46,568 bases of DNA from Candidatus Neomarinimicrobiota bacterium (GTDB taxonomy: Bacteria; Fidelibacterota; UBA2242; B5-G15), in contig JACDNV010000016.1 of NCBI GenBank assembly GCA_017656425.1, positions 1 through 46,568 of the forward strand. Direction: 5' to 3'. The notes beneath the pieces were generated by a model, which saw only the letters and a list, made by a program, of their open reading frames with translations, did no database searches and had not been told where the DNA came from. Every line of letters starts with the position of its first letter. Positions within the stretch are counted from its first letter, which is position 1. The position numbers and the translations under genes are program-made. Below, one piece after another: positions 1 to 46,568 of the stretch.

Positions 1-118
1 ACAGGGGTACCTTTATCTATGTTTGCTAATTTCAACAGAATTCTATTGCATTGCCCCCATCTTATGCTATTCTTGTAATTAAATATTAATTATTTTAAAT
101 TTCCCTGCTTTTTAAAGA

Positions 119-189
119 TGGGGAGTCGTCCAACGGCAGGACACGTGACTCTGGATCACGGTATCGGGGTTCGAATCCCTGCTCCCCAG
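119..189 (+). tRNA. tRNA-Gln (anticodon CUG)
   Basis: The sequence folds as a complete cloverleaf. The acceptor stem TGGGGAG pairs with CTCCCCA. The anticodon stem CGTGA/TCACG carries loop CTCTGGA (anticodon CTG). The T arm is CGGGG-TTCGAAT-CCCTG. The U1-A72 pair and G discriminator at 189 are typical of bacterial tRNA-Gln. No CCA is encoded. It lies 86 bases before tRNA-Glu on the same strand and is probably co-transcribed with it. GatB in this window suggests that Gln-tRNA may be made by amidating Glu-tRNA, though this is inference because GatA and GatC are not seen. Confidence 0.95.
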
Positions 190-275
190 CTATCGATCTC
201 TGATTTAAATTTTTTATAACGAAAATTACTCGGTTCTTTGACTTTAGCACTTTAAAAAATTTTTTTACCGGTAAT

Positions 276-348
276 GGCGCATTCGTCCAGCGGCCCAGGA
301 CGCCGGCCTCTCACGCCGGAAACAGGGGTTCGAGTCCCCTATGCGCTA
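276..348 (+). tRNA. tRNA-Glu (anticodon CUC)
   Basis: The acceptor stem GGCGCAT pairs with ATGCGCT, with a terminal G-U pair. The anticodon stem CCGGC/GCCGG carries loop CTCTCAC (anticodon CTC). The T arm is AGGGG-TTCGAGT-CCCCT. The TTCGTCCAG D-arm start and the CGGAAACA variable region match bacterial tRNA-Glu. No CCA is encoded. Confidence 0.95.
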
Positions 349-391
349 CAAATTTTATATAGAAATAAAAAATAGTGTCCTAAAGTATAAA

Positions 392-409
392 TTTCCTTCG
401 GAAAGTTTT
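392..409 (+). terminator. Weak hairpin-plus-T terminator after the tRNAs
   Basis: A 5-bp stem, TTTCC/GGAAA with a TTC loop, is followed by G and TTTT. It sits 44 bases after tRNA-Glu. The stem is short, so termination is only plausible. Confidence 0.3.
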
Positions 410-561
410 AATAACTTTTTTTGTCACTTTATTATCAAATTGGCCTATACCTGTGAGAGTATATTTCTGTAAGCTTGGGATTTATTTAATTACTTTCTAA
501 AAATTCTTATAATAGCATAATCCATTTAAATGAACTTTCCAGCGCAAAGGATAAAAAATTA

Positions 562-589
562 TTGACATAATATCATCCTGCATTTATTT
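562..589 (+). promoter_or_regulatory. Orphan sigma70-like promoter
   Basis: A consensus -35 TTGACA (562-567) is followed by a 16-base spacer and TTTATT (584-589, 4 of 6 matches). It points toward the convergent AAA gene, and no plus-strand gene follows until the severed secretion tail at 2178. It may be what remains of the promoter of a gene interrupted by the block 628-2170. This is inference only. Confidence 0.3.
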
Positions 590-627
590 TTCAAAAAATG
601 GCCGGGAATTGATTGAAAAAATTTTTA

Positions 628-670
628 AGAAACCTATTTCCACTGGCGTAAGCGAGCTAAATGGGTTTCT
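628..670 (-). terminator. 12-bp stem hairpin, probable terminator of the AAA/DUF4143 gene; copy 1 of a repeat
   Basis: AGAAACCTATTT (628-639) pairs with AAATGGGTTTCT (659-670) over 12 bp with one G-T pair. On the minus strand the hairpin follows the AAA gene stop by about 20 bases, and a run of six T begins a few bases beyond it. The loop and right arm contain AAGCGAGCTAAA (650-661), which recurs exactly at 2157-2168 on the other side of the AAA gene. Confidence 0.55.
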
Positions 671-691
671 TTCCAGACAACTTCTTCTCTT

Positions 692-2017
692 CTATCCCGT
701 CGTGCACGATATCGCTAGCTCAGGAAAGAGGTTGATGGCATAAAGAGGATAATTACAAACTATTCCATCCTTTCTCAGATTGAGCAATGTTGTTCTGGAG
801 AGGAAATTTGGCTTATATCTCTCATAGTAGGATCTCAAGCTTTTGCCTTTTGGGTTAATACCTGCTTTTACTTCTAATGGAAAAATCTGACTTTTATATT
901 CGATTACAAAGTCTACCTCCGCCTTACCGGTTGGACTCTTCCAGTAAAACAAATCAACCTCTTTTAATGCTTTTAACTGCTGGGCAACATAGTTTTCGAT
1001 GAAAGCTCCTTTAAACTCAGTGAAAAGTTTATCCCCTCTCAGGAAAAGCTCAGGTGAGAGGCGGGACATGGTGCCAAGCAATCCCACATCCAGTGTAAAA
1101 ACCTTAAAGGAATTGTGCTCTTTATAACCATGAAGCGGCAACCTCGGCGCAGTTATGTTATAGGCTCTGAGAATCAATCCTGCATTCTCCAGCCACTGAA
1201 GGGCTGATTCATATTCTCTGGCTCTGGCGCTTTTTCGAATTGCTGTAAATATGAACTTTTTATTTTCTCTGGCAAGTTGTCCGGGAATTGAATTCCAGAT
1301 AAGATTTAGTTTCTGTACCTCTGCGGGAGAGGCGTGTTTTGCAAAATCAAGTATATAGGAATCTATTATGTCCCTGTGAACTTTTCTTGCTTCCTGAAAG
1401 TCTCCGGTATATATGTATCGCTGGACTGCTTCCGGCATTCCCCCTATGAAAAGATAAGTTTTGAGAGTCTCTATAAGTTCGTTGTGGAATGGAAGAGGAA
1501 GAGGTGAAAAATCGACAATATTCTCAAGATAATCCCGTAATTCATGCTTCCCTACAGCGTCCAGAAACTCAAGAAATGTCATGGGGTATAGATTAAGGAA
1601 ATTTACTTTACCAACGGGGAATGATTGAGGCGTTGACAGCATGATGCCTATCAGAGAGCCTGCCGCCGCGATATGGTATTCCTTTGATTCCTCGGAAAAA
1701 TACTTCAATGAATTCAATGCACGATTGGATTCCTGAATCTCATCAAAAATAATCAAAGTGGTATCGGGTTTTATTTCCTTTTTGAAATAAATTGAGAGAT
1801 TGCGAATTATTCTCTCGGGCTCAATCTTTCCCTGGAAGAAATCCGCAAGGTCAGGATTTTCTTCAAAATTCAGATAAACAAAATCTTTATACTCCCTGCG
1901 CCCAAATTCCTTCAGGATGAACGTTTTTCCGACCTGCCTTGCCCCCTTTAGAATCAGAGACTTGCGGTATTTCGAGCTCTTCCATTCCAGCAATTTTGGA
2001 TAGATATCTCTTTTCAT
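692..2017 (-). CDS. AAA+ ATPase with C-terminal DUF4143 domain
   Basis: 441 aa, the usual length for the ATP-binding AAA_14/DUF4143 family. Walker A is GARQVGKT near residues 25-32, Walker B is LIIFDEIQE near residue 88, and a sensor-like AAGSLIG segment follows. The C-terminal half (about 200-430) has the SPTGKAEVDFVI and LEVKAG segments typical of DUF4143, which resemble a nuclease-like fold. Family members are common as scattered, laterally moved genes with no settled function; roles in toxin-antitoxin-like or mobile settings have been suggested. The gene stands alone, is visibly GC-richer than its neighbours, and is bracketed by AAGCGAGCTAAA repeats with its own promoter/operator and terminator-like hairpin. 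This suggests recent acquisition. The ATG at 2017 is the first start. Confidence 0.85.
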   Translation of the reverse strand: MKRDIYPKLLEWKSSKYRKSLILKGARQVGKTFILKEFGRREYKDFVYLNFEENPDLADFFQGKIEPERIIRNLSIYFKKEIKPDTTLIIFDEIQESNRALNSLKYFSEESKEYHIAAAGSLIGIMLSTPQSFPVGKVNFLNLYPMTFLEFLDAVGKHELRDYLENIVDFSPLPLPFHNELIETLKTYLFIGGMPEAVQRYIYTGDFQEARKVHRDIIDSYILDFAKHASPAEVQKLNLIWNSIPGQLARENKKFIFTAIRKSARAREYESALQWLENAGLILRAYNITAPRLPLHGYKEHNSFKVFTLDVGLLGTMSRLSPELFLRGDKLFTEFKGAFIENYVAQQLKALKEVDLFYWKSPTGKAEVDFVIEYKSQIFPLEVKAGINPKGKSLRSYYERYKPNFLSRTTLLNLRKDGIVCNYPLYAINLFPELAISCTTG

Positions 2018-2080
2018 GATGGCAATATAATAAAATAAAAACGGTTATGCAAGCTTTTCCTTTTGATATTGTGATATTAT

Positions 2081-2106
2081 TCACATTATAGAACCGAATA
2101 ATGTGA
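2081..2106 (-). promoter_or_regulatory. Promoter -10 overlapped by a 9-bp inverted repeat (operator) for the AAA gene
   Basis: TCACATTAT (2081-2089) and ATAATGTGA (2098-2106) form a perfect 9-bp inverted repeat with an 8-base centre. On the minus strand the repeat contains a consensus TATAAT (2090 down to 2085), about 70 bases upstream of the AAA gene start. No good -35 was found. A dyad over a -10 box is the usual layout of a repressor site. The regulator is unknown. Confidence 0.5.
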
Positions 2107-2141
2107 TGTTAATTGCAATTTAGAATAACCTTATAAAAAAC

Positions 2142-2170
2142 CGTTTCCGCGAACGCAAGCGAGCTAAACG
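2142..2170. repeat. Repeat copy 2 (AAGCGAGCTAAA element)
   Basis: AAGCGAGCTAAA (2157-2168) repeats 650-661 exactly. In both copies the 12-mer is preceded by TTTCC plus eight variable bases. The outer pairing is kept by different bases: ATTT with AAAT in copy 1, and CGTTT (2142-2146) with AAACG (2166-2170) here. This suggests a conserved small hairpin element flanking the AAA gene. Confidence 0.45.
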
Positions 2171-2177
2171 TCCCTGA

Positions 2178-2366
2178 AAAGAGCATGTTTCGTTGCAGGT
2201 CTATGACCTTAAAGGAAAGCTCGTCGAAACTCTTGTTGAACAAGTTCAAAGACCAGGAACCTACAAAGTTGATTTTGATGCAAACAGCTATTCCTCTGGA
2301 ATTTACATTTATACAATTCGCGTCGGAAACAAAATCCGAAGCAGAAAAATGGCAATTGTGAAGTAA
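2178..2366 (+). pseudogene. Severed C-terminal secretion/sorting tail (Por/FlgD-like) of a lost secreted protein
   Basis: The open frame gives 62 residues with no usable start and a TGA directly upstream (2175-2177). It reads through VSLQVYDLKGKLVETLV, PGTYKVDF, SSGIYIYTIRVG and ends KMAIVK. This is the beta-sandwich tail found at the C-terminus of secreted proteins in FCB bacteria (T9SS type A sorting or FlgD Ig-like). Nothing coding for the body of the protein remains upstream; the frame breaks within ten bases of repeat copy 2. It is a gene remnant, possibly truncated by the event that placed the AAA gene here. It also supports an FCB-type host. Confidence 0.75.
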
Positions 2367-2461
2367 TTTGTCTATATTAAGTTTTATACTTGCATTATTT
2401 TATAAAATTAGTAAATTTTTCTAACATTTTGATAACCTTTAATCATAAAAATGGGGATTAT

Positions 2462-3529
2462 ATGAAAAGAATAGCTGTTATTATATCAATGTTTTTAGTT
2501 GTTTTTGCTTTTCCTAAGGACAAAAAGAATATAAAAGATTGGTGGAATTCAGGGATTCCGACAATTGAAGTTTATAAAGAAAGTACTGATAAACTTCCTA
2601 TTATAAAGGTTAAAGGTGCAAGATTTGTTAATTGCGATGGAGATACTATTTTGTTTAGAGGTGTTAATATAGCTGATCCTGATAAACTTGATGATCTTGG
2701 TCTCTGGAATAAGGATTTCTTTTTATCTATAAAAAAATTAGGAGCAAATATAATCAGAATACCAGTTCATCCATATGCTTGGCGACAGAGAGGAAAAGAT
2801 GAATATTTAAGGCTACTTGATAAAGCTGTAAAATATTGTTCAGAATATGATATATATATCATCATAGAGTGGCATTCGATTGGGAACCTTGTGCTTGAGA
2901 TTTTTCAGGATTATTATCACAAAACGACAAAGGCTGAGACGTTTGATTTCTGGCGAACAATAGCAATTAGATATAATGGGCATAGTACTATTGCTTTTTA
3001 TGAATTATTTAACGAGCCAGCAGTGAAAGGTGGTCAATTCGGTCCAATGTCCTGGCATGAATGGAAAGAACTTGTTGAAAAAATGATTATTTTGATACGT
3101 GCGTATGATCCTGAAACAGTAATCTTAGTGGGTGGTTTGGACTGGGCTTATGATTTGACTCATGTAAAATATGATCCTGTAAATGCAGAAAATATTGGAT
3201 ATGTGACACACCCATATCCATTTAAAAGAAAAGAACCATGGGAACCAAAGTGGGAGGAAAATTTTGGTTTCCTTGCTAGAAAGTATCCCGTTCTTGCTAC
3301 TGAAATTGGTTTCTGGTTAGGACCTAGTGAGGAAATCACAAAAAATCACTATGCTTATCGCATAATTAAATACTTAGAGAAAAGAGGTATCGGTTGGTTG
3401 GCTTGGATTTATGATGATAAATGGATGCCAGCATTATTGAAGTCATACGATGGATATAAATTGAATAAAGTAGGGGAGTTTTTTAAAAAAGCTTTAAAAG
3501 GAGAAATTCAAAAAGAATTTAGTGAATAA
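2462..3529 (+). CDS. Secreted glycoside hydrolase family 5 (cellulase-like)
   Basis: 355 aa from the ATG at 2462. The frame is open further upstream, but 2462 is followed by a clear signal peptide (basic start, hydrophobic core to about residue 16) and is preceded by ATGGGGAT, a weak ribosome site. The GH5 barrel landmarks are in order: RIPVHPY near 99, IIEWHS near 135, FNEP with acid/base Glu185, HPYPF at 250-254, and nucleophile Glu281 in ATEIG, then GWLAW near 311. Known members cleave beta-1,4-glucans or mannans after export. The substrate cannot be read from the sequence. It stands alone, with THX following after 53 bases. It has no binding module and no sorting tail of its own. Confidence 0.9.
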   Translation: MKRIAVIISMFLVVFAFPKDKKNIKDWWNSGIPTIEVYKESTDKLPIIKVKGARFVNCDGDTILFRGVNIADPDKLDDLGLWNKDFFLSIKKLGANIIRIPVHPYAWRQRGKDEYLRLLDKAVKYCSEYDIYIIIEWHSIGNLVLEIFQDYYHKTTKAETFDFWRTIAIRYNGHSTIAFYELFNEPAVKGGQFGPMSWHEWKELVEKMIILIRAYDPETVILVGGLDWAYDLTHVKYDPVNAENIGYVTHPYPFKRKEPWEPKWEENFGFLARKYPVLATEIGFWLGPSEEITKNHYAYRIIKYLEKRGIGWLAWIYDDKWMPALLKSYDGYKLNKVGEFFKKALKGEIQKEFSE

Positions 3530-3582
3530 AATTTCTTGATTAATTATATTTTCATCAGTTAATTGATACTTCAGGAGGTGAA

Positions 3583-3711
3583 ATGGGAAAAGGAGACAGG
3601 AGAACCCGTCGTGGTAAAATATTCAGGGGGACTTTTAATAAGAAAAAATTCAAAAAGAAAAAACTGAAAAAAAGACTGGCAAAGCAGAAAAACTCGGGTA
3701 TGACCTCTTGA
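3583..3711 (+). CDS. 30S ribosomal protein THX-like (bTHX), 42 aa
   Basis: A 42-residue, very basic protein starting MGKGDRRTRRGKIFRG, which is the recognisable start of the THX/S31 family that stabilises the 30S head in Thermus and many FCB bacteria. A near-perfect AGGAGGTG lies at 3573-3580, three bases before the ATG. After about residue 19 the protein is a lysine-rich tail, longer than in minimal THX proteins. Its stop overlaps the TTG start of cutA (TTGA), so the two are probably translationally coupled. It is short enough to be missed by length-filtered gene callers. Confidence 0.85.
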   Translation: MGKGDRRTRRGKIFRGTFNKKKFKKKKLKKRLAKQKNSGMTS

Positions 3712-4034
3712 TTAACAATAAAGTTATTATTATAATAACAACATCTGACAATAAAGATGAATTAATAAAGTTATCGGACTATGTGCTTGATAAAAAATTA
3801 GCAGGATGTACACAAATAGTTGGTCCTATAATAAGTAAATACTGGTGGGAAGGTAAAATAGAAAAGTCTGATGAGTATTTACTTTTAATAAAAACACTAA
3901 CAGAGAGGTTTGAAGATATCAGAAAAATTATAACTGATATGCATTCCTATTCGACTCCTGAAATAATTGGAATAGAAATAGATAATATAAGCGAACAATA
4001 TTATAAATGGTTAATTTCAATAGTAAAAGGATAA
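3708..4034 (+). CDS. cutA: CutA1-like protein (divalent cation tolerance family)
   Basis: 108 aa, full length for CutA1. It shows the N-terminal beta strand with TTSDN, LDKKLAGCTQI near residue 30, the YWWEGKIEKSDEYLLLIKT strand pair and YSTPEIIGIEI near 85. CutA1 is a very stable ferredoxin-like trimer linked to copper tolerance, though its real role is unsettled. The start is a TTG that shares four bases with the THX stop. No separate strong ribosome site is visible, which fits coupling. Confidence 0.9.
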   Translation: MINNKVIIIITTSDNKDELIKLSDYVLDKKLAGCTQIVGPIISKYWWEGKIEKSDEYLLLIKTLTERFEDIRKIITDMHSYSTPEIIGIEIDNISEQYYKWLISIVKG

Positions 4035-4075
4035 TTGCCAAATAAAATTAATTAGTTAATAGGGGAGAAAAAATC

Positions 4076-5878
4076 TTGTGTGGAATTTTCGGTTTTATAG
4101 GGAGTGATAATGTAGCGGGTATTTTAATAGATGGATTGAGGAAACTGGAATATAGAGGATATGACAGTGCAGGTATTTGTGTAAAAGAAGAAAATCAACT
4201 GAAAATAGTAAAGAAAAAAGGTAAAGTTGATGATTTAGCACGTGAAGTAAAAAAAACTGATATAAACGGAGTTGTTGGAATTGCTCATACCAGATGGGCG
4301 ACTCATGGAGAACCTAATTCATTAAATGCTCATCCACATTTTGACTGCAAAGGCGAAATTGCGATTGTACATAATGGTATAATAGAAAATTATGAGGCGT
4401 TAAAAGAGGTATTGATAGATGAGGGGCACATATTTCGATCAGATACAGATACAGAGATTTTAGTACACCTTATTGAAAAATTTTATAGTGGTAATCTTGA
4501 ACAAGCAGTGATTGAAGCTTTAAAACTAATCGATGGTACATATGGTATTGCAGCAATATCAAAAAATGAAGATAAAATTGTCGTAGCAAGAAAAAGCTCA
4601 CCTATAATACTTGGTATTTCCAGTGAGTGCAAAATTGTATCTTCAGACGCAGTGGCAATTTTAGAGCACACTAAAAACGTTATTTTTCTCCACGATAAGG
4701 AAATAGCCGTTTTAACAAAGGATAATATCAAGACTTACGATTTAAACGGACAGGCAATTGACAAAAAGGTCGAGGAAATAAAATGGAGTATAGAACAGAT
4801 CGAAAAAAAGGGTTATAAGCACTTCATGCTCAAAGAAATTTTTGAGCAACCCGAATCAATTCAAAATGTAACAAGGGGAAGATTTAAAGAAGGTAAAATA
4901 AAATTTAGTTTTGAATTAGAACCCAATGATATATCCAGAATAATTATTATAGGCTGTGGCACCAGCTGGCATGCTGCTTTGATAGGAAAATATATTTTAG
5001 AAAAATATGTATCAATTCCCGTTGAAGTTGATTATGCCTCAGAGTTTAGATACAGAGATATAGTGTTAAATGGAAAGGAACTTGTAATTTTTATTTCACA
5101 ATCAGGAGAAACGGCGGATACATTGGCAGCTCTTCGAGAGGTAAGAAAATATAAATCAATTACGACTTTTGGAATCGTCAATGTAGTAGGTTCATCGATT
5201 GCCCGTGAAGTGGATATGGGTATTTATCTGCATGCTGGACCTGAAATTGGTGTTGCAAGTACAAAAGCGTTTACCTCACAGATAATGGCGCTCTTTCTGC
5301 TTGGCTTATACTTAAAATCAAAAAAGGGAAATGAAATTGAAAAATTTATCATTGAAGAAATAAATAATATTCATAAAAAGATAGAACAGGCTTTAAATAA
5401 CCATGAACTCGTACATTCAATTGCGTTGAAGTATAAGAATGCAAGAAATTTTTTATACCTTGGCCGTGGTATCAATTTCCCAGTAGCCCTTGAGGGAGCA
5501 TTAAAATTAAAAGAAATATCTTACATTCACGCGGAAGGATATCCAGCAGCAGAAATGAAGCACGGACCTATCGCATTAATAGACAGAAACATGCCTGTTG
5601 TATTTATTGCAACACAGGGAAGACTCTTTGAAAAAGTCCTAAGCAATATGGAAGAAGTAAAAGCCAGACAGGGCAAAATAATAACAATAACAGATTATGA
5701 ATGTAGACAGTTAAAAAATTTGAGTGATGAAATAATATTAATCCCAGATACAATCGAGGAGATATCACCCATTATAAATATTATACCATTACAACTTCTT
5801 GCATATCATATTGCCGATGAAAAAGGATTAAATGTTGATAAACCTCGCAATTTAGCTAAATCTGTGACTGTTGAATAA
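4076..5878 (+). CDS. glmS: Glutamine-fructose-6-phosphate aminotransferase (isomerizing)
   Basis: 600 aa, full length. It makes glucosamine-6-phosphate from fructose-6-phosphate and glutamine, the first step to UDP-GlcNAc for peptidoglycan. The start is a TTG after AGGGGAG and gives MCGIFGF, so Cys2 is the exposed N-terminal nucleophile. The glutaminase domain covers about 1-220 (TRWATHGEP, HNGIIEN). Two SIS sugar-isomerase domains follow, with GCGTSWHAA and SQSGETADT. The C-terminus KPRNLAKSVTVE is the canonical GlmS end that shapes the active site. Only 41 bases separate it from cutA, too few for a glmS ribozyme. Confidence 0.97.
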   Translation: MCGIFGFIGSDNVAGILIDGLRKLEYRGYDSAGICVKEENQLKIVKKKGKVDDLAREVKKTDINGVVGIAHTRWATHGEPNSLNAHPHFDCKGEIAIVHNGIIENYEALKEVLIDEGHIFRSDTDTEILVHLIEKFYSGNLEQAVIEALKLIDGTYGIAAISKNEDKIVVARKSSPIILGISSECKIVSSDAVAILEHTKNVIFLHDKEIAVLTKDNIKTYDLNGQAIDKKVEEIKWSIEQIEKKGYKHFMLKEIFEQPESIQNVTRGRFKEGKIKFSFELEPNDISRIIIIGCGTSWHAALIGKYILEKYVSIPVEVDYASEFRYRDIVLNGKELVIFISQSGETADTLAALREVRKYKSITTFGIVNVVGSSIAREVDMGIYLHAGPEIGVASTKAFTSQIMALFLLGLYLKSKKGNEIEKFIIEEINNIHKKIEQALNNHELVHSIALKYKNARNFLYLGRGINFPVALEGALKLKEISYIHAEGYPAAEMKHGPIALIDRNMPVVFIATQGRLFEKVLSNMEEVKARQGKIITITDYECRQLKNLSDEIILIPDTIEEISPIINIIPLQLLAYHIADEKGLNVDKPRNLAKSVTVE

Positions 5879-5964
5879 AATCCACTTTGATAAAATACCG
5901 ATATATTTTACATTTCTGGCGTTTTTATAAATCATTAGCAACAATATCTGCTGGAGGGAATCAG

Positions 5965-7284
5965 ATGGTAGAAAAAGCAAAAAAAGATGGTGTGCAATTC
6001 GTGAGTCTACAATTTTCGGACCTGCTTGGTATTCCGAAGGAAATAATAATACCAGTAGATGAGCTTGATAAAGCATTAAGCGAGGGTATATGGTTCGATG
6101 GCTCCTCAATAGAAGGATTTGCAAGAATTCAGGAAAGTGACCAGTTTTTAAGACCTGATGAATCTACTTACGCGATTATTCCATGGCTTGAAGAAGGTGG
6201 CAGGACTGCAAGATTTATTTGCGATATATTCAAACCTGACGGTACTCCTTCAAATCTCGATCCGAGAAGAATACTCAAAAGAGCTTTAAAGGAAGCAAAA
6301 GATATGGGTTTTGAATTTAATGTAGGACCTGAATTGGAATTTTATCTTGTGGTTCCCGATGAAAATGGTAATATCAAACCGTTGGATAGTTATGGATATT
6401 TTGACTTCTCACCACATCTTGGTTATAAAATTCTAAAGGAAATAAATCAGGCTCTGAAACAATTTGGAATAACAGTCGAAGCATCGCATCATGAAGTAGC
6501 CTCTGGTCAATATGAAATTGATTTTAGATATGGTGACGCATTAAGTATTGCTGATAAAGTCCTTACTCTAAAGTATACTGTTAAAAAAATTGCTCAGATG
6601 CATGGATTAAAAGCCACCTTTATGCCGAAACCCTTCTTTGGAATGAATGGCTCCGGTATGCATACCCATTTAAGCCTTTGGGACGAGAAAAATAAAAGAA
6701 ACGCTTTCTATGATTATGATGAGAAAGATAAATATAAGCTATCGGATGTGGCATACCATTTCCTGAGTGGAGTGATAAAACATATAAAAGCAATGTCTGC
6801 TATACTTAGTCCAACGGTTAATTCTTATAAAAGACTTGTGGCTGGCTACGAGGCACCTGTTTACATCTCATGGGCATGTATGAATAGGTCAGCATTAATT
6901 AGGGTACCGCAGTGGTTCAAAACCAAGCCGTCTTCATCAAGGATTGAGTTAAGAAATCCTGATCCATCATGTAATCCTTATCTCGCATTTGCCACTGTAT
7001 TAAAAGCCGGCCTTGATGGTATTAAAAACAAATTAACTCCACCTGAACCTGTTGAAGAAAACATCTACGAAATGGATGATATAGAAAGACATGAAAGAAA
7101 ACTTGACTCATTACCATTTTCACTCTACGATGCCATATTAGAGATGAGTAAAGATGAATTAATCAGAGATACTCTTGGAGATGAAATGTTTGAAAGATAT
7201 ATACAGATAAAAAATAAGGAATATGACGATTTTAGAATACGAGTTACAAACTGGGAAGTTGAGAAATATGTAGACCTTTATTAA
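5965..7284 (+). CDS. glnA: Glutamine synthetase, type I-alpha
   Basis: 439 aa from the ATG at 5965, which follows GGAGGG (5953-5958) with good spacing; the in-frame ATG at 5887 lacks a ribosome site and would add a non-homologous extension. The enzyme joins ammonia to glutamate using ATP. The beta-grasp domain has FDGSSIEGFARIQESD (about 44-59). The catalytic domain has NVGPELEFYL, GSGMHTHLSL and RIELRNPDPSCNPYLA. Arg54 in GFARI corresponds to the Arg of Bacillus GS that governs feedback inhibition. The adenylylation-loop consensus of the beta subtype is replaced by NIYEMDDIERHE. It is therefore probably regulated by feedback rather than adenylylation. Confidence 0.96.
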   Translation: MVEKAKKDGVQFVSLQFSDLLGIPKEIIIPVDELDKALSEGIWFDGSSIEGFARIQESDQFLRPDESTYAIIPWLEEGGRTARFICDIFKPDGTPSNLDPRRILKRALKEAKDMGFEFNVGPELEFYLVVPDENGNIKPLDSYGYFDFSPHLGYKILKEINQALKQFGITVEASHHEVASGQYEIDFRYGDALSIADKVLTLKYTVKKIAQMHGLKATFMPKPFFGMNGSGMHTHLSLWDEKNKRNAFYDYDEKDKYKLSDVAYHFLSGVIKHIKAMSAILSPTVNSYKRLVAGYEAPVYISWACMNRSALIRVPQWFKTKPSSSRIELRNPDPSCNPYLAFATVLKAGLDGIKNKLTPPEPVEENIYEMDDIERHERKLDSLPFSLYDAILEMSKDELIRDTLGDEMFERYIQIKNKEYDDFRIRVTNWEVEKYVDLY

Positions 7285-7289
7285 TTAAA

Positions 7290-7994
7290 TTGAAGCACAC
7301 AATCGGCATAGACTCATGTAAATATGGTTGGATTGTCACTGCTTTTCCAATTAAAGGTAATGAATTACTCTGGCTGAGAATAGTAAAAAATTTATCTGAA
7401 TTACACACTCTGATAAAGAATTCAGTTGCTACCTTTATAGATATACCAATAGCTTTATCTGACTCATCAGAAGATAGACAATGTGATGTAATAGCACGAA
7501 AGTTGTTAAAAAAGAGAGCTTCGTCTGTTTTTAAAGCTCCACATATAGGCAGTTTATCATGTAAAAATTATTTTGAAGCCAAAAAATGTAATCTATCAGC
7601 TACAGATAAATCAATGCCAATTCAGACGTGGAATATTATTCCTAAAATCATAGAAACCAGAAATCTAATTTTAAAGGATGCTACTTTAAAGGAAGTTATT
7701 AAAGAGTCTCATCCCGAATTGGCCTTTATGCATTTAAATAGTATGGTAAATCTAAGCTACAGTAAACATTCAAAGAAGGGAATAGCTGAAAGGATTAATA
7801 TTTTGAATAAACATACAGAAAAAAGCAAATTATACAGTCTAATTGAAAATTTGAATTCGAAAAGACTTTTACCTGACTTACTGGATTCTTTATCACTTTC
7901 TATTGTAAGCTCTAAATTTTACAATAACTATATCACAATTCCTGAAGATTCGATATTTGATATAACAGGATTATTAATGCAGATTACTTTTTAG
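7290..7994 (+). CDS. DUF429 family protein (predicted RNase H-fold nuclease)
   Basis: 234 aa. DUF429 landmarks are visible in order: GIDSCKYGWIV at the N-terminus, FIDIPIAL near 50, RQCDVIARKLLKKRASSVF near 63-81, QTWNIIPKI near 112 and ESHPELAF near 138. The family is predicted to have an RNase H-like fold with acidic catalytic residues. Its function is unknown. The TTG start lies five bases after the glutamine synthetase stop, and mntP follows after seven bases, so it is an operon member. No metabolic link to GS is evident. Confidence 0.8.
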   Translation: MKHTIGIDSCKYGWIVTAFPIKGNELLWLRIVKNLSELHTLIKNSVATFIDIPIALSDSSEDRQCDVIARKLLKKRASSVFKAPHIGSLSCKNYFEAKKCNLSATDKSMPIQTWNIIPKIIETRNLILKDATLKEVIKESHPELAFMHLNSMVNLSYSKHSKKGIAERINILNKHTEKSKLYSLIENLNSKRLLPDLLDSLSLSIVSSKFYNNYITIPEDSIFDITGLLMQITF

Positions 7995-8001
7995 GAGAAG
8001 T

Positions 8002-8559
8002 ATGTTATATATTGTTATAGTTATTGCTTTCGGTCTTGCGATGGATGCTGTCGCTGTAAGTATAGTCTATGGTTTTTATTCAAAAGGAAAAAATATCTTA
8101 CTTGGTCTAAAAATATCAACAAGTTTTTCTATCTTTCAGATGGGAATGCCAGTAATCGGATATTTTTTAGGTTTGTCTTTTATAAATATTGTTAAAGAAT
8201 ATGACCACTGGATTGCATTTATTCTACTATCTATGATAGGTTTACATATGATATATGAGTCATTTAAAAAAGAAGAAGATAGAATTTTTAACATACATAG
8301 TAATAAAGCTCTATTTGTTTTAAGCATATCTACGAGTATTGATGCATTAATATTTGGTATTTCACTGATTTATCTGAAGCTCGAACCCATTAAAACTATA
8401 TTAATTGTTGGAATAATTACCTTTGTTTTATCATTTATTTCCTATTTAATTGGGAAAATTTTATACAAAATTTTTGGAAGAAAGATAGAGATTCTAGGTG
8501 GTATAATTTTGATATCCATTGGAATTAAAACGCTCTTTGAGCATTTATTTTCAAAATGA
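8002..8559 (+). CDS. mntP: MntP-type manganese efflux pump
   Basis: 185 aa with six predicted membrane helices in two repeated halves. The duplicated motif is visible: FGLAMDAVAVSI near residue 10 and SISTSIDALIFGISL near 110, with the acidic residues (MDA, IDA) that MntP uses for ion transport. The ribosome site AGGAGAAG overlaps the stop codon of the DUF429 gene. Known members export Mn2+. A cation diffusion facilitator two genes downstream makes this a metal-export neighbourhood. Confidence 0.88.
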   Translation: MLYIVIVIAFGLAMDAVAVSIVYGFYSKGKNILLGLKISTSFSIFQMGMPVIGYFLGLSFINIVKEYDHWIAFILLSMIGLHMIYESFKKEEDRIFNIHSNKALFVLSISTSIDALIFGISLIYLKLEPIKTILIVGIITFVLSFISYLIGKILYKIFGRKIEILGGIILISIGIKTLFEHLFSK

Positions 8560-8560
8560 C

Positions 8561-9046
8561 ATGATAATAGAAAGAAAGTATTTTTACACAGGCGAATTTA
8601 AAGAGTATCTATGTCAGAGTGTTCTATATGATTCAGAAGAAGGATTATTTATCATTAAGTATATTATGAAAAATGACTTATACTTCCATGGTATCGATTT
8701 AAAGAAAGGAGATATATCTTATGGTTTTTTCTGGATTGATAAGCCATATGTAATATACGAGTGGTTCGATAGCAATGGTAATTTGCTTTGTATCTATATC
8801 AACGTTGCAAATGATATAACTTTTCTTATAGATAAAATTTGCTGGAAAGACCTTATTATTGATATTTTATTGTATCCAGATGGAAAGTTTATAGTTCTGG
8901 ATGAAGATGAATTATTAGCAACAAACAATCCGGAATTAATTGATAAAGTAATTGAAATTAAGGAAGATATATTATCAAATTTGAATGTTATTTTATCCAA
9001 AATTAAAGACTGGAATTACAAAATAAAGGAGTGGAATTATAAATAA
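8561..9046 (+). CDS. DUF402 protein (nucleoside phosphatase-like fold)
   Basis: 161 aa if it starts at the ATG at 8561, one base after the mntP stop; the frame is open further back inside mntP, but that would overlap mntP. The DUF402 signature is clear in the C-terminal half: YINVANDI, CWKDLIIDILLYPDG and VLDEDEL. Characterised relatives include nucleoside di/triphosphatases of Gram-positive bacteria and the C-terminal domain of the archaeal RNA-binding protein FAU-1. The exact substrate here is unknown. It sits between two metal exporters with one- and one-base gaps, so it is tightly co-translated with them. Confidence 0.8.
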   Translation: MIIERKYFYTGEFKEYLCQSVLYDSEEGLFIIKYIMKNDLYFHGIDLKKGDISYGFFWIDKPYVIYEWFDSNGNLLCIYINVANDITFLIDKICWKDLIIDILLYPDGKFIVLDEDELLATNNPELIDKVIEIKEDILSNLNVILSKIKDWNYKIKEWNYK

Positions 9047-9047
9047 C

Positions 9048-9905
9048 TTGAAATCTGATAAAAAATTAATAATTGTTATTATAATTAACTTTGCAATTTC
9101 AGTTTTACAGGTAATCGGTGGTTTTATTTCTGGAAGCCTTGCTCTAATTTCAGATTCTGTACATAATTTTGGTGATACCTTAAGCTTAGCGATAAGTCTT
9201 GTTGCTGTAACCATCGGTAAAAAGAAAAGAGATCTAAGCTATACTTATGGTTATAAAAGGGCAGAGATATTGGGTGCTACAGTAAATTCTGCGATCATTA
9301 TAATGGTGGCTTTTTATATAGGGAAAGAGGCAGTTATTAAACTTTTAAATCCAAAACCTGTTCAAGGTATTCTAATGCTATCCTTTGGTCTTATTGGAAT
9401 CATCGCAAATGCATTTTCAGCTTTATTGCTATACCGTGATTCGAAAGATAAGCTCATTATTAAAAGTGCCTTTTTACATCTCTTAACTGATTCTCTTACA
9501 TCAGTCTCAGTTGTAATAGGCTCAATCTTTATAATAGCATTTAAAATTTACATTTTTGATTCTATTATAACTTTATTTGTTTGTATATTTATTTTCAGAG
9601 AAAGCATAAAACTTTTGATTGAATCTGTTGAAATACTTATGCAAAAGGCACCGCCAATTATTAAAATCAATGATTTGAAAAATGCGCTGAATAAAGTAGA
9701 AGGAGTTGACGATATTCATCATATCCATATGTGGAAAATGAATGATAGTGATATATACTTTGAATGCCATGCAAAAATAAAGGATAATTTTGATCTAAAA
9801 AAAATAGATTTCATAAGGGAAAAAATGGAAGATATATTAATAAATAAATTCAGCATTAAACATACAACCATACAATTTGAAATATCATGCTGTAAAAGAA
9901 AATAA
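9048..9905 (+). CDS. Cation diffusion facilitator (CzcD/ZitB-type)
   Basis: 285 aa, full length. Six membrane helices occupy residues 1-200 and a cytoplasmic ferredoxin-like domain 205-285. The metal site has HxxxD pairs in helix 2 (His39, Asp43 in SVHNFGD) and helix 5 (His144, Asp148 in HLLTD), the pattern of Zn/Co/Cd proton antiporters. DDIHHIHMW in the C-terminal domain is a typical metal-binding strand. The start is a TTG one base after the preceding stop; AAGGAG lies 15 bases upstream, rather far. With mntP it forms a divalent-metal export cluster. Confidence 0.9.
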   Translation: MKSDKKLIIVIIINFAISVLQVIGGFISGSLALISDSVHNFGDTLSLAISLVAVTIGKKKRDLSYTYGYKRAEILGATVNSAIIIMVAFYIGKEAVIKLLNPKPVQGILMLSFGLIGIIANAFSALLLYRDSKDKLIIKSAFLHLLTDSLTSVSVVIGSIFIIAFKIYIFDSIITLFVCIFIFRESIKLLIESVEILMQKAPPIIKINDLKNALNKVEGVDDIHHIHMWKMNDSDIYFECHAKIKDNFDLKKIDFIREKMEDILINKFSIKHTTIQFEISCCKRK

Positions 9906-9985
9906 ATTAAATTTCCCAAAACATTGTTTTATATTATATGATACATATATTAAATTCCTTTTGATTTATAAATTTTGAATTGTAT

Positions 9986-11881
9986 ATGAATTATTATATC
10001 TTTGATTTTGACAGTACATTCATAAAAGTCGAAGCTTTAGAAGAGCTATCAAAAATAGTTTTAAAAAATAATCCAAATAGAAGCAAACTAATACGAAAAG
10101 TTAAAAAGATAACCAGCGATTTGAATAATGGTGAGATCAATATTGAAACTGCCCTTATCGAGAGATTAAAAATAATTCATTCAATCTATAGAGAACATAT
10201 CGAAGAGCTTATCAGCAGATTAAAATCCAAAATATCCTCTTCATTTTTGAGAAATAAACAATTTTTTAAAAGATATTCAGAATCTGTATATATAATAAGT
10301 ACTGGTTTTAAGGATTATATAATACCTGTCCTAGAAGATTTTGGAATACCTGAAAATAATATTTATGCGAATGAATTTATTTATGATGAAAAGGGCATGG
10401 TTATAGGTGTAGATAAATCTAACGCATTATGCTATTCCGATGGGAAAATAAAAATATTACAAAAATTGAACTTAAAAAATAAAGGTAAGGTATATGTAAT
10501 CGGAGATGGTTATTCTGATTATTTGATCAAAGAAAAAGGACTTGCAGATAGGTTTTACGTATTTACCGAAAATGTAAAGAATGAAAATGTAATTGAGAAA
10601 GCAGATCATATCATTCCTTCTCTCGATGAATTTTTATACATAAATAGGTTACCAATGAGTATTTCATATCCAAAAAATCGAATCAAAGTTCTTCTCCTGG
10701 AGAATATACATCCAAGTGCCTATGAATTATTTAGAAAAGAAGGTTATAGTGTGGAGGCTATTCCTGGAAGTCTTGATGAGGATGAATTAGGTAAAGTAAT
10801 CAAAGATGTTTCCATCCTGGGTATAAGATCAAGAACGAATATAACTCCTAAAGTACTAAATTATGCCAATAAGTTAATTGCAATAGGTGCATTCTGCATT
10901 GGTACTAATCAGATAGACCTTTTAAGTTGTACAAATAAAGGTATTGTAGTTTTTAATGCTCCCTTTAGTAATACAAGAAGTGTAGTTGAGCTCGTTATTT
11001 GTGAGATTATAATGTTAATGAGGCAGCTATATAAAAAATGTAAACAAATGCATAATGGTATCTGGGAAAAGACGTCAAAGGGTTGTAAGGAAATTAGAGG
11101 TAAAAAGCTGGGTATTCTTGGTTATGGTAATATTGGATCACAGCTTTCTGTAATAGCTGAAGCTCTCGGAATGGATGTAATATTTTACGATATTGCTGAC
11201 AAACTACCACTTGGAAACGCCGTCAAAGTAAAATCTATGGAAGAACTACTGAGAAAATCAGACATTTTATCAATACATGTTGATGGAAGACCAGAAAACC
11301 GTAATTTAATTTCATCAAGAGAAATAGATATGATGAAAAAAGGTGCAATATTAATCAATACTAGTAGAGGATTTGTAGTAGATTTAAACTCTCTAAAAGA
11401 TGCTATAGTAAATGGTAAACTTGCAGGAGCAGCAATAGATGTATTCCCTGAGGAACCTAAAAACAATATAACTGAGGGCTTTATCAACGAATTGCAGGGT
11501 TTTGATAATGTAATCCTTACACCTCATATTGGTGGTAGCACTGAAGAAGCACAGAGAAGTATCGCAGAGTTTGTTCCAGAAAAGATAATAAGTTATGTCA
11601 ACACAGGAAGCACCTACAGTAGCGTAAATTTTCCAAATATAGCTCTTCCAGAGCTCAAAGATGCTCATCGTTTTATACATATTCATAAAAATGTTCCAGG
11701 TGTTCTAGCTAAGATTAATTCAATTTTTAGTAAATACAATATAAATATCGTAGGGCAATATCTTAAAACAAACGAATATATAGGATATGTTATTACCGAT
11801 GTTTCAACGAAATATGATAAAAATGCAATAAATGAGATTAAAAAAATACCAGAAACTATAAAATTTAGAGTATTATATTAA
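9986..11881 (+). CDS. serA: Fused phosphoserine phosphatase (HAD) - D-3-phosphoglycerate dehydrogenase
   Basis: 631 aa from the ATG at 9986 (a TTG two codons earlier is also possible; no ribosome site is visible for either). Residues 1-215 are an HAD phosphatase of the SerB kind, with FDFDST (Asp7, Asp9), STG (105-107) and GDGYSD (173-178). Residues 230-550 are phosphoglycerate dehydrogenase with the NAD loop GYGNIG (379-384) and catalytic Arg461 (TSRG), Glu490 (PEEP) and His514 (PHIGGS). Residues 563-631 are an ACT domain (HKNVPGVLAKI), likely the serine sensor. Steps 1 and 3 of serine synthesis are therefore on one chain. serC follows after 19 bases. Confidence 0.93.
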   Translation: MNYYIFDFDSTFIKVEALEELSKIVLKNNPNRSKLIRKVKKITSDLNNGEINIETALIERLKIIHSIYREHIEELISRLKSKISSSFLRNKQFFKRYSESVYIISTGFKDYIIPVLEDFGIPENNIYANEFIYDEKGMVIGVDKSNALCYSDGKIKILQKLNLKNKGKVYVIGDGYSDYLIKEKGLADRFYVFTENVKNENVIEKADHIIPSLDEFLYINRLPMSISYPKNRIKVLLLENIHPSAYELFRKEGYSVEAIPGSLDEDELGKVIKDVSILGIRSRTNITPKVLNYANKLIAIGAFCIGTNQIDLLSCTNKGIVVFNAPFSNTRSVVELVICEIIMLMRQLYKKCKQMHNGIWEKTSKGCKEIRGKKLGILGYGNIGSQLSVIAEALGMDVIFYDIADKLPLGNAVKVKSMEELLRKSDILSIHVDGRPENRNLISSREIDMMKKGAILINTSRGFVVDLNSLKDAIVNGKLAGAAIDVFPEEPKNNITEGFINELQGFDNVILTPHIGGSTEEAQRSIAEFVPEKIISYVNTGSTYSSVNFPNIALPELKDAHRFIHIHKNVPGVLAKINSIFSKYNINIVGQYLKTNEYIGYVITDVSTKYDKNAINEIKKIPETIKFRVLY

Positions 11882-11900
11882 CAACAATGTAAGAATACAT

Positions 11901-12992
11901 ATGAAATATTTTACAGTTGGACCGACAGAACTTTTTCCAGTAACAAAAAAATTCATTGCTGAAGCTATAGAATATGATGTCCTATCAATTTCACATAGAA
12001 GTAATATATTTAAGGATTTTTATAATACTGCAGAAGATGGTTTAAGAAAACTATTAAATATTCCTGATAGTCATTTAATTTTTTTCTATAGTTCTGCAAC
12101 AGAAATCATGGAGAGAATAATTGAAAATTGTGTATTGAAAACAAGTTACCATATTATTAATGGTGCGTTTTCCGAAAGATTTTATGAAATCGCAAATGAA
12201 CTGAATAAAGAAACATACTTGATCAAAATCGACTGGGGTAGAGGATTTTATGGTGAAGATATTAAAGGATTAGATAAAGCTGAGGTGATTTGCATTACAC
12301 AAAACGAAACCAGCACTGGTGTTTTTATTCCGTTAGAAGAAATCTATAAGATAAAAGAAAAATACCCAGACAAAATTATAGCCATAGATATAGTTTCATC
12401 AGCTCCTTATATTGAAATTGATTTTAGTAAGATCGATATAGCATTTTTTTCGGTTCAGAAAGGATTTGGTCTACCTGCCGGGCTTGGAGTATGTATTTTG
12501 AGTAGAAATTGTATTGATAAGGCAGAATTAATTAAAAATCAAGGTGTTAGCATTGGTTCATATCATAATTTTTTAAATGTATATAATAAATCCTTAGACA
12601 AACAAACAGTAGAAACACCAAATGTCTTTTGTATATATTTACTCAGTAGGGTAGTAAATTACCTTATTCAAGAAAGGCTAGACAATATTACAAGAAGAGT
12701 AAAAAGTAATGCCAGAAAAATTTATGAATTCTTAGATCAATCAGAATATTTTAAACCCTTTGTTAAAGAGGACTACTTTAAATCATATACAACAATTGTA
12801 ATTGAGTGCAAGATAAAGAGTAATGTAGTTCTTGATTATTTATACAAAAACGGTTTAGTTCTATCAAATGGATATGGAAAATTCGAAGGAAAACACATAA
12901 GAATAGGTAACTTTGGGATGCATGATAATAGCGATGTTAATAATTTATTAGACTTATTGAAGAATTTTGAGGAAAATAGCCTGAAATCTTAA
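11901..12992 (+). CDS. serC: Phosphoserine aminotransferase-like class V aminotransferase
   Basis: 363 aa, class V PLP fold. It begins KYFTVGPTELFP, has SHRS near 31 and GAFSERF near 88, Asp163 (AIDIVSSAP) for the pyridine nitrogen and the PLP lysine Lys187 in SVQKGFGLPAG. The QKGFGLPAG segment is typical of SerC and archaeal-type serine:pyruvate/phosphoserine aminotransferases. Its place directly after the SerB-SerA fusion gives step 2 of the same pathway, so SerC is the best call. A serine-glyoxylate-type activity cannot be excluded from sequence alone. Confidence 0.88.
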   Translation: MKYFTVGPTELFPVTKKFIAEAIEYDVLSISHRSNIFKDFYNTAEDGLRKLLNIPDSHLIFFYSSATEIMERIIENCVLKTSYHIINGAFSERFYEIANELNKETYLIKIDWGRGFYGEDIKGLDKAEVICITQNETSTGVFIPLEEIYKIKEKYPDKIIAIDIVSSAPYIEIDFSKIDIAFFSVQKGFGLPAGLGVCILSRNCIDKAELIKNQGVSIGSYHNFLNVYNKSLDKQTVETPNVFCIYLLSRVVNYLIQERLDNITRRVKSNARKIYEFLDQSEYFKPFVKEDYFKSYTTIVIECKIKSNVVLDYLYKNGLVLSNGYGKFEGKHIRIGNFGMHDNSDVNNLLDLLKNFEENSLKS

Positions 12993-13053
12993 TAAATTTA
13001 GCAGTAAAAATTGCTATTATTGAATCCTAACCAAATTATAGTGGAAGGTGGAG

Positions 13054-15474
13054 ATGGCGAAAAAATATCCTTTTAAAGAGATAGAGAAAAAATGGCAGAA
13101 ATATTGGGAAGAAAATAAAACTTTTAAAGCTATCGATTTTTCACCAAAACCAAAATTTTATGTTTTAGATATGTTCCCATATCCATCAGGCGCCGGTTTA
13201 CATGTTGGGCATTTAGAGGGATATACCGCAACTGATATTGTTGCGAGGTATAAGTGGAAAAAAGGATTTAATGTATTACACCCGATGGGTTGGGATGCAT
13301 TTGGATTACCAGCGGAAAATTACGCATTACAAACAGGCATACACCCAAAAATAGTTACACAAAGAAATATTGAAAATTTCAAAAGGCAGATTAAAGCAAT
13401 GGGATTTGCTTATGATTGGGATAGAGAAATAAATACAACAGATCCAAAATATTATAAGTGGACACAATGGATTTTTAAGCAGATTTATAAATCCGGGCTA
13501 GTATATCAAGCAGAAGTTCCAGTAAATTGGTGTCCAGCATTGAAGACAGTACTTGCTAATGAAGAAGTAGTAGATGGAAAATCAGTGCGAGGTGGATATC
13601 CTGTAATAAGAAAACCGATGAAGCAATGGATGATGAAAATCACTGCATATGCTAATAGATTACTTGAAGATTTGAATTTGGTAGATTTTCCAGAGCCCAT
13701 AAAAGAAATGCAAAGAAATTGGATAGGGAAGTCTGAGGGAGCTTATATAATTTTTCCTTTATATGGATACGATGATGTACTGAAAGTTTTTACAACAAGA
13801 CCTGATACGATTTTTGGAGCTACCTATATAGTAGTCGCTCCTGAGCATCCATTACTTGGTAAGATAGTGTCTCCAGATCATAAAAAAGAAGTAGAGGATT
13901 ATAAACAACAGGCTTTAATGAAAAGTGAACTTGCCAGAGTTAATTTATCAAAAGAGAAAACAGGAGTTTTTACCGGAGCCTATGCAATTAATCCCGTTAC
14001 AAAAGAAAAAATACCAATATGGGTTGCAGATTATGTATTGATGACCTATGGCACCGGTGCGATAATGGCTGTGCCTGCTCATGATCAAAGGGACTGGGAA
14101 TTCGCAAAAAAGTATAATCTTGAAATAAGGGAAGTCATTTCTGGAGGTGACATATCAAAAGGCGCTCATGAGGGAGATGGCATTTTAGTTAATTCAGATT
14201 TCTTAAATGGACTAAGAGTTGATCAGGCAAAAGAAAAAATTACAGAGTGGCTTGAGAGAAATGGATTAGGGGAGAGGGCAGTGCAATATAAACTAAGAGA
14301 CTGGGTCTTCTCACGACAGCGTTACTGGGGTGAACCTTTCCCGCTCATCTATATTGAAGATAAAACTATAAGACTCCTTGATGATGACGAATTGCCGCTT
14401 GAATTACCCGATATTGAAAGGTATGAACCAAGTGGAACTGGGGAATCACCACTTGCAAATGTAAAAGAATGGGTGGAATTTATTGATTCAAAGACAGGTA
14501 AAAGAGCTAAATATGAAACGCATACAATGCCTCAGTGGGCAGGGTCATGCTGGTATTATTTAAGATATATTGATCCTCACAACGATAAAGAACCATGGGA
14601 TAGAGAAAAGGAAGAATATTGGATGCCGGTAGATTTATATGTTGGTGGAGCTGAACACGCTGTCCTTCACTTACTGTATGCTAGATTCTGGCACAAAGTT
14701 CTGTATGACTTAGGCTACGTAAGTACTCCAGAACCTTTCAAAAAGCTTGTAAATCAGGGTATAATTTTAGGAGAAGACGGCGAAAAAATGAGTAAATCGC
14801 GCGGAAATGTTATAAATCCGGATGAAATTGTAGATAAATATGGTGCAGATACTCTGAGGCTTTATGAAATGTTTATGGGTCCGCTGGAGAAATCAAAGCC
14901 ATGGAGCACATCGGGTATTGAAGGGGTATTTAGATTTATAAATAGAGTATGGAATCTATATGTTGACAGTAATGGAAATATAAGAGCTGATATAAAAGAA
15001 ATAGAACCAGATGAGGAAATTAAGAAACTTGCAAATAAAACTATTTATAAAGTAACAAACGATATAGAAAATATGAAATTTAACACAGCTATCGCACAAA
15101 TGATGGTTTTTGTTAATAAAATGTACAAGAAAAAAATAAAACCCAAATGGGCATTAGAAATTTTTCTGCATCTATTAAATCCATTTGCTCCTCATATAAC
15201 AGAAGAACTATGGAGCATGCTAGGGCATAATGAGATACTTGCTATGAGTGACTGGCCAGAGTATGATGAAAACTATTTGTCTGAGGATATTGTAACAATC
15301 GCAGTACAGGTAAATGGGAAGCTCAGAGACCAGTTTCAAATAGATATTGATTCAGATGAACAGGAATATATTGAAAAAGCATTATCACTTGAAAAGATCA
15401 AGAAATATATAAATGATAAACCGATTAAAAAGACAATAGTTGTAAAAGGGAAGATAGTTAATATCGTAGTATAA
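13054..15474 (+). CDS. leuS: Leucyl-tRNA synthetase
   Basis: 806 aa from the ATG at 13054, which follows AAGGTGGAG; a GTG two codons earlier is less likely. The class I signature HVGH is at 50-53 (in [14 protein letters not shown]) and KMSKS at 578-582. The CP1 editing domain is present: [11 protein letters not shown] and [14 protein letters not shown]. The C-terminal anticodon-binding region ends in a typical [10 protein letters not shown] segment. Length is normal for bacterial LeuRS. Confidence 0.97.
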
Positions 15475-15498
15475 ATAAGTTTATTTATTCTGTTGTAT

Positions 15499-16494
15499 AT
15501 GAGAGCATTAGCTTTATTTTCTGGAGGGTTAGATAGTCTTCTTGCGGTTAAAATTGTGCAGTCGACTGGCATAGAAGTTATACCCGTATTTTTCAATTCA
15601 TTATTTTTTAATAAAGAAAAAGCAGAGAAAACAGCACGAGAAAACAATCTCAATTTGGTAATTGTTGAATTAGAAGATGATTATCTTGACATAATAAAAA
15701 ATCCAAAATATGGATATGGTAAAAATATGAATCCATGTATCGATTGTCATGGATTTATGTTTAAAAAACTCGGAGAGTTACTAAAAGAATTTAATGCTGA
15801 TTTCTTAATATCTGGTGAAGTTCTTGGTCAAAGACCCTTTTCACAAACTTTGCCGAATCTTAATGCAGTCAAAAAGTTAAGTGGATATGAAGATCTTATC
15901 GTTAGACCATTATCACAAAAATTATTGCCTGATACAAAGCCAATTAGAGAAGGGTGGATTAAAAAGCATAATCTATATGATATTCAGGGAAGAGGCAGGA
16001 AAAGGCAATTTGAATTAGCGAAAAAATTTGGTTTAAAATATCCACCTCCAGCTGGAGGTTGTTTGCTTACGGATCCATCTTTTAGCCAAAGACTCAATGA
16101 TTTGATTAAATATAGTATGTACAATAAAATTAATATAGAGCTATTGAAATTGGGGAGACACTTAAGAATTGATAAAAATACTAAACTCATAATTGGGCGT
16201 AATAGAGAAGAGTGTGAAAAATTAAAATATTTTGTTTATAAATATAATTTTATTATTGTAGAACCTTCTTTATATAAAGGACCATCTGGGATGATTATAT
16301 TTAATGATAGTAGCCTATCAAACAGAGTAGTAGAGGAATCAATTAATTTGTGTGGATCTATAATTTTAAGTTATACGAATAAAATAAAAACAGACAAAGG
16401 ATCAGTTTACTTCTACAATGACAACTATTTTTCTACTCGTTACTTAAAAAAGTTTGAAAGAGAAAAAATAGAGAAGTTCTTAATTAATAGATAA
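15499..16494 (+). CDS. PP-loop ATPase of the ThiI/MnmA-like (tRNA thiolation) kind
   Basis: 331 aa from the ATG at 15499; a TTG two codons earlier is possible. The N-terminus has the PP-loop FSGGLDS, which adenylates a carbonyl oxygen. MNPCIDCH near residue 78 and PPPAGGCLL near 181 supply the cysteines expected in tRNA sulfur-transfer enzymes. The protein lacks a THUMP domain (ThiI) and the MnmA C-terminal barrels; its last 120 residues may be the small NFACT-like RNA-binding domain found in this subfamily. A role in tRNA modification is inferred from the fold, not shown. It follows leuS by 24 bases. Confidence 0.7.
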   Translation: MRALALFSGGLDSLLAVKIVQSTGIEVIPVFFNSLFFNKEKAEKTARENNLNLVIVELEDDYLDIIKNPKYGYGKNMNPCIDCHGFMFKKLGELLKEFNADFLISGEVLGQRPFSQTLPNLNAVKKLSGYEDLIVRPLSQKLLPDTKPIREGWIKKHNLYDIQGRGRKRQFELAKKFGLKYPPPAGGCLLTDPSFSQRLNDLIKYSMYNKINIELLKLGRHLRIDKNTKLIIGRNREECEKLKYFVYKYNFIIVEPSLYKGPSGMIIFNDSSLSNRVVEESINLCGSIILSYTNKIKTDKGSVYFYNDNYFSTRYLKKFEREKIEKFLINR

Positions 16495-16531
16495 AATAAA
16501 TTATATTATATGAAAATTAGTAGATACAAAA

Positions 16532-16550
16532 TAATAATCTCGAATTATTA
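16532..16550. terminator. AT-only hairpin between convergent genes
   Basis: TAATAAT (16532-16538) pairs perfectly with ATTATTA (16544-16550) around CTCGA. It lies between the convergent PP-loop and metallo-hydrolase genes. It may slow transcription both ways, but with no GC pairs and no clean T-run it is a weak candidate. Confidence 0.25.
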
Positions 16551-16623
16551 GTATTTTATATGAATATTTGGCATGAACAGAAGGAAACATAATATTTCTT
16601 ATGTCTAATTATTTCTATGCCTT

Positions 16624-17400
16624 TTATCTAAGTTCTAACGACATTAAATCACTGGATATTATTACGTTTATTCCGTACTTTTTTATTAATTCATCCTTTA
16701 ATACAAATAATTCATCTGTCTTATCAATCTCAGGATAAAAATGTGTTAATATTATATTTTTTGGTTTTGATGCTTTTGCAAGTTCCCTTACTTTATAGGG
16801 AGTCATATGAGTTTCAAGTGATATACTATCTGGTAATGAACACTCTATTAGTAAGTAATCAACATTAAATGATATTTCACACAAATTTTCACATAGACCA
16901 GTATCTCCAGCATATACAAAACTCAAATTCTTACGATCCACAAACTTAAACATTAAACTGCCTTTACTATGTATAGTACTTAAGGTAAATAATTTAAATT
17001 GTTCATATTCAATTGAATCACCATTATTTAATTCTATAAATTCGTATTTATTATTATCATCATAGGTTAGATATCTATGGATTTTATCAATGTTTTTTAA
17101 AACATTGATATTTTCCTTCGAAGAATATACCATAAAAGAATTGCAAATAGAATTCTTCTGGACATAATATCTGTTTGCAAAAAATATTGTGAATAAATCA
17201 GATATATGATCAAGATGGGTATGACTTATAAAAATATTTGAAATATCTTTTGTAGTATATTGAGTATGAGCAAGTTGATGTAATGCTCCTGGACCACAAT
17301 CAATAAGATTAACTACGCCGTCTATCTCAAGTAAATAAGACGAACTTTTCCTTTTTTTAGAAGGTACAGATGTCCCAGAGCCAAGTATTATTAGATTCAT
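16624..17400 (-). CDS. RNase Z-like metallo-beta-lactamase-fold hydrolase
   Basis: 258 aa. The N-terminus IILGSGTSVPS and NLIDCGPG, the metal motif SHTHLDH near residue 59, YAGDTG near 163 and the late histidine in ILTHFYPE define the RNase Z/ElaC-like branch of the superfamily. True RNase Z trims tRNA 3' ends; shorter members act on other phosphodiesters. The exosite arm of classic RNase Z is not obvious, so the tRNA role is uncertain. It sits 21 bases downstream of tRNA-Ser on the same strand, which makes a tRNA-processing role attractive but unproven. Confidence 0.8.
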   Translation of the reverse strand: MNLIILGSGTSVPSKKRKSSSYLLEIDGVVNLIDCGPGALHQLAHTQYTTKDISNIFISHTHLDHISDLFTIFFANRYYVQKNSICNSFMVYSSKENINVLKNIDKIHRYLTYDDNNKYEFIELNNGDSIEYEQFKLFTLSTIHSKGSLMFKFVDRKNLSFVYAGDTGLCENLCEISFNVDYLLIECSLPDSISLETHMTPYKVRELAKASKPKNIILTHFYPEIDKTDELFVLKDELIKKYGINVIISSDLMSLELR

Positions 17401-17421
17401 TTTAAATCAAATTAAATCATG

Positions 17422-17510
17422 CGGAGAGGGAGGGATTCGAACCCCCGGTCCCGAAAATGGGACACCTGATTTCGAGTCAGGCCCGTTAAGCCAGGCTCCG
17501 GCACCTCTCC
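17422..17510 (-). tRNA. tRNA-Ser (anticodon CGA)
   Basis: The minus strand folds as a class II tRNA with a long variable arm (GTCCCATTTTCGGGAC hairpin). The acceptor stem GGAGAGG pairs with CCTCTCC. Anticodon loop CTCGAAA (CGA) sits between CCTGA and TCAGG. The discriminator is G. No CCA is encoded in the expected place. It lies between tadA and the RNase Z-like gene on the same strand. Confidence 0.95.
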
Positions 17511-17546
17511 ATAAATCGTATAATCTATAATATTTAATTAAATCGT

Positions 17547-18005
17547 TCAATTTCTATCTCTCAAATTTTTAAAAAAAGTTCTAAGTAGTGCCTGGCATTG
17601 ATTTTCTAATACACCACCTTTTACAAATGGCTTATGATTCAGATACCTTCCATCCAGTATATTGTCAGTAGAACCACATGCACCATAATTTTCATCATAA
17701 GCACCGAACACTACCCTATCGATTCTTGCATTAAGGATGGCTCCAGCGCACATTGGACAGGGTTCCAATGTTATATAAATTGATGTTCCCTCCAATTTCC
17801 AGCTTCCCAAAGTTTGAGATGCAGATGTTATAGCTATTATCTCCGCATGTGCGGTTGGATCTTTGAGGTTTTCTCTGGAGTTATAACCCCTTCCAATTAT
17901 TGAATTATTTTTTACTATTACTGCTCCAATAGGTACCTCACCCCTATCCAGAGCTTTCTCTGCTTCCATTATCGCAAATCTCATCCAATATTCATCTTCA
18001 ATCAT
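17547..18005 (-). CDS. tadA: tRNA adenosine(34) deaminase TadA
   Basis: 152 aa. The zinc deaminase motif is complete: HAE (His53, catalytic Glu55) and PCPMC (Cys83, Cys86). GEVPIGAVIV near 22 and the RTFFKNLR tail are typical of TadA rather than free-base deaminases. It converts A34 to inosine in tRNA-Arg(ACG); that substrate gene is in this window at 35247. The ATG at 18005 is the only sensible start. Confidence 0.93.
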   Translation of the reverse strand: MIEDEYWMRFAIMEAEKALDRGEVPIGAVIVKNNSIIGRGYNSRENLKDPTAHAEIIAITSASQTLGSWKLEGTSIYITLEPCPMCAGAILNARIDRVVFGAYDENYGACGSTDNILDGRYLNHKPFVKGGVLENQCQALLRTFFKNLRDRN

Positions 18006-18110
18006 ATCTGAATAATAAATTATTATATTTTGAACATGAAATATACTTAAATAAATTCAATTTTGTAATATTAATTTCAAAAGTTACTTCTAAAAATTGT
18101 ATATTTCCGC

Positions 18111-18131
18111 TGGTGCAGTTCGGTAACACCA
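18111..18131 (+). promoter_or_regulatory. Small hairpin in the symporter leader
   Basis: TGGTG (18111-18115) pairs with CACCA (18127-18131) around an 11-base loop, just before the GGAGGA ribosome site (18137-18142). It could influence translation of the symporter. It does not match a glycine or other riboswitch that I recognise. Confidence 0.25.
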
Positions 18132-18145
18132 TTTCTGGAGGATAA

Positions 18146-19846
18146 ATGGAGTTTGTTAAGGATTTTTTCAAATCTGCATCAAATTTTATCTGGGGGAAAC
18201 CTGACTTTTTTCCTTTCATGGTAATGCTCTTATTAATAACTGGTTTCATAGTAACGATTAGAACACGACTAATCCAATTCTCACAATTCATTCATGCTTG
18301 GAAAGTTATGTTTGGTCTTTATGATAATCCTGAAGATCCTGGTGATATTTCACATTTTCAGGCTATTTCTGCTGCATTATCGGCTACAGTGGGAATAGGA
18401 AATATTGCTGGAGTTGCTACTGCGATACACTATGGTGGTCCTGGTGCACTATTCTGGATGTGGGTAACTGCCATTCTTGGCATGTCATTAAAATTTGCAG
18501 AAGCAACACTTTCAATGAAATTTCGAAAGATAAATCCTGACGGTTCAGCATCGGGTGGACCTATGTATTATATCGAAAAAGGCCTCGGCAGTAAATTCAG
18601 ATGGATGGCTATGTTATTTGCTTTTATGTGTATAGCATCTTCTTTTGGAACTGGTAACACTATACAAGCATTCACTGTTGCTGATCAGTTTAGAGCCGAT
18701 TTAAATATCCCTACTTGGGTAACAGGACTTATAACTGCTACAATTGTTGGGCTAGTTATAATTGGTGGGATAAAGAGAATTGGAAGAGTTGCAAGCTTCT
18801 TGATGCCAGGAATGTGTAGCATCTATATATTAACAGGGTTGATAATCTTAATTATTCATATTGATAAGTTACCACATGCCTTTTACGAGATATTTTCATC
18901 TGCCTTTACCTCTCGTGCAGAAGTAGGTGGATTTGTCGGAAGTACGTTTCTTTTTATGATGATGTGGGGTGTAAAAAGAGGATTGTTCTCAAATGAAGCA
19001 GGACAAGGTAGTGCTCCTATTGCCCATGCTGCGGCAAAAACTAAAGAACCTGTCAGAGAAGGCATAGTAGCTATGCTCGGTCCTTTTATAGATACGATTC
19101 TTGTATGTTCAATTACTGGCTTGGTAATTATCACAACGGGTCTGTGGCATGAGAAAAAATATGAAATAATAACTGCAAATGCACAGGCAGATATAATGAT
19201 AGTATCCGGCAGTTCTGAAATTGTTAAAAATGGAAATATAAAAGGTATTATTTTAATAGACACAACATTTCACGTAGAGAATGGTTCTCCAATTGAAAAT
19301 ATAAAGTTTATACGAAACCACAGTTTCATAGATAGCGTCAAGATTATTGTTAATAAAGAAATATACTCTGGAAGAATATATATAGATAAGCTGGGTTTAA
19401 TGAATCCTGTGGATAGCCATGGATCTGTAAGTATTGCAGGTTACATGATGCAAAACGGTTCTCCATTGACGAGCTGGTCATTTCAAAAAGGATTGGAAAA
19501 ATTAGGTAACTGGGGAAACTATATCGTTACAATCGCAGTATTTCTTTTTGCAATATCTACAGCAATAAGCTGGTCATATTATGGTGATAGAGCTACTGAA
19601 TATTTATTTGGAAATAGAGCAACAATATATTATAAATGGGTCTATGTAATATTGCATTTCGTTGGTGCTATTGTTTCTCTTGAAGTAGTATGGTATTTTG
19701 GTGATATTGCTATGGGGCTGATGGCTTTACCGAACTTGATTACTTTAATCTTGCTTTCAGGAACAGTAAGAAGATTAACTGTCGATTATAGAAGCAGAAC
19801 ACATTTGACTTATAAAGAAAAGATGGGAATAACCAGAGGTAAATAA
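18146..19846 (+). CDS. Sodium:alanine/glycine symporter (AGCS family)
   Basis: 566 aa, a multi-helix inner-membrane transporter driven by Na+. AGCS landmarks: HFQAISAALSATVGIGNIAGVA near residue 72, ALFWMWVTAILGMSLKFAE near 105, GSASGGPMYYIEKGLG near 133, FSNEAGQGSAPIAHAAA near 284 and ISWSYYGDRA near 473. The family is normally about 450-490 aa. The excess sits at about 330-440, between the helix ending in TTGLW and the next membrane segment, as a soluble insert of roughly 80 extra residues. The start is supported by GGAGGA four bases upstream. Confidence 0.93.
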   Translation: MEFVKDFFKSASNFIWGKPDFFPFMVMLLLITGFIVTIRTRLIQFSQFIHAWKVMFGLYDNPEDPGDISHFQAISAALSATVGIGNIAGVATAIHYGGPGALFWMWVTAILGMSLKFAEATLSMKFRKINPDGSASGGPMYYIEKGLGSKFRWMAMLFAFMCIASSFGTGNTIQAFTVADQFRADLNIPTWVTGLITATIVGLVIIGGIKRIGRVASFLMPGMCSIYILTGLIILIIHIDKLPHAFYEIFSSAFTSRAEVGGFVGSTFLFMMMWGVKRGLFSNEAGQGSAPIAHAAAKTKEPVREGIVAMLGPFIDTILVCSITGLVIITTGLWHEKKYEIITANAQADIMIVSGSSEIVKNGNIKGIILIDTTFHVENGSPIENIKFIRNHSFIDSVKIIVNKEIYSGRIYIDKLGLMNPVDSHGSVSIAGYMMQNGSPLTSWSFQKGLEKLGNWGNYIVTIAVFLFAISTAISWSYYGDRATEYLFGNRATIYYKWVYVILHFVGAIVSLEVVWYFGDIAMGLMALPNLITLILLSGTVRRLTVDYRSRTHLTYKEKMGITRGK

Positions 19847-19869
19847 AAATTAGGAGGGGGAGTGAAAAT

Positions 19870-20658
19870 ATGAAATACGATATTGATAAAATTAAAGATT
19901 TTGCTATTGGTGTAGCTCTCGAGGCTGGTAAGTTTATATTAAAAAATATGAAAAAAGCTCTAAAAATTGATTATAAAGGTAGAGTTAATATGGTAACAGA
20001 AGTAGATAAAGATTCTCAGGATATAATTATATCCAGAATTTCTAAGGAATTCCCCAACGCAGGTATTATTGCAGAAGAATCTGACACCAAAACTGTTAAT
20101 AAAAATATTACATGGATTATTGACCCACTCGATGGCACAACCAATTTTGTGCATGGATTTCAATGTTTCGCAGTATCTATCGCTGCTGAAATTGATAGCA
20201 AAATTATCTTAGGAGTTGTCTATGATCCAGTAAGAAAAGAGATGTTTTATGCGACAAACGGTGCCGGTGCCTATTTAAATGGTAAAAAAATTCATGTATC
20301 TAGAATAAGCAGGTTAATTGATTCTCTGCTGGTTACTGGATTTCCTTATGAATTGAATCAGTATTTTTATAAAAATATGGAATTATTTAAAGCTTTGTAT
20401 GAGAAGTGTCAGGGTGTTAGAAGAACTGGTGCTGCAACAATTGATTTATGTTATTTAGCCTGTGGAAGATTCGATGGATATTGGGAGTTTAATCTCAATC
20501 CATGGGATGTGGCTGCGGGTAGTATTATAGTAAAGGAAGCTGGCGGTAAAATATCAGATATGAAGGGAGGAGATTTTTCTATTTATGGTAAAGAATATCT
20601 GGCAACAAATGGGTTAATTCATGATGAAATGCTGGAGGTAATTAGAAAGTATATTTAA
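19870..20658 (+). CDS. suhB: Inositol-1-monophosphatase family (SuhB-like)
   Basis: 262 aa, full length. The metal-binding motifs of the Mg2+/Li+-sensitive phosphatase family are intact: EESD near residue 73, IDPLDGTTNFVHGF near 93 and the C-terminal NPWDVAAGSIIVKEAGG. Known members hydrolyse inositol-1-phosphate or act as FBPase, NADP phosphatase or the SuhB transcription factor; sequence does not choose between them. AGGAGGGGGAG precedes the ATG. Its TAA overlaps the stop of the convergent amidase gene. Confidence 0.9.
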   Translation: MKYDIDKIKDFAIGVALEAGKFILKNMKKALKIDYKGRVNMVTEVDKDSQDIIISRISKEFPNAGIIAEESDTKTVNKNITWIIDPLDGTTNFVHGFQCFAVSIAAEIDSKIILGVVYDPVRKEMFYATNGAGAYLNGKKIHVSRISRLIDSLLVTGFPYELNQYFYKNMELFKALYEKCQGVRRTGAATIDLCYLACGRFDGYWEFNLNPWDVAAGSIIVKEAGGKISDMKGGDFSIYGKEYLATNGLIHDEMLEVIRKYI

Positions 20659-23600
20659 GAACCATTTTTGTTTGGGAGTAAAAGATACTTAAAAACCGCT
20701 TCCATTACCTTATCCCGATTCTCCTGTCCCAGTATTGTTTCAAAGGGAAATCCAAAAATAACTATGCTATAATTTCCATTATAGGCGATTCCACTGCTAA
20801 AATAATTTTCATCATATCTTAGTATTGTTCTTGCACCATTACCCACAGGTAAAATAGCATCGGGAGATTCAACTTTATATATCGAATCATTAAATGTATT
20901 GCAATATTCAAATTCAGGAATTATCGATGAAAATAAAGAATCATCTGAAAAAACCTTTCCACTCCTTGAACCATAGTTAGTTCCAAGATCCATTTTGAGT
21001 ATTTCTTTTGAAAAATAAATATCAAAACTATCACTTAAGGGACCGTAAAAAAGGTCAGAGCATACATAAGCACCAGATATGAATATTTTTCCATTATTGT
21101 TACAGAATTCTATAACTTTATTTTTAATTTTTTTATTGAAGATTTGATATTTGACATTGCCTTTATCACCCGGCATAACAGTCTGTTTCTCTTCCCCATA
21201 TATAAAATCAATAATATCATAATCCATTAAATTAACTTTTCCAGATGCGACAGCCTCATCACTTGTTGAAACAAAAGAGTAACCTAATTTTTTAATCGAT
21301 TTTCCATGTAAATAAGGGTAGTCAAAGGAATTCCCAGATATTACTTTTGTTTCCAAGTCTGAAAAACTTGCGCCAAAGCCGGGTCTATCGTTGTTTATAA
21401 ATTTTGAATATGGATTGAAATTGTACTGCTGACCAACATAGCTGACATCAAACTTATAGGGAACTCCTTCATCTATATTCAGGAAAAAACCTTTAAATTT
21501 AGGTAAATTCAGAAACTCAGGTGCTGATATTCTATCAAAACCATTTACTATCAATACATTTCCCTTTGCACTATCTAACCAGCACACAGATAGTATTTCC
21601 GATGGAAAACTCTCACCGCCATCATTTACAGCAGTTACTTTAAAGCTGTATATCCTTCCAGGAATAAGACTTACAAATGTAATAATGGTATCATTTATAA
21701 GTAAACCGCTATCAAAATCCTCGTTATCTCTCCTTATATATACAATGTATCGGTCAGGTTTAGCACTTTTTTCCAGCGTATCAATCGTCGGGCTCCAGGA
21801 TAAAGTAACGCTTTTTTTACCTGAAAAATATGAAGTGAAATTATGCACAGGTAAGGGCTGTACAGTATAACCCCGTCGATATTGAAAGGAAAGGTATTTT
21901 AATATACCTTTATAAATTGCTCTTGACACATCAAACTTGAAATTTGGATCGTGCATGAATCTTACATCATAAGGATTCTGATGAGAGAGTAACTCAAGAA
22001 TCATTGATGGTAAATCTGTCAAGTATGTTTCGGCATATTTAGCATTTAATAATTCTCTTCTATTCCATTTTTTGAAATATTTTTTTCTAATATCATAAAC
22101 AATCTGGGTTTGTACTATATCGGCAAGATCACGGTTTGTAAATCTTGATATACTATCAGGGAATACTGTTAGTGAATCTCTGTCATATACACTATATATC
22201 GCTAATGTACCTATGGTTGTATCTATCGAATTATTTAATCCTGCATCAGTATGTATCGATAAAGATAAATCTATAGGAACTGATAAGCCTACAAATTTTT
22301 TTGCTGTATCTTGTACTCTTAAAACTCCTTTTAGATAATTCGGAAATTCTGATCTTGATATATAGTCATCTCTATAATCATTTGTGTCATCACTTATATT
22401 GTATACTAGACTATCTGGCAACCCCGCATATTGTAAGTAATACCTTGCTCCTTCTAAATACCTTGGCCTTCTGCTCAATTTTCCTCCTCTTTTAATATTA
22501 CCTACTCCCCCACCAAATCTAACAGCATCTGCCGTTATAATTTTCCCTTTATATGAAGATTTATTAGTTAATACAACTTTACCAATTGTAGGATTTATTC
22601 CTTTTTTAAATTTGAATTTGCCAAGATATATCCATGTACTGCCACCAATTTTTTGATTTACAAAAAAATCTGCTTGTCCTCCATTGTAGTAAACTCTATA
22701 CCTGACATCTACAGCGCTACTATCGTAAGAATGGTATGAAATATAAATAGAATAGTATCCATCCTCAGGTATATCAGGAACCAACTCAATATAAGCTGTT
22801 TCGATAGTATCTGAATAAATTTTTCTAAAAGTTCCGAGTTTAAAGGGGTTCACATTACTCTCATATGGCGTTTTAACCAAAGCGAATCCTTTTTCGTTTC
22901 CTTTAAGCCATGGATTTGTACTGTCTTTGAATACTTCATAATAATAGGATGTTTCATGACCACCATCATTATCAATTATAACTTCGTTAACTTGAATATC
23001 TCTTTCTCTTGGCATGAATACATATGCTCCTGCATTTTCCAGCATAGGGACAAGATACTGCACAGCAAGGGAAAATGTTAATTTATCCTCAACAGTTCCT
23101 AAAAGCCTTGGTCTTTGCCACTCCCATCGGTCCCTTCTGTATGAATAATACCAGCCATGACTGGGCATTATTACTATATGATTATTGTATAAACCTCTGG
23201 ATGGAATATACGGACGCGAAATATTTCTAACAATTTTTGACTCTACATAATTTGGTTTTGCCATCCTCGAAATATCAATTTCGGATACATTTTGTCTATA
23301 AAAATTGGGAATAAGTTCCTCAATAGGTTTATTTAATGTATAAATAAAAACACTATAATTTTTATATCTAGGCCCGAGCTTTTTTTTAAAATAATTATAT
23401 ATTTCTTTTGTATTATCTTCTCTAAACGGAATATAAGAAAACTTATCATTGAAACAAATCTTAATTGTTTTATTCTTCCTATCTACTTCTATTTGTTTTA
23501 CTTCACAACCAGGGAATAGTCTTACCGGTTTTTTATTTTTATAACAATCTTCCAAGAAATCGATTGCCTTTCTGTAGACAATTTTTTCGGTTTTGCTGAA

Positions 23601-23714
23601 ACTTTTATACAAATCCCTCTGACTTCTTATATAATAGGTACTACATTTAGAAAGCACAATAAAAACAATAAAACCTATAATAGTTATAAAACATTTTACT
23701 TGATTTTTCAGCAT
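20655..23714 (-). CDS. Large exported amidase_3-like protein with golvesin, FnIII and GATase-like domains
   Basis: 1019 aa. The N-terminal hydrophobic segment (9-21) ends LSKC; Lys at -1 is a poor lipobox, so signal peptide or anchor is safer than lipoprotein. Residues about 175-245 and 470-580 look like the two halves of an N-acetylmuramoyl-L-alanine amidase: PSHGWYYS (His186), LENAGAYVFMPRERD, SLSIHTDAG (His488) and MILELLSHQNP (Glu574). Between them, 265-405 is a golvesin C-terminal-like beta domain (IYISYHS, WIYLGKF, ADAVRFGGG). FnIII follows at 620-712, then a Rossmann/class I amidotransferase-like C-terminus (717-1019). Related FCB proteins are mislabelled xanthan lyase. A role in wall turnover is inferred. 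It is the last gene of the uvrC-lysA-purL-M20 operon. Confidence 0.75.
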   Translation of the reverse strand: MLKNQVKCFITIIGFIVFIVLSKCSTYYIRSQRDLYKSFSKTEKIVYRKAIDFLEDCYKNKKPVRLFPGCEVKQIEVDRKNKTIKICFNDKFSYIPFREDNTKEIYNYFKKKLGPRYKNYSVFIYTLNKPIEELIPNFYRQNVSEIDISRMAKPNYVESKIVRNISRPYIPSRGLYNNHIVIMPSHGWYYSYRRDRWEWQRPRLLGTVEDKLTFSLAVQYLVPMLENAGAYVFMPRERDIQVNEVIIDNDGGHETSYYYEVFKDSTNPWLKGNEKGFALVKTPYESNVNPFKLGTFRKIYSDTIETAYIELVPDIPEDGYYSIYISYHSYDSSAVDVRYRVYYNGGQADFFVNQKIGGSTWIYLGKFKFKKGINPTIGKVVLTNKSSYKGKIITADAVRFGGGVGNIKRGGKLSRRPRYLEGARYYLQYAGLPDSLVYNISDDTNDYRDDYISRSEFPNYLKGVLRVQDTAKKFVGLSVPIDLSLSIHTDAGLNNSIDTTIGTLAIYSVYDRDSLTVFPDSISRFTNRDLADIVQTQIVYDIRKKYFKKWNRRELLNAKYAETYLTDLPSMILELLSHQNPYDVRFMHDPNFKFDVSRAIYKGILKYLSFQYRRGYTVQPLPVHNFTSYFSGKKSVTLSWSPTIDTLEKSAKPDRYIVYIRRDNEDFDSGLLINDTIITFVSLIPGRIYSFKVTAVNDGGESFPSEILSVCWLDSAKGNVLIVNGFDRISAPEFLNLPKFKGFFLNIDEGVPYKFDVSYVGQQYNFNPYSKFINNDRPGFGASFSDLETKVISGNSFDYPYLHGKSIKKLGYSFVSTSDEAVASGKVNLMDYDIIDFIYGEEKQTVMPGDKGNVKYQIFNKKIKNKVIEFCNNNGKIFISGAYVCSDLFYGPLSDSFDIYFSKEILKMDLGTNYGSRSGKVFSDDSLFSSIIPEFEYCNTFNDSIYKVESPDAILPVGNGARTILRYDENYFSSGIAYNGNYSIVIFGFPFETILGQENRDKVMEAVFKYLLLPNKNGS

Positions 23715-23734
23715 GGTGTAAGAGCTATTTATTT

Positions 23735-24868
23735 TTATTTTTTTAATAAATATTCAACAAAACGAGTGAGTAATGGTAAGGAAATATCTATCACATCTTC
23801 ATCAAATTCTAATATTGGTGAATGCAATTCACCTCTTTTCTTAGCTCCTATTAAAAAATACAATCCGGGGACTATCCTTGAGTAAAAACTAAAATCATCG
23901 GCCCCCATAAAGACTTTATTTTCAATCTTCCAGGTTTCTTTTAGTTCCTTATCTTGGCTTATAAATCTTACAAAATTATTATAAAGGTTATTGTTATTTA
24001 TTACAGGCGGACAATAGGATGGTATTTTGAAGTCTATTTTTATTTTATATAACTTCTCATAACCTTTCACATAGTCCTTAATTAAGTCTTTTATTTTATT
24101 ATAAACATTTTCATTTAGTACTCTTAGACTTCCACCGACAAAAACTTTTTCTGGAATAATATTGTGGGATTCACCTCCCTGTATTTTGCCAAAGGATAGA
24201 ATGAATATCTCTTCCTGATCAATTTGCTTTCTTAAATAATCATTCAGGTGAGAAATAAATTCTGATACAATATAAACAAGGTCATTACTTTTATCAGGAG
24301 CTGATGTATGACCACCTTTTCCTTTAAATTCGAAAGCAATAAGGCTTGAAGAAGCACACATCGGACCCGATTTCACTTGAATAACCCCTTTTTCATAATA
24401 TGGACTCATATGCACACCTAATACACAACATACTTTTGAAAAATCTATTTCCTTAACAGTATACATGCCACCACTGTCAGCACTTTCTTCTGCTGGCTGA
24501 AATATAACATTTAGCCCACGTTTTAGATTCTTATCCTTAAAGTATCTTAGTAATGCAAGTCCAAAGGCTGTATGATAATCATGTCCACAGGCGTGCATAT
24601 AACCATGATGTGTTGATTTTAGTTTATTAGAACGGCTTTCTTGAATTGGTAAGCCATCTATATCTGTGCGATATAATACTACATTATCCTGATTGCCAAT
24701 CTTGCAATATCCCCCAGTTAGCAAATTCTCAAACTTCTCAAACTGAAGCCCCATATTCCTGATCGTTATTTCTATAAACTTAGTTGTTTTGAACTCTTTA
24801 AATGCTGGCTCAGGAATCTTATGCAGCTTTCTCCTAATTTCTTTTGTGAATTCAATAAGTTCATACAT
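23735..24868 (-). CDS. M20 family metallo-amidohydrolase, resembling N-acetyl-diaminopimelate deacetylase
   Basis: 377 aa. The dinuclear metal motifs are intact: MHACGHDYHT near 92, PAEES near 131 and GVHMSP near 150, GKGGHTSAP near 183 and a late ELHSP near 350. The start KLHKIPEPAFKEFKT and YRTDIDGLPI are very close in pattern to N-acetyl-DAP deacetylases of Firmicutes and to hippurate/acyl-amino-acid hydrolases of subfamily M20D. lysA, which consumes diaminopimelate, is two genes upstream in the same operon and favours the DAP role. This is inference; the substrate is not proven. Gaps are 10 and 20 bases to its neighbours. Confidence 0.82.
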   Translation of the reverse strand: MYELIEFTKEIRRKLHKIPEPAFKEFKTTKFIEITIRNMGLQFEKFENLLTGGYCKIGNQDNVVLYRTDIDGLPIQESRSNKLKSTHHGYMHACGHDYHTAFGLALLRYFKDKNLKRGLNVIFQPAEESADSGGMYTVKEIDFSKVCCVLGVHMSPYYEKGVIQVKSGPMCASSSLIAFEFKGKGGHTSAPDKSNDLVYIVSEFISHLNDYLRKQIDQEEIFILSFGKIQGGESHNIIPEKVFVGGSLRVLNENVYNKIKDLIKDYVKGYEKLYKIKIDFKIPSYCPPVINNNNLYNNFVRFISQDKELKETWKIENKVFMGADDFSFYSRIVPGLYFLIGAKKRGELHSPILEFDEDVIDISLPLLTRFVEYLLKK

Positions 24869-24878
24869 TGAAATTCCT

Positions 24879-27113
24879 TTATTTATTCATAATGTTAGGA
24901 ATTGCATTGTAGTATATTTGTGATATAGTTTTTACATCTATTTTAATCAGGTCATTTATTCTGAGTACACCATCAGCCTTTACTCTACCAATTGTTGTAC
25001 ACGGAACAATATTTCTAGAAGCAATCTTTTCCATCTCTAGCAAATTTTTCTCGTCAATACTAACAATAATACACGATTGACATTCGCTAAAAAGCAATTC
25101 ATCATTTCTCATATCACCTGAAGCAAAAATCGATGCACCAATATTTTTTTCTGGATTTTTTATGCATGCTTCAGCAATAGCCACTGCCATTCCGCCATCT
25201 GAAATATCTATCGCTGATTTTATTATCCCTTCCTTTATCCCATCGAGCACTGCATTGTGAACTCTTTTTTCAAATTCCAGATCAATCGTTGGTGCATCCC
25301 CTTTTACAAGTCCATAAATTGTCTTGAGATATTGGCTACCACCAAGTTCGCCTTTTAAATTTCCTATCAATAAAATAAAATCACCCTCATCTTTAAACCA
25401 TGGTGTTGTAACATATTTTATGTCATCAATTATACCAAGCATTCCGACAACAACAGTAGGATAAATTGCACCCTCGGGAGATTCATTGTAAAAACTAACA
25501 TTACCACCTGTTACAGGGGTATTAAATACTCTACAAGCATCTCCCATTCCCAGAACAGCTTCTTTAAACTGATAATATATTTCAGGATCGTATGGATTGC
25601 CAAAATTTAAGCAGTTAGTAATAGCAATTGGTTTGGCACCAGTACAAACTACATTCCTTGCAGCTTCAGATACGGCTATTGCACCACCTCTGTAGGGATT
25701 TAAATAAGTATATCTACCGTTTCCATCAGTTTTTACAGAAAGAGCTTTATCTGTATCCTTTATTCTTAATACACCTGCTCCATCTCCTGGTTTGATCACA
25801 GTATTAGTCATAACTGAATGATCATATTGTTTATAAATCCACGACTTGTCTGCAATATTCGGTGAGCCAATAAGTTCTAGTAATACCTTGTTATAGTCAC
25901 GCGGCTCTTCAATATCATCAACATTAAAATTTTTTGTCTCACTTAAATAGCTGGGTATCTTAGTCTTTCGTATATAAGATGGTGCACCTCCACCCAATAC
26001 CAGATGCCAGGCAGGGACTTCTCCAACCTTTTCCCCATCCATATAAATTTCAAGCAACTGTGTATTGGTTACCTGACCTATTTCAACGCAATTTAAATCC
26101 CATTTTTTAAATATTTTCTTTGTTTCTTCTTCAAAACCTTTTTTTACAACGACAAGCATTCTTTCTTGAGATTCTGAAAGCATAATTTCATAAGGTGTCA
26201 TGTCTGGTTCTCTTAAAGGTACTTTACTTAAATCAAGGATCATACCCGACTTTCCTCTTGCTGACATTTCAGATGTAGAACATGATATACCAGCTGCTCC
26301 CATATCTTGCATTCCTACAAGAAAACCTTTCCTGGCTAACTCTAAAGAAGCTTCCAATAATAACTTCTCAGTAAAAGGATCTCCCACCTGTACAGAAGGT
26401 CGTCTTTCTTCAGATTCCTCTGATAATTCTTCAGAAGCAAATGTTGCACCGTGAATACCGTCTCTTCCTGTTGAAGAACCAACAATCATTACTGTATTCC
26501 CTTCACCTTTAGCTGTTGCACTTACTATATAATCGTGTTCAACTATTCCTACCGTCATCACATTTACTAATGGGTTACCAGTGTAACAATCTTCAAAATA
26601 TACCTCACCCGCAACAGTTGGAACTCCAACACAATTCCCATAATGTGCAATTCCCTGAACCACATGATCAAAGAGATATTTATTTTTAGGATTGTTCAAT
26701 GGACCAAACCTCAATGAGTCAAGATTTGCTATTGGTCTTGCACCCATTGTAAATATATCTCGTAATATTCCACCTACACCTGTAGCTGCTCCCTGAAAAG
26801 GCTCTATTGCAGAAGGATGATTATGAGATTCGATCTTGAAAGATACGGCAAGCCCATCACCAATATCAACAAGCCCGGCGTTTTCTTCACCGGCTCCAAC
26901 TAACAAATGTTTACCAGTTCTTGGCAAAGTCTTCAATAAAACTATTGAATTTTTATAGCTGCAATGTTCACTCCACATTACTGAAAATATTCCTAATTCA
27001 GTATAGTTTGGTTTTCTCCCGAGTATTTCTATTATCCTATTATACTCTTCCTCTGTCAACCCATGCTCCATAGCCAGTTCCAATGTTACTTCCGGCTCTT
27101 TAAACTTTTCCAT
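24879..27113 (-). CDS. purL: Phosphoribosylformylglycinamidine synthase II (small PurL)
   Basis: 744 aa, the size of the stand-alone PurL that works with PurQ and Pur[11 protein letters not shown] near 48, [24 protein letters not shown] near 92 (read as two adjacent signatures), [10 protein letters not shown] mid-protein and [10 protein letters not shown] near 540 are diagnostic. It makes FGAM from FGAR in purine synthesis. purQ and purS are not in the window. It lies nine bases after lysA and ten before the M20 gene, all on the minus strand. Confidence 0.96.
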
Positions 27114-27122
27114 CAGCTTCTC

Positions 27123-28361
27123 CTAAAATTTAACCTTTAAAAGTCTAGATGTATAATGTTCATATGTTTCCCGTTCTGTTATTAGATAGTCCTTGCCATT
27201 GTATATTGCTACCTCAGCGGGTCTGAATCTAAGATTGTAACTGCTTGAAAGCACACTACAATATGCACCAGCCTCGCCGAATATAATTATATCACCTATC
27301 TTAATATTATCGGGTAGCAATCTATCTTTCGCCAATATATCCGTATTTTCACAAATCTGCCCACAAATATTATAAATATTTTTATGTTTATCAAATTTCT
27401 TATATAAATAAACATTATGTTCTGCACCATATAGGGCTGGTCTTGGGAATATATTAAAGCCTGCATCCACACCGATAAAGTTTTTATAGCTCCTTTTGAT
27501 CCCTGCTACCCTAGTCACTAAATATCCCGCATTACCAACAATAAATCTTCCGGGTTCAATAGATAAATATGGATCATTTAAACCATATTCTTTCACCTTA
27601 TTTTCAAAAATTTTAAGTATTTCTTGCCCTACCCATTCAATATCCAACTCTTCCTGATCATCATAATATGGTATACCAAAACCACCCCCTATATTTATAT
27701 TTTTAATATTTACATTAACCTTTTTAATTATCTCGCTGATTATCACAAATAATTGGTTAATAATAAATGGGAAATATTCTTTATCAAGATTGCCTGAACC
27801 TACCATCATGTGTATGCCAAAGCGTCTTATCCCATAATCATATGCTAACCTGTATGCATCAATAATTTTCTCTTGTGGTATACCAAATTTTGATTTTGTA
27901 CCACCTGTTATTATCTGCTCATATTTACCTTTACCTTCGCCAGGATTAACTCTAAAACTAACAAAATCCACTTTACCTAATTTTATTAATTTTTTGAATG
28001 ACGATATATCGTCAAGATTTATTATTACATTATTATCTATTGCATATTTCAGGTCATTTTCACTTTCGTAACTACTCGTAAAAAAAATTTTATCTGAACT
28101 TACTCCCTCTTCAAGAACCATACGTATTTCACCGGGACTAACACAATCAAACCCTATCTCCCTATCTTTCAAGAAGTTAACAATTACTGGATGAGAATAT
28201 GCTTTCAATGAATAGTATATTTTAACCTTACCGCTTGCAAAATTAAACGCATTCTTTAATCTATTAAGATTTTTTTCTATTTTATTGAAATCGTAGACAT
28301 AAAGTGGTGTCCCATATTTCTCGACTAAATTTTTAACGTATACACTTTCAATTTTTTCCAT
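27123..28361 (-). CDS. lysA: Diaminopimelate decarboxylase
   Basis: 412 aa from the ATG at 28361, chosen because AAGGGA lies seven bases upstream; the frame stays open into uvrC but that extension is not family-like. It is a fold III PLP enzyme. The PLP lysine is Lys53 in YYSLKAYSHP. The phosphate-binding glycines are in NIGGGFGIPY near 240 and EPGRFIVGNAG near 285. CGQICENTD and GAYCSVLSS in the C-terminal barrel supply the partner-subunit residues that mark DAP specificity over arginine/ornithine. It makes lysine from meso-DAP. Confidence 0.94.
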   Translation of the reverse strand: MEKIESVYVKNLVEKYGTPLYVYDFNKIEKNLNRLKNAFNFASGKVKIYYSLKAYSHPVIVNFLKDREIGFDCVSPGEIRMVLEEGVSSDKIFFTSSYESENDLKYAIDNNVIINLDDISSFKKLIKLGKVDFVSFRVNPGEGKGKYEQIITGGTKSKFGIPQEKIIDAYRLAYDYGIRRFGIHMMVGSGNLDKEYFPFIINQLFVIISEIIKKVNVNIKNINIGGGFGIPYYDDQEELDIEWVGQEILKIFENKVKEYGLNDPYLSIEPGRFIVGNAGYLVTRVAGIKRSYKNFIGVDAGFNIFPRPALYGAEHNVYLYKKFDKHKNIYNICGQICENTDILAKDRLLPDNIKIGDIIIFGEAGAYCSVLSSSYNLRFRPAEVAIYNGKDYLITERETYEHYTSRLLKVKF

Positions 28362-28383
28362 ATTATAATCCCTTATCAATATG

Positions 28384-30222
28384 TTATCGATGCAAAAAAT
28401 GCCAGATTGTTTCTGCAAGTTTTTTACCAATACCAGGAACAGTTGTGAGGTCTTCAATAGATGCTGATGCTATTTTTTCAACAGAACCAAAATGTTTAAT
28501 TAGTTCTTTCTTTTTTTTCTCTCCAACTTTAGGTATTTCATCCAGGATTGATTTTATTGTTTCCTTTTTCCTCCTTTTCCTGTGATAGGTTATCGCAAAT
28601 CTATGTGCCTCATCTCTAACCCTTTTTAGAAGTATCAATGAAAGACTATCCTTTGGTAGAATAATTGGGTCCCTTTGTTCAGGTATAAAAATTTCCTCAA
28701 GTCTTTTTGCTAATCCTATAACGGGAATATTTTCAAGTTCTAAACTTTTAAGAACCTCTACTGCTTTAGATAACTGCCCTTTACCCCCATCAATCAATAT
28801 CAAATCTGGCAGATCTTTTTTTTCTTTTAATTGTCTTGTATATCTTCTTTTCATCACCTCAGAGATCATTGCATAATCGTCAATACCATTTACACTTTTT
28901 ATCTTATATTTTCTATACTCACTTTTTTTAGGCTTCCCATCCTCAAAAACCACTACAGAACCCACAGACTGTTTTCCCTTTATGTTTGAAACATCAATAG
29001 CCTCAATCCTTCTCGGATACATTGGAAGATTCAAATCTTTTTTGAGACTTTTAAGAACCTTTGGCACAAAATCAACTTTTATATTTTCCTTATATTTAAA
29101 TTCTTCGAATTGCAGCTTCGCATTTTTTTCAGCTATTTGCAAAAGCCTTGCCTTTTCCCCATGCTTAGGTACGCTAATTCGTATTTTCTTTCCTTTTTTA
29201 CTTGATAACCACTCAACTAAAAGTGATTGATTTTCTGGTTCGATATTAGTTATAATTTCATCTGGCAATAAAATAGTTGAGCTATAATATTGCTCTAAAA
29301 AGCTTGAAACAATTTCACTAAACTCTGCATTTTCAGTATTTTGTAATTGGAAGGGTTCTTTACCTATTATTTTTCCACCTCTTATTCTAAAAAGAAGGGA
29401 AAGACCATAATTATTTTCTATTATAAAGTATATTAAATCAACATCATTAATCCCTTGTAATTCAATGTATTGCTTCCGTGAATATAACTGGATTGCTCTT
29501 AGCTGATCCCTATAACGAGCAGCATCTTCAAATCTTAATTCACTGGCAGCTGTCTCCATTTTATTTTTTAAATATGACATGACACTATCAGTCTTTCCAT
29601 TAATAAAAGCTTCAACTTGCTCTATCATATTTGAGTACTCTTCTTTACTAACTAATCCATGGCAGGGACCTCCGCACTTTTTAATATGATAGCTTAAGCA
29701 TAGCTTTATTTTTTTTAATTTTACAATATTGTCGGTCAGGTTATATTTACATGTTCTAATCTGAAATATCTTATTAATGATATCTAAAGTCTTTCTTAAA
29801 GATTTTACATCAGTGAAAGGTCCAAAGTATTTTGAGCCGTCATCAAGAAGCCTCCTTGTAATATAAAGTCTGGGATAATTTTCATTTGTTATTTTAATAT
29901 ATGGATATGTTTTATCATCGCGAAGGCAAACATTATACTTTGGTTTATACATTTTTATAAGAGTATTTTCAAGAATTAATGCTTCAACTTCCGAATTCGT
30001 TATAAAATATTCTACATCATGTATTTTTGAGACCATAATCATCTGTTTTGGGTTCATGTTAGTCTTACTAAGGTATGAGCGAACCCTGTTTCTAATATTT
30101 TTAGCTTTACCTATATAAATTATCTTCCCCTGCCTATCTTTAAATATATAGCAACCTGGCTGTACTGGTGCTTCTAATATCTTTTCCGTTAATTTACCTT
30201 TTGTAATAGTCATTTCATTCAT
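28384..30222 (-). CDS. uvrC: Excinuclease ABC subunit C
   Basis: 612 aa from the ATG at 30222; a further ATG at 30213 and a TTG at 30234 are possible and none has a good ribosome site. The GIY-YIG nuclease is at the N-terminus (PGCYIFKD, IYIGKAKNIRNRV). The cysteine-containing CGGPCHG segment and UVR motif (ASELRFEDAARYRDQL) bind UvrB. The RNase H-like 5' nuclease has IEAIDVSNIKG and LILIDGGKGQL. Tandem helix-hairpin-helix motifs close the protein (IPKVGEKKKKELI, VPGIGKKLAETI). It makes both incisions in nucleotide excision repair. Confidence 0.96.
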   Translation of the reverse strand: MNEMTITKGKLTEKILEAPVQPGCYIFKDRQGKIIYIGKAKNIRNRVRSYLSKTNMNPKQMIMVSKIHDVEYFITNSEVEALILENTLIKMYKPKYNVCLRDDKTYPYIKITNENYPRLYITRRLLDDGSKYFGPFTDVKSLRKTLDIINKIFQIRTCKYNLTDNIVKLKKIKLCLSYHIKKCGGPCHGLVSKEEYSNMIEQVEAFINGKTDSVMSYLKNKMETAASELRFEDAARYRDQLRAIQLYSRKQYIELQGINDVDLIYFIIENNYGLSLLFRIRGGKIIGKEPFQLQNTENAEFSEIVSSFLEQYYSSTILLPDEIITNIEPENQSLLVEWLSSKKGKKIRISVPKHGEKARLLQIAEKNAKLQFEEFKYKENIKVDFVPKVLKSLKKDLNLPMYPRRIEAIDVSNIKGKQSVGSVVVFEDGKPKKSEYRKYKIKSVNGIDDYAMISEVMKRRYTRQLKEKKDLPDLILIDGGKGQLSKAVEVLKSLELENIPVIGLAKRLEEIFIPEQRDPIILPKDSLSLILLKRVRDEAHRFAITYHRKRRKKETIKSILDEIPKVGEKKKKELIKHFGSVEKIASASIEDLTTVPGIGKKLAETIWHFLHR

Positions 30223-30384
30223 CTTTAAATGCAATTTCTCAATTTTTCATACCATAATATAATTTTTTATCCTGAAATATTCATTGCATTACTTTATTAT
30301 ATTTATTTATTTTACAGTTCTTTGTTTATTAAGGGCATATTTTTTACTTTTAAATTGATGGAATTGAATATAGGAAGGATAACA

Positions 30385-31467
30385 ATGGAAAGGTCAAAAT
30401 TACATCTATTCAGATTTACTAATAAAGATAATATCGAACATGTAAAAAAAGGAATTCACAGACTGCTTGAAGCAATGAAGCTGGAGTCCATTCTTAAAGA
30501 GGAAGAAATAGTAGCAATAAAAATTCATATAGGTGAAAAGGGAAATAAAACTCATTTAAAACCTTACCATGTAAAACCTATTATTGATTATATAAAAAAT
30601 TATGGGGCAAAACCATTTTTAACTGATACATGTGTTCTTTATAAATCACAAAGAAGTAATGCATACGATCATGTATTGCTTGCTCATGAACACGGCTTTG
30701 GTATTGAAAAAATAGGTGTTCCATTTATTGTAGCAGATGGCATTGCAGGAAGAAATGAAGCTTCTATTAGAATTGATGCCCCTATTAATAAAGAAGTATA
30801 CATTGCCGCTGATTTTCTTGCCGCAAATTCCATCGTAGTAGTTTCTCATGCTACGGGACATATGCAAACTGGTATCGGTGCTACAATAAAAAATATCGGA
30901 ATGGGAATGTCGAGTAGAAAGGGTAAATTAGTACAGCATAGCGTTTCTAAACCCCGAATCGTTTCTCAAGTATGTACTGCATGCGGCTTATGTTTAAGAT
31001 GGTGCCCGGCTGATGCAATTGTTGTCAATAGCGAGGGAAAGTCGGTTATAGTTGAAGAGAAATGTATTGGCTGTGGTGAGTGTCTTGCAGTTTGCAGATT
31101 TAATGCTGTTAAATTTAGATGGGATAGGACAGATGAAGAGGTCCAAAAGCAGATTGCTGAACATGCATTGGGTGTTATAAAGAGTAAAAGAGGAAAAATA
31201 GCTTATATTACTTTTGCAATTACTATGACAAAAGACTGCGATTGTATGGCTCAACCAGAAAGATTTGTTGTAAAAGATATCGGAGTTATTGGCGGCTACG
31301 ATCCCATTGCTATTGACAAAGCTATCATCGATTTAACAGAAAAGGAAAGCGGTATTAATCTATCAAAAGCATCATATCCAAATATTAACTACAATGTTCA
31401 ACTTGAATATGGTGAAAAGATAGGGCTCGGTCGCAGGAATTATGAAATTGAAGAGATTCAAGTATAA
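30385..31467 (+). CDS. DUF362 protein with two 4Fe-4S clusters
   Basis: 360 aa from the ATG at 30385, which follows AGGAAGGA; an upstream in-frame ATG at 30229 would add a hydrophobic AT-rich leader without a ribosome site. The N-terminal 190 residues are DUF362 (VAIKIHIGEKGNKTHLKP, then ATGHMQTGIGATIKNIGMG). A bacterial ferredoxin pair follows (CTACGLCLRWCP and CIGCGECLAVC, about 200-240). The C-terminus returns to DUF362 (AKSGIN-like end, QLEYGEKIGLG). Function is unknown; electron transfer is likely. Its stop overlaps the convergent rmlD-like gene by ten bases. Confidence 0.85.
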   Translation: MERSKLHLFRFTNKDNIEHVKKGIHRLLEAMKLESILKEEEIVAIKIHIGEKGNKTHLKPYHVKPIIDYIKNYGAKPFLTDTCVLYKSQRSNAYDHVLLAHEHGFGIEKIGVPFIVADGIAGRNEASIRIDAPINKEVYIAADFLAANSIVVVSHATGHMQTGIGATIKNIGMGMSSRKGKLVQHSVSKPRIVSQVCTACGLCLRWCPADAIVVNSEGKSVIVEEKCIGCGECLAVCRFNAVKFRWDRTDEEVQKQIAEHALGVIKSKRGKIAYITFAITMTKDCDCMAQPERFVVKDIGVIGGYDPIAIDKAIIDLTEKESGINLSKASYPNINYNVQLEYGEKIGLGRRNYEIEEIQV

Positions 31468-32330
31468 TACTTTGATAAAGCTTCCTGAGTAGTCAGAATC
31501 GGAGTTCTTAATATACCTTTTGCTTTTGTGATATCAAAACTCACATCTTTTGGCCTTACCGCTTTGTAGTGAACTTCTTTATAACTTACTTTCTCAATTC
31601 TTTCATTATAATCACGATTTAAAAAGTTACATAATCTGATAGCAAAATCATACCTGGATATTCTCTCTGGTCCACCAATATGAATTAAACCAGAAAAATC
31701 AATATCACAGAGTTCTTTTATTAGATCCGCTGCATTATTTACACAGAGTAAACTTCGATATTGATCGTAAATTATCTTAATTTTTCCCTTACCATAAGCT
31801 AGGGTATTCCACAGCCATTCCTGTCGGTATGATATATTAAAAACTCCTCTACCATACATTAATGCCATTCTGATAACAGCGTTTTTATTTGAAGCTAACA
31901 CTATATTCTCTGCTTCGACTTTGGTCTTGCCATAGAAGTTTATTGGATTTGCTTTATCTGTTTCTTTATAATATGATGATAATCCATCAAAAACCTGATC
32001 CGTCGATATATAAAGTAATTTTGCTCTATTTTTATTACACCAGTCTGCTATTATCTCAGTTGATTCTACATTAACCAGCCATGCTATTTTCTTATTTACT
32101 TCTGCATCATCCGGGTCAGATACGGCAGCGTTTTGAATTACTATATCAGGTTTTACTTCATTTAATATTTTTAAGACATCACCCTTTCCGATAAGATTTA
32201 GCTTTAAGAAATTTACTGTTCTTATTCTATTGGAGTTGTATGTTCCATATGCTATATAACTATTAAACAATGCTTTATATAAATGTCCACCAAGAAAACT
32301 ATTTGCCCCTGTTAGTAATATCTTTCTCAT
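31458..32330 (-). CDS. RmlD-like NAD(P)-dependent sugar-nucleotide reductase (extended SDR)
   Basis: 290 aa. The Rossmann motif TGANSFLGGHL is at the N-terminus. ISTDQVFDG near 110 and YGKTKVEAE near 131 give the Ser/Thr and Tyr-x-x-x-Lys catalytic set. The pattern is that of dTDP-4-dehydrorhamnose reductase and related proteins, but no rmlA/B/C is nearby, so rhamnose synthesis cannot be claimed. It is the last gene of the folB operon and begins immediately after the stop of the membrane protein upstream. Confidence 0.83.
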   Translation of the reverse strand: MRKILLTGANSFLGGHLYKALFNSYIAYGTYNSNRIRTVNFLKLNLIGKGDVLKILNEVKPDIVIQNAAVSDPDDAEVNKKIAWLVNVESTEIIADWCNKNRAKLLYISTDQVFDGLSSYYKETDKANPINFYGKTKVEAENIVLASNKNAVIRMALMYGRGVFNISYRQEWLWNTLAYGKGKIKIIYDQYRSLLCVNNAADLIKELCDIDFSGLIHIGGPERISRYDFAIRLCNFLNRDYNERIEKVSYKEVHYKAVRPKDVSFDITKAKGILRTPILTTQEALSKYYT

Positions 32331-32759
32331 TTATTTTTTTAAATTTTTTAATTGAAACCCTAAAAAGAATGAAATCCCAATCAGAAGGAGATATAAATAT
32401 CCTACTTCAATATCTTTCATCTTTATTTTAGATATGAAGATAAGTATAAGAAAGTTTAAGATACCAAACAGAATTGATGAAAATCTCAGCCTAAATACAA
32501 TTTTATCAAAAAATATAACTATACTAATTCCTATTATATTTGCTAAAAGGCAATAATACATATATAATGCACTCAATAAGTCTAATAACTTTATCGGCAA
32601 TACAAGAGAAAAAGAAATAAATATGCCTGCAAATAAAACAACCAAAATCCTTGTCTTGAAGTTTTTGACTTCTAATAATTTATGCAAATAACCCACAGCA
32701 GAGCCTGTTATGGCTACAATTAGTACAGATATTAATACCTCGATATTAACTCCTTCCAT
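32331..32759 (-). CDS. Small multi-pass membrane protein of unknown function
   Basis: 142 aa. Four to five hydrophobic helices separated by short basic loops are evident (about 6-24, 36-56, 62-85, 92-110, 119-136). No family recognised. It overlaps the preceding gene by 28 bases and abuts the rmlD-like gene with no gap, so it is translated within the operon. An AAGGAG tract lies just inside the start, leaving the true start slightly uncertain. Confidence 0.7.
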   Translation of the reverse strand: MEGVNIEVLISVLIVAITGSAVGYLHKLLEVKNFKTRILVVLFAGIFISFSLVLPIKLLDLLSALYMYYCLLANIIGISIVIFFDKIVFRLRFSSILFGILNFLILIFISKIKMKDIEVGYLYLLLIGISFFLGFQLKNLKK

Positions 32760-33358
32760 ATCGAAAATTTAACGACCCTATAATGAGGATCGTATACTTT
32801 TATAAATCTCTCCGAATGATGAATTATCGGGTAATTTTCTCTTTTAATCTTTTGAGTAAAATTTTTAAAGTCATTTATTGAGAAATTCAACTCACCTCTT
32901 TTAATTAAATTTCCTACTTCTGACCACCTTTTATCAAATAGTGCTTGATTTCCTACATTTTTTGATGATAATAAAATGGCTTTTGCTAAAATCTCTGGAT
33001 CAAAATTCTCACATTTAAACTTTTTAAGATTAATCCATATAAACTCACTATCATTTTCTATAGGCTCATATAAAGAAGCATTGCAATCTTCCTCAATCTC
33101 TGATATCTCTTTTTCAATTGAGTATTTTATATCATCAATATTTGAACCTAAATGACCAGGACCAAAAGTTGCTTGAAAAGTAATTTTATATATATCGGAC
33201 AGTTGTGCCTCTTGGTACTTGGTGATAAACGTTTTGATAAATTTGCCCCACCTCATATTTTCATTATTTTCAGGACATCGTAAAAGTATCAATAAAATAC
33301 AAAAATTAAGCAGTAGTATCTTCGTTCTTGTCAATCTCTTCAAAATCGGCATCTTCAA
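32732..33358 (-). CDS. Conserved uncharacterised protein with FGPGHL and HHSE motifs
   Basis: 208 aa. An N-terminal hydrophobic segment (about 12-26) ends in LLRC, possibly a signal or anchor. The body has IYKITFQATFGPGHLGSN near 57 and a C-terminal HHSERF...YDPHYRVV, conserved patterns I associate with a family of uncharacterised Bacteroidota/Firmicutes proteins; the histidines suggest an enzyme. Function unknown. It overlaps the preceding 64-aa gene by 53 bases, so a later start is possible. Confidence 0.6.
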   Translation of the reverse strand: MKMPILKRLTRTKILLLNFCILLILLRCPENNENMRWGKFIKTFITKYQEAQLSDIYKITFQATFGPGHLGSNIDDIKYSIEKEISEIEEDCNASLYEPIENDSEFIWINLKKFKCENFDPEILAKAILLSSKNVGNQALFDKRWSEVGNLIKRGELNFSINDFKNFTQKIKRENYPIIHHSERFIKVYDPHYRVVKFSIWKELISRY

Positions 33359-33500
33359 TATCGTCTTTGTCTATTAATGATTCGCTTTCCTTATTTTTCT
33401 GCTTATGTTCTTTGATTTGTACCTTAGTAATGAAGTGTTTTAATAATTTCAACAATAGATAGATAATTAGCGCTATAAATATTAATTGAAATAGCCTCAT
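33306..33500 (-). CDS. Small single-pass membrane protein with acidic EDADFEEID tail
   Basis: 64 aa. One transmembrane helix (about 3-22), a basic linker (HKQKNKE) and an acidic tail, DDIEDADFEEIDKNED. This layout, with a DxDFEEI-like C-terminal signature, is common in FCB bacteria (DUF4834-like). Function unknown. Its ATG overlaps the dNK stop by four bases (ATGA), which supports it as a real, coupled gene. Confidence 0.65.
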   Translation of the reverse strand: MRLFQLIFIALIIYLLLKLLKHFITKVQIKEHKQKNKESESLIDKDDIEDADFEEIDKNEDTTA

Positions 33501-34144
33501 TTTAACACTCTTTTTACAGGTTTATAATACTTTGTACCCTCAAAAGGGGTATTAATGACCTTTAAAATATCATTTAAATCGTTCTCGTTGTTTACAAAGT
33601 CTATTTCCTCTGTATTTATGATTAATAGAGGGCTATCGTAATACATAAAGAAGAATTCATTATATACATGAATCAATGATTCGATGTATTCCGGTTCAAT
33701 ATACTTCTCATAACTTCTGCCCCTTGTTTTTATATTTTGCATCAACCTATTCACACTTGCTTGCAGATATATCACAAGATCAGGCTTTAGAATATTTTTT
33801 TCAAGCAACCTGTAAAGACTATTATAAAGGGAAAATTCTTTTTCATTCAAATTTATACTAGCAAAAAGTTTATCTTTCTGGAACATATAGTCACTTACAA
33901 TCAACTTTGAGAATAGATCCGCTTGCTTTAATTCCATCTGCTGTCTATATCTACTCAATAAAAAAAAGATTTGTGTCTGAAAAGCGTATCTTTCTGTATC
34001 TCTATAAAAATCGTCGAGAAAAGGATTTTCTTCAGGCTTTTCCAGTAAAAGTTTTGCAGATAATTTTTTTGAGATAATCTTAGCAAGGCTTGTCTTCCCT
34101 ACCCCAATAACACCCTCAATTGCAATGTAATATATACTATTCAT
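33497..34144 (-). CDS. Deoxynucleoside kinase
   Basis: 215 aa. The P-loop is EGVIGVGKTSLA at 9-20. SDYMFQKDKLFA near 84 matches the ERS/DRS-type substrate motif region, and KTRGRSYEKYI near 139 is the arginine-rich LID. The family phosphorylates deoxyadenosine, deoxyguanosine or deoxycytidine; the particular base cannot be told. The gene directly follows folK (five-base gap), an arrangement I know from FCB bacteria. Confidence 0.88.
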   Translation of the reverse strand: MNSIYYIAIEGVIGVGKTSLAKIISKKLSAKLLLEKPEENPFLDDFYRDTERYAFQTQIFFLLSRYRQQMELKQADLFSKLIVSDYMFQKDKLFASINLNEKEFSLYNSLYRLLEKNILKPDLVIYLQASVNRLMQNIKTRGRSYEKYIEPEYIESLIHVYNEFFFMYYDSPLLIINTEEIDFVNNENDLNDILKVINTPFEGTKYYKPVKRVLK

Positions 34145-34149
34145 AATTG

Positions 34150-34659
34150 CTATAATAATATTTTAACAGCTTTTTCAACCTTTTTATCTTTATCCCTTAG
34201 ATTATAAATCATATTATTTATTGTTAGTCCACAGTCAGGACATACAAAATCTGGTGCAATTTCCTCTAAAGGAATGAGAACAAATTTTCTTTGTTTCATT
34301 TTATCATGAGGTATGCAAAGAATGTCACCTTTAATTACAATGCTATTAAATGCTATTATATCAAGATCTATTATTCTTGGTTCATACCTTTTTTCCCTTT
34401 TTAAATTTCTTCCCATCGATTTTTCAATAGATTTCAAAGCTTCAAGTAATTCAATTGGTTCATATTCAGTACTTACTTCTATCACAGCATTATAAAATTC
34501 TGGCAAAGAATCATCTTCCTCAGGATCTGAGATATAAATTGAAGAAACCTTATTTATTATAATTTTATTGTCCGCCGAAATGATATTTATAGCCTTTTTG
34601 ATATTCTGTAGTCTATTGCCAATATTTGAGCCAAGTCCTATGTAAACCTTATCGTACAT
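34150..34659 (-). CDS. folK: 6-hydroxymethyl-7,8-dihydropterin pyrophosphokinase
   Basis: 169 aa, full length. Family marks are IGLGSNIGNRLQNI at the N-terminus, YNAVIEVST near 56, MGRNLKREKRYEPRIIDLDI near 86-105 (the ATP/pterin loop) and IPHDKMKQRKFVLIPLEEIAP near 122-142. It transfers pyrophosphate to the pterin that FolB makes, for folate synthesis. Its start overlaps the folB stop by 11 bases. A CPDCG pair near the C-terminus is unusual for the family. Confidence 0.94.
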   Translation of the reverse strand: MYDKVYIGLGSNIGNRLQNIKKAINIISADNKIIINKVSSIYISDPEEDDSLPEFYNAVIEVSTEYEPIELLEALKSIEKSMGRNLKREKRYEPRIIDLDIIAFNSIVIKGDILCIPHDKMKQRKFVLIPLEEIAPDFVCPDCGLTINNMIYNLRDKDKKVEKAVKILL

Positions 34660-35044
34660 TTAAACCTTTCATCTTTTCAAAAAAATCATTTTTTGAATAT
34701 TCAAGTTCAACCTCTACATAATCAAGAACACCCTTCAGTGGAGCATTAGGTTTCCTCAAATTGATTTTAACAGAATCAACGTTAAAGCTTTTGAAAATGA
34801 TTTCCATAATTTTACCAGCAAGCTTTTCAAGTAGATAATATTGGGAGTTTGTTACAACATCGTGAACAGTCTTATATACTTCCTCATAATTAATCGTATC
34901 TTCAAGATGACCTGTTTTTATCGCTTTTGACATATCAAATTTTAATTCAAGATCAACTTCAAATCGACCGCCAAGAATTTTTTCCTGTTCGACTGCACCA
35001 TGATAACCATAGAAAACCATATTTTTTAGAATAACTTTACCCAT
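34649..35044 (-). CDS. folB: Dihydroneopterin aldolase
   Basis: 131 aa. FYGYHGAVEQEKILGGRFEVDL near the start is the FolB signature (read as FYGYHG plus QEKILGG), followed by TINYEEVY near 50, LLEKLAGKI near 71 and LRKPNAPL near 95. It cleaves dihydroneopterin to the FolK substrate. It is the first gene of a seven-gene minus-strand operon running to 31458. Confidence 0.93.
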   Translation of the reverse strand: MGKVILKNMVFYGYHGAVEQEKILGGRFEVDLELKFDMSKAIKTGHLEDTINYEEVYKTVHDVVTNSQYYLLEKLAGKIMEIIFKSFNVDSVKINLRKPNAPLKGVLDYVEVELEYSKNDFFEKMKGLNVR

Positions 35045-35141
35045 ATATCGCCTTTATAAAACTGTTTGAATTTACCTAATGACTTACCAATTGTCAAGGT
35101 AACTAAAATGGGAGATTGTAAAACTTAATAAATATTTATTA

Positions 35142-35169
35142 TAGTTTAGGGTAGAATTCTACCTTAAAT
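35142..35169. promoter_or_regulatory. Long near-perfect palindrome upstream of folB
   Basis: GGTAGAATTCTACC (35149-35162) is a perfect 14-bp palindrome. It extends outward through TTTAG and TTAAA with only two G-T mismatched positions, to about 28 bp. With no loop it suits a dimeric regulator better than an RNA hairpin. It lies about 100 bases upstream of folB and 80 upstream of tRNA-Arg, so it could serve either direction. Confidence 0.4.
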
Positions 35170-35246
35170 TCTATTAATTAAATATTAATATAATAAATAT
35201 TGAATTCTAAGTTATAAAACAATTAAATTTTAGTGATTTTAAAAGT

Positions 35247-35320
35247 GCGCCCGTAGCTCAATTGGACAGAGCGTCTGGCTACGGACCAGAAGGTTGAGGG
35301 TTCGAGTCCTTCCGGGCGTA
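35247..35320 (+). tRNA. tRNA-Arg (anticodon ACG)
   Basis: The acceptor stem GCGCCCG pairs with CGGGCGT, ending in a G-U pair. Anticodon stem TCTGG/CCAGA has loop CTACGGA (ACG). The T arm is GAGGG-TTCGAGT-CCTTC. The discriminator is A. A34 would be converted to inosine by TadA, encoded at 17547. No CCA is encoded. Confidence 0.95.
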
Positions 35321-35379
35321 CAAATTATTTTTTAAAAATATTTTAGTAAATTTTTGCAATTGTTTATAGATTTACATCT

Positions 35380-36108
35380 GTGAATAAAAATTATAACTTA
35401 AATTTTATTAATTTCTCATTCATAATCCCAGCGCATAATGAGGAGGCATACATTTCAAAAACTATTAATTCCATTAAAAAGCTTGACTATCCGAAGGATA
35501 ATTTAGAGGTGATTGTTGTAGAAAACGGCTCTACTGACAATACACACAAAGAAATTATGGATAATGCACCAGATTGGTTCAAAGTTTTAAAGATCAATGA
35601 GTATGGAGTATCAAGGGCAAAGAACGCAGGTATTGAAAATTTAACATTTAGTAATGGTTGGGTAATTTTTCTAGATGCTGACACATATATCGAAAAAGAT
35701 TTTTTAACTGAGTTAAAAAATTTTTTTCATAAGAACCATGCTAAAAATCTCACCTGCGGAATGGTTTCTCTACTTCCCTATCCTGATTCAAAGCTTGCGA
35801 GAGTCTGGTATCGATTCTATAATTTTGCGAATAAAATAACAAAGACATCCAGATCAATTCAAATAATTCGAAGAGATCTCTTAAATGAAATTAGATTTGA
35901 TGAGAAATTGTCATTTGATGAAGATACATACCTGTTGAAAGAGTGCAAAAAATATGGTGAGTATTTTTTCTTTAAAACCAAAAAGGTTTTCTCATCTACA
36001 CGTAGATTTGAAAGAGTAGGATGGATAAAGCAATTATTTATCTGGATTTATATGGCAACCAGATCTTATGAAAAGAAAAAACAAATAAAATACCCGGTTT
36101 TAAGATAA
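35380..36108 (+). CDS. Glycosyltransferase family 2
   Basis: 242 aa. The GT-A fold signature is clear: FIIPAHNEEAYISKTI near 14, EVIVVENGSTDNT near 43, SRAKNAGIE near 76 and the metal-binding FLDADTY (DAD) near 96. ...FDEDTYLLK near 185 may be the catalytic base region. It moves a sugar from a nucleotide donor; donor and acceptor unknown. There is no membrane helix beyond a possible amphipathic C-terminus. The start is a GTG with no clear ribosome site. Confidence 0.85.
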   Translation: MNKNYNLNFINFSFIIPAHNEEAYISKTINSIKKLDYPKDNLEVIVVENGSTDNTHKEIMDNAPDWFKVLKINEYGVSRAKNAGIENLTFSNGWVIFLDADTYIEKDFLTELKNFFHKNHAKNLTCGMVSLLPYPDSKLARVWYRFYNFANKITKTSRSIQIIRRDLLNEIRFDEKLSFDEDTYLLKECKKYGEYFFFKTKKVFSSTRRFERVGWIKQLFIWIYMATRSYEKKKQIKYPVLR

Positions 36109-36404
36109 AGTTTTATCATTTAAAATCTTTGTTTAAAGCATTTATTTATAAGTATAGAGTCTAATCGTAGGCCTATATACCTCTATAGTAACCTTTCTTT
36201 TAAGTGTTAAAATGAAATTGTTAATTTGAACGTAAATATTTTATATAGAATCAAGTTACCATTTTAGCGGTGCCTGTTTAAAAAATTCGAACCAATTTCC
36301 CCCAAAAAACCGATAATACCCGCGGGACGTCGGAATTCCCCCCAGGTCCACCATACGCCTGCCCCGTGAAGGGCGACCTTTGGACTTCCCAATTTAAAGT
36401 TTTT
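36109..36404. other. Non-coding left edge of the accessory island, ending in a GC-rich patch
   Basis: 36109-36285 is AT-rich with nothing recognisable. From about 36290 the composition changes abruptly to GC-rich, with GCCC/GGGC (36361-36374) nested inside GTCCA/TGGAC (36346-36385). No gene, tRNA or tmRNA could be recognised. It may be the scar or end of a mobile element. Confidence 0.5.
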
Positions 36405-36441
36405 CTAATCCACCAAGGGCGGATCGCTCGGCTCTGCCGAG
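36346..36441. repeat. Cluster of GC-rich hairpins at the island edge
   Basis: Three structures lie in a row: GTCCA...TGGAC (36346-36385) with an inner GCCC/GGGC; ATCCACC/GGCGGAT (36408-36424); and CTCGGC-TCT-GCCGAG (36427-36441). In the middle one the single mismatch is A-C on the plus strand but G-U on the minus strand, so it pairs fully only as minus-strand RNA. The last two overlap the frameshifted end of the CD-NTase-like remnant. Confidence 0.45.
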
Positions 36442-36990
36442 TTTGGCAGCAAATTCTTTTTTAATTTTAATTCAGTTGGTAAAAACTGAGCAATTTCTTC
36501 GTCTGAAAATGTTAATTCTTCATCAATCTTAAGTGCTTTTCTAGCATCTTCGTAAACCCTTGAGTTTGTCTAATGGGCAATCTTGTATATAAGTTTCAAT
36601 TCTTTTATTTAATTGATCTCTTTTTGATGTAACCAATTCAACCTTGCCCCATCCCTTGATTTTCTCTGTAGTAGAATATTTTTCACTAAGAATTCTCTTT
36701 ATGTCTTGCAATAATTGAGATTGACTGTTTGATTCATTATCATCATATCGATCAAATTTATCATCAGGCATAATAAATAAAACATCTACATCTCTGGGCG
36801 GTCTGATATTTGTGTGTTTACCATAAGATCCAATTAATAATTTTGTACTTCCGTTATATTCATTATCAGGATAATAATGATCGTGTAGTTTTTTACACAC
36901 TCCATTATATTTTCTCTTTGCATCTTCTCTTTGTGAAGATGTAAGTTTTATATTTTCATAAAATTGTTCAAATTGTTTTTGAATGCTCAC
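36405..36990 (-). pseudogene. Broken CD-NTase (CBASS cyclase)-like nucleotidyltransferase
   Basis: The intact first part is 149 codons (36541-36990). It carries the CD-NTase hallmark: GSYGKHTNIRPPRDVDVLFIMP with Gly54-Ser55 and Asp67-x-Asp69, as in cGAS/DncV enzymes that make cyclic oligonucleotide alarms against phage. Full enzymes are about 300 aa. Here the sequence jumps from KGWGKVELV straight to a C-terminal-looking IETYIQDCPLDKLK and stops. In another frame, coding-like sequence resumes at once (RVYEDARKALKIDEEL...) and runs to a stop at 36405, so there is a frameshift and probably an internal deletion. The second catalytic carboxylate strand is missing. No CBASS effector is adjacent. 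Most likely inactive. Confidence 0.65.
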
Positions 36991-37022
36991 AAGTTAAATA
37001 ATGTTTTCGAATTAAGAATATC

Positions 37023-37157
37023 TTAACTTTCTCTTAAACTTTTCATCTTCTCTTCAATTTCGTCATATAATTCTAATCCAGCTTCTTCAAATACATTTAG
37101 CAAATCTTCATATGTTCTTTCTCCGCCGAGTAAATCCCAAAATTCTTTACTTAGGAG
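37023..37157 (-). pseudogene. Fragment resembling the C-terminus of a TdeIII-type restriction endonuclease
   Basis: The 44-residue frame reads SKEFWDLLGGERTYED, LLNVFEEAGLELYDEIEEK and ends naturally. It resembles the end of type II endonucleases of the TdeIII family. There is no start codon, and an in-frame stop lies just upstream at 37158-37160. The body of the gene is absent; the 63-aa gene occupies the place instead and overlaps it by seven bases. The family call is from memory of the pattern and needs a search. Confidence 0.4.
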
Positions 37158-37342
37158 TTACATTCCTCAATTTCTTGAATTGCAGTTTTAACAATACTAT
37201 CTAGACATATAGATAAAGCGCTAATAATTCCTTTTCGTATAAAAATTATTTCTTCTTCACTAAGTTTTCTTCCAAACTCCTTTTTAGCTAATTTTTGTAA
37301 ATATTCTTCTTCAACTTCAAATATAATATTATTACCCATCAT
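37151..37342 (-). CDS. Small protein of unknown function following the nuclease gene
   Basis: 63 aa, acidic and mostly helical by composition (FEVEEEYLQKLAKKEFG, LSEEEIIFIRKGI). No family recognised. Its ATG overlaps the stop of the restriction-nuclease gene by four bases, which argues that it is translated as part of that operon. It could be an accessory or antidote-like protein, but nothing in the sequence proves it. Confidence 0.5.
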   Translation of the reverse strand: MMGNNIIFEVEEEYLQKLAKKEFGRKLSEEEIIFIRKGIISALSICLDSIVKTAIQEIEECNS

Positions 37343-38382
37343 AGTATTTTTAAGATAAAATTATTAGTTTTTGCCTCCTCATTTAACAACTTTAAATTTC
37401 TTTTTTGAGTAGAGGTAAGTTTTCTAACATCAAAATGATTCTCCACCGTTAATTTCAAAACAGGTCTTGGATTAAAACTCCTTCCGTTAATTCTCACATC
37501 CTCTAAATTTGTAAATAAAATCATTTTAATCAACCCGTCTTTTATATCACCGACAGATGGCAGTGTTCCTTTGCTGTGCTTACCTTCTATTAAATAAACT
37601 TCCTTTCCTTTTAACTCAACTTCATCTACTGTAAAATAATAAAAACCGCCAAGATAATTTTTGATTGTAATAATACCTTTTTCTCCGGATAAATACTCTT
37701 TAGGTTGAGTTGTTATACTTTCTCGTCTTTGGGCCTTCTTTGCCAAAGCACGAGAAAGATTCATAAATTTTTCTTTTCCTCTTTGCAATTGTTTTATTCT
37801 TTTTTCTGCACTAACCCAAGAATGCATCTCAACTTTAGTCTTTTTTGAAATTAGTTTATAGCTTTTTAATGCTTTCTGAGCAATTTCACCAATTTTATCT
37901 ATTTGAGAAAGATTCCAATGTAAAGCATCGGATTGATAGGAAAGGATTTCCTGTATTTTTTCTTTAATATAACCTACATCAAACCTCTGGTTGGTAATCT
38001 TATGTCTGTACCTTTTGCTTCTTTCCGCCTCAACATAATAGCCAATAATTACATAAACACCCAAGAGGCTCATTAAAGAAATAGTATCCCATTGAAGAAA
38101 ATCTCTGTCTCCTTTTTTGCCTTCATCTTTTACTATGGGAATAATTGTTATTTTTCTTCCCGCAAAATTTAAAGTATCATAAACTCTTGCATAAGGATAA
38201 GAACGAGTCCGTTTAGCTGAAACCCACCAACTTATAGCTACGCTCTTTCCTTTACTAAAATTTAATATAAACGAAGCATGTTTTGATAATACTTCTTCCA
38301 ATTCCCTAAATGCAAATTCTTTTAAATCTGCACAAAGATAAGGTTTATATTTTATTCCTATTATTTTAGCGGATAGGTCCAT
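37339..38382 (-). CDS. Probable type II restriction endonuclease (PD-(D/E)XK-like)
   Basis: 347 aa. A candidate nuclease core lies late in the protein: Asp253 in TVDEVELKG and Glu266-x-Lys268 in YLIEGKHSKG, the D...ExK arrangement of PD-(D/E)XK enzymes, followed by GDIKDGLIKMILFTN. A basic, coiled-coil-like linker (about 160-225) precedes it, and the N-terminal 120 residues are unassigned. The gene overlaps the methyltransferase by 17 bases in the same operon; a partner of this kind with a cognate methylase is the main argument for restriction. No recognition sequence can be inferred. No named family recognised. Confidence 0.65.
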   Translation of the reverse strand: MDLSAKIIGIKYKPYLCADLKEFAFRELEEVLSKHASFILNFSKGKSVAISWWVSAKRTRSYPYARVYDTLNFAGRKITIIPIVKDEGKKGDRDFLQWDTISLMSLLGVYVIIGYYVEAERSKRYRHKITNQRFDVGYIKEKIQEILSYQSDALHWNLSQIDKIGEIAQKALKSYKLISKKTKVEMHSWVSAEKRIKQLQRGKEKFMNLSRALAKKAQRRESITTQPKEYLSGEKGIITIKNYLGGFYYFTVDEVELKGKEVYLIEGKHSKGTLPSVGDIKDGLIKMILFTNLEDVRINGRSFNPRPVLKLTVENHFDVRKLTSTQKRNLKLLNEEAKTNNFILKIL

Positions 38383-39220
38383 ATTTTCCCGGTTTACGAA
38401 TAATTATTTCCAATTTGTCATCTGTATTAAAAAAAGCTGTCTGTTCACCAAACCCTAACTTTTTCTTAATAATTGGGATTAAGGATTTCTTGATTTCTAT
38501 GCCAATGCTGTTTCTGCCTAAATCTCTGGCTACTTTCATTGTTGTTCCACTTCCCACAAAGGGATCTAAAACTGTTTCTCCTTTATAGGAAAAGAGCTTT
38601 ATTAATCTATAAGGCAGTTCCTCTGGAAAAGCTGCAATATCTTTTTCTAGGGGAGAACCCGGCAATACGTTATTCATTTCCCAAAGTGTCATATACCATT
38701 TGTTATCCGAAAATTCTTTTTTGTCTATTTTGGAAGCCTCTCTTACTTCTTTAGGGATAGAACGGTAATTAAATTTTTTGCCTTTCTGAAAAATTATAAT
38801 ACTCTCCAGTAAATTATCTGGATAAAAATACATAGGATAAGGGTTTTGCAAAATAACCCCACTCCTTCTACTAATCCTTAAATACCCATCGGGTTTTTTC
38901 CAAATAATTCTATCTCTGTATTTAAAACCTACCTCAAGAAAAATCTTTGTAGCATCAGCAGTTATTGGAAATTTTTCTCCATTGATGAGCATATCGTCAA
39001 TATTTAATACAGCAATTCTCCCTACTTGAAGAACTCTATAAGTTTCCTGAGCAAATCTTTTTAACACCCCAAGATATTGTCCATAACTTTTAAACAATCC
39101 TTTGTAATCAAAAGGGGCATTGAAATATGGAGGAGAAGTTACCATCAAATGAACACTATTATCCGATATCTCATCCATGCTCATACAATTTCCAATTATA
39201 AGTTTGTGATAAGTAGCCAT
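38366..39220 (-). CDS. Type II DNA methyltransferase (SPPY, beta-class order)
   Basis: 284 aa. The catalytic motif TSPPYF (28-33) comes before the SAM-binding motif LDPFVGSGTT (218-227), the permuted order of beta-class amino-methyltransferases. IGIEIKKS near 239 is the acidic loop for SAM. SPPY points to N4-cytosine or N6-adenine methylation. Length is compact but complete. It lies nine bases after the HTH gene and overlaps the nuclease gene, as expected for a modification enzyme expressed ahead of its nuclease. Confidence 0.9.
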   Translation of the reverse strand: MATYHKLIIGNCMSMDEISDNSVHLMVTSPPYFNAPFDYKGLFKSYGQYLGVLKRFAQETYRVLQVGRIAVLNIDDMLINGEKFPITADATKIFLEVGFKYRDRIIWKKPDGYLRISRRSGVILQNPYPMYFYPDNLLESIIIFQKGKKFNYRSIPKEVREASKIDKKEFSDNKWYMTLWEMNNVLPGSPLEKDIAAFPEELPYRLIKLFSYKGETVLDPFVGSGTTMKVARDLGRNSIGIEIKKSLIPIIKKKLGFGEQTAFFNTDDKLEIIIRKPGKYGPIR

Positions 39221-39229
39221 AATATTTCT

Positions 39230-39490
39230 TTATTTATTACTTGTTAAGCTACAAAAATTTAAATCATCTCCTAATTTCTTTCTCCAACAAAGCTCTCTTC
39301 TTCCGTGATATGACTCGTAATATCTCTTTAAATCATTGATATCAACCTGTGTTACACCATTTCCATTATATTTTTTTACTTTACCGTACTGAATTAAATA
39401 GGAAATATTTGACTCAGTTATAGTTCTTTTTAAGAATTTACTAGCCCACTCACTAGCCTCTTTAATCGTTAATAGTTGTTTTGTTTGCAT
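39230..39490 (-). CDS. Small HTH protein resembling the N-terminal domain of certain DNA methyltransferases
   Basis: 86 aa. LTIKEASEWASKFLKRTIT...SNISYLIQYGKVKKY is a MerR/excisionase-like helix-turn-helix. The tail GRRELCWRKKLGDDLNF resembles the linker that, in some methyltransferases known to me, joins such a domain to the catalytic part; here it ends after SLTSNK. It may be a free-standing DNA-recognition subunit for the methylase or nuclease that follow, or a residue of a larger gene. It follows the Xre gene by 11 bases. Confidence 0.6.
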   Translation of the reverse strand: MQTKQLLTIKEASEWASKFLKRTITESNISYLIQYGKVKKYNGNGVTQVDINDLKRYYESYHGRRELCWRKKLGDDLNFCSLTSNK

Positions 39491-39501
39491 TATAGGTGAA
39501 C

Positions 39502-39714
39502 TCAGTTTATTAAATCATCCAATGTTGTATTTAACGCTTTCGCAATCTTCTCCGCTACATACACCAAAGGCTTTTTAATAACGCTTGTCTCGATCTTGGT
39601 CAAAGTTGTGTAAGGCACATCGACTTTACAGTCAAGTTCGCCTTGAAACAATCTAAGATCGGTTCTTAATATTCCTATTTTATTTACTAATTTATTGCCT
39701 TGATTATTTTCCAT
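39502..39714 (-). CDS. Xre-family HTH regulator, probable controller of the R-M operon
   Basis: 70 aa, a single Cro/C1-type helix-turn-helix: IGILRTDLRLFQGELDC, then YTTLTKIETSVIK (recognition helix region) and AEKIAKALNTTLDDLIN. Size and position at the head of a methylase-nuclease operon match restriction-modification C proteins. A perfect 11-bp inverted repeat overlaps its promoter. The ATG at 39714 is the first in-frame start after a stop; an AAGGAG lies about 30 bases upstream, oddly far. Confidence 0.8.
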   Translation of the reverse strand: MENNQGNKLVNKIGILRTDLRLFQGELDCKVDVPYTTLTKIETSVIKKPLVYVAEKIAKALNTTLDDLIN

Positions 39715-39747
39715 ATTTTGATATCATAAAATTGTTGATATTTTCTC

Positions 39748-39780
39748 CTTTCATTATACTAACAAATATAATGAAAGCAA
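39748..39780 (-). promoter_or_regulatory. Promoter and operator of the Xre/R-M operon
   Basis: CTTTCATTATA (39748-39758) and TATAATGAAAG (39767-39777) form a perfect 11-bp inverted repeat with an 8-base centre. Reading the minus strand, -10 TATAAT (39758 down to 39753) lies 16 bases after TTGCTT (39780 down to 39775). The dyad thus spans the promoter, as a C-box does in controller-regulated R-M systems. Confidence 0.6.
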
Positions 39781-39884
39781 GCAAATTTTTACAAGCCAAA
39801 AATGGTAAAAAGCCCAATTTTGGCCTGCGTGGTTCGCAAACAAAGGTGAAAAGATTTGAAGGGAAAATCGGCTGGCATATCCTT

Positions 39885-40052
39885 TTAAATTCCCCCAGAA
39901 TACCAATTGGTTGTACTTTTTGGACAAAAATCGAACTTTTTATAATCCTCACCAAAAGATAAACTTTCGGGCATGTTACAATCTTCTACTTCCACTAATT
40001 CACATTCTCTTTTCTCAACTTCTTCTTTATATTTCGTTTTTGCGTTGTCCAA
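39885..40052 (-). CDS. Possible 55-aa protein or gene remnant downstream of fic
   Basis: A TTG-start frame gives 55 aa of normal composition: KYKEEVEKRECELVEVED, then SLSFGEDYKKFDFCPKSTTNW. It is too protein-like to dismiss outright but lacks a good start or ribosome site, and the start codon is a guess. It lies 37 bases after the Fic stop on the same strand. It may be the remains of a small gene. No family recognised. Confidence 0.25.
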   Translation of the reverse strand: MDNAKTKYKEEVEKRECELVEVEDCNMPESLSFGEDYKKFDFCPKSTTNWYSGGI

Positions 40053-40089
40053 AACATTTTTAAAGTGCTGGGGATTTTATCTGTCATAA

Positions 40090-41232
40090 TTACTTTTTAA
40101 ATAAATCTAAATACTTCCATAAAACAAAAAGGCGATTACGGGAATGGCCTGTTATTTCTTTAACCAGTCCTGCTTTTAAAAATTTACTAAGAAGAGAGTT
40201 AGCAGTATTAAAAGCAACATCAAATTCCGTCTTGATAGTTTTCACATCTACAATGGGTTTAGAAAACATAAAAAGTAAAGCCCGATGGCCAATCTTTGCC
40301 TGACGCCCAAACTTCATAATCTCTCTTTCATACAATTGGCGAAGCTTAATAATCTCTTCAAAAATGTTTATCCCTTCTTTAGAAATAGTAATAATCCCTG
40401 TAAGAAAAAATTTTAACCACTGCTCAATGTTATTGTTTGTTCGAACTAAATTAAGAGAATCATAATAAGATGACCTGTGTCTTTCAAAAAAACTTGAGAG
40501 ATAGAGAGAAGGTTTTTTTAAAAATCCATAATTAATAAGTTGCAAAGTTATAAGAAGACGACCAATTCTTCCATTACCATCCAAAAATGGATGGATAGTT
40601 TCAAACTGGTAGTGTGTCATAGCAGTTTTAATCAATGTAGGGATACTTAACTTTTTATTATGCCAAAATTCCTCTAAATCTTTTAAAAGATTGGGGATTT
40701 CTGTATGATGCGGTGGAATAAAAATAGCATCTTGCAAACTTGAACCTCCTATCCAATTCTGGCTTTTTCTTATTTCCCCAGGTTCCCTTTCCTTCCCTCT
40801 TACTCCAGAAAGCAAAATTCTATGAGCGTTCTTTATCAACCTCATACAAAGAGGGAGATTCTCAAGCTCTGATACTGCGTAGTTAATTGCCTTAATATAA
40901 TTCTGCACCTCTCTCCAATCATCTCTCTTTTCAGGGATTATTTCTTCTTCAGAAAGAATCGCCTCTTCTACACCAGTTTTTGTACCTTCAATTCTGCTTG
41001 ATAAAGTTGCTTCTTTAACTACATGCATTCTTATAAAAAAATCAACATCAGGAACCAACAAAGAATAGGCATTAAATTCTCCTAACAATCGCACCGCTTC
41101 CTCTAATAGTAAAGTGATTATTTTATCTTCCCATTCAAATGGCTTGTTAATAAATTTAGGACTAAAATATTGATACTCATAGTCCTTCCCTTGGAAATAT
41201 TTTTTATAAATGCCCGCTTCAAACTTTTGCAT
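40090..41232 (-). CDS. Fic-family protein with N-terminal inhibitory helix and C-terminal winged HTH
   Basis: 380 aa. Fic_N comes first, with the autoinhibitory motif SSRIEG (78-83). The Fic core has [12 protein letters not shown] (214-225), complete with His, Asp/Asn and Arg for transfer of AMP from ATP onto a protein hydroxyl. The last 70 residues ([15 protein letters not shown]...[17 protein letters not shown]) look like a winged HTH. Because the inhibitory helix and HTH are on the same chain, self-restraint and autoregulation are plausible. The promoter region carries repeated TTGAAATAAA half-sites. Target protein unknown. Confidence 0.9.
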
Positions 41233-41251
41233 ATTTATTATCCATGTTAAA

Positions 41252-41325
41252 TTGAAATAAACACTCCTTTTATTTCAAGTTTATACAATAATCTGAAATA
41301 AATCAACTTTATATTTCAAGTTTAT
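41252..41325 (-). promoter_or_regulatory. Half-site array upstream of fic (putative operator)
   Basis: TATTTCAAGTTTAT occurs exactly twice (41271-41284 and 41312-41325). TTGAAATAAA (41252-41261) and TTTATTTCAA (41269-41278) form a perfect 10-bp inverted repeat with a 7-base centre that, on the minus strand, reads AGGAGTG. A further CTGAAATAAAT lies at 41294-41304. Four half-sites in 75 bp upstream of a gene encoding a winged HTH suggest autoregulation. The AGGAG is about 31 bases from the start codon, so it may not be the ribosome site. The distal copy overlaps the radC stop. Confidence 0.55.
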
Positions 41326-42005
41326 TGCAGTAAGCCTTTTTCTTTAAAGCTAAAATATCTATTTTTTACTACAATGATATGGTCAACTACTTCAATGCCC
41401 ATAATTTTGCCAGCCTCAACTAATCTTTTAGTGATTGTTAGATCCTCTTCTGATGGCTCGATATCCCCTGATGGATGATTATGGGCTAAAATGATTTGAG
41501 CGGCTAAATTTCTTACTGCTGGCTCAAAAACTTCTCTCGGGTGAACTAAATTAGCATTAAGAGAACCAATCGAGATAATTTCTCTTTTGATTTCCTGATT
41601 TCGGGAGTCAAGATAAAAAATAACAAAATGTTCTTTTTTGTTGTCTCTGATATCTTTTAATTCTTCCCAAACCTCTTTTGGTTTTAGATAAATTCTTGCC
41701 TTTTTGCCTCTGAGAAGTCTTTTGCCTAATTCAAAACAAGCGACTATTTCGCAGGCTTTGGCTGGTCCAAGTCCGGGATAGTCTTTTAGTTCATCAAAAG
41801 TTAGATAGGGTAGTTTATCGGCTTTAAATCTTTTTAAAATTTTACCTGCCAGCTCAACCACATTTTCTCCCTTTTTACCCGAACGTAGAAGGATAGCCAA
41901 AAGCTCTGAATTAGAAAGTTTTTCTGGGCCATAATGCATCAACTTTTCTCTTGGTCTTTCGACTTTTGGCAATTCTTTGATTGTTTTCTTAACTTTGATC
42001 TGCAT
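41322..42005 (-). CDS. radC: RadC-like JAB-domain protein
   Basis: 227 aa, full length. An N-terminal HhH/UPF0758 region (MHYGPEKLSNSELLAILLRSG) precedes the JAMM metalloprotease-like motif HNHPSGDIEPSEED near residue 174. The historical link to recombination repair is doubtful; relatives are frequent on genomic islands and plasmids. It lies between fic and tRNA-Ser(GGA) and shares its 3' end with the fic operator array. Confidence 0.9.
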   Translation of the reverse strand: MQIKVKKTIKELPKVERPREKLMHYGPEKLSNSELLAILLRSGKKGENVVELAGKILKRFKADKLPYLTFDELKDYPGLGPAKACEIVACFELGKRLLRGKKARIYLKPKEVWEELKDIRDNKKEHFVIFYLDSRNQEIKREIISIGSLNANLVHPREVFEPAVRNLAAQIILAHNHPSGDIEPSEEDLTITKRLVEAGKIMGIEVVDHIIVVKNRYFSFKEKGLLQ

Positions 42006-42091
42006 CTTTATTTCTTCATTAGAAGGAATCCATTCTTGTTATCGGCGTATTGAAAATATGTCAGAACATTCAAAAATACCGAGATTTAGTT

Positions 42092-42186
<95 letters not shown>

Positions 42187-42233
42187 CTAACTCAAATAAA
42201 AAGAATTAAATCAAAAATAAAATTCTAAAACTT

Positions 42234-43673
42234 CTATTTATTCAAAAATTCACTTAACAATTTATTTACAATCTTAGGATTTGCTTTACCTTTAGTTTTT
42301 CTCATAACCTGTCCCATAAAAAATCCGATCAGATTCTTTTTCCCGGCTTTATATCTTTCAACTTCATTAGGATTTTCTGCCAGTACTTCATTCACAACTT
42401 TCATCAGCTCATCAGTATCGCTTACCTGAACTAAGCCCTTTTTCCTGACAATTTCTTCAGGTGATTCGTCTGTATCAACAATCTCGTTAAAAATATCTTT
42501 TCCAACATTACCAGTTATTGTCCCATTTTTTATCAATTTCAACAATTCTGCGAATGTTTTAGGTTTCAGTTTAATATCCCTGACTGAAATATTTTTATCC
42601 TTTAACACCCTCAGAACTTCACTCTGTATCCATTTGCTTGCTAATACAGGATCGTCCAAGTATTTCACAGTTTCTTCAAAATAGTTAGCAAGATATTTAT
42701 CCGAAGTTAAAATCTCCACATCATATTCTCTCAAATTATATGAATTTAAAAATCTTGCATATTTTTCATCTGGAAGCTCAGGTAGAGCTTTATTTATTTC
42801 TTCAATCCATTCCTTTTCAATTTTCATAGGTACCAGGTCAGGTTCTGGAAAGTATCTATAATCATCTGCTTCCTCCTTTGTTCTCATCACTCTCGCTTTT
42901 CCTCTATCTTCATCCCAGAGTAATGTCTGTTGTAGAACTTTTCCTCCTTCCTTAAGAATTTCAATCTGTCTGTTAATTTCAAATTCCAGTGCTCTCTCAA
43001 CACCTCTGAATGAATTCATATTTTTCATTTCAGTTTTTGTCCCTAACTCTTTTACGCCAACTTTTCTGACAGAGATATTCGCATCACACCTGAGACTGCC
43101 CTCTTCCATATTGCAATCACTAATTTCAAGATATTCCAGAATCTGCTTTATCTTGGACAAATATAAATATGCTTCTTCAGGAGACGAAATATCAGGTTCT
43201 GTAACAATTTCAATAAGTGGGACACCGCACCTATTATAATCGACAAGGGTATAATCACCTTTACCATGTATATGAATAGATTTACCTGCATCCTCTTCAA
43301 GGTGTATCCTTCTTATCCTTATCTTTTTATTTTTTCCATTTACTCTAATATTGACATAACCATCATAACATAAAGGCTCTTCATACTGTGATATTTGATA
43401 ACCTTTTGGTAAATCTGGATAAAAATAGTTTTTCCTGGCAAAACGAGAAAAACCTCTTATCTTGCAATTTGTAGCAAGCCCCATTTTGATAGCAAATTCT
43501 ACTGCCTTTTTATTCAATACAGGCAAAACTCCCGGCATACCAAGGCATATCGGACAGGTATTGGTATTTGGCTCCGCTCCATACTCATTTTTACATCCGC
43601 AGAATATTTTTGTCTCTGTCAAAAGTTGAGCATGAACCTCAAGTCCTATTACAGCTTCATACTGATTACTCAT
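42234..43673 (-). CDS. gatB: Asp-tRNA(Asn)/Glu-tRNA(Gln) amidotransferase subunit B
   Basis: 479 aa, full length. VIGLEVHAQL near 9, zinc cysteines CGC and CPIC (about 25-43), FYPDLPKGYQISQYE near 87, LEEDAGKS near 125 and LRCDANISVR near 188 are diagnostic. The C-terminal YqeY-like tail ends FFMGQVMRKTKGKANP. GatB binds the mischarged tRNA and, with GatA and GatC (not in this window), converts Glu-tRNA(Gln) or Asp-tRNA(Asn) to the correct form. Confidence 0.97.
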   Translation of the reverse strand: MSNQYEAVIGLEVHAQLLTETKIFCGCKNEYGAEPNTNTCPICLGMPGVLPVLNKKAVEFAIKMGLATNCKIRGFSRFARKNYFYPDLPKGYQISQYEEPLCYDGYVNIRVNGKNKKIRIRRIHLEEDAGKSIHIHGKGDYTLVDYNRCGVPLIEIVTEPDISSPEEAYLYLSKIKQILEYLEISDCNMEEGSLRCDANISVRKVGVKELGTKTEMKNMNSFRGVERALEFEINRQIEILKEGGKVLQQTLLWDEDRGKARVMRTKEEADDYRYFPEPDLVPMKIEKEWIEEINKALPELPDEKYARFLNSYNLREYDVEILTSDKYLANYFEETVKYLDDPVLASKWIQSEVLRVLKDKNISVRDIKLKPKTFAELLKLIKNGTITGNVGKDIFNEIVDTDESPEEIVRKKGLVQVSDTDELMKVVNEVLAENPNEVERYKAGKKNLIGFFMGQVMRKTKGKANPKIVNKLLSEFLNK

Positions 43674-43775
43674 AACCTAATCTCCGAAGATCAATAATTA
43701 AAAACGCTTTAAAATAAGTTTTTATAAGAATAAATTCAAACAGTATTTATCAATAATTGATTATTCCCTGATTGT

Positions 43776-46268
43776 TCATTCTTTATCCAGGATATTACGT
43801 ACTGCTCTAACAAGCTCATCAAGGTTATACGGTTTCTGAATAAAACCTGCTAATCCCTTTTTAAAGAGTTTCGTTTTTAGAGCAGGATCAATAAATCCAC
43901 TTACAATGATAACTTTTATATAGGGCTTTATCTCTTTCAATTTGTAGAATACCTCATCTCCACCCATACCAGGAATTCCCATATCAGTAATTACAAGGTC
44001 TATTTTCTCTTTATTCTCTTCGAAATACTTCACTGCCTCTGTTCCGTCTGCAACTTTGACCACATTGTAACCCTTTATATTTAAAGTAGCCGCCATCATT
44101 TCAAGAATCCCCTCTTCATCTTCAATAATAAGGATCGTCTCACTTCCTCCGGGAATTTTATCAAATTCATCGGTAACTTCTTTCCGCTTTTTTATTTTCT
44201 TTTTTAAAACAGGTAAATAAATAGTGAATTTCGTTCCCTTTCCTTCTTCACTCTGTACTTCTATATAACCATTATGGTCTCTAACAATTTTATAAACTAT
44301 TGAAAGTCCAATACCGGTTCCCTTACTTGGCTCTTTTGTAGTAAAAAATGGATCAAAGATATTATTTAAATGTTCCTTTTTTATTCCAATTCCAGTATCC
44401 TTAAACTCAATTTTTATATGATCAATTTTTTTCGCATCCGGGAATTGAGCGATAACTTCTTCACTCTTGATTAAACTCGTACAGATTTCCAGAGTACCAC
44501 CATCAATCATTGCATCTCTTGCATTTACACATAAATTCATGAATACCCGACGTAGCTGGCTTTCATTTGACAGTGTATCTGGAATATTTTCACCTGGTAT
44601 AAATTTTACCTCGATACTTTTTGGGAAAGTCTCATTAACTACATTGATAATATCATCTAATAACTGATTGATATTAACAGACTCAAGCTCAGAATCATCT
44701 TTTTTTGCAAGATCTAATAACTGTTTTACTATAAATGCTCCTCTTTGTGCGGTTTTTTCAATTATTTCGATTTTCCGTTTCCTGTCTTCGGGCGAATATT
44801 CTCTAATTTTCAATAGTGAAGCGTGTCCAAGTATTATACTTAAAATATTATTAAAATCATGAGCAATTCCACTGGCTAATTGCCCAAGTGATTCCAATCT
44901 TTGCCTCTCCTGCAGCTGTCTATTGAGTTTTTCTTTTTCAAACTCAGCTTTTTTTATCTCTGATATATCCTCAAATATACAAATACCACCAAGAAGTTCA
45001 TTTTCTATGGAATAAAGAGGTTTTGCAAAAACTCTTATATATATATTATTTAAATTACCTTCTCTAATATATTCAAGTTCGGATATTGTTGTTACCCCGG
45101 ATAAAACATTATCTACAATTTTTAAAACATCTTCTCTGTTAGATTTAAGAAGGTTTAATCCAATTAATTGATCTTTCCCAATTCCTAAAATTTTTAATGC
45201 TTTTTCATTACACTCGTTTATTATACCTTCTTTATTAAAGTATACTATTCCCAATGGTACATTTTCAAAGATTAGCCTGTATTTTTTTTCACTATCCCTG
45301 ATTTTATTTTCAAGTTTTTTCCGTTTTGTAATATCTCTTACTATCCCAATTGCATGCCGCTCATTGTTTAAAAATACCGTTGAAATAGACAGCTCTACAT
45401 CTATTTCTTTTCCATCCTTTCTTAAAGCCTTCATTTCATGTATCTTATTCAAAAAAGGAGAAATGCCTTTTTGTTTAAATTCAGTAAGCTCAGCTTCAAA
45501 TCTTCCCATTAATCTATCAGGTGTGATTAGGTTGTGTAGGTGTTTGCCACATATTTCCTCCTTTGAAAATCCAAACATCTCTTCAGCTGACTTATTCCAG
45601 AATACAACTCTTCCTTCGGAATCAAGCATTATAATTGCATCCATTGCAGCACTTGTAAGGGCATATAGTTTATTTTCACTACTTTTCATTTCGCGAATTG
45701 AATCTATCAGTTGGTTTTCATGAAGGAATAATAAACCACCCAAAACCATAGCAATGGGGAAAATTGTAATAAAAGCAAACCATGTATCCTTTATTATTGC
45801 CCACCCAGTACTTATGGGAACAATAAAAATCTTGCTAAAAATTGCTATTAAAGATACAATTATTCCTAATAAAAAAAGTTCTGGTATGCCTATTCTTTTT
45901 CCTCTGTTCTTAAAAATTTTATTAAAGAGTAAGCCGACACATGTGGTAAGTATTGTTGCCACTAGACTTGCCCACATCCCCTGTCCATTAGTGATTATTC
46001 TACAAGCAACAGTAATAAACATGGTAATTGAAGCGGTTATACATCCGCAACACAGCGCAGAAAGGGCTAATATAACTATTATGGCATCATAAGTCCCTGT
46101 GACATAATTACAAGGGAACATCATACTGACACAAATAATCCCACCAAATAGAAGCCCCATAATTATTTTTCTTGACTTATCATTTAATTTCCCTATTGAG
46201 TTAATTAATGCGTAGAAAGTACATAGTGATAATATGAGCGCCGTATTAAAAATAAGGTCATTGTACAT
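43776..46268 (-). CDS. Hybrid sensor histidine kinase: 5TM-LytS domain, two PAS, kinase, receiver
   Basis: 830 aa. Residues 1-185 have five to six membrane helices resembling the 5TM receptor domain of LytS-type kinases. Two PAS domains follow (about 200-318, RDITKRK boundary; 325-440, EDISEIKK boundary). HisKA has the phosphorylated His470 in SGIAHDFNN. HATPase boxes: NLCVNARDAM (N box, near 578), DTGIGI (624-629), GTGIGLS (650-656). The receiver (710-828) has acidic E716/D717, phospho-acceptor Asp762 in TDMGIPG and Lys812 in QKP. No separate response regulator is adjacent. The ligand is unknown. Confidence 0.93.
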   Translation of the reverse strand: MYNDLIFNTALILSLCTFYALINSIGKLNDKSRKIIMGLLFGGIICVSMMFPCNYVTGTYDAIIVILALSALCCGCITASITMFITVACRIITNGQGMWASLVATILTTCVGLLFNKIFKNRGKRIGIPELFLLGIIVSLIAIFSKIFIVPISTGWAIIKDTWFAFITIFPIAMVLGGLLFLHENQLIDSIREMKSSENKLYALTSAAMDAIIMLDSEGRVVFWNKSAEEMFGFSKEEICGKHLHNLITPDRLMGRFEAELTEFKQKGISPFLNKIHEMKALRKDGKEIDVELSISTVFLNNERHAIGIVRDITKRKKLENKIRDSEKKYRLIFENVPLGIVYFNKEGIINECNEKALKILGIGKDQLIGLNLLKSNREDVLKIVDNVLSGVTTISELEYIREGNLNNIYIRVFAKPLYSIENELLGGICIFEDISEIKKAEFEKEKLNRQLQERQRLESLGQLASGIAHDFNNILSIILGHASLLKIREYSPEDRKRKIEIIEKTAQRGAFIVKQLLDLAKKDDSELESVNINQLLDDIINVVNETFPKSIEVKFIPGENIPDTLSNESQLRRVFMNLCVNARDAMIDGGTLEICTSLIKSEEVIAQFPDAKKIDHIKIEFKDTGIGIKKEHLNNIFDPFFTTKEPSKGTGIGLSIVYKIVRDHNGYIEVQSEEGKGTKFTIYLPVLKKKIKKRKEVTDEFDKIPGGSETILIIEDEEGILEMMAATLNIKGYNVVKVADGTEAVKYFEENKEKIDLVITDMGIPGMGGDEVFYKLKEIKPYIKVIIVSGFIDPALKTKLFKKGLAGFIQKPYNLDELVRAVRNILDKE

Positions 46269-46568
<300 letters not shown>

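Follow-up and report, generated by a model that had tools for sequence, protein, structure and literature searches.

The fic locus and its upstream array

The window analysed here is a stretch of 46,568 nt (contig JACDNV010000016.1) from a Candidatus Neomarinimicrobiota bacterium. It contains a fic gene on the minus strand, with radC as its upstream neighbour and a type II restriction-modification pair just downstream. The relevant features are given below in window coordinates.

36541-36990, ORF of 149 aa matching part of the SMODS (CD-NTase) model
37339-39220, type II restriction-modification pair just downstream of fic (Pfam, PADLOC)
37339-38382, REase gene of this pair, overlapping the methylase gene
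38366-39220, N6/N4 methylase gene of this pair, overlapping the REase gene
40090..41232, minus strand, fic, 380 aa, class II Fic protein with a predicted C-terminal winged HTH (Pfam Fic_N + Fic)
40093..40260, minus strand, winged HTH, codons 325-380 (AlphaFold)
40174..40212, minus strand, putative recognition helix, codons 341-353 (AlphaFold, covariation)
40195-40197, minus strand, S346; the residue aligned here predicts half-site position 5
40207-40209, minus strand, N342; the residue aligned here predicts half-site position 6
40558..40593, minus strand, Fic catalytic motif, codons 214-225 (alignment of 42 sequences)
40984..41001, minus strand, inhibitory motif S-x-x-x-E-G, SSRIEG, codons 78-83 (alignment of 42 sequences)
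41249..41258, plus strand, half-site 4, AAATTGAAAT, inverted, proximal unit (sequence, array scan)
41249..41281, no strand, proximal palindrome, half-sites 3 and 4 with a 13-bp spacer
41264..41268, minus strand, AGGAG in the proximal-palindrome spacer
41272..41281, minus strand, half-site 3, AACTTGAAAT, proximal unit (sequence, array scan)
41278..41283, minus strand, predicted -10 box TAAACT, overlapping half-site 3 (consensus scoring)
41290..41299, plus strand, half-site 2, AATCTGAAAT, inverted, distal unit (sequence, array scan)
41290..41322, no strand, distal palindrome, half-sites 1 and 2 with a 13-bp spacer
41301..41306, minus strand, predicted -35 box TTGATT, between half-sites 1 and 2 (consensus scoring)
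41313..41322, minus strand, half-site 1, AACTTGAAAT, distal unit; its first base overlaps the radC stop codon
41322-42005, minus strand, radC

The encoded protein matches the Pfam Fic domain at 68 bits and carries the Fic catalytic motif HPFx[D/E]GN[G/K]R, within which H214, P215, F216, D218-R222, G224 and R225 are invariant among the 42 aligned sequences. The inhibitory motif of class II Fic proteins has the form [S/T]xxxE[G/N]. Here the motif is N-terminal; across the same alignment E82 and G83 are invariant and S78 is retained in at least 90% of sequences. In CbFic2 the motif takes the form TSAIEG (PMC10628234). Its motifs place the window protein among the class II Fic (Fido) AMP-transferases, and AMPylation is its predicted activity. 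The PADLOC SoFic model aligned over residues 19-379 (model positions 5-359 of 361) with 376 bits. The NCBIfam SoFic equivalog NF046030 gave 152 bits and, since the curated cut-off is 550, the protein was not filed as a SoFic equivalog.

A preceding sequence-only reading of this DNA had the Fic protein ending in a winged HTH, and the AlphaFold model (pLDDT 86, pTM 0.86) agrees. Helices are predicted at residues 330-337 and 341-353 with a wing strand at 368-370; pLDDT in this region is mostly 86-95, with one ten-residue block at 77. Comparison with PDB structures returned SoFic of Shewanella oneidensis first (SO_4266; PDB 3eqx, 3zcn; Z 35 over 337-342 residues), a protein with the same domain order and fold but 25% identity over the structure alignment. 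CbFic2 of Coxiella burnetii followed at Z 22, and the predicted tail alone was matched to winged HTH proteins such as PerR (Z 10). The same genome holds a second, distant Fic gene (L007, G000 C31 66-980; 26% identity) at a contig end, where its upstream region is cut off.

Fic proteins with a winged-helix tail are widespread and occur in defence loci. The 149-aa SMODS ORF close to the restriction-modification pair and fic is possibly a shortened CBASS-type synthetase. Because this ORF and the pair lie beside fic, a defence role for the gene is plausible.

The gap between radC and fic holds, on the minus strand, four 10-bp half-sites of the AACTTGAAAT type separated by spacers of 13, 8 and 13 bp. 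They pair into two palindromes, 41 bp from each other; relative to AACTTGAAATN13ATTTCAAGTT, the distal one has 2 mismatches and the proximal one has 1. The array occupies 41249-41322 (74 bp), from the stop codon of radC (41322) to a point 16 nt upstream of the fic ATG (41232); thus, the span of 41232-41325 assigned to it previously brackets the array. All of the repeats noted in the sequence-only reading were recovered, namely the four half-sites at the positions listed above, an exact 14-mer direct repeat (TATTTCAAGTTTAT, 41271-41284 and 41312-41325) and a perfect 10-bp inverted repeat (TTGAAATAAA at 41252-41261, TTTATTTCAA at 41269-41278) flanking the minus-strand AGGAG. A repeat search returned the same elements as a direct repeat of 37 nt (78% identity, copies spaced by 41 bp), together with inverted repeats.

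A short region with A+T-rich half-sites is what might be expected if the repeats had arisen by chance in an A+T-rich intergenic region. However, the four-half-site score of the window exceeded that of 100/100 dinucleotide shuffles (z 6.7). When the 2.8-Mb genome was searched for AACTTGAAATN13ATTTCAAGTT with up to 3 mismatches, two matches were obtained, both of them the fic palindromes, and a reversed control pattern gave one match; no wider regulon was found by this whole-genome palindrome search. Chance is further contradicted by the control windows and the held-out recurrence described below, and its probability is negligible.

Consensus scoring placed a candidate promoter within the array. 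A general promoter scan did not list the TTGATT/TAAACT pair, because 8 of its 12 letters match the consensus and the scan requires 9. The same register was observed upstream of many orthologs, where a -35-like box lies 15-16 bp past the start of half-site 1. Many arrays likewise possess a -10-like box 17 bp beyond the -35-like box, overlapping the start of half-site 3. Transcription from the window promoter would begin near 41271.

It had also been proposed that the inverted repeat works in the mRNA as a hairpin that shows or hides the AGGAG, so controlling translation. The perfect 10-bp repeat with its AGGAG loop does fold as RNA (-6 kcal/mol), and a purine-rich loop is also present in L104 and L172. 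The fold is nevertheless weak relative to shuffles (z -1.4), the AGGAG lies 31 nt ahead of the ATG and the predicted transcript start excludes the 5' arm of the hairpin. The distal palindrome is located upstream of this start, and so outside the transcript from that promoter. Furthermore, SD-like letters occur in the proximal spacer of 6/89 arrays, and the AGGAG was counted as not conserved for this reason. The hairpin proposal thus fared poorly, and translational control of this kind is very improbable.

Recurrence of the array upstream of fic genes

The sequence-only reading held that, for an operator, orthologous fic genes should have the repeats upstream as well. Scanning one genome for each species gave 80 loci with Fic relatives. 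One of these (L117, in which the match begins at residue 98) was omitted, and the remaining 79 were scored together with the window, giving 80. The array model comprised four half-sites of any letters with spacers of 12-14, 7-9 and 12-14, and was assessed against 100 dinucleotide shuffles. An array was detected at p<=0.01 in 49/80 fic upstreams (window and 79 orthologs). Held-out loci obtained from separate searches yielded arrays in 40/60, a 61st (L157) having been omitted as its upstream was too short. The expected repeats are therefore present in both sets. At z>3, arrays were found in 61% of fic upstreams versus 0.6% of 474 same-locus control windows.

The geometry is rigid. Among 34 loci with p<=0.05, the direct-repeat offset was 40 bp (19 loci), 41 bp (12), 42 bp (2) or 56 bp (1), so that 33/34 fall at 40-42 bp. 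When inverted repeats were sought with no geometry imposed, significance was reached in just 33/80 upstreams; such a scan is weak because short A+T-rich palindromes are common, and the four-half-site geometry was therefore needed. The half-sites themselves differ among loci and include AACTTGAAAT, AACTTTACAT, AAATGGAGAT, AACTGCAAAT, AAATAGAAAT, AACTTTTAAT and AAATGTTAAT. Record names in the array set include WOR-3, Ignavibacteria, Acidobacteriota, Patescibacteria, Poribacteria, Omnitrophota, Elusimicrobia, Firestonebacteria, Nicoletella and Actinobacillus, among others.

A significant array was missing in 31/80 orthologs and 20/60 held-out loci. Part of this absence is accounted for by a closely placed upstream gene, which ends within 60 nt in 9/31 loci lacking an array versus 1/49 loci possessing one. 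L073, L078 and other proteobacterial loci have no array, and in them fic is close behind an upstream gene that by eye resembles type I restriction hsdS. Three distant homologs (39.9-42.4% identical), all plasmid-borne in cultured bacteria, gave no canonical array either, namely those of Thermus thermophilus HB8 pVV8, Picosynechococcus PCC 7002 pAQ6 and Phyllobacterium zundukense. In the T. thermophilus pVV8 locus (L183, upstream of about 2501), CTTGTGATAC-like copies about 30 bp apart were observed by eye, and these are perhaps another operator geometry in a distant branch.

Three further loci are of note. In L054 (upstream of 2252) a third copy of the repeat unit, spaced at 40 bp, was seen by eye, and it is the last unit that holds the promoter. 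L172 retains an intact AACTTGAAAT array ahead of a fic gene with internal stops (2 TGA, 5 TAG, 2 TAA). L136, a viral-collection contig, encodes a Fic relative of 50% identity and has a significant array, which suggests that gene and operator travel together.

Half-site letters and the recognition helix

We compared the letters of the half-sites with the residues of the Fic tail. Across 71 combined sequences, Arg346 was associated with G at half-site position 5 (11/13 versus 0/58), and Asn342 with G at position 6 (13/13 versus 7/58). The two exceptions to the first association are L098 and L102 (half-site AAATAGAAAT), while the 7/58 indicate that G6 also occurs with residues other than Asn342. 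R346 was the top alignment column for G5 (p 3e-11; runner-up 1e-3) and N342 the top column for G6 (p 1e-9; runner-up 5e-5), again over 71 sequences. Both residues reside within the recognition helix predicted by AlphaFold.

The rule was derived on a first set of loci; predictions were then recorded, the automatic half-site caller was frozen and the held-out loci were scored. Training-set counts were 7/9 versus 0/31 for R346, 8/8 versus 7/32 for N342 and 5/5 versus 1/35 for His341 with Pro or Gln342. The caller agreed with hand calls in 37/45 cases, the training-set phase having been partly set by hand. L088 was removed by hand from the training covariation set, and L104, L115 and L092 were absent from the protein alignment.

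The held-out letter-code test took 31/60 loci, 29 being omitted. Among the 31 proteins kept, G5 accompanied R346 in 4/4 cases versus 0/27 without Arg, and G6 accompanied N342 (without Arg346) in 3/3 versus 2/28. The third prediction, for His341 with Pro or Gln342, was borne out in 1/1 versus 0/30. The omitted loci with R346 comprise L146 and L149 (called G5) and L164 (called not G5), all without a significant array, together with L147 and L148, which have G5 and are near-copies of L070. Thus, the two-residue recognition rule (342, 346) held in the held-out sequences.

In a tree built from residues 1-300, the Arg trait changes 9 times and the G trait 8 times. Supported branches gave 4 independent pairs (3 agree, 0 disagree and 1 with no difference), too few for significance. 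As the independent-pair test was too small, the DNA trait was simulated along the tree with matching counts, and 0/3000 simulations reached the observed association for either residue-letter pair. Operator distance tracked winged HTH distance when Fic-core distance was removed (partial r 0.20, p 0.004); the reverse partial correlation, of operator with Fic-core distance after removal of the winged HTH, was r -0.01. The layout recurs in distantly related bacteria, and the operator letters change together with the protein residues that very probably read them.

Palindromic operators are common to many regulators, and the array might be bound by another host transcription factor, local or global, of which fic is merely a target. 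Such a factor would not be expected to track Fic residues 342 and 346, yet the half-site letters change with Fic's own recognition helix across phyla. A host regulator would also be expected to have more targets than the fic palindromes, yet no further copy of the operator turned up genome-wide with up to 3 mismatches allowed. We consider a separate regulator distinctly improbable.

A candidate self-operator and its precedents

The array is, with high probability, the operator of fic's own promoter, to which the winged-helix tail of the encoded Fic protein would bind, shutting the promoter. Direct autorepression by the Fic winged HTH, as put forward in the sequence-only reading, finds good support in comparison, both from the array in orthologs and from the covariation of letters with the helix. 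Each half-site would accept one recognition helix and each palindrome one Fic dimer, the occupied dyad lying in either the 13-bp or the 8-bp spacer. As the palindromes are 40-41 bp apart, or about four helical turns, two dimers would be bound to one face of the DNA, jointly covering the -35 box, the -10 box and the transcription start, such that RNA polymerase is shut out once enough Fic protein is present. We infer that the purpose may be to limit the amount of an AMP-transferase that is possibly toxic and belongs to a defence locus.

A precedent for a different outcome of binding is provided by CbFic2, a class II Fic protein with a C-terminal winged HTH (PDB 8cil). CbFic2 binds DNA, and this binding stimulates its AMPylation and de-AMPylation and induces dimerization; it was assayed with random DNA (PMC10628234). 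The window Fic might similarly bind its operator mainly to switch the enzyme, by activating it or by shifting it between AMPylation and de-AMPylation, instead of repressing transcription. The position of the operator on the predicted promoter of its own gene is, however, that of a repressor site, and repression and enzyme switching could coexist. A mainly enzymatic role for binding is improbable.

Autorepression by a Fic-HTH protein is known from CccR (YPK_0951) of Yersinia pseudotuberculosis, where it was demonstrated by footprinting, mutated palindromes and a deletion reporter, and is lost in a dimer-interface mutant (PMC9755527). CccR resembles the window protein in joining a Fic domain to a C-terminal HTH, and its 10-bp inverted half-sites likewise lie near the -35 and -10 of its own gene, where the window promoter is predicted (PMC9755527). 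Autorepression is shown for CccR and proposed for the window Fic. The two operators differ in geometry: that of CccR consists of a pair of half-sites with 26 bp between them, AGATAATCAT-N26-ATGATAATCT (PMC9755527), whereas the window array has spacers of 13, 8 and 13 bp with units 41 bp apart and no 26-bp half-site distance. CccR differs, too, in being secreted by a type VI system (PMC9755527).

As of PMC10628234, DNA binding had not been shown for SoFic; the E. coli anti-phage protein Sofic is described as a dimer through helix 1 (PMC12249575). AbiE toxin-antitoxin operons offer a further parallel, in that an operon-encoded protein binds cooperatively to inverted repeats in the promoter (PMC3985639, PMC7319586). 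In AbiE it is the antitoxin that binds, whereas in the window enzyme and putative DNA-binding domain are combined in one protein. No paper on this array was found in the open-licence literature searched. Within the literature searched, CccR has the only mapped operator among Fic-wHTH proteins.

The array would thus represent a sequence signature of self-regulation in a large Fic lineage. If this is true, self-regulated fic genes could be annotated from sequence alone and their half-sites predicted from the protein; for the window Fic, the rule predicts that S346R exchanges a T5 preference for a G5 one. Such self-regulation is relevant, too, to the question of how a defence enzyme with toxic potential may be kept in check when there is no separate antitoxin gene.

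A more far-reaching version is conceivable but unlikely. It holds that, in many bacterial phyla, a rigid self-operator of four half-sites is maintained throughout this Fic lineage and diversifies in its letters with residues 342 and 346, that its occupancy acts as a built-in antitoxin and that its loss or titration triggers defence. A phage degrading or replicating DNA would remove or titrate the operator, releasing both expression and enzyme activity. Since the letters diversify with these two residues, each copy would silence mainly itself. In one genome with two fic copies (L015 and L033) the half-sites differ, as insulation between copies would require; in another (L126 and L135) the half-site is common to both.
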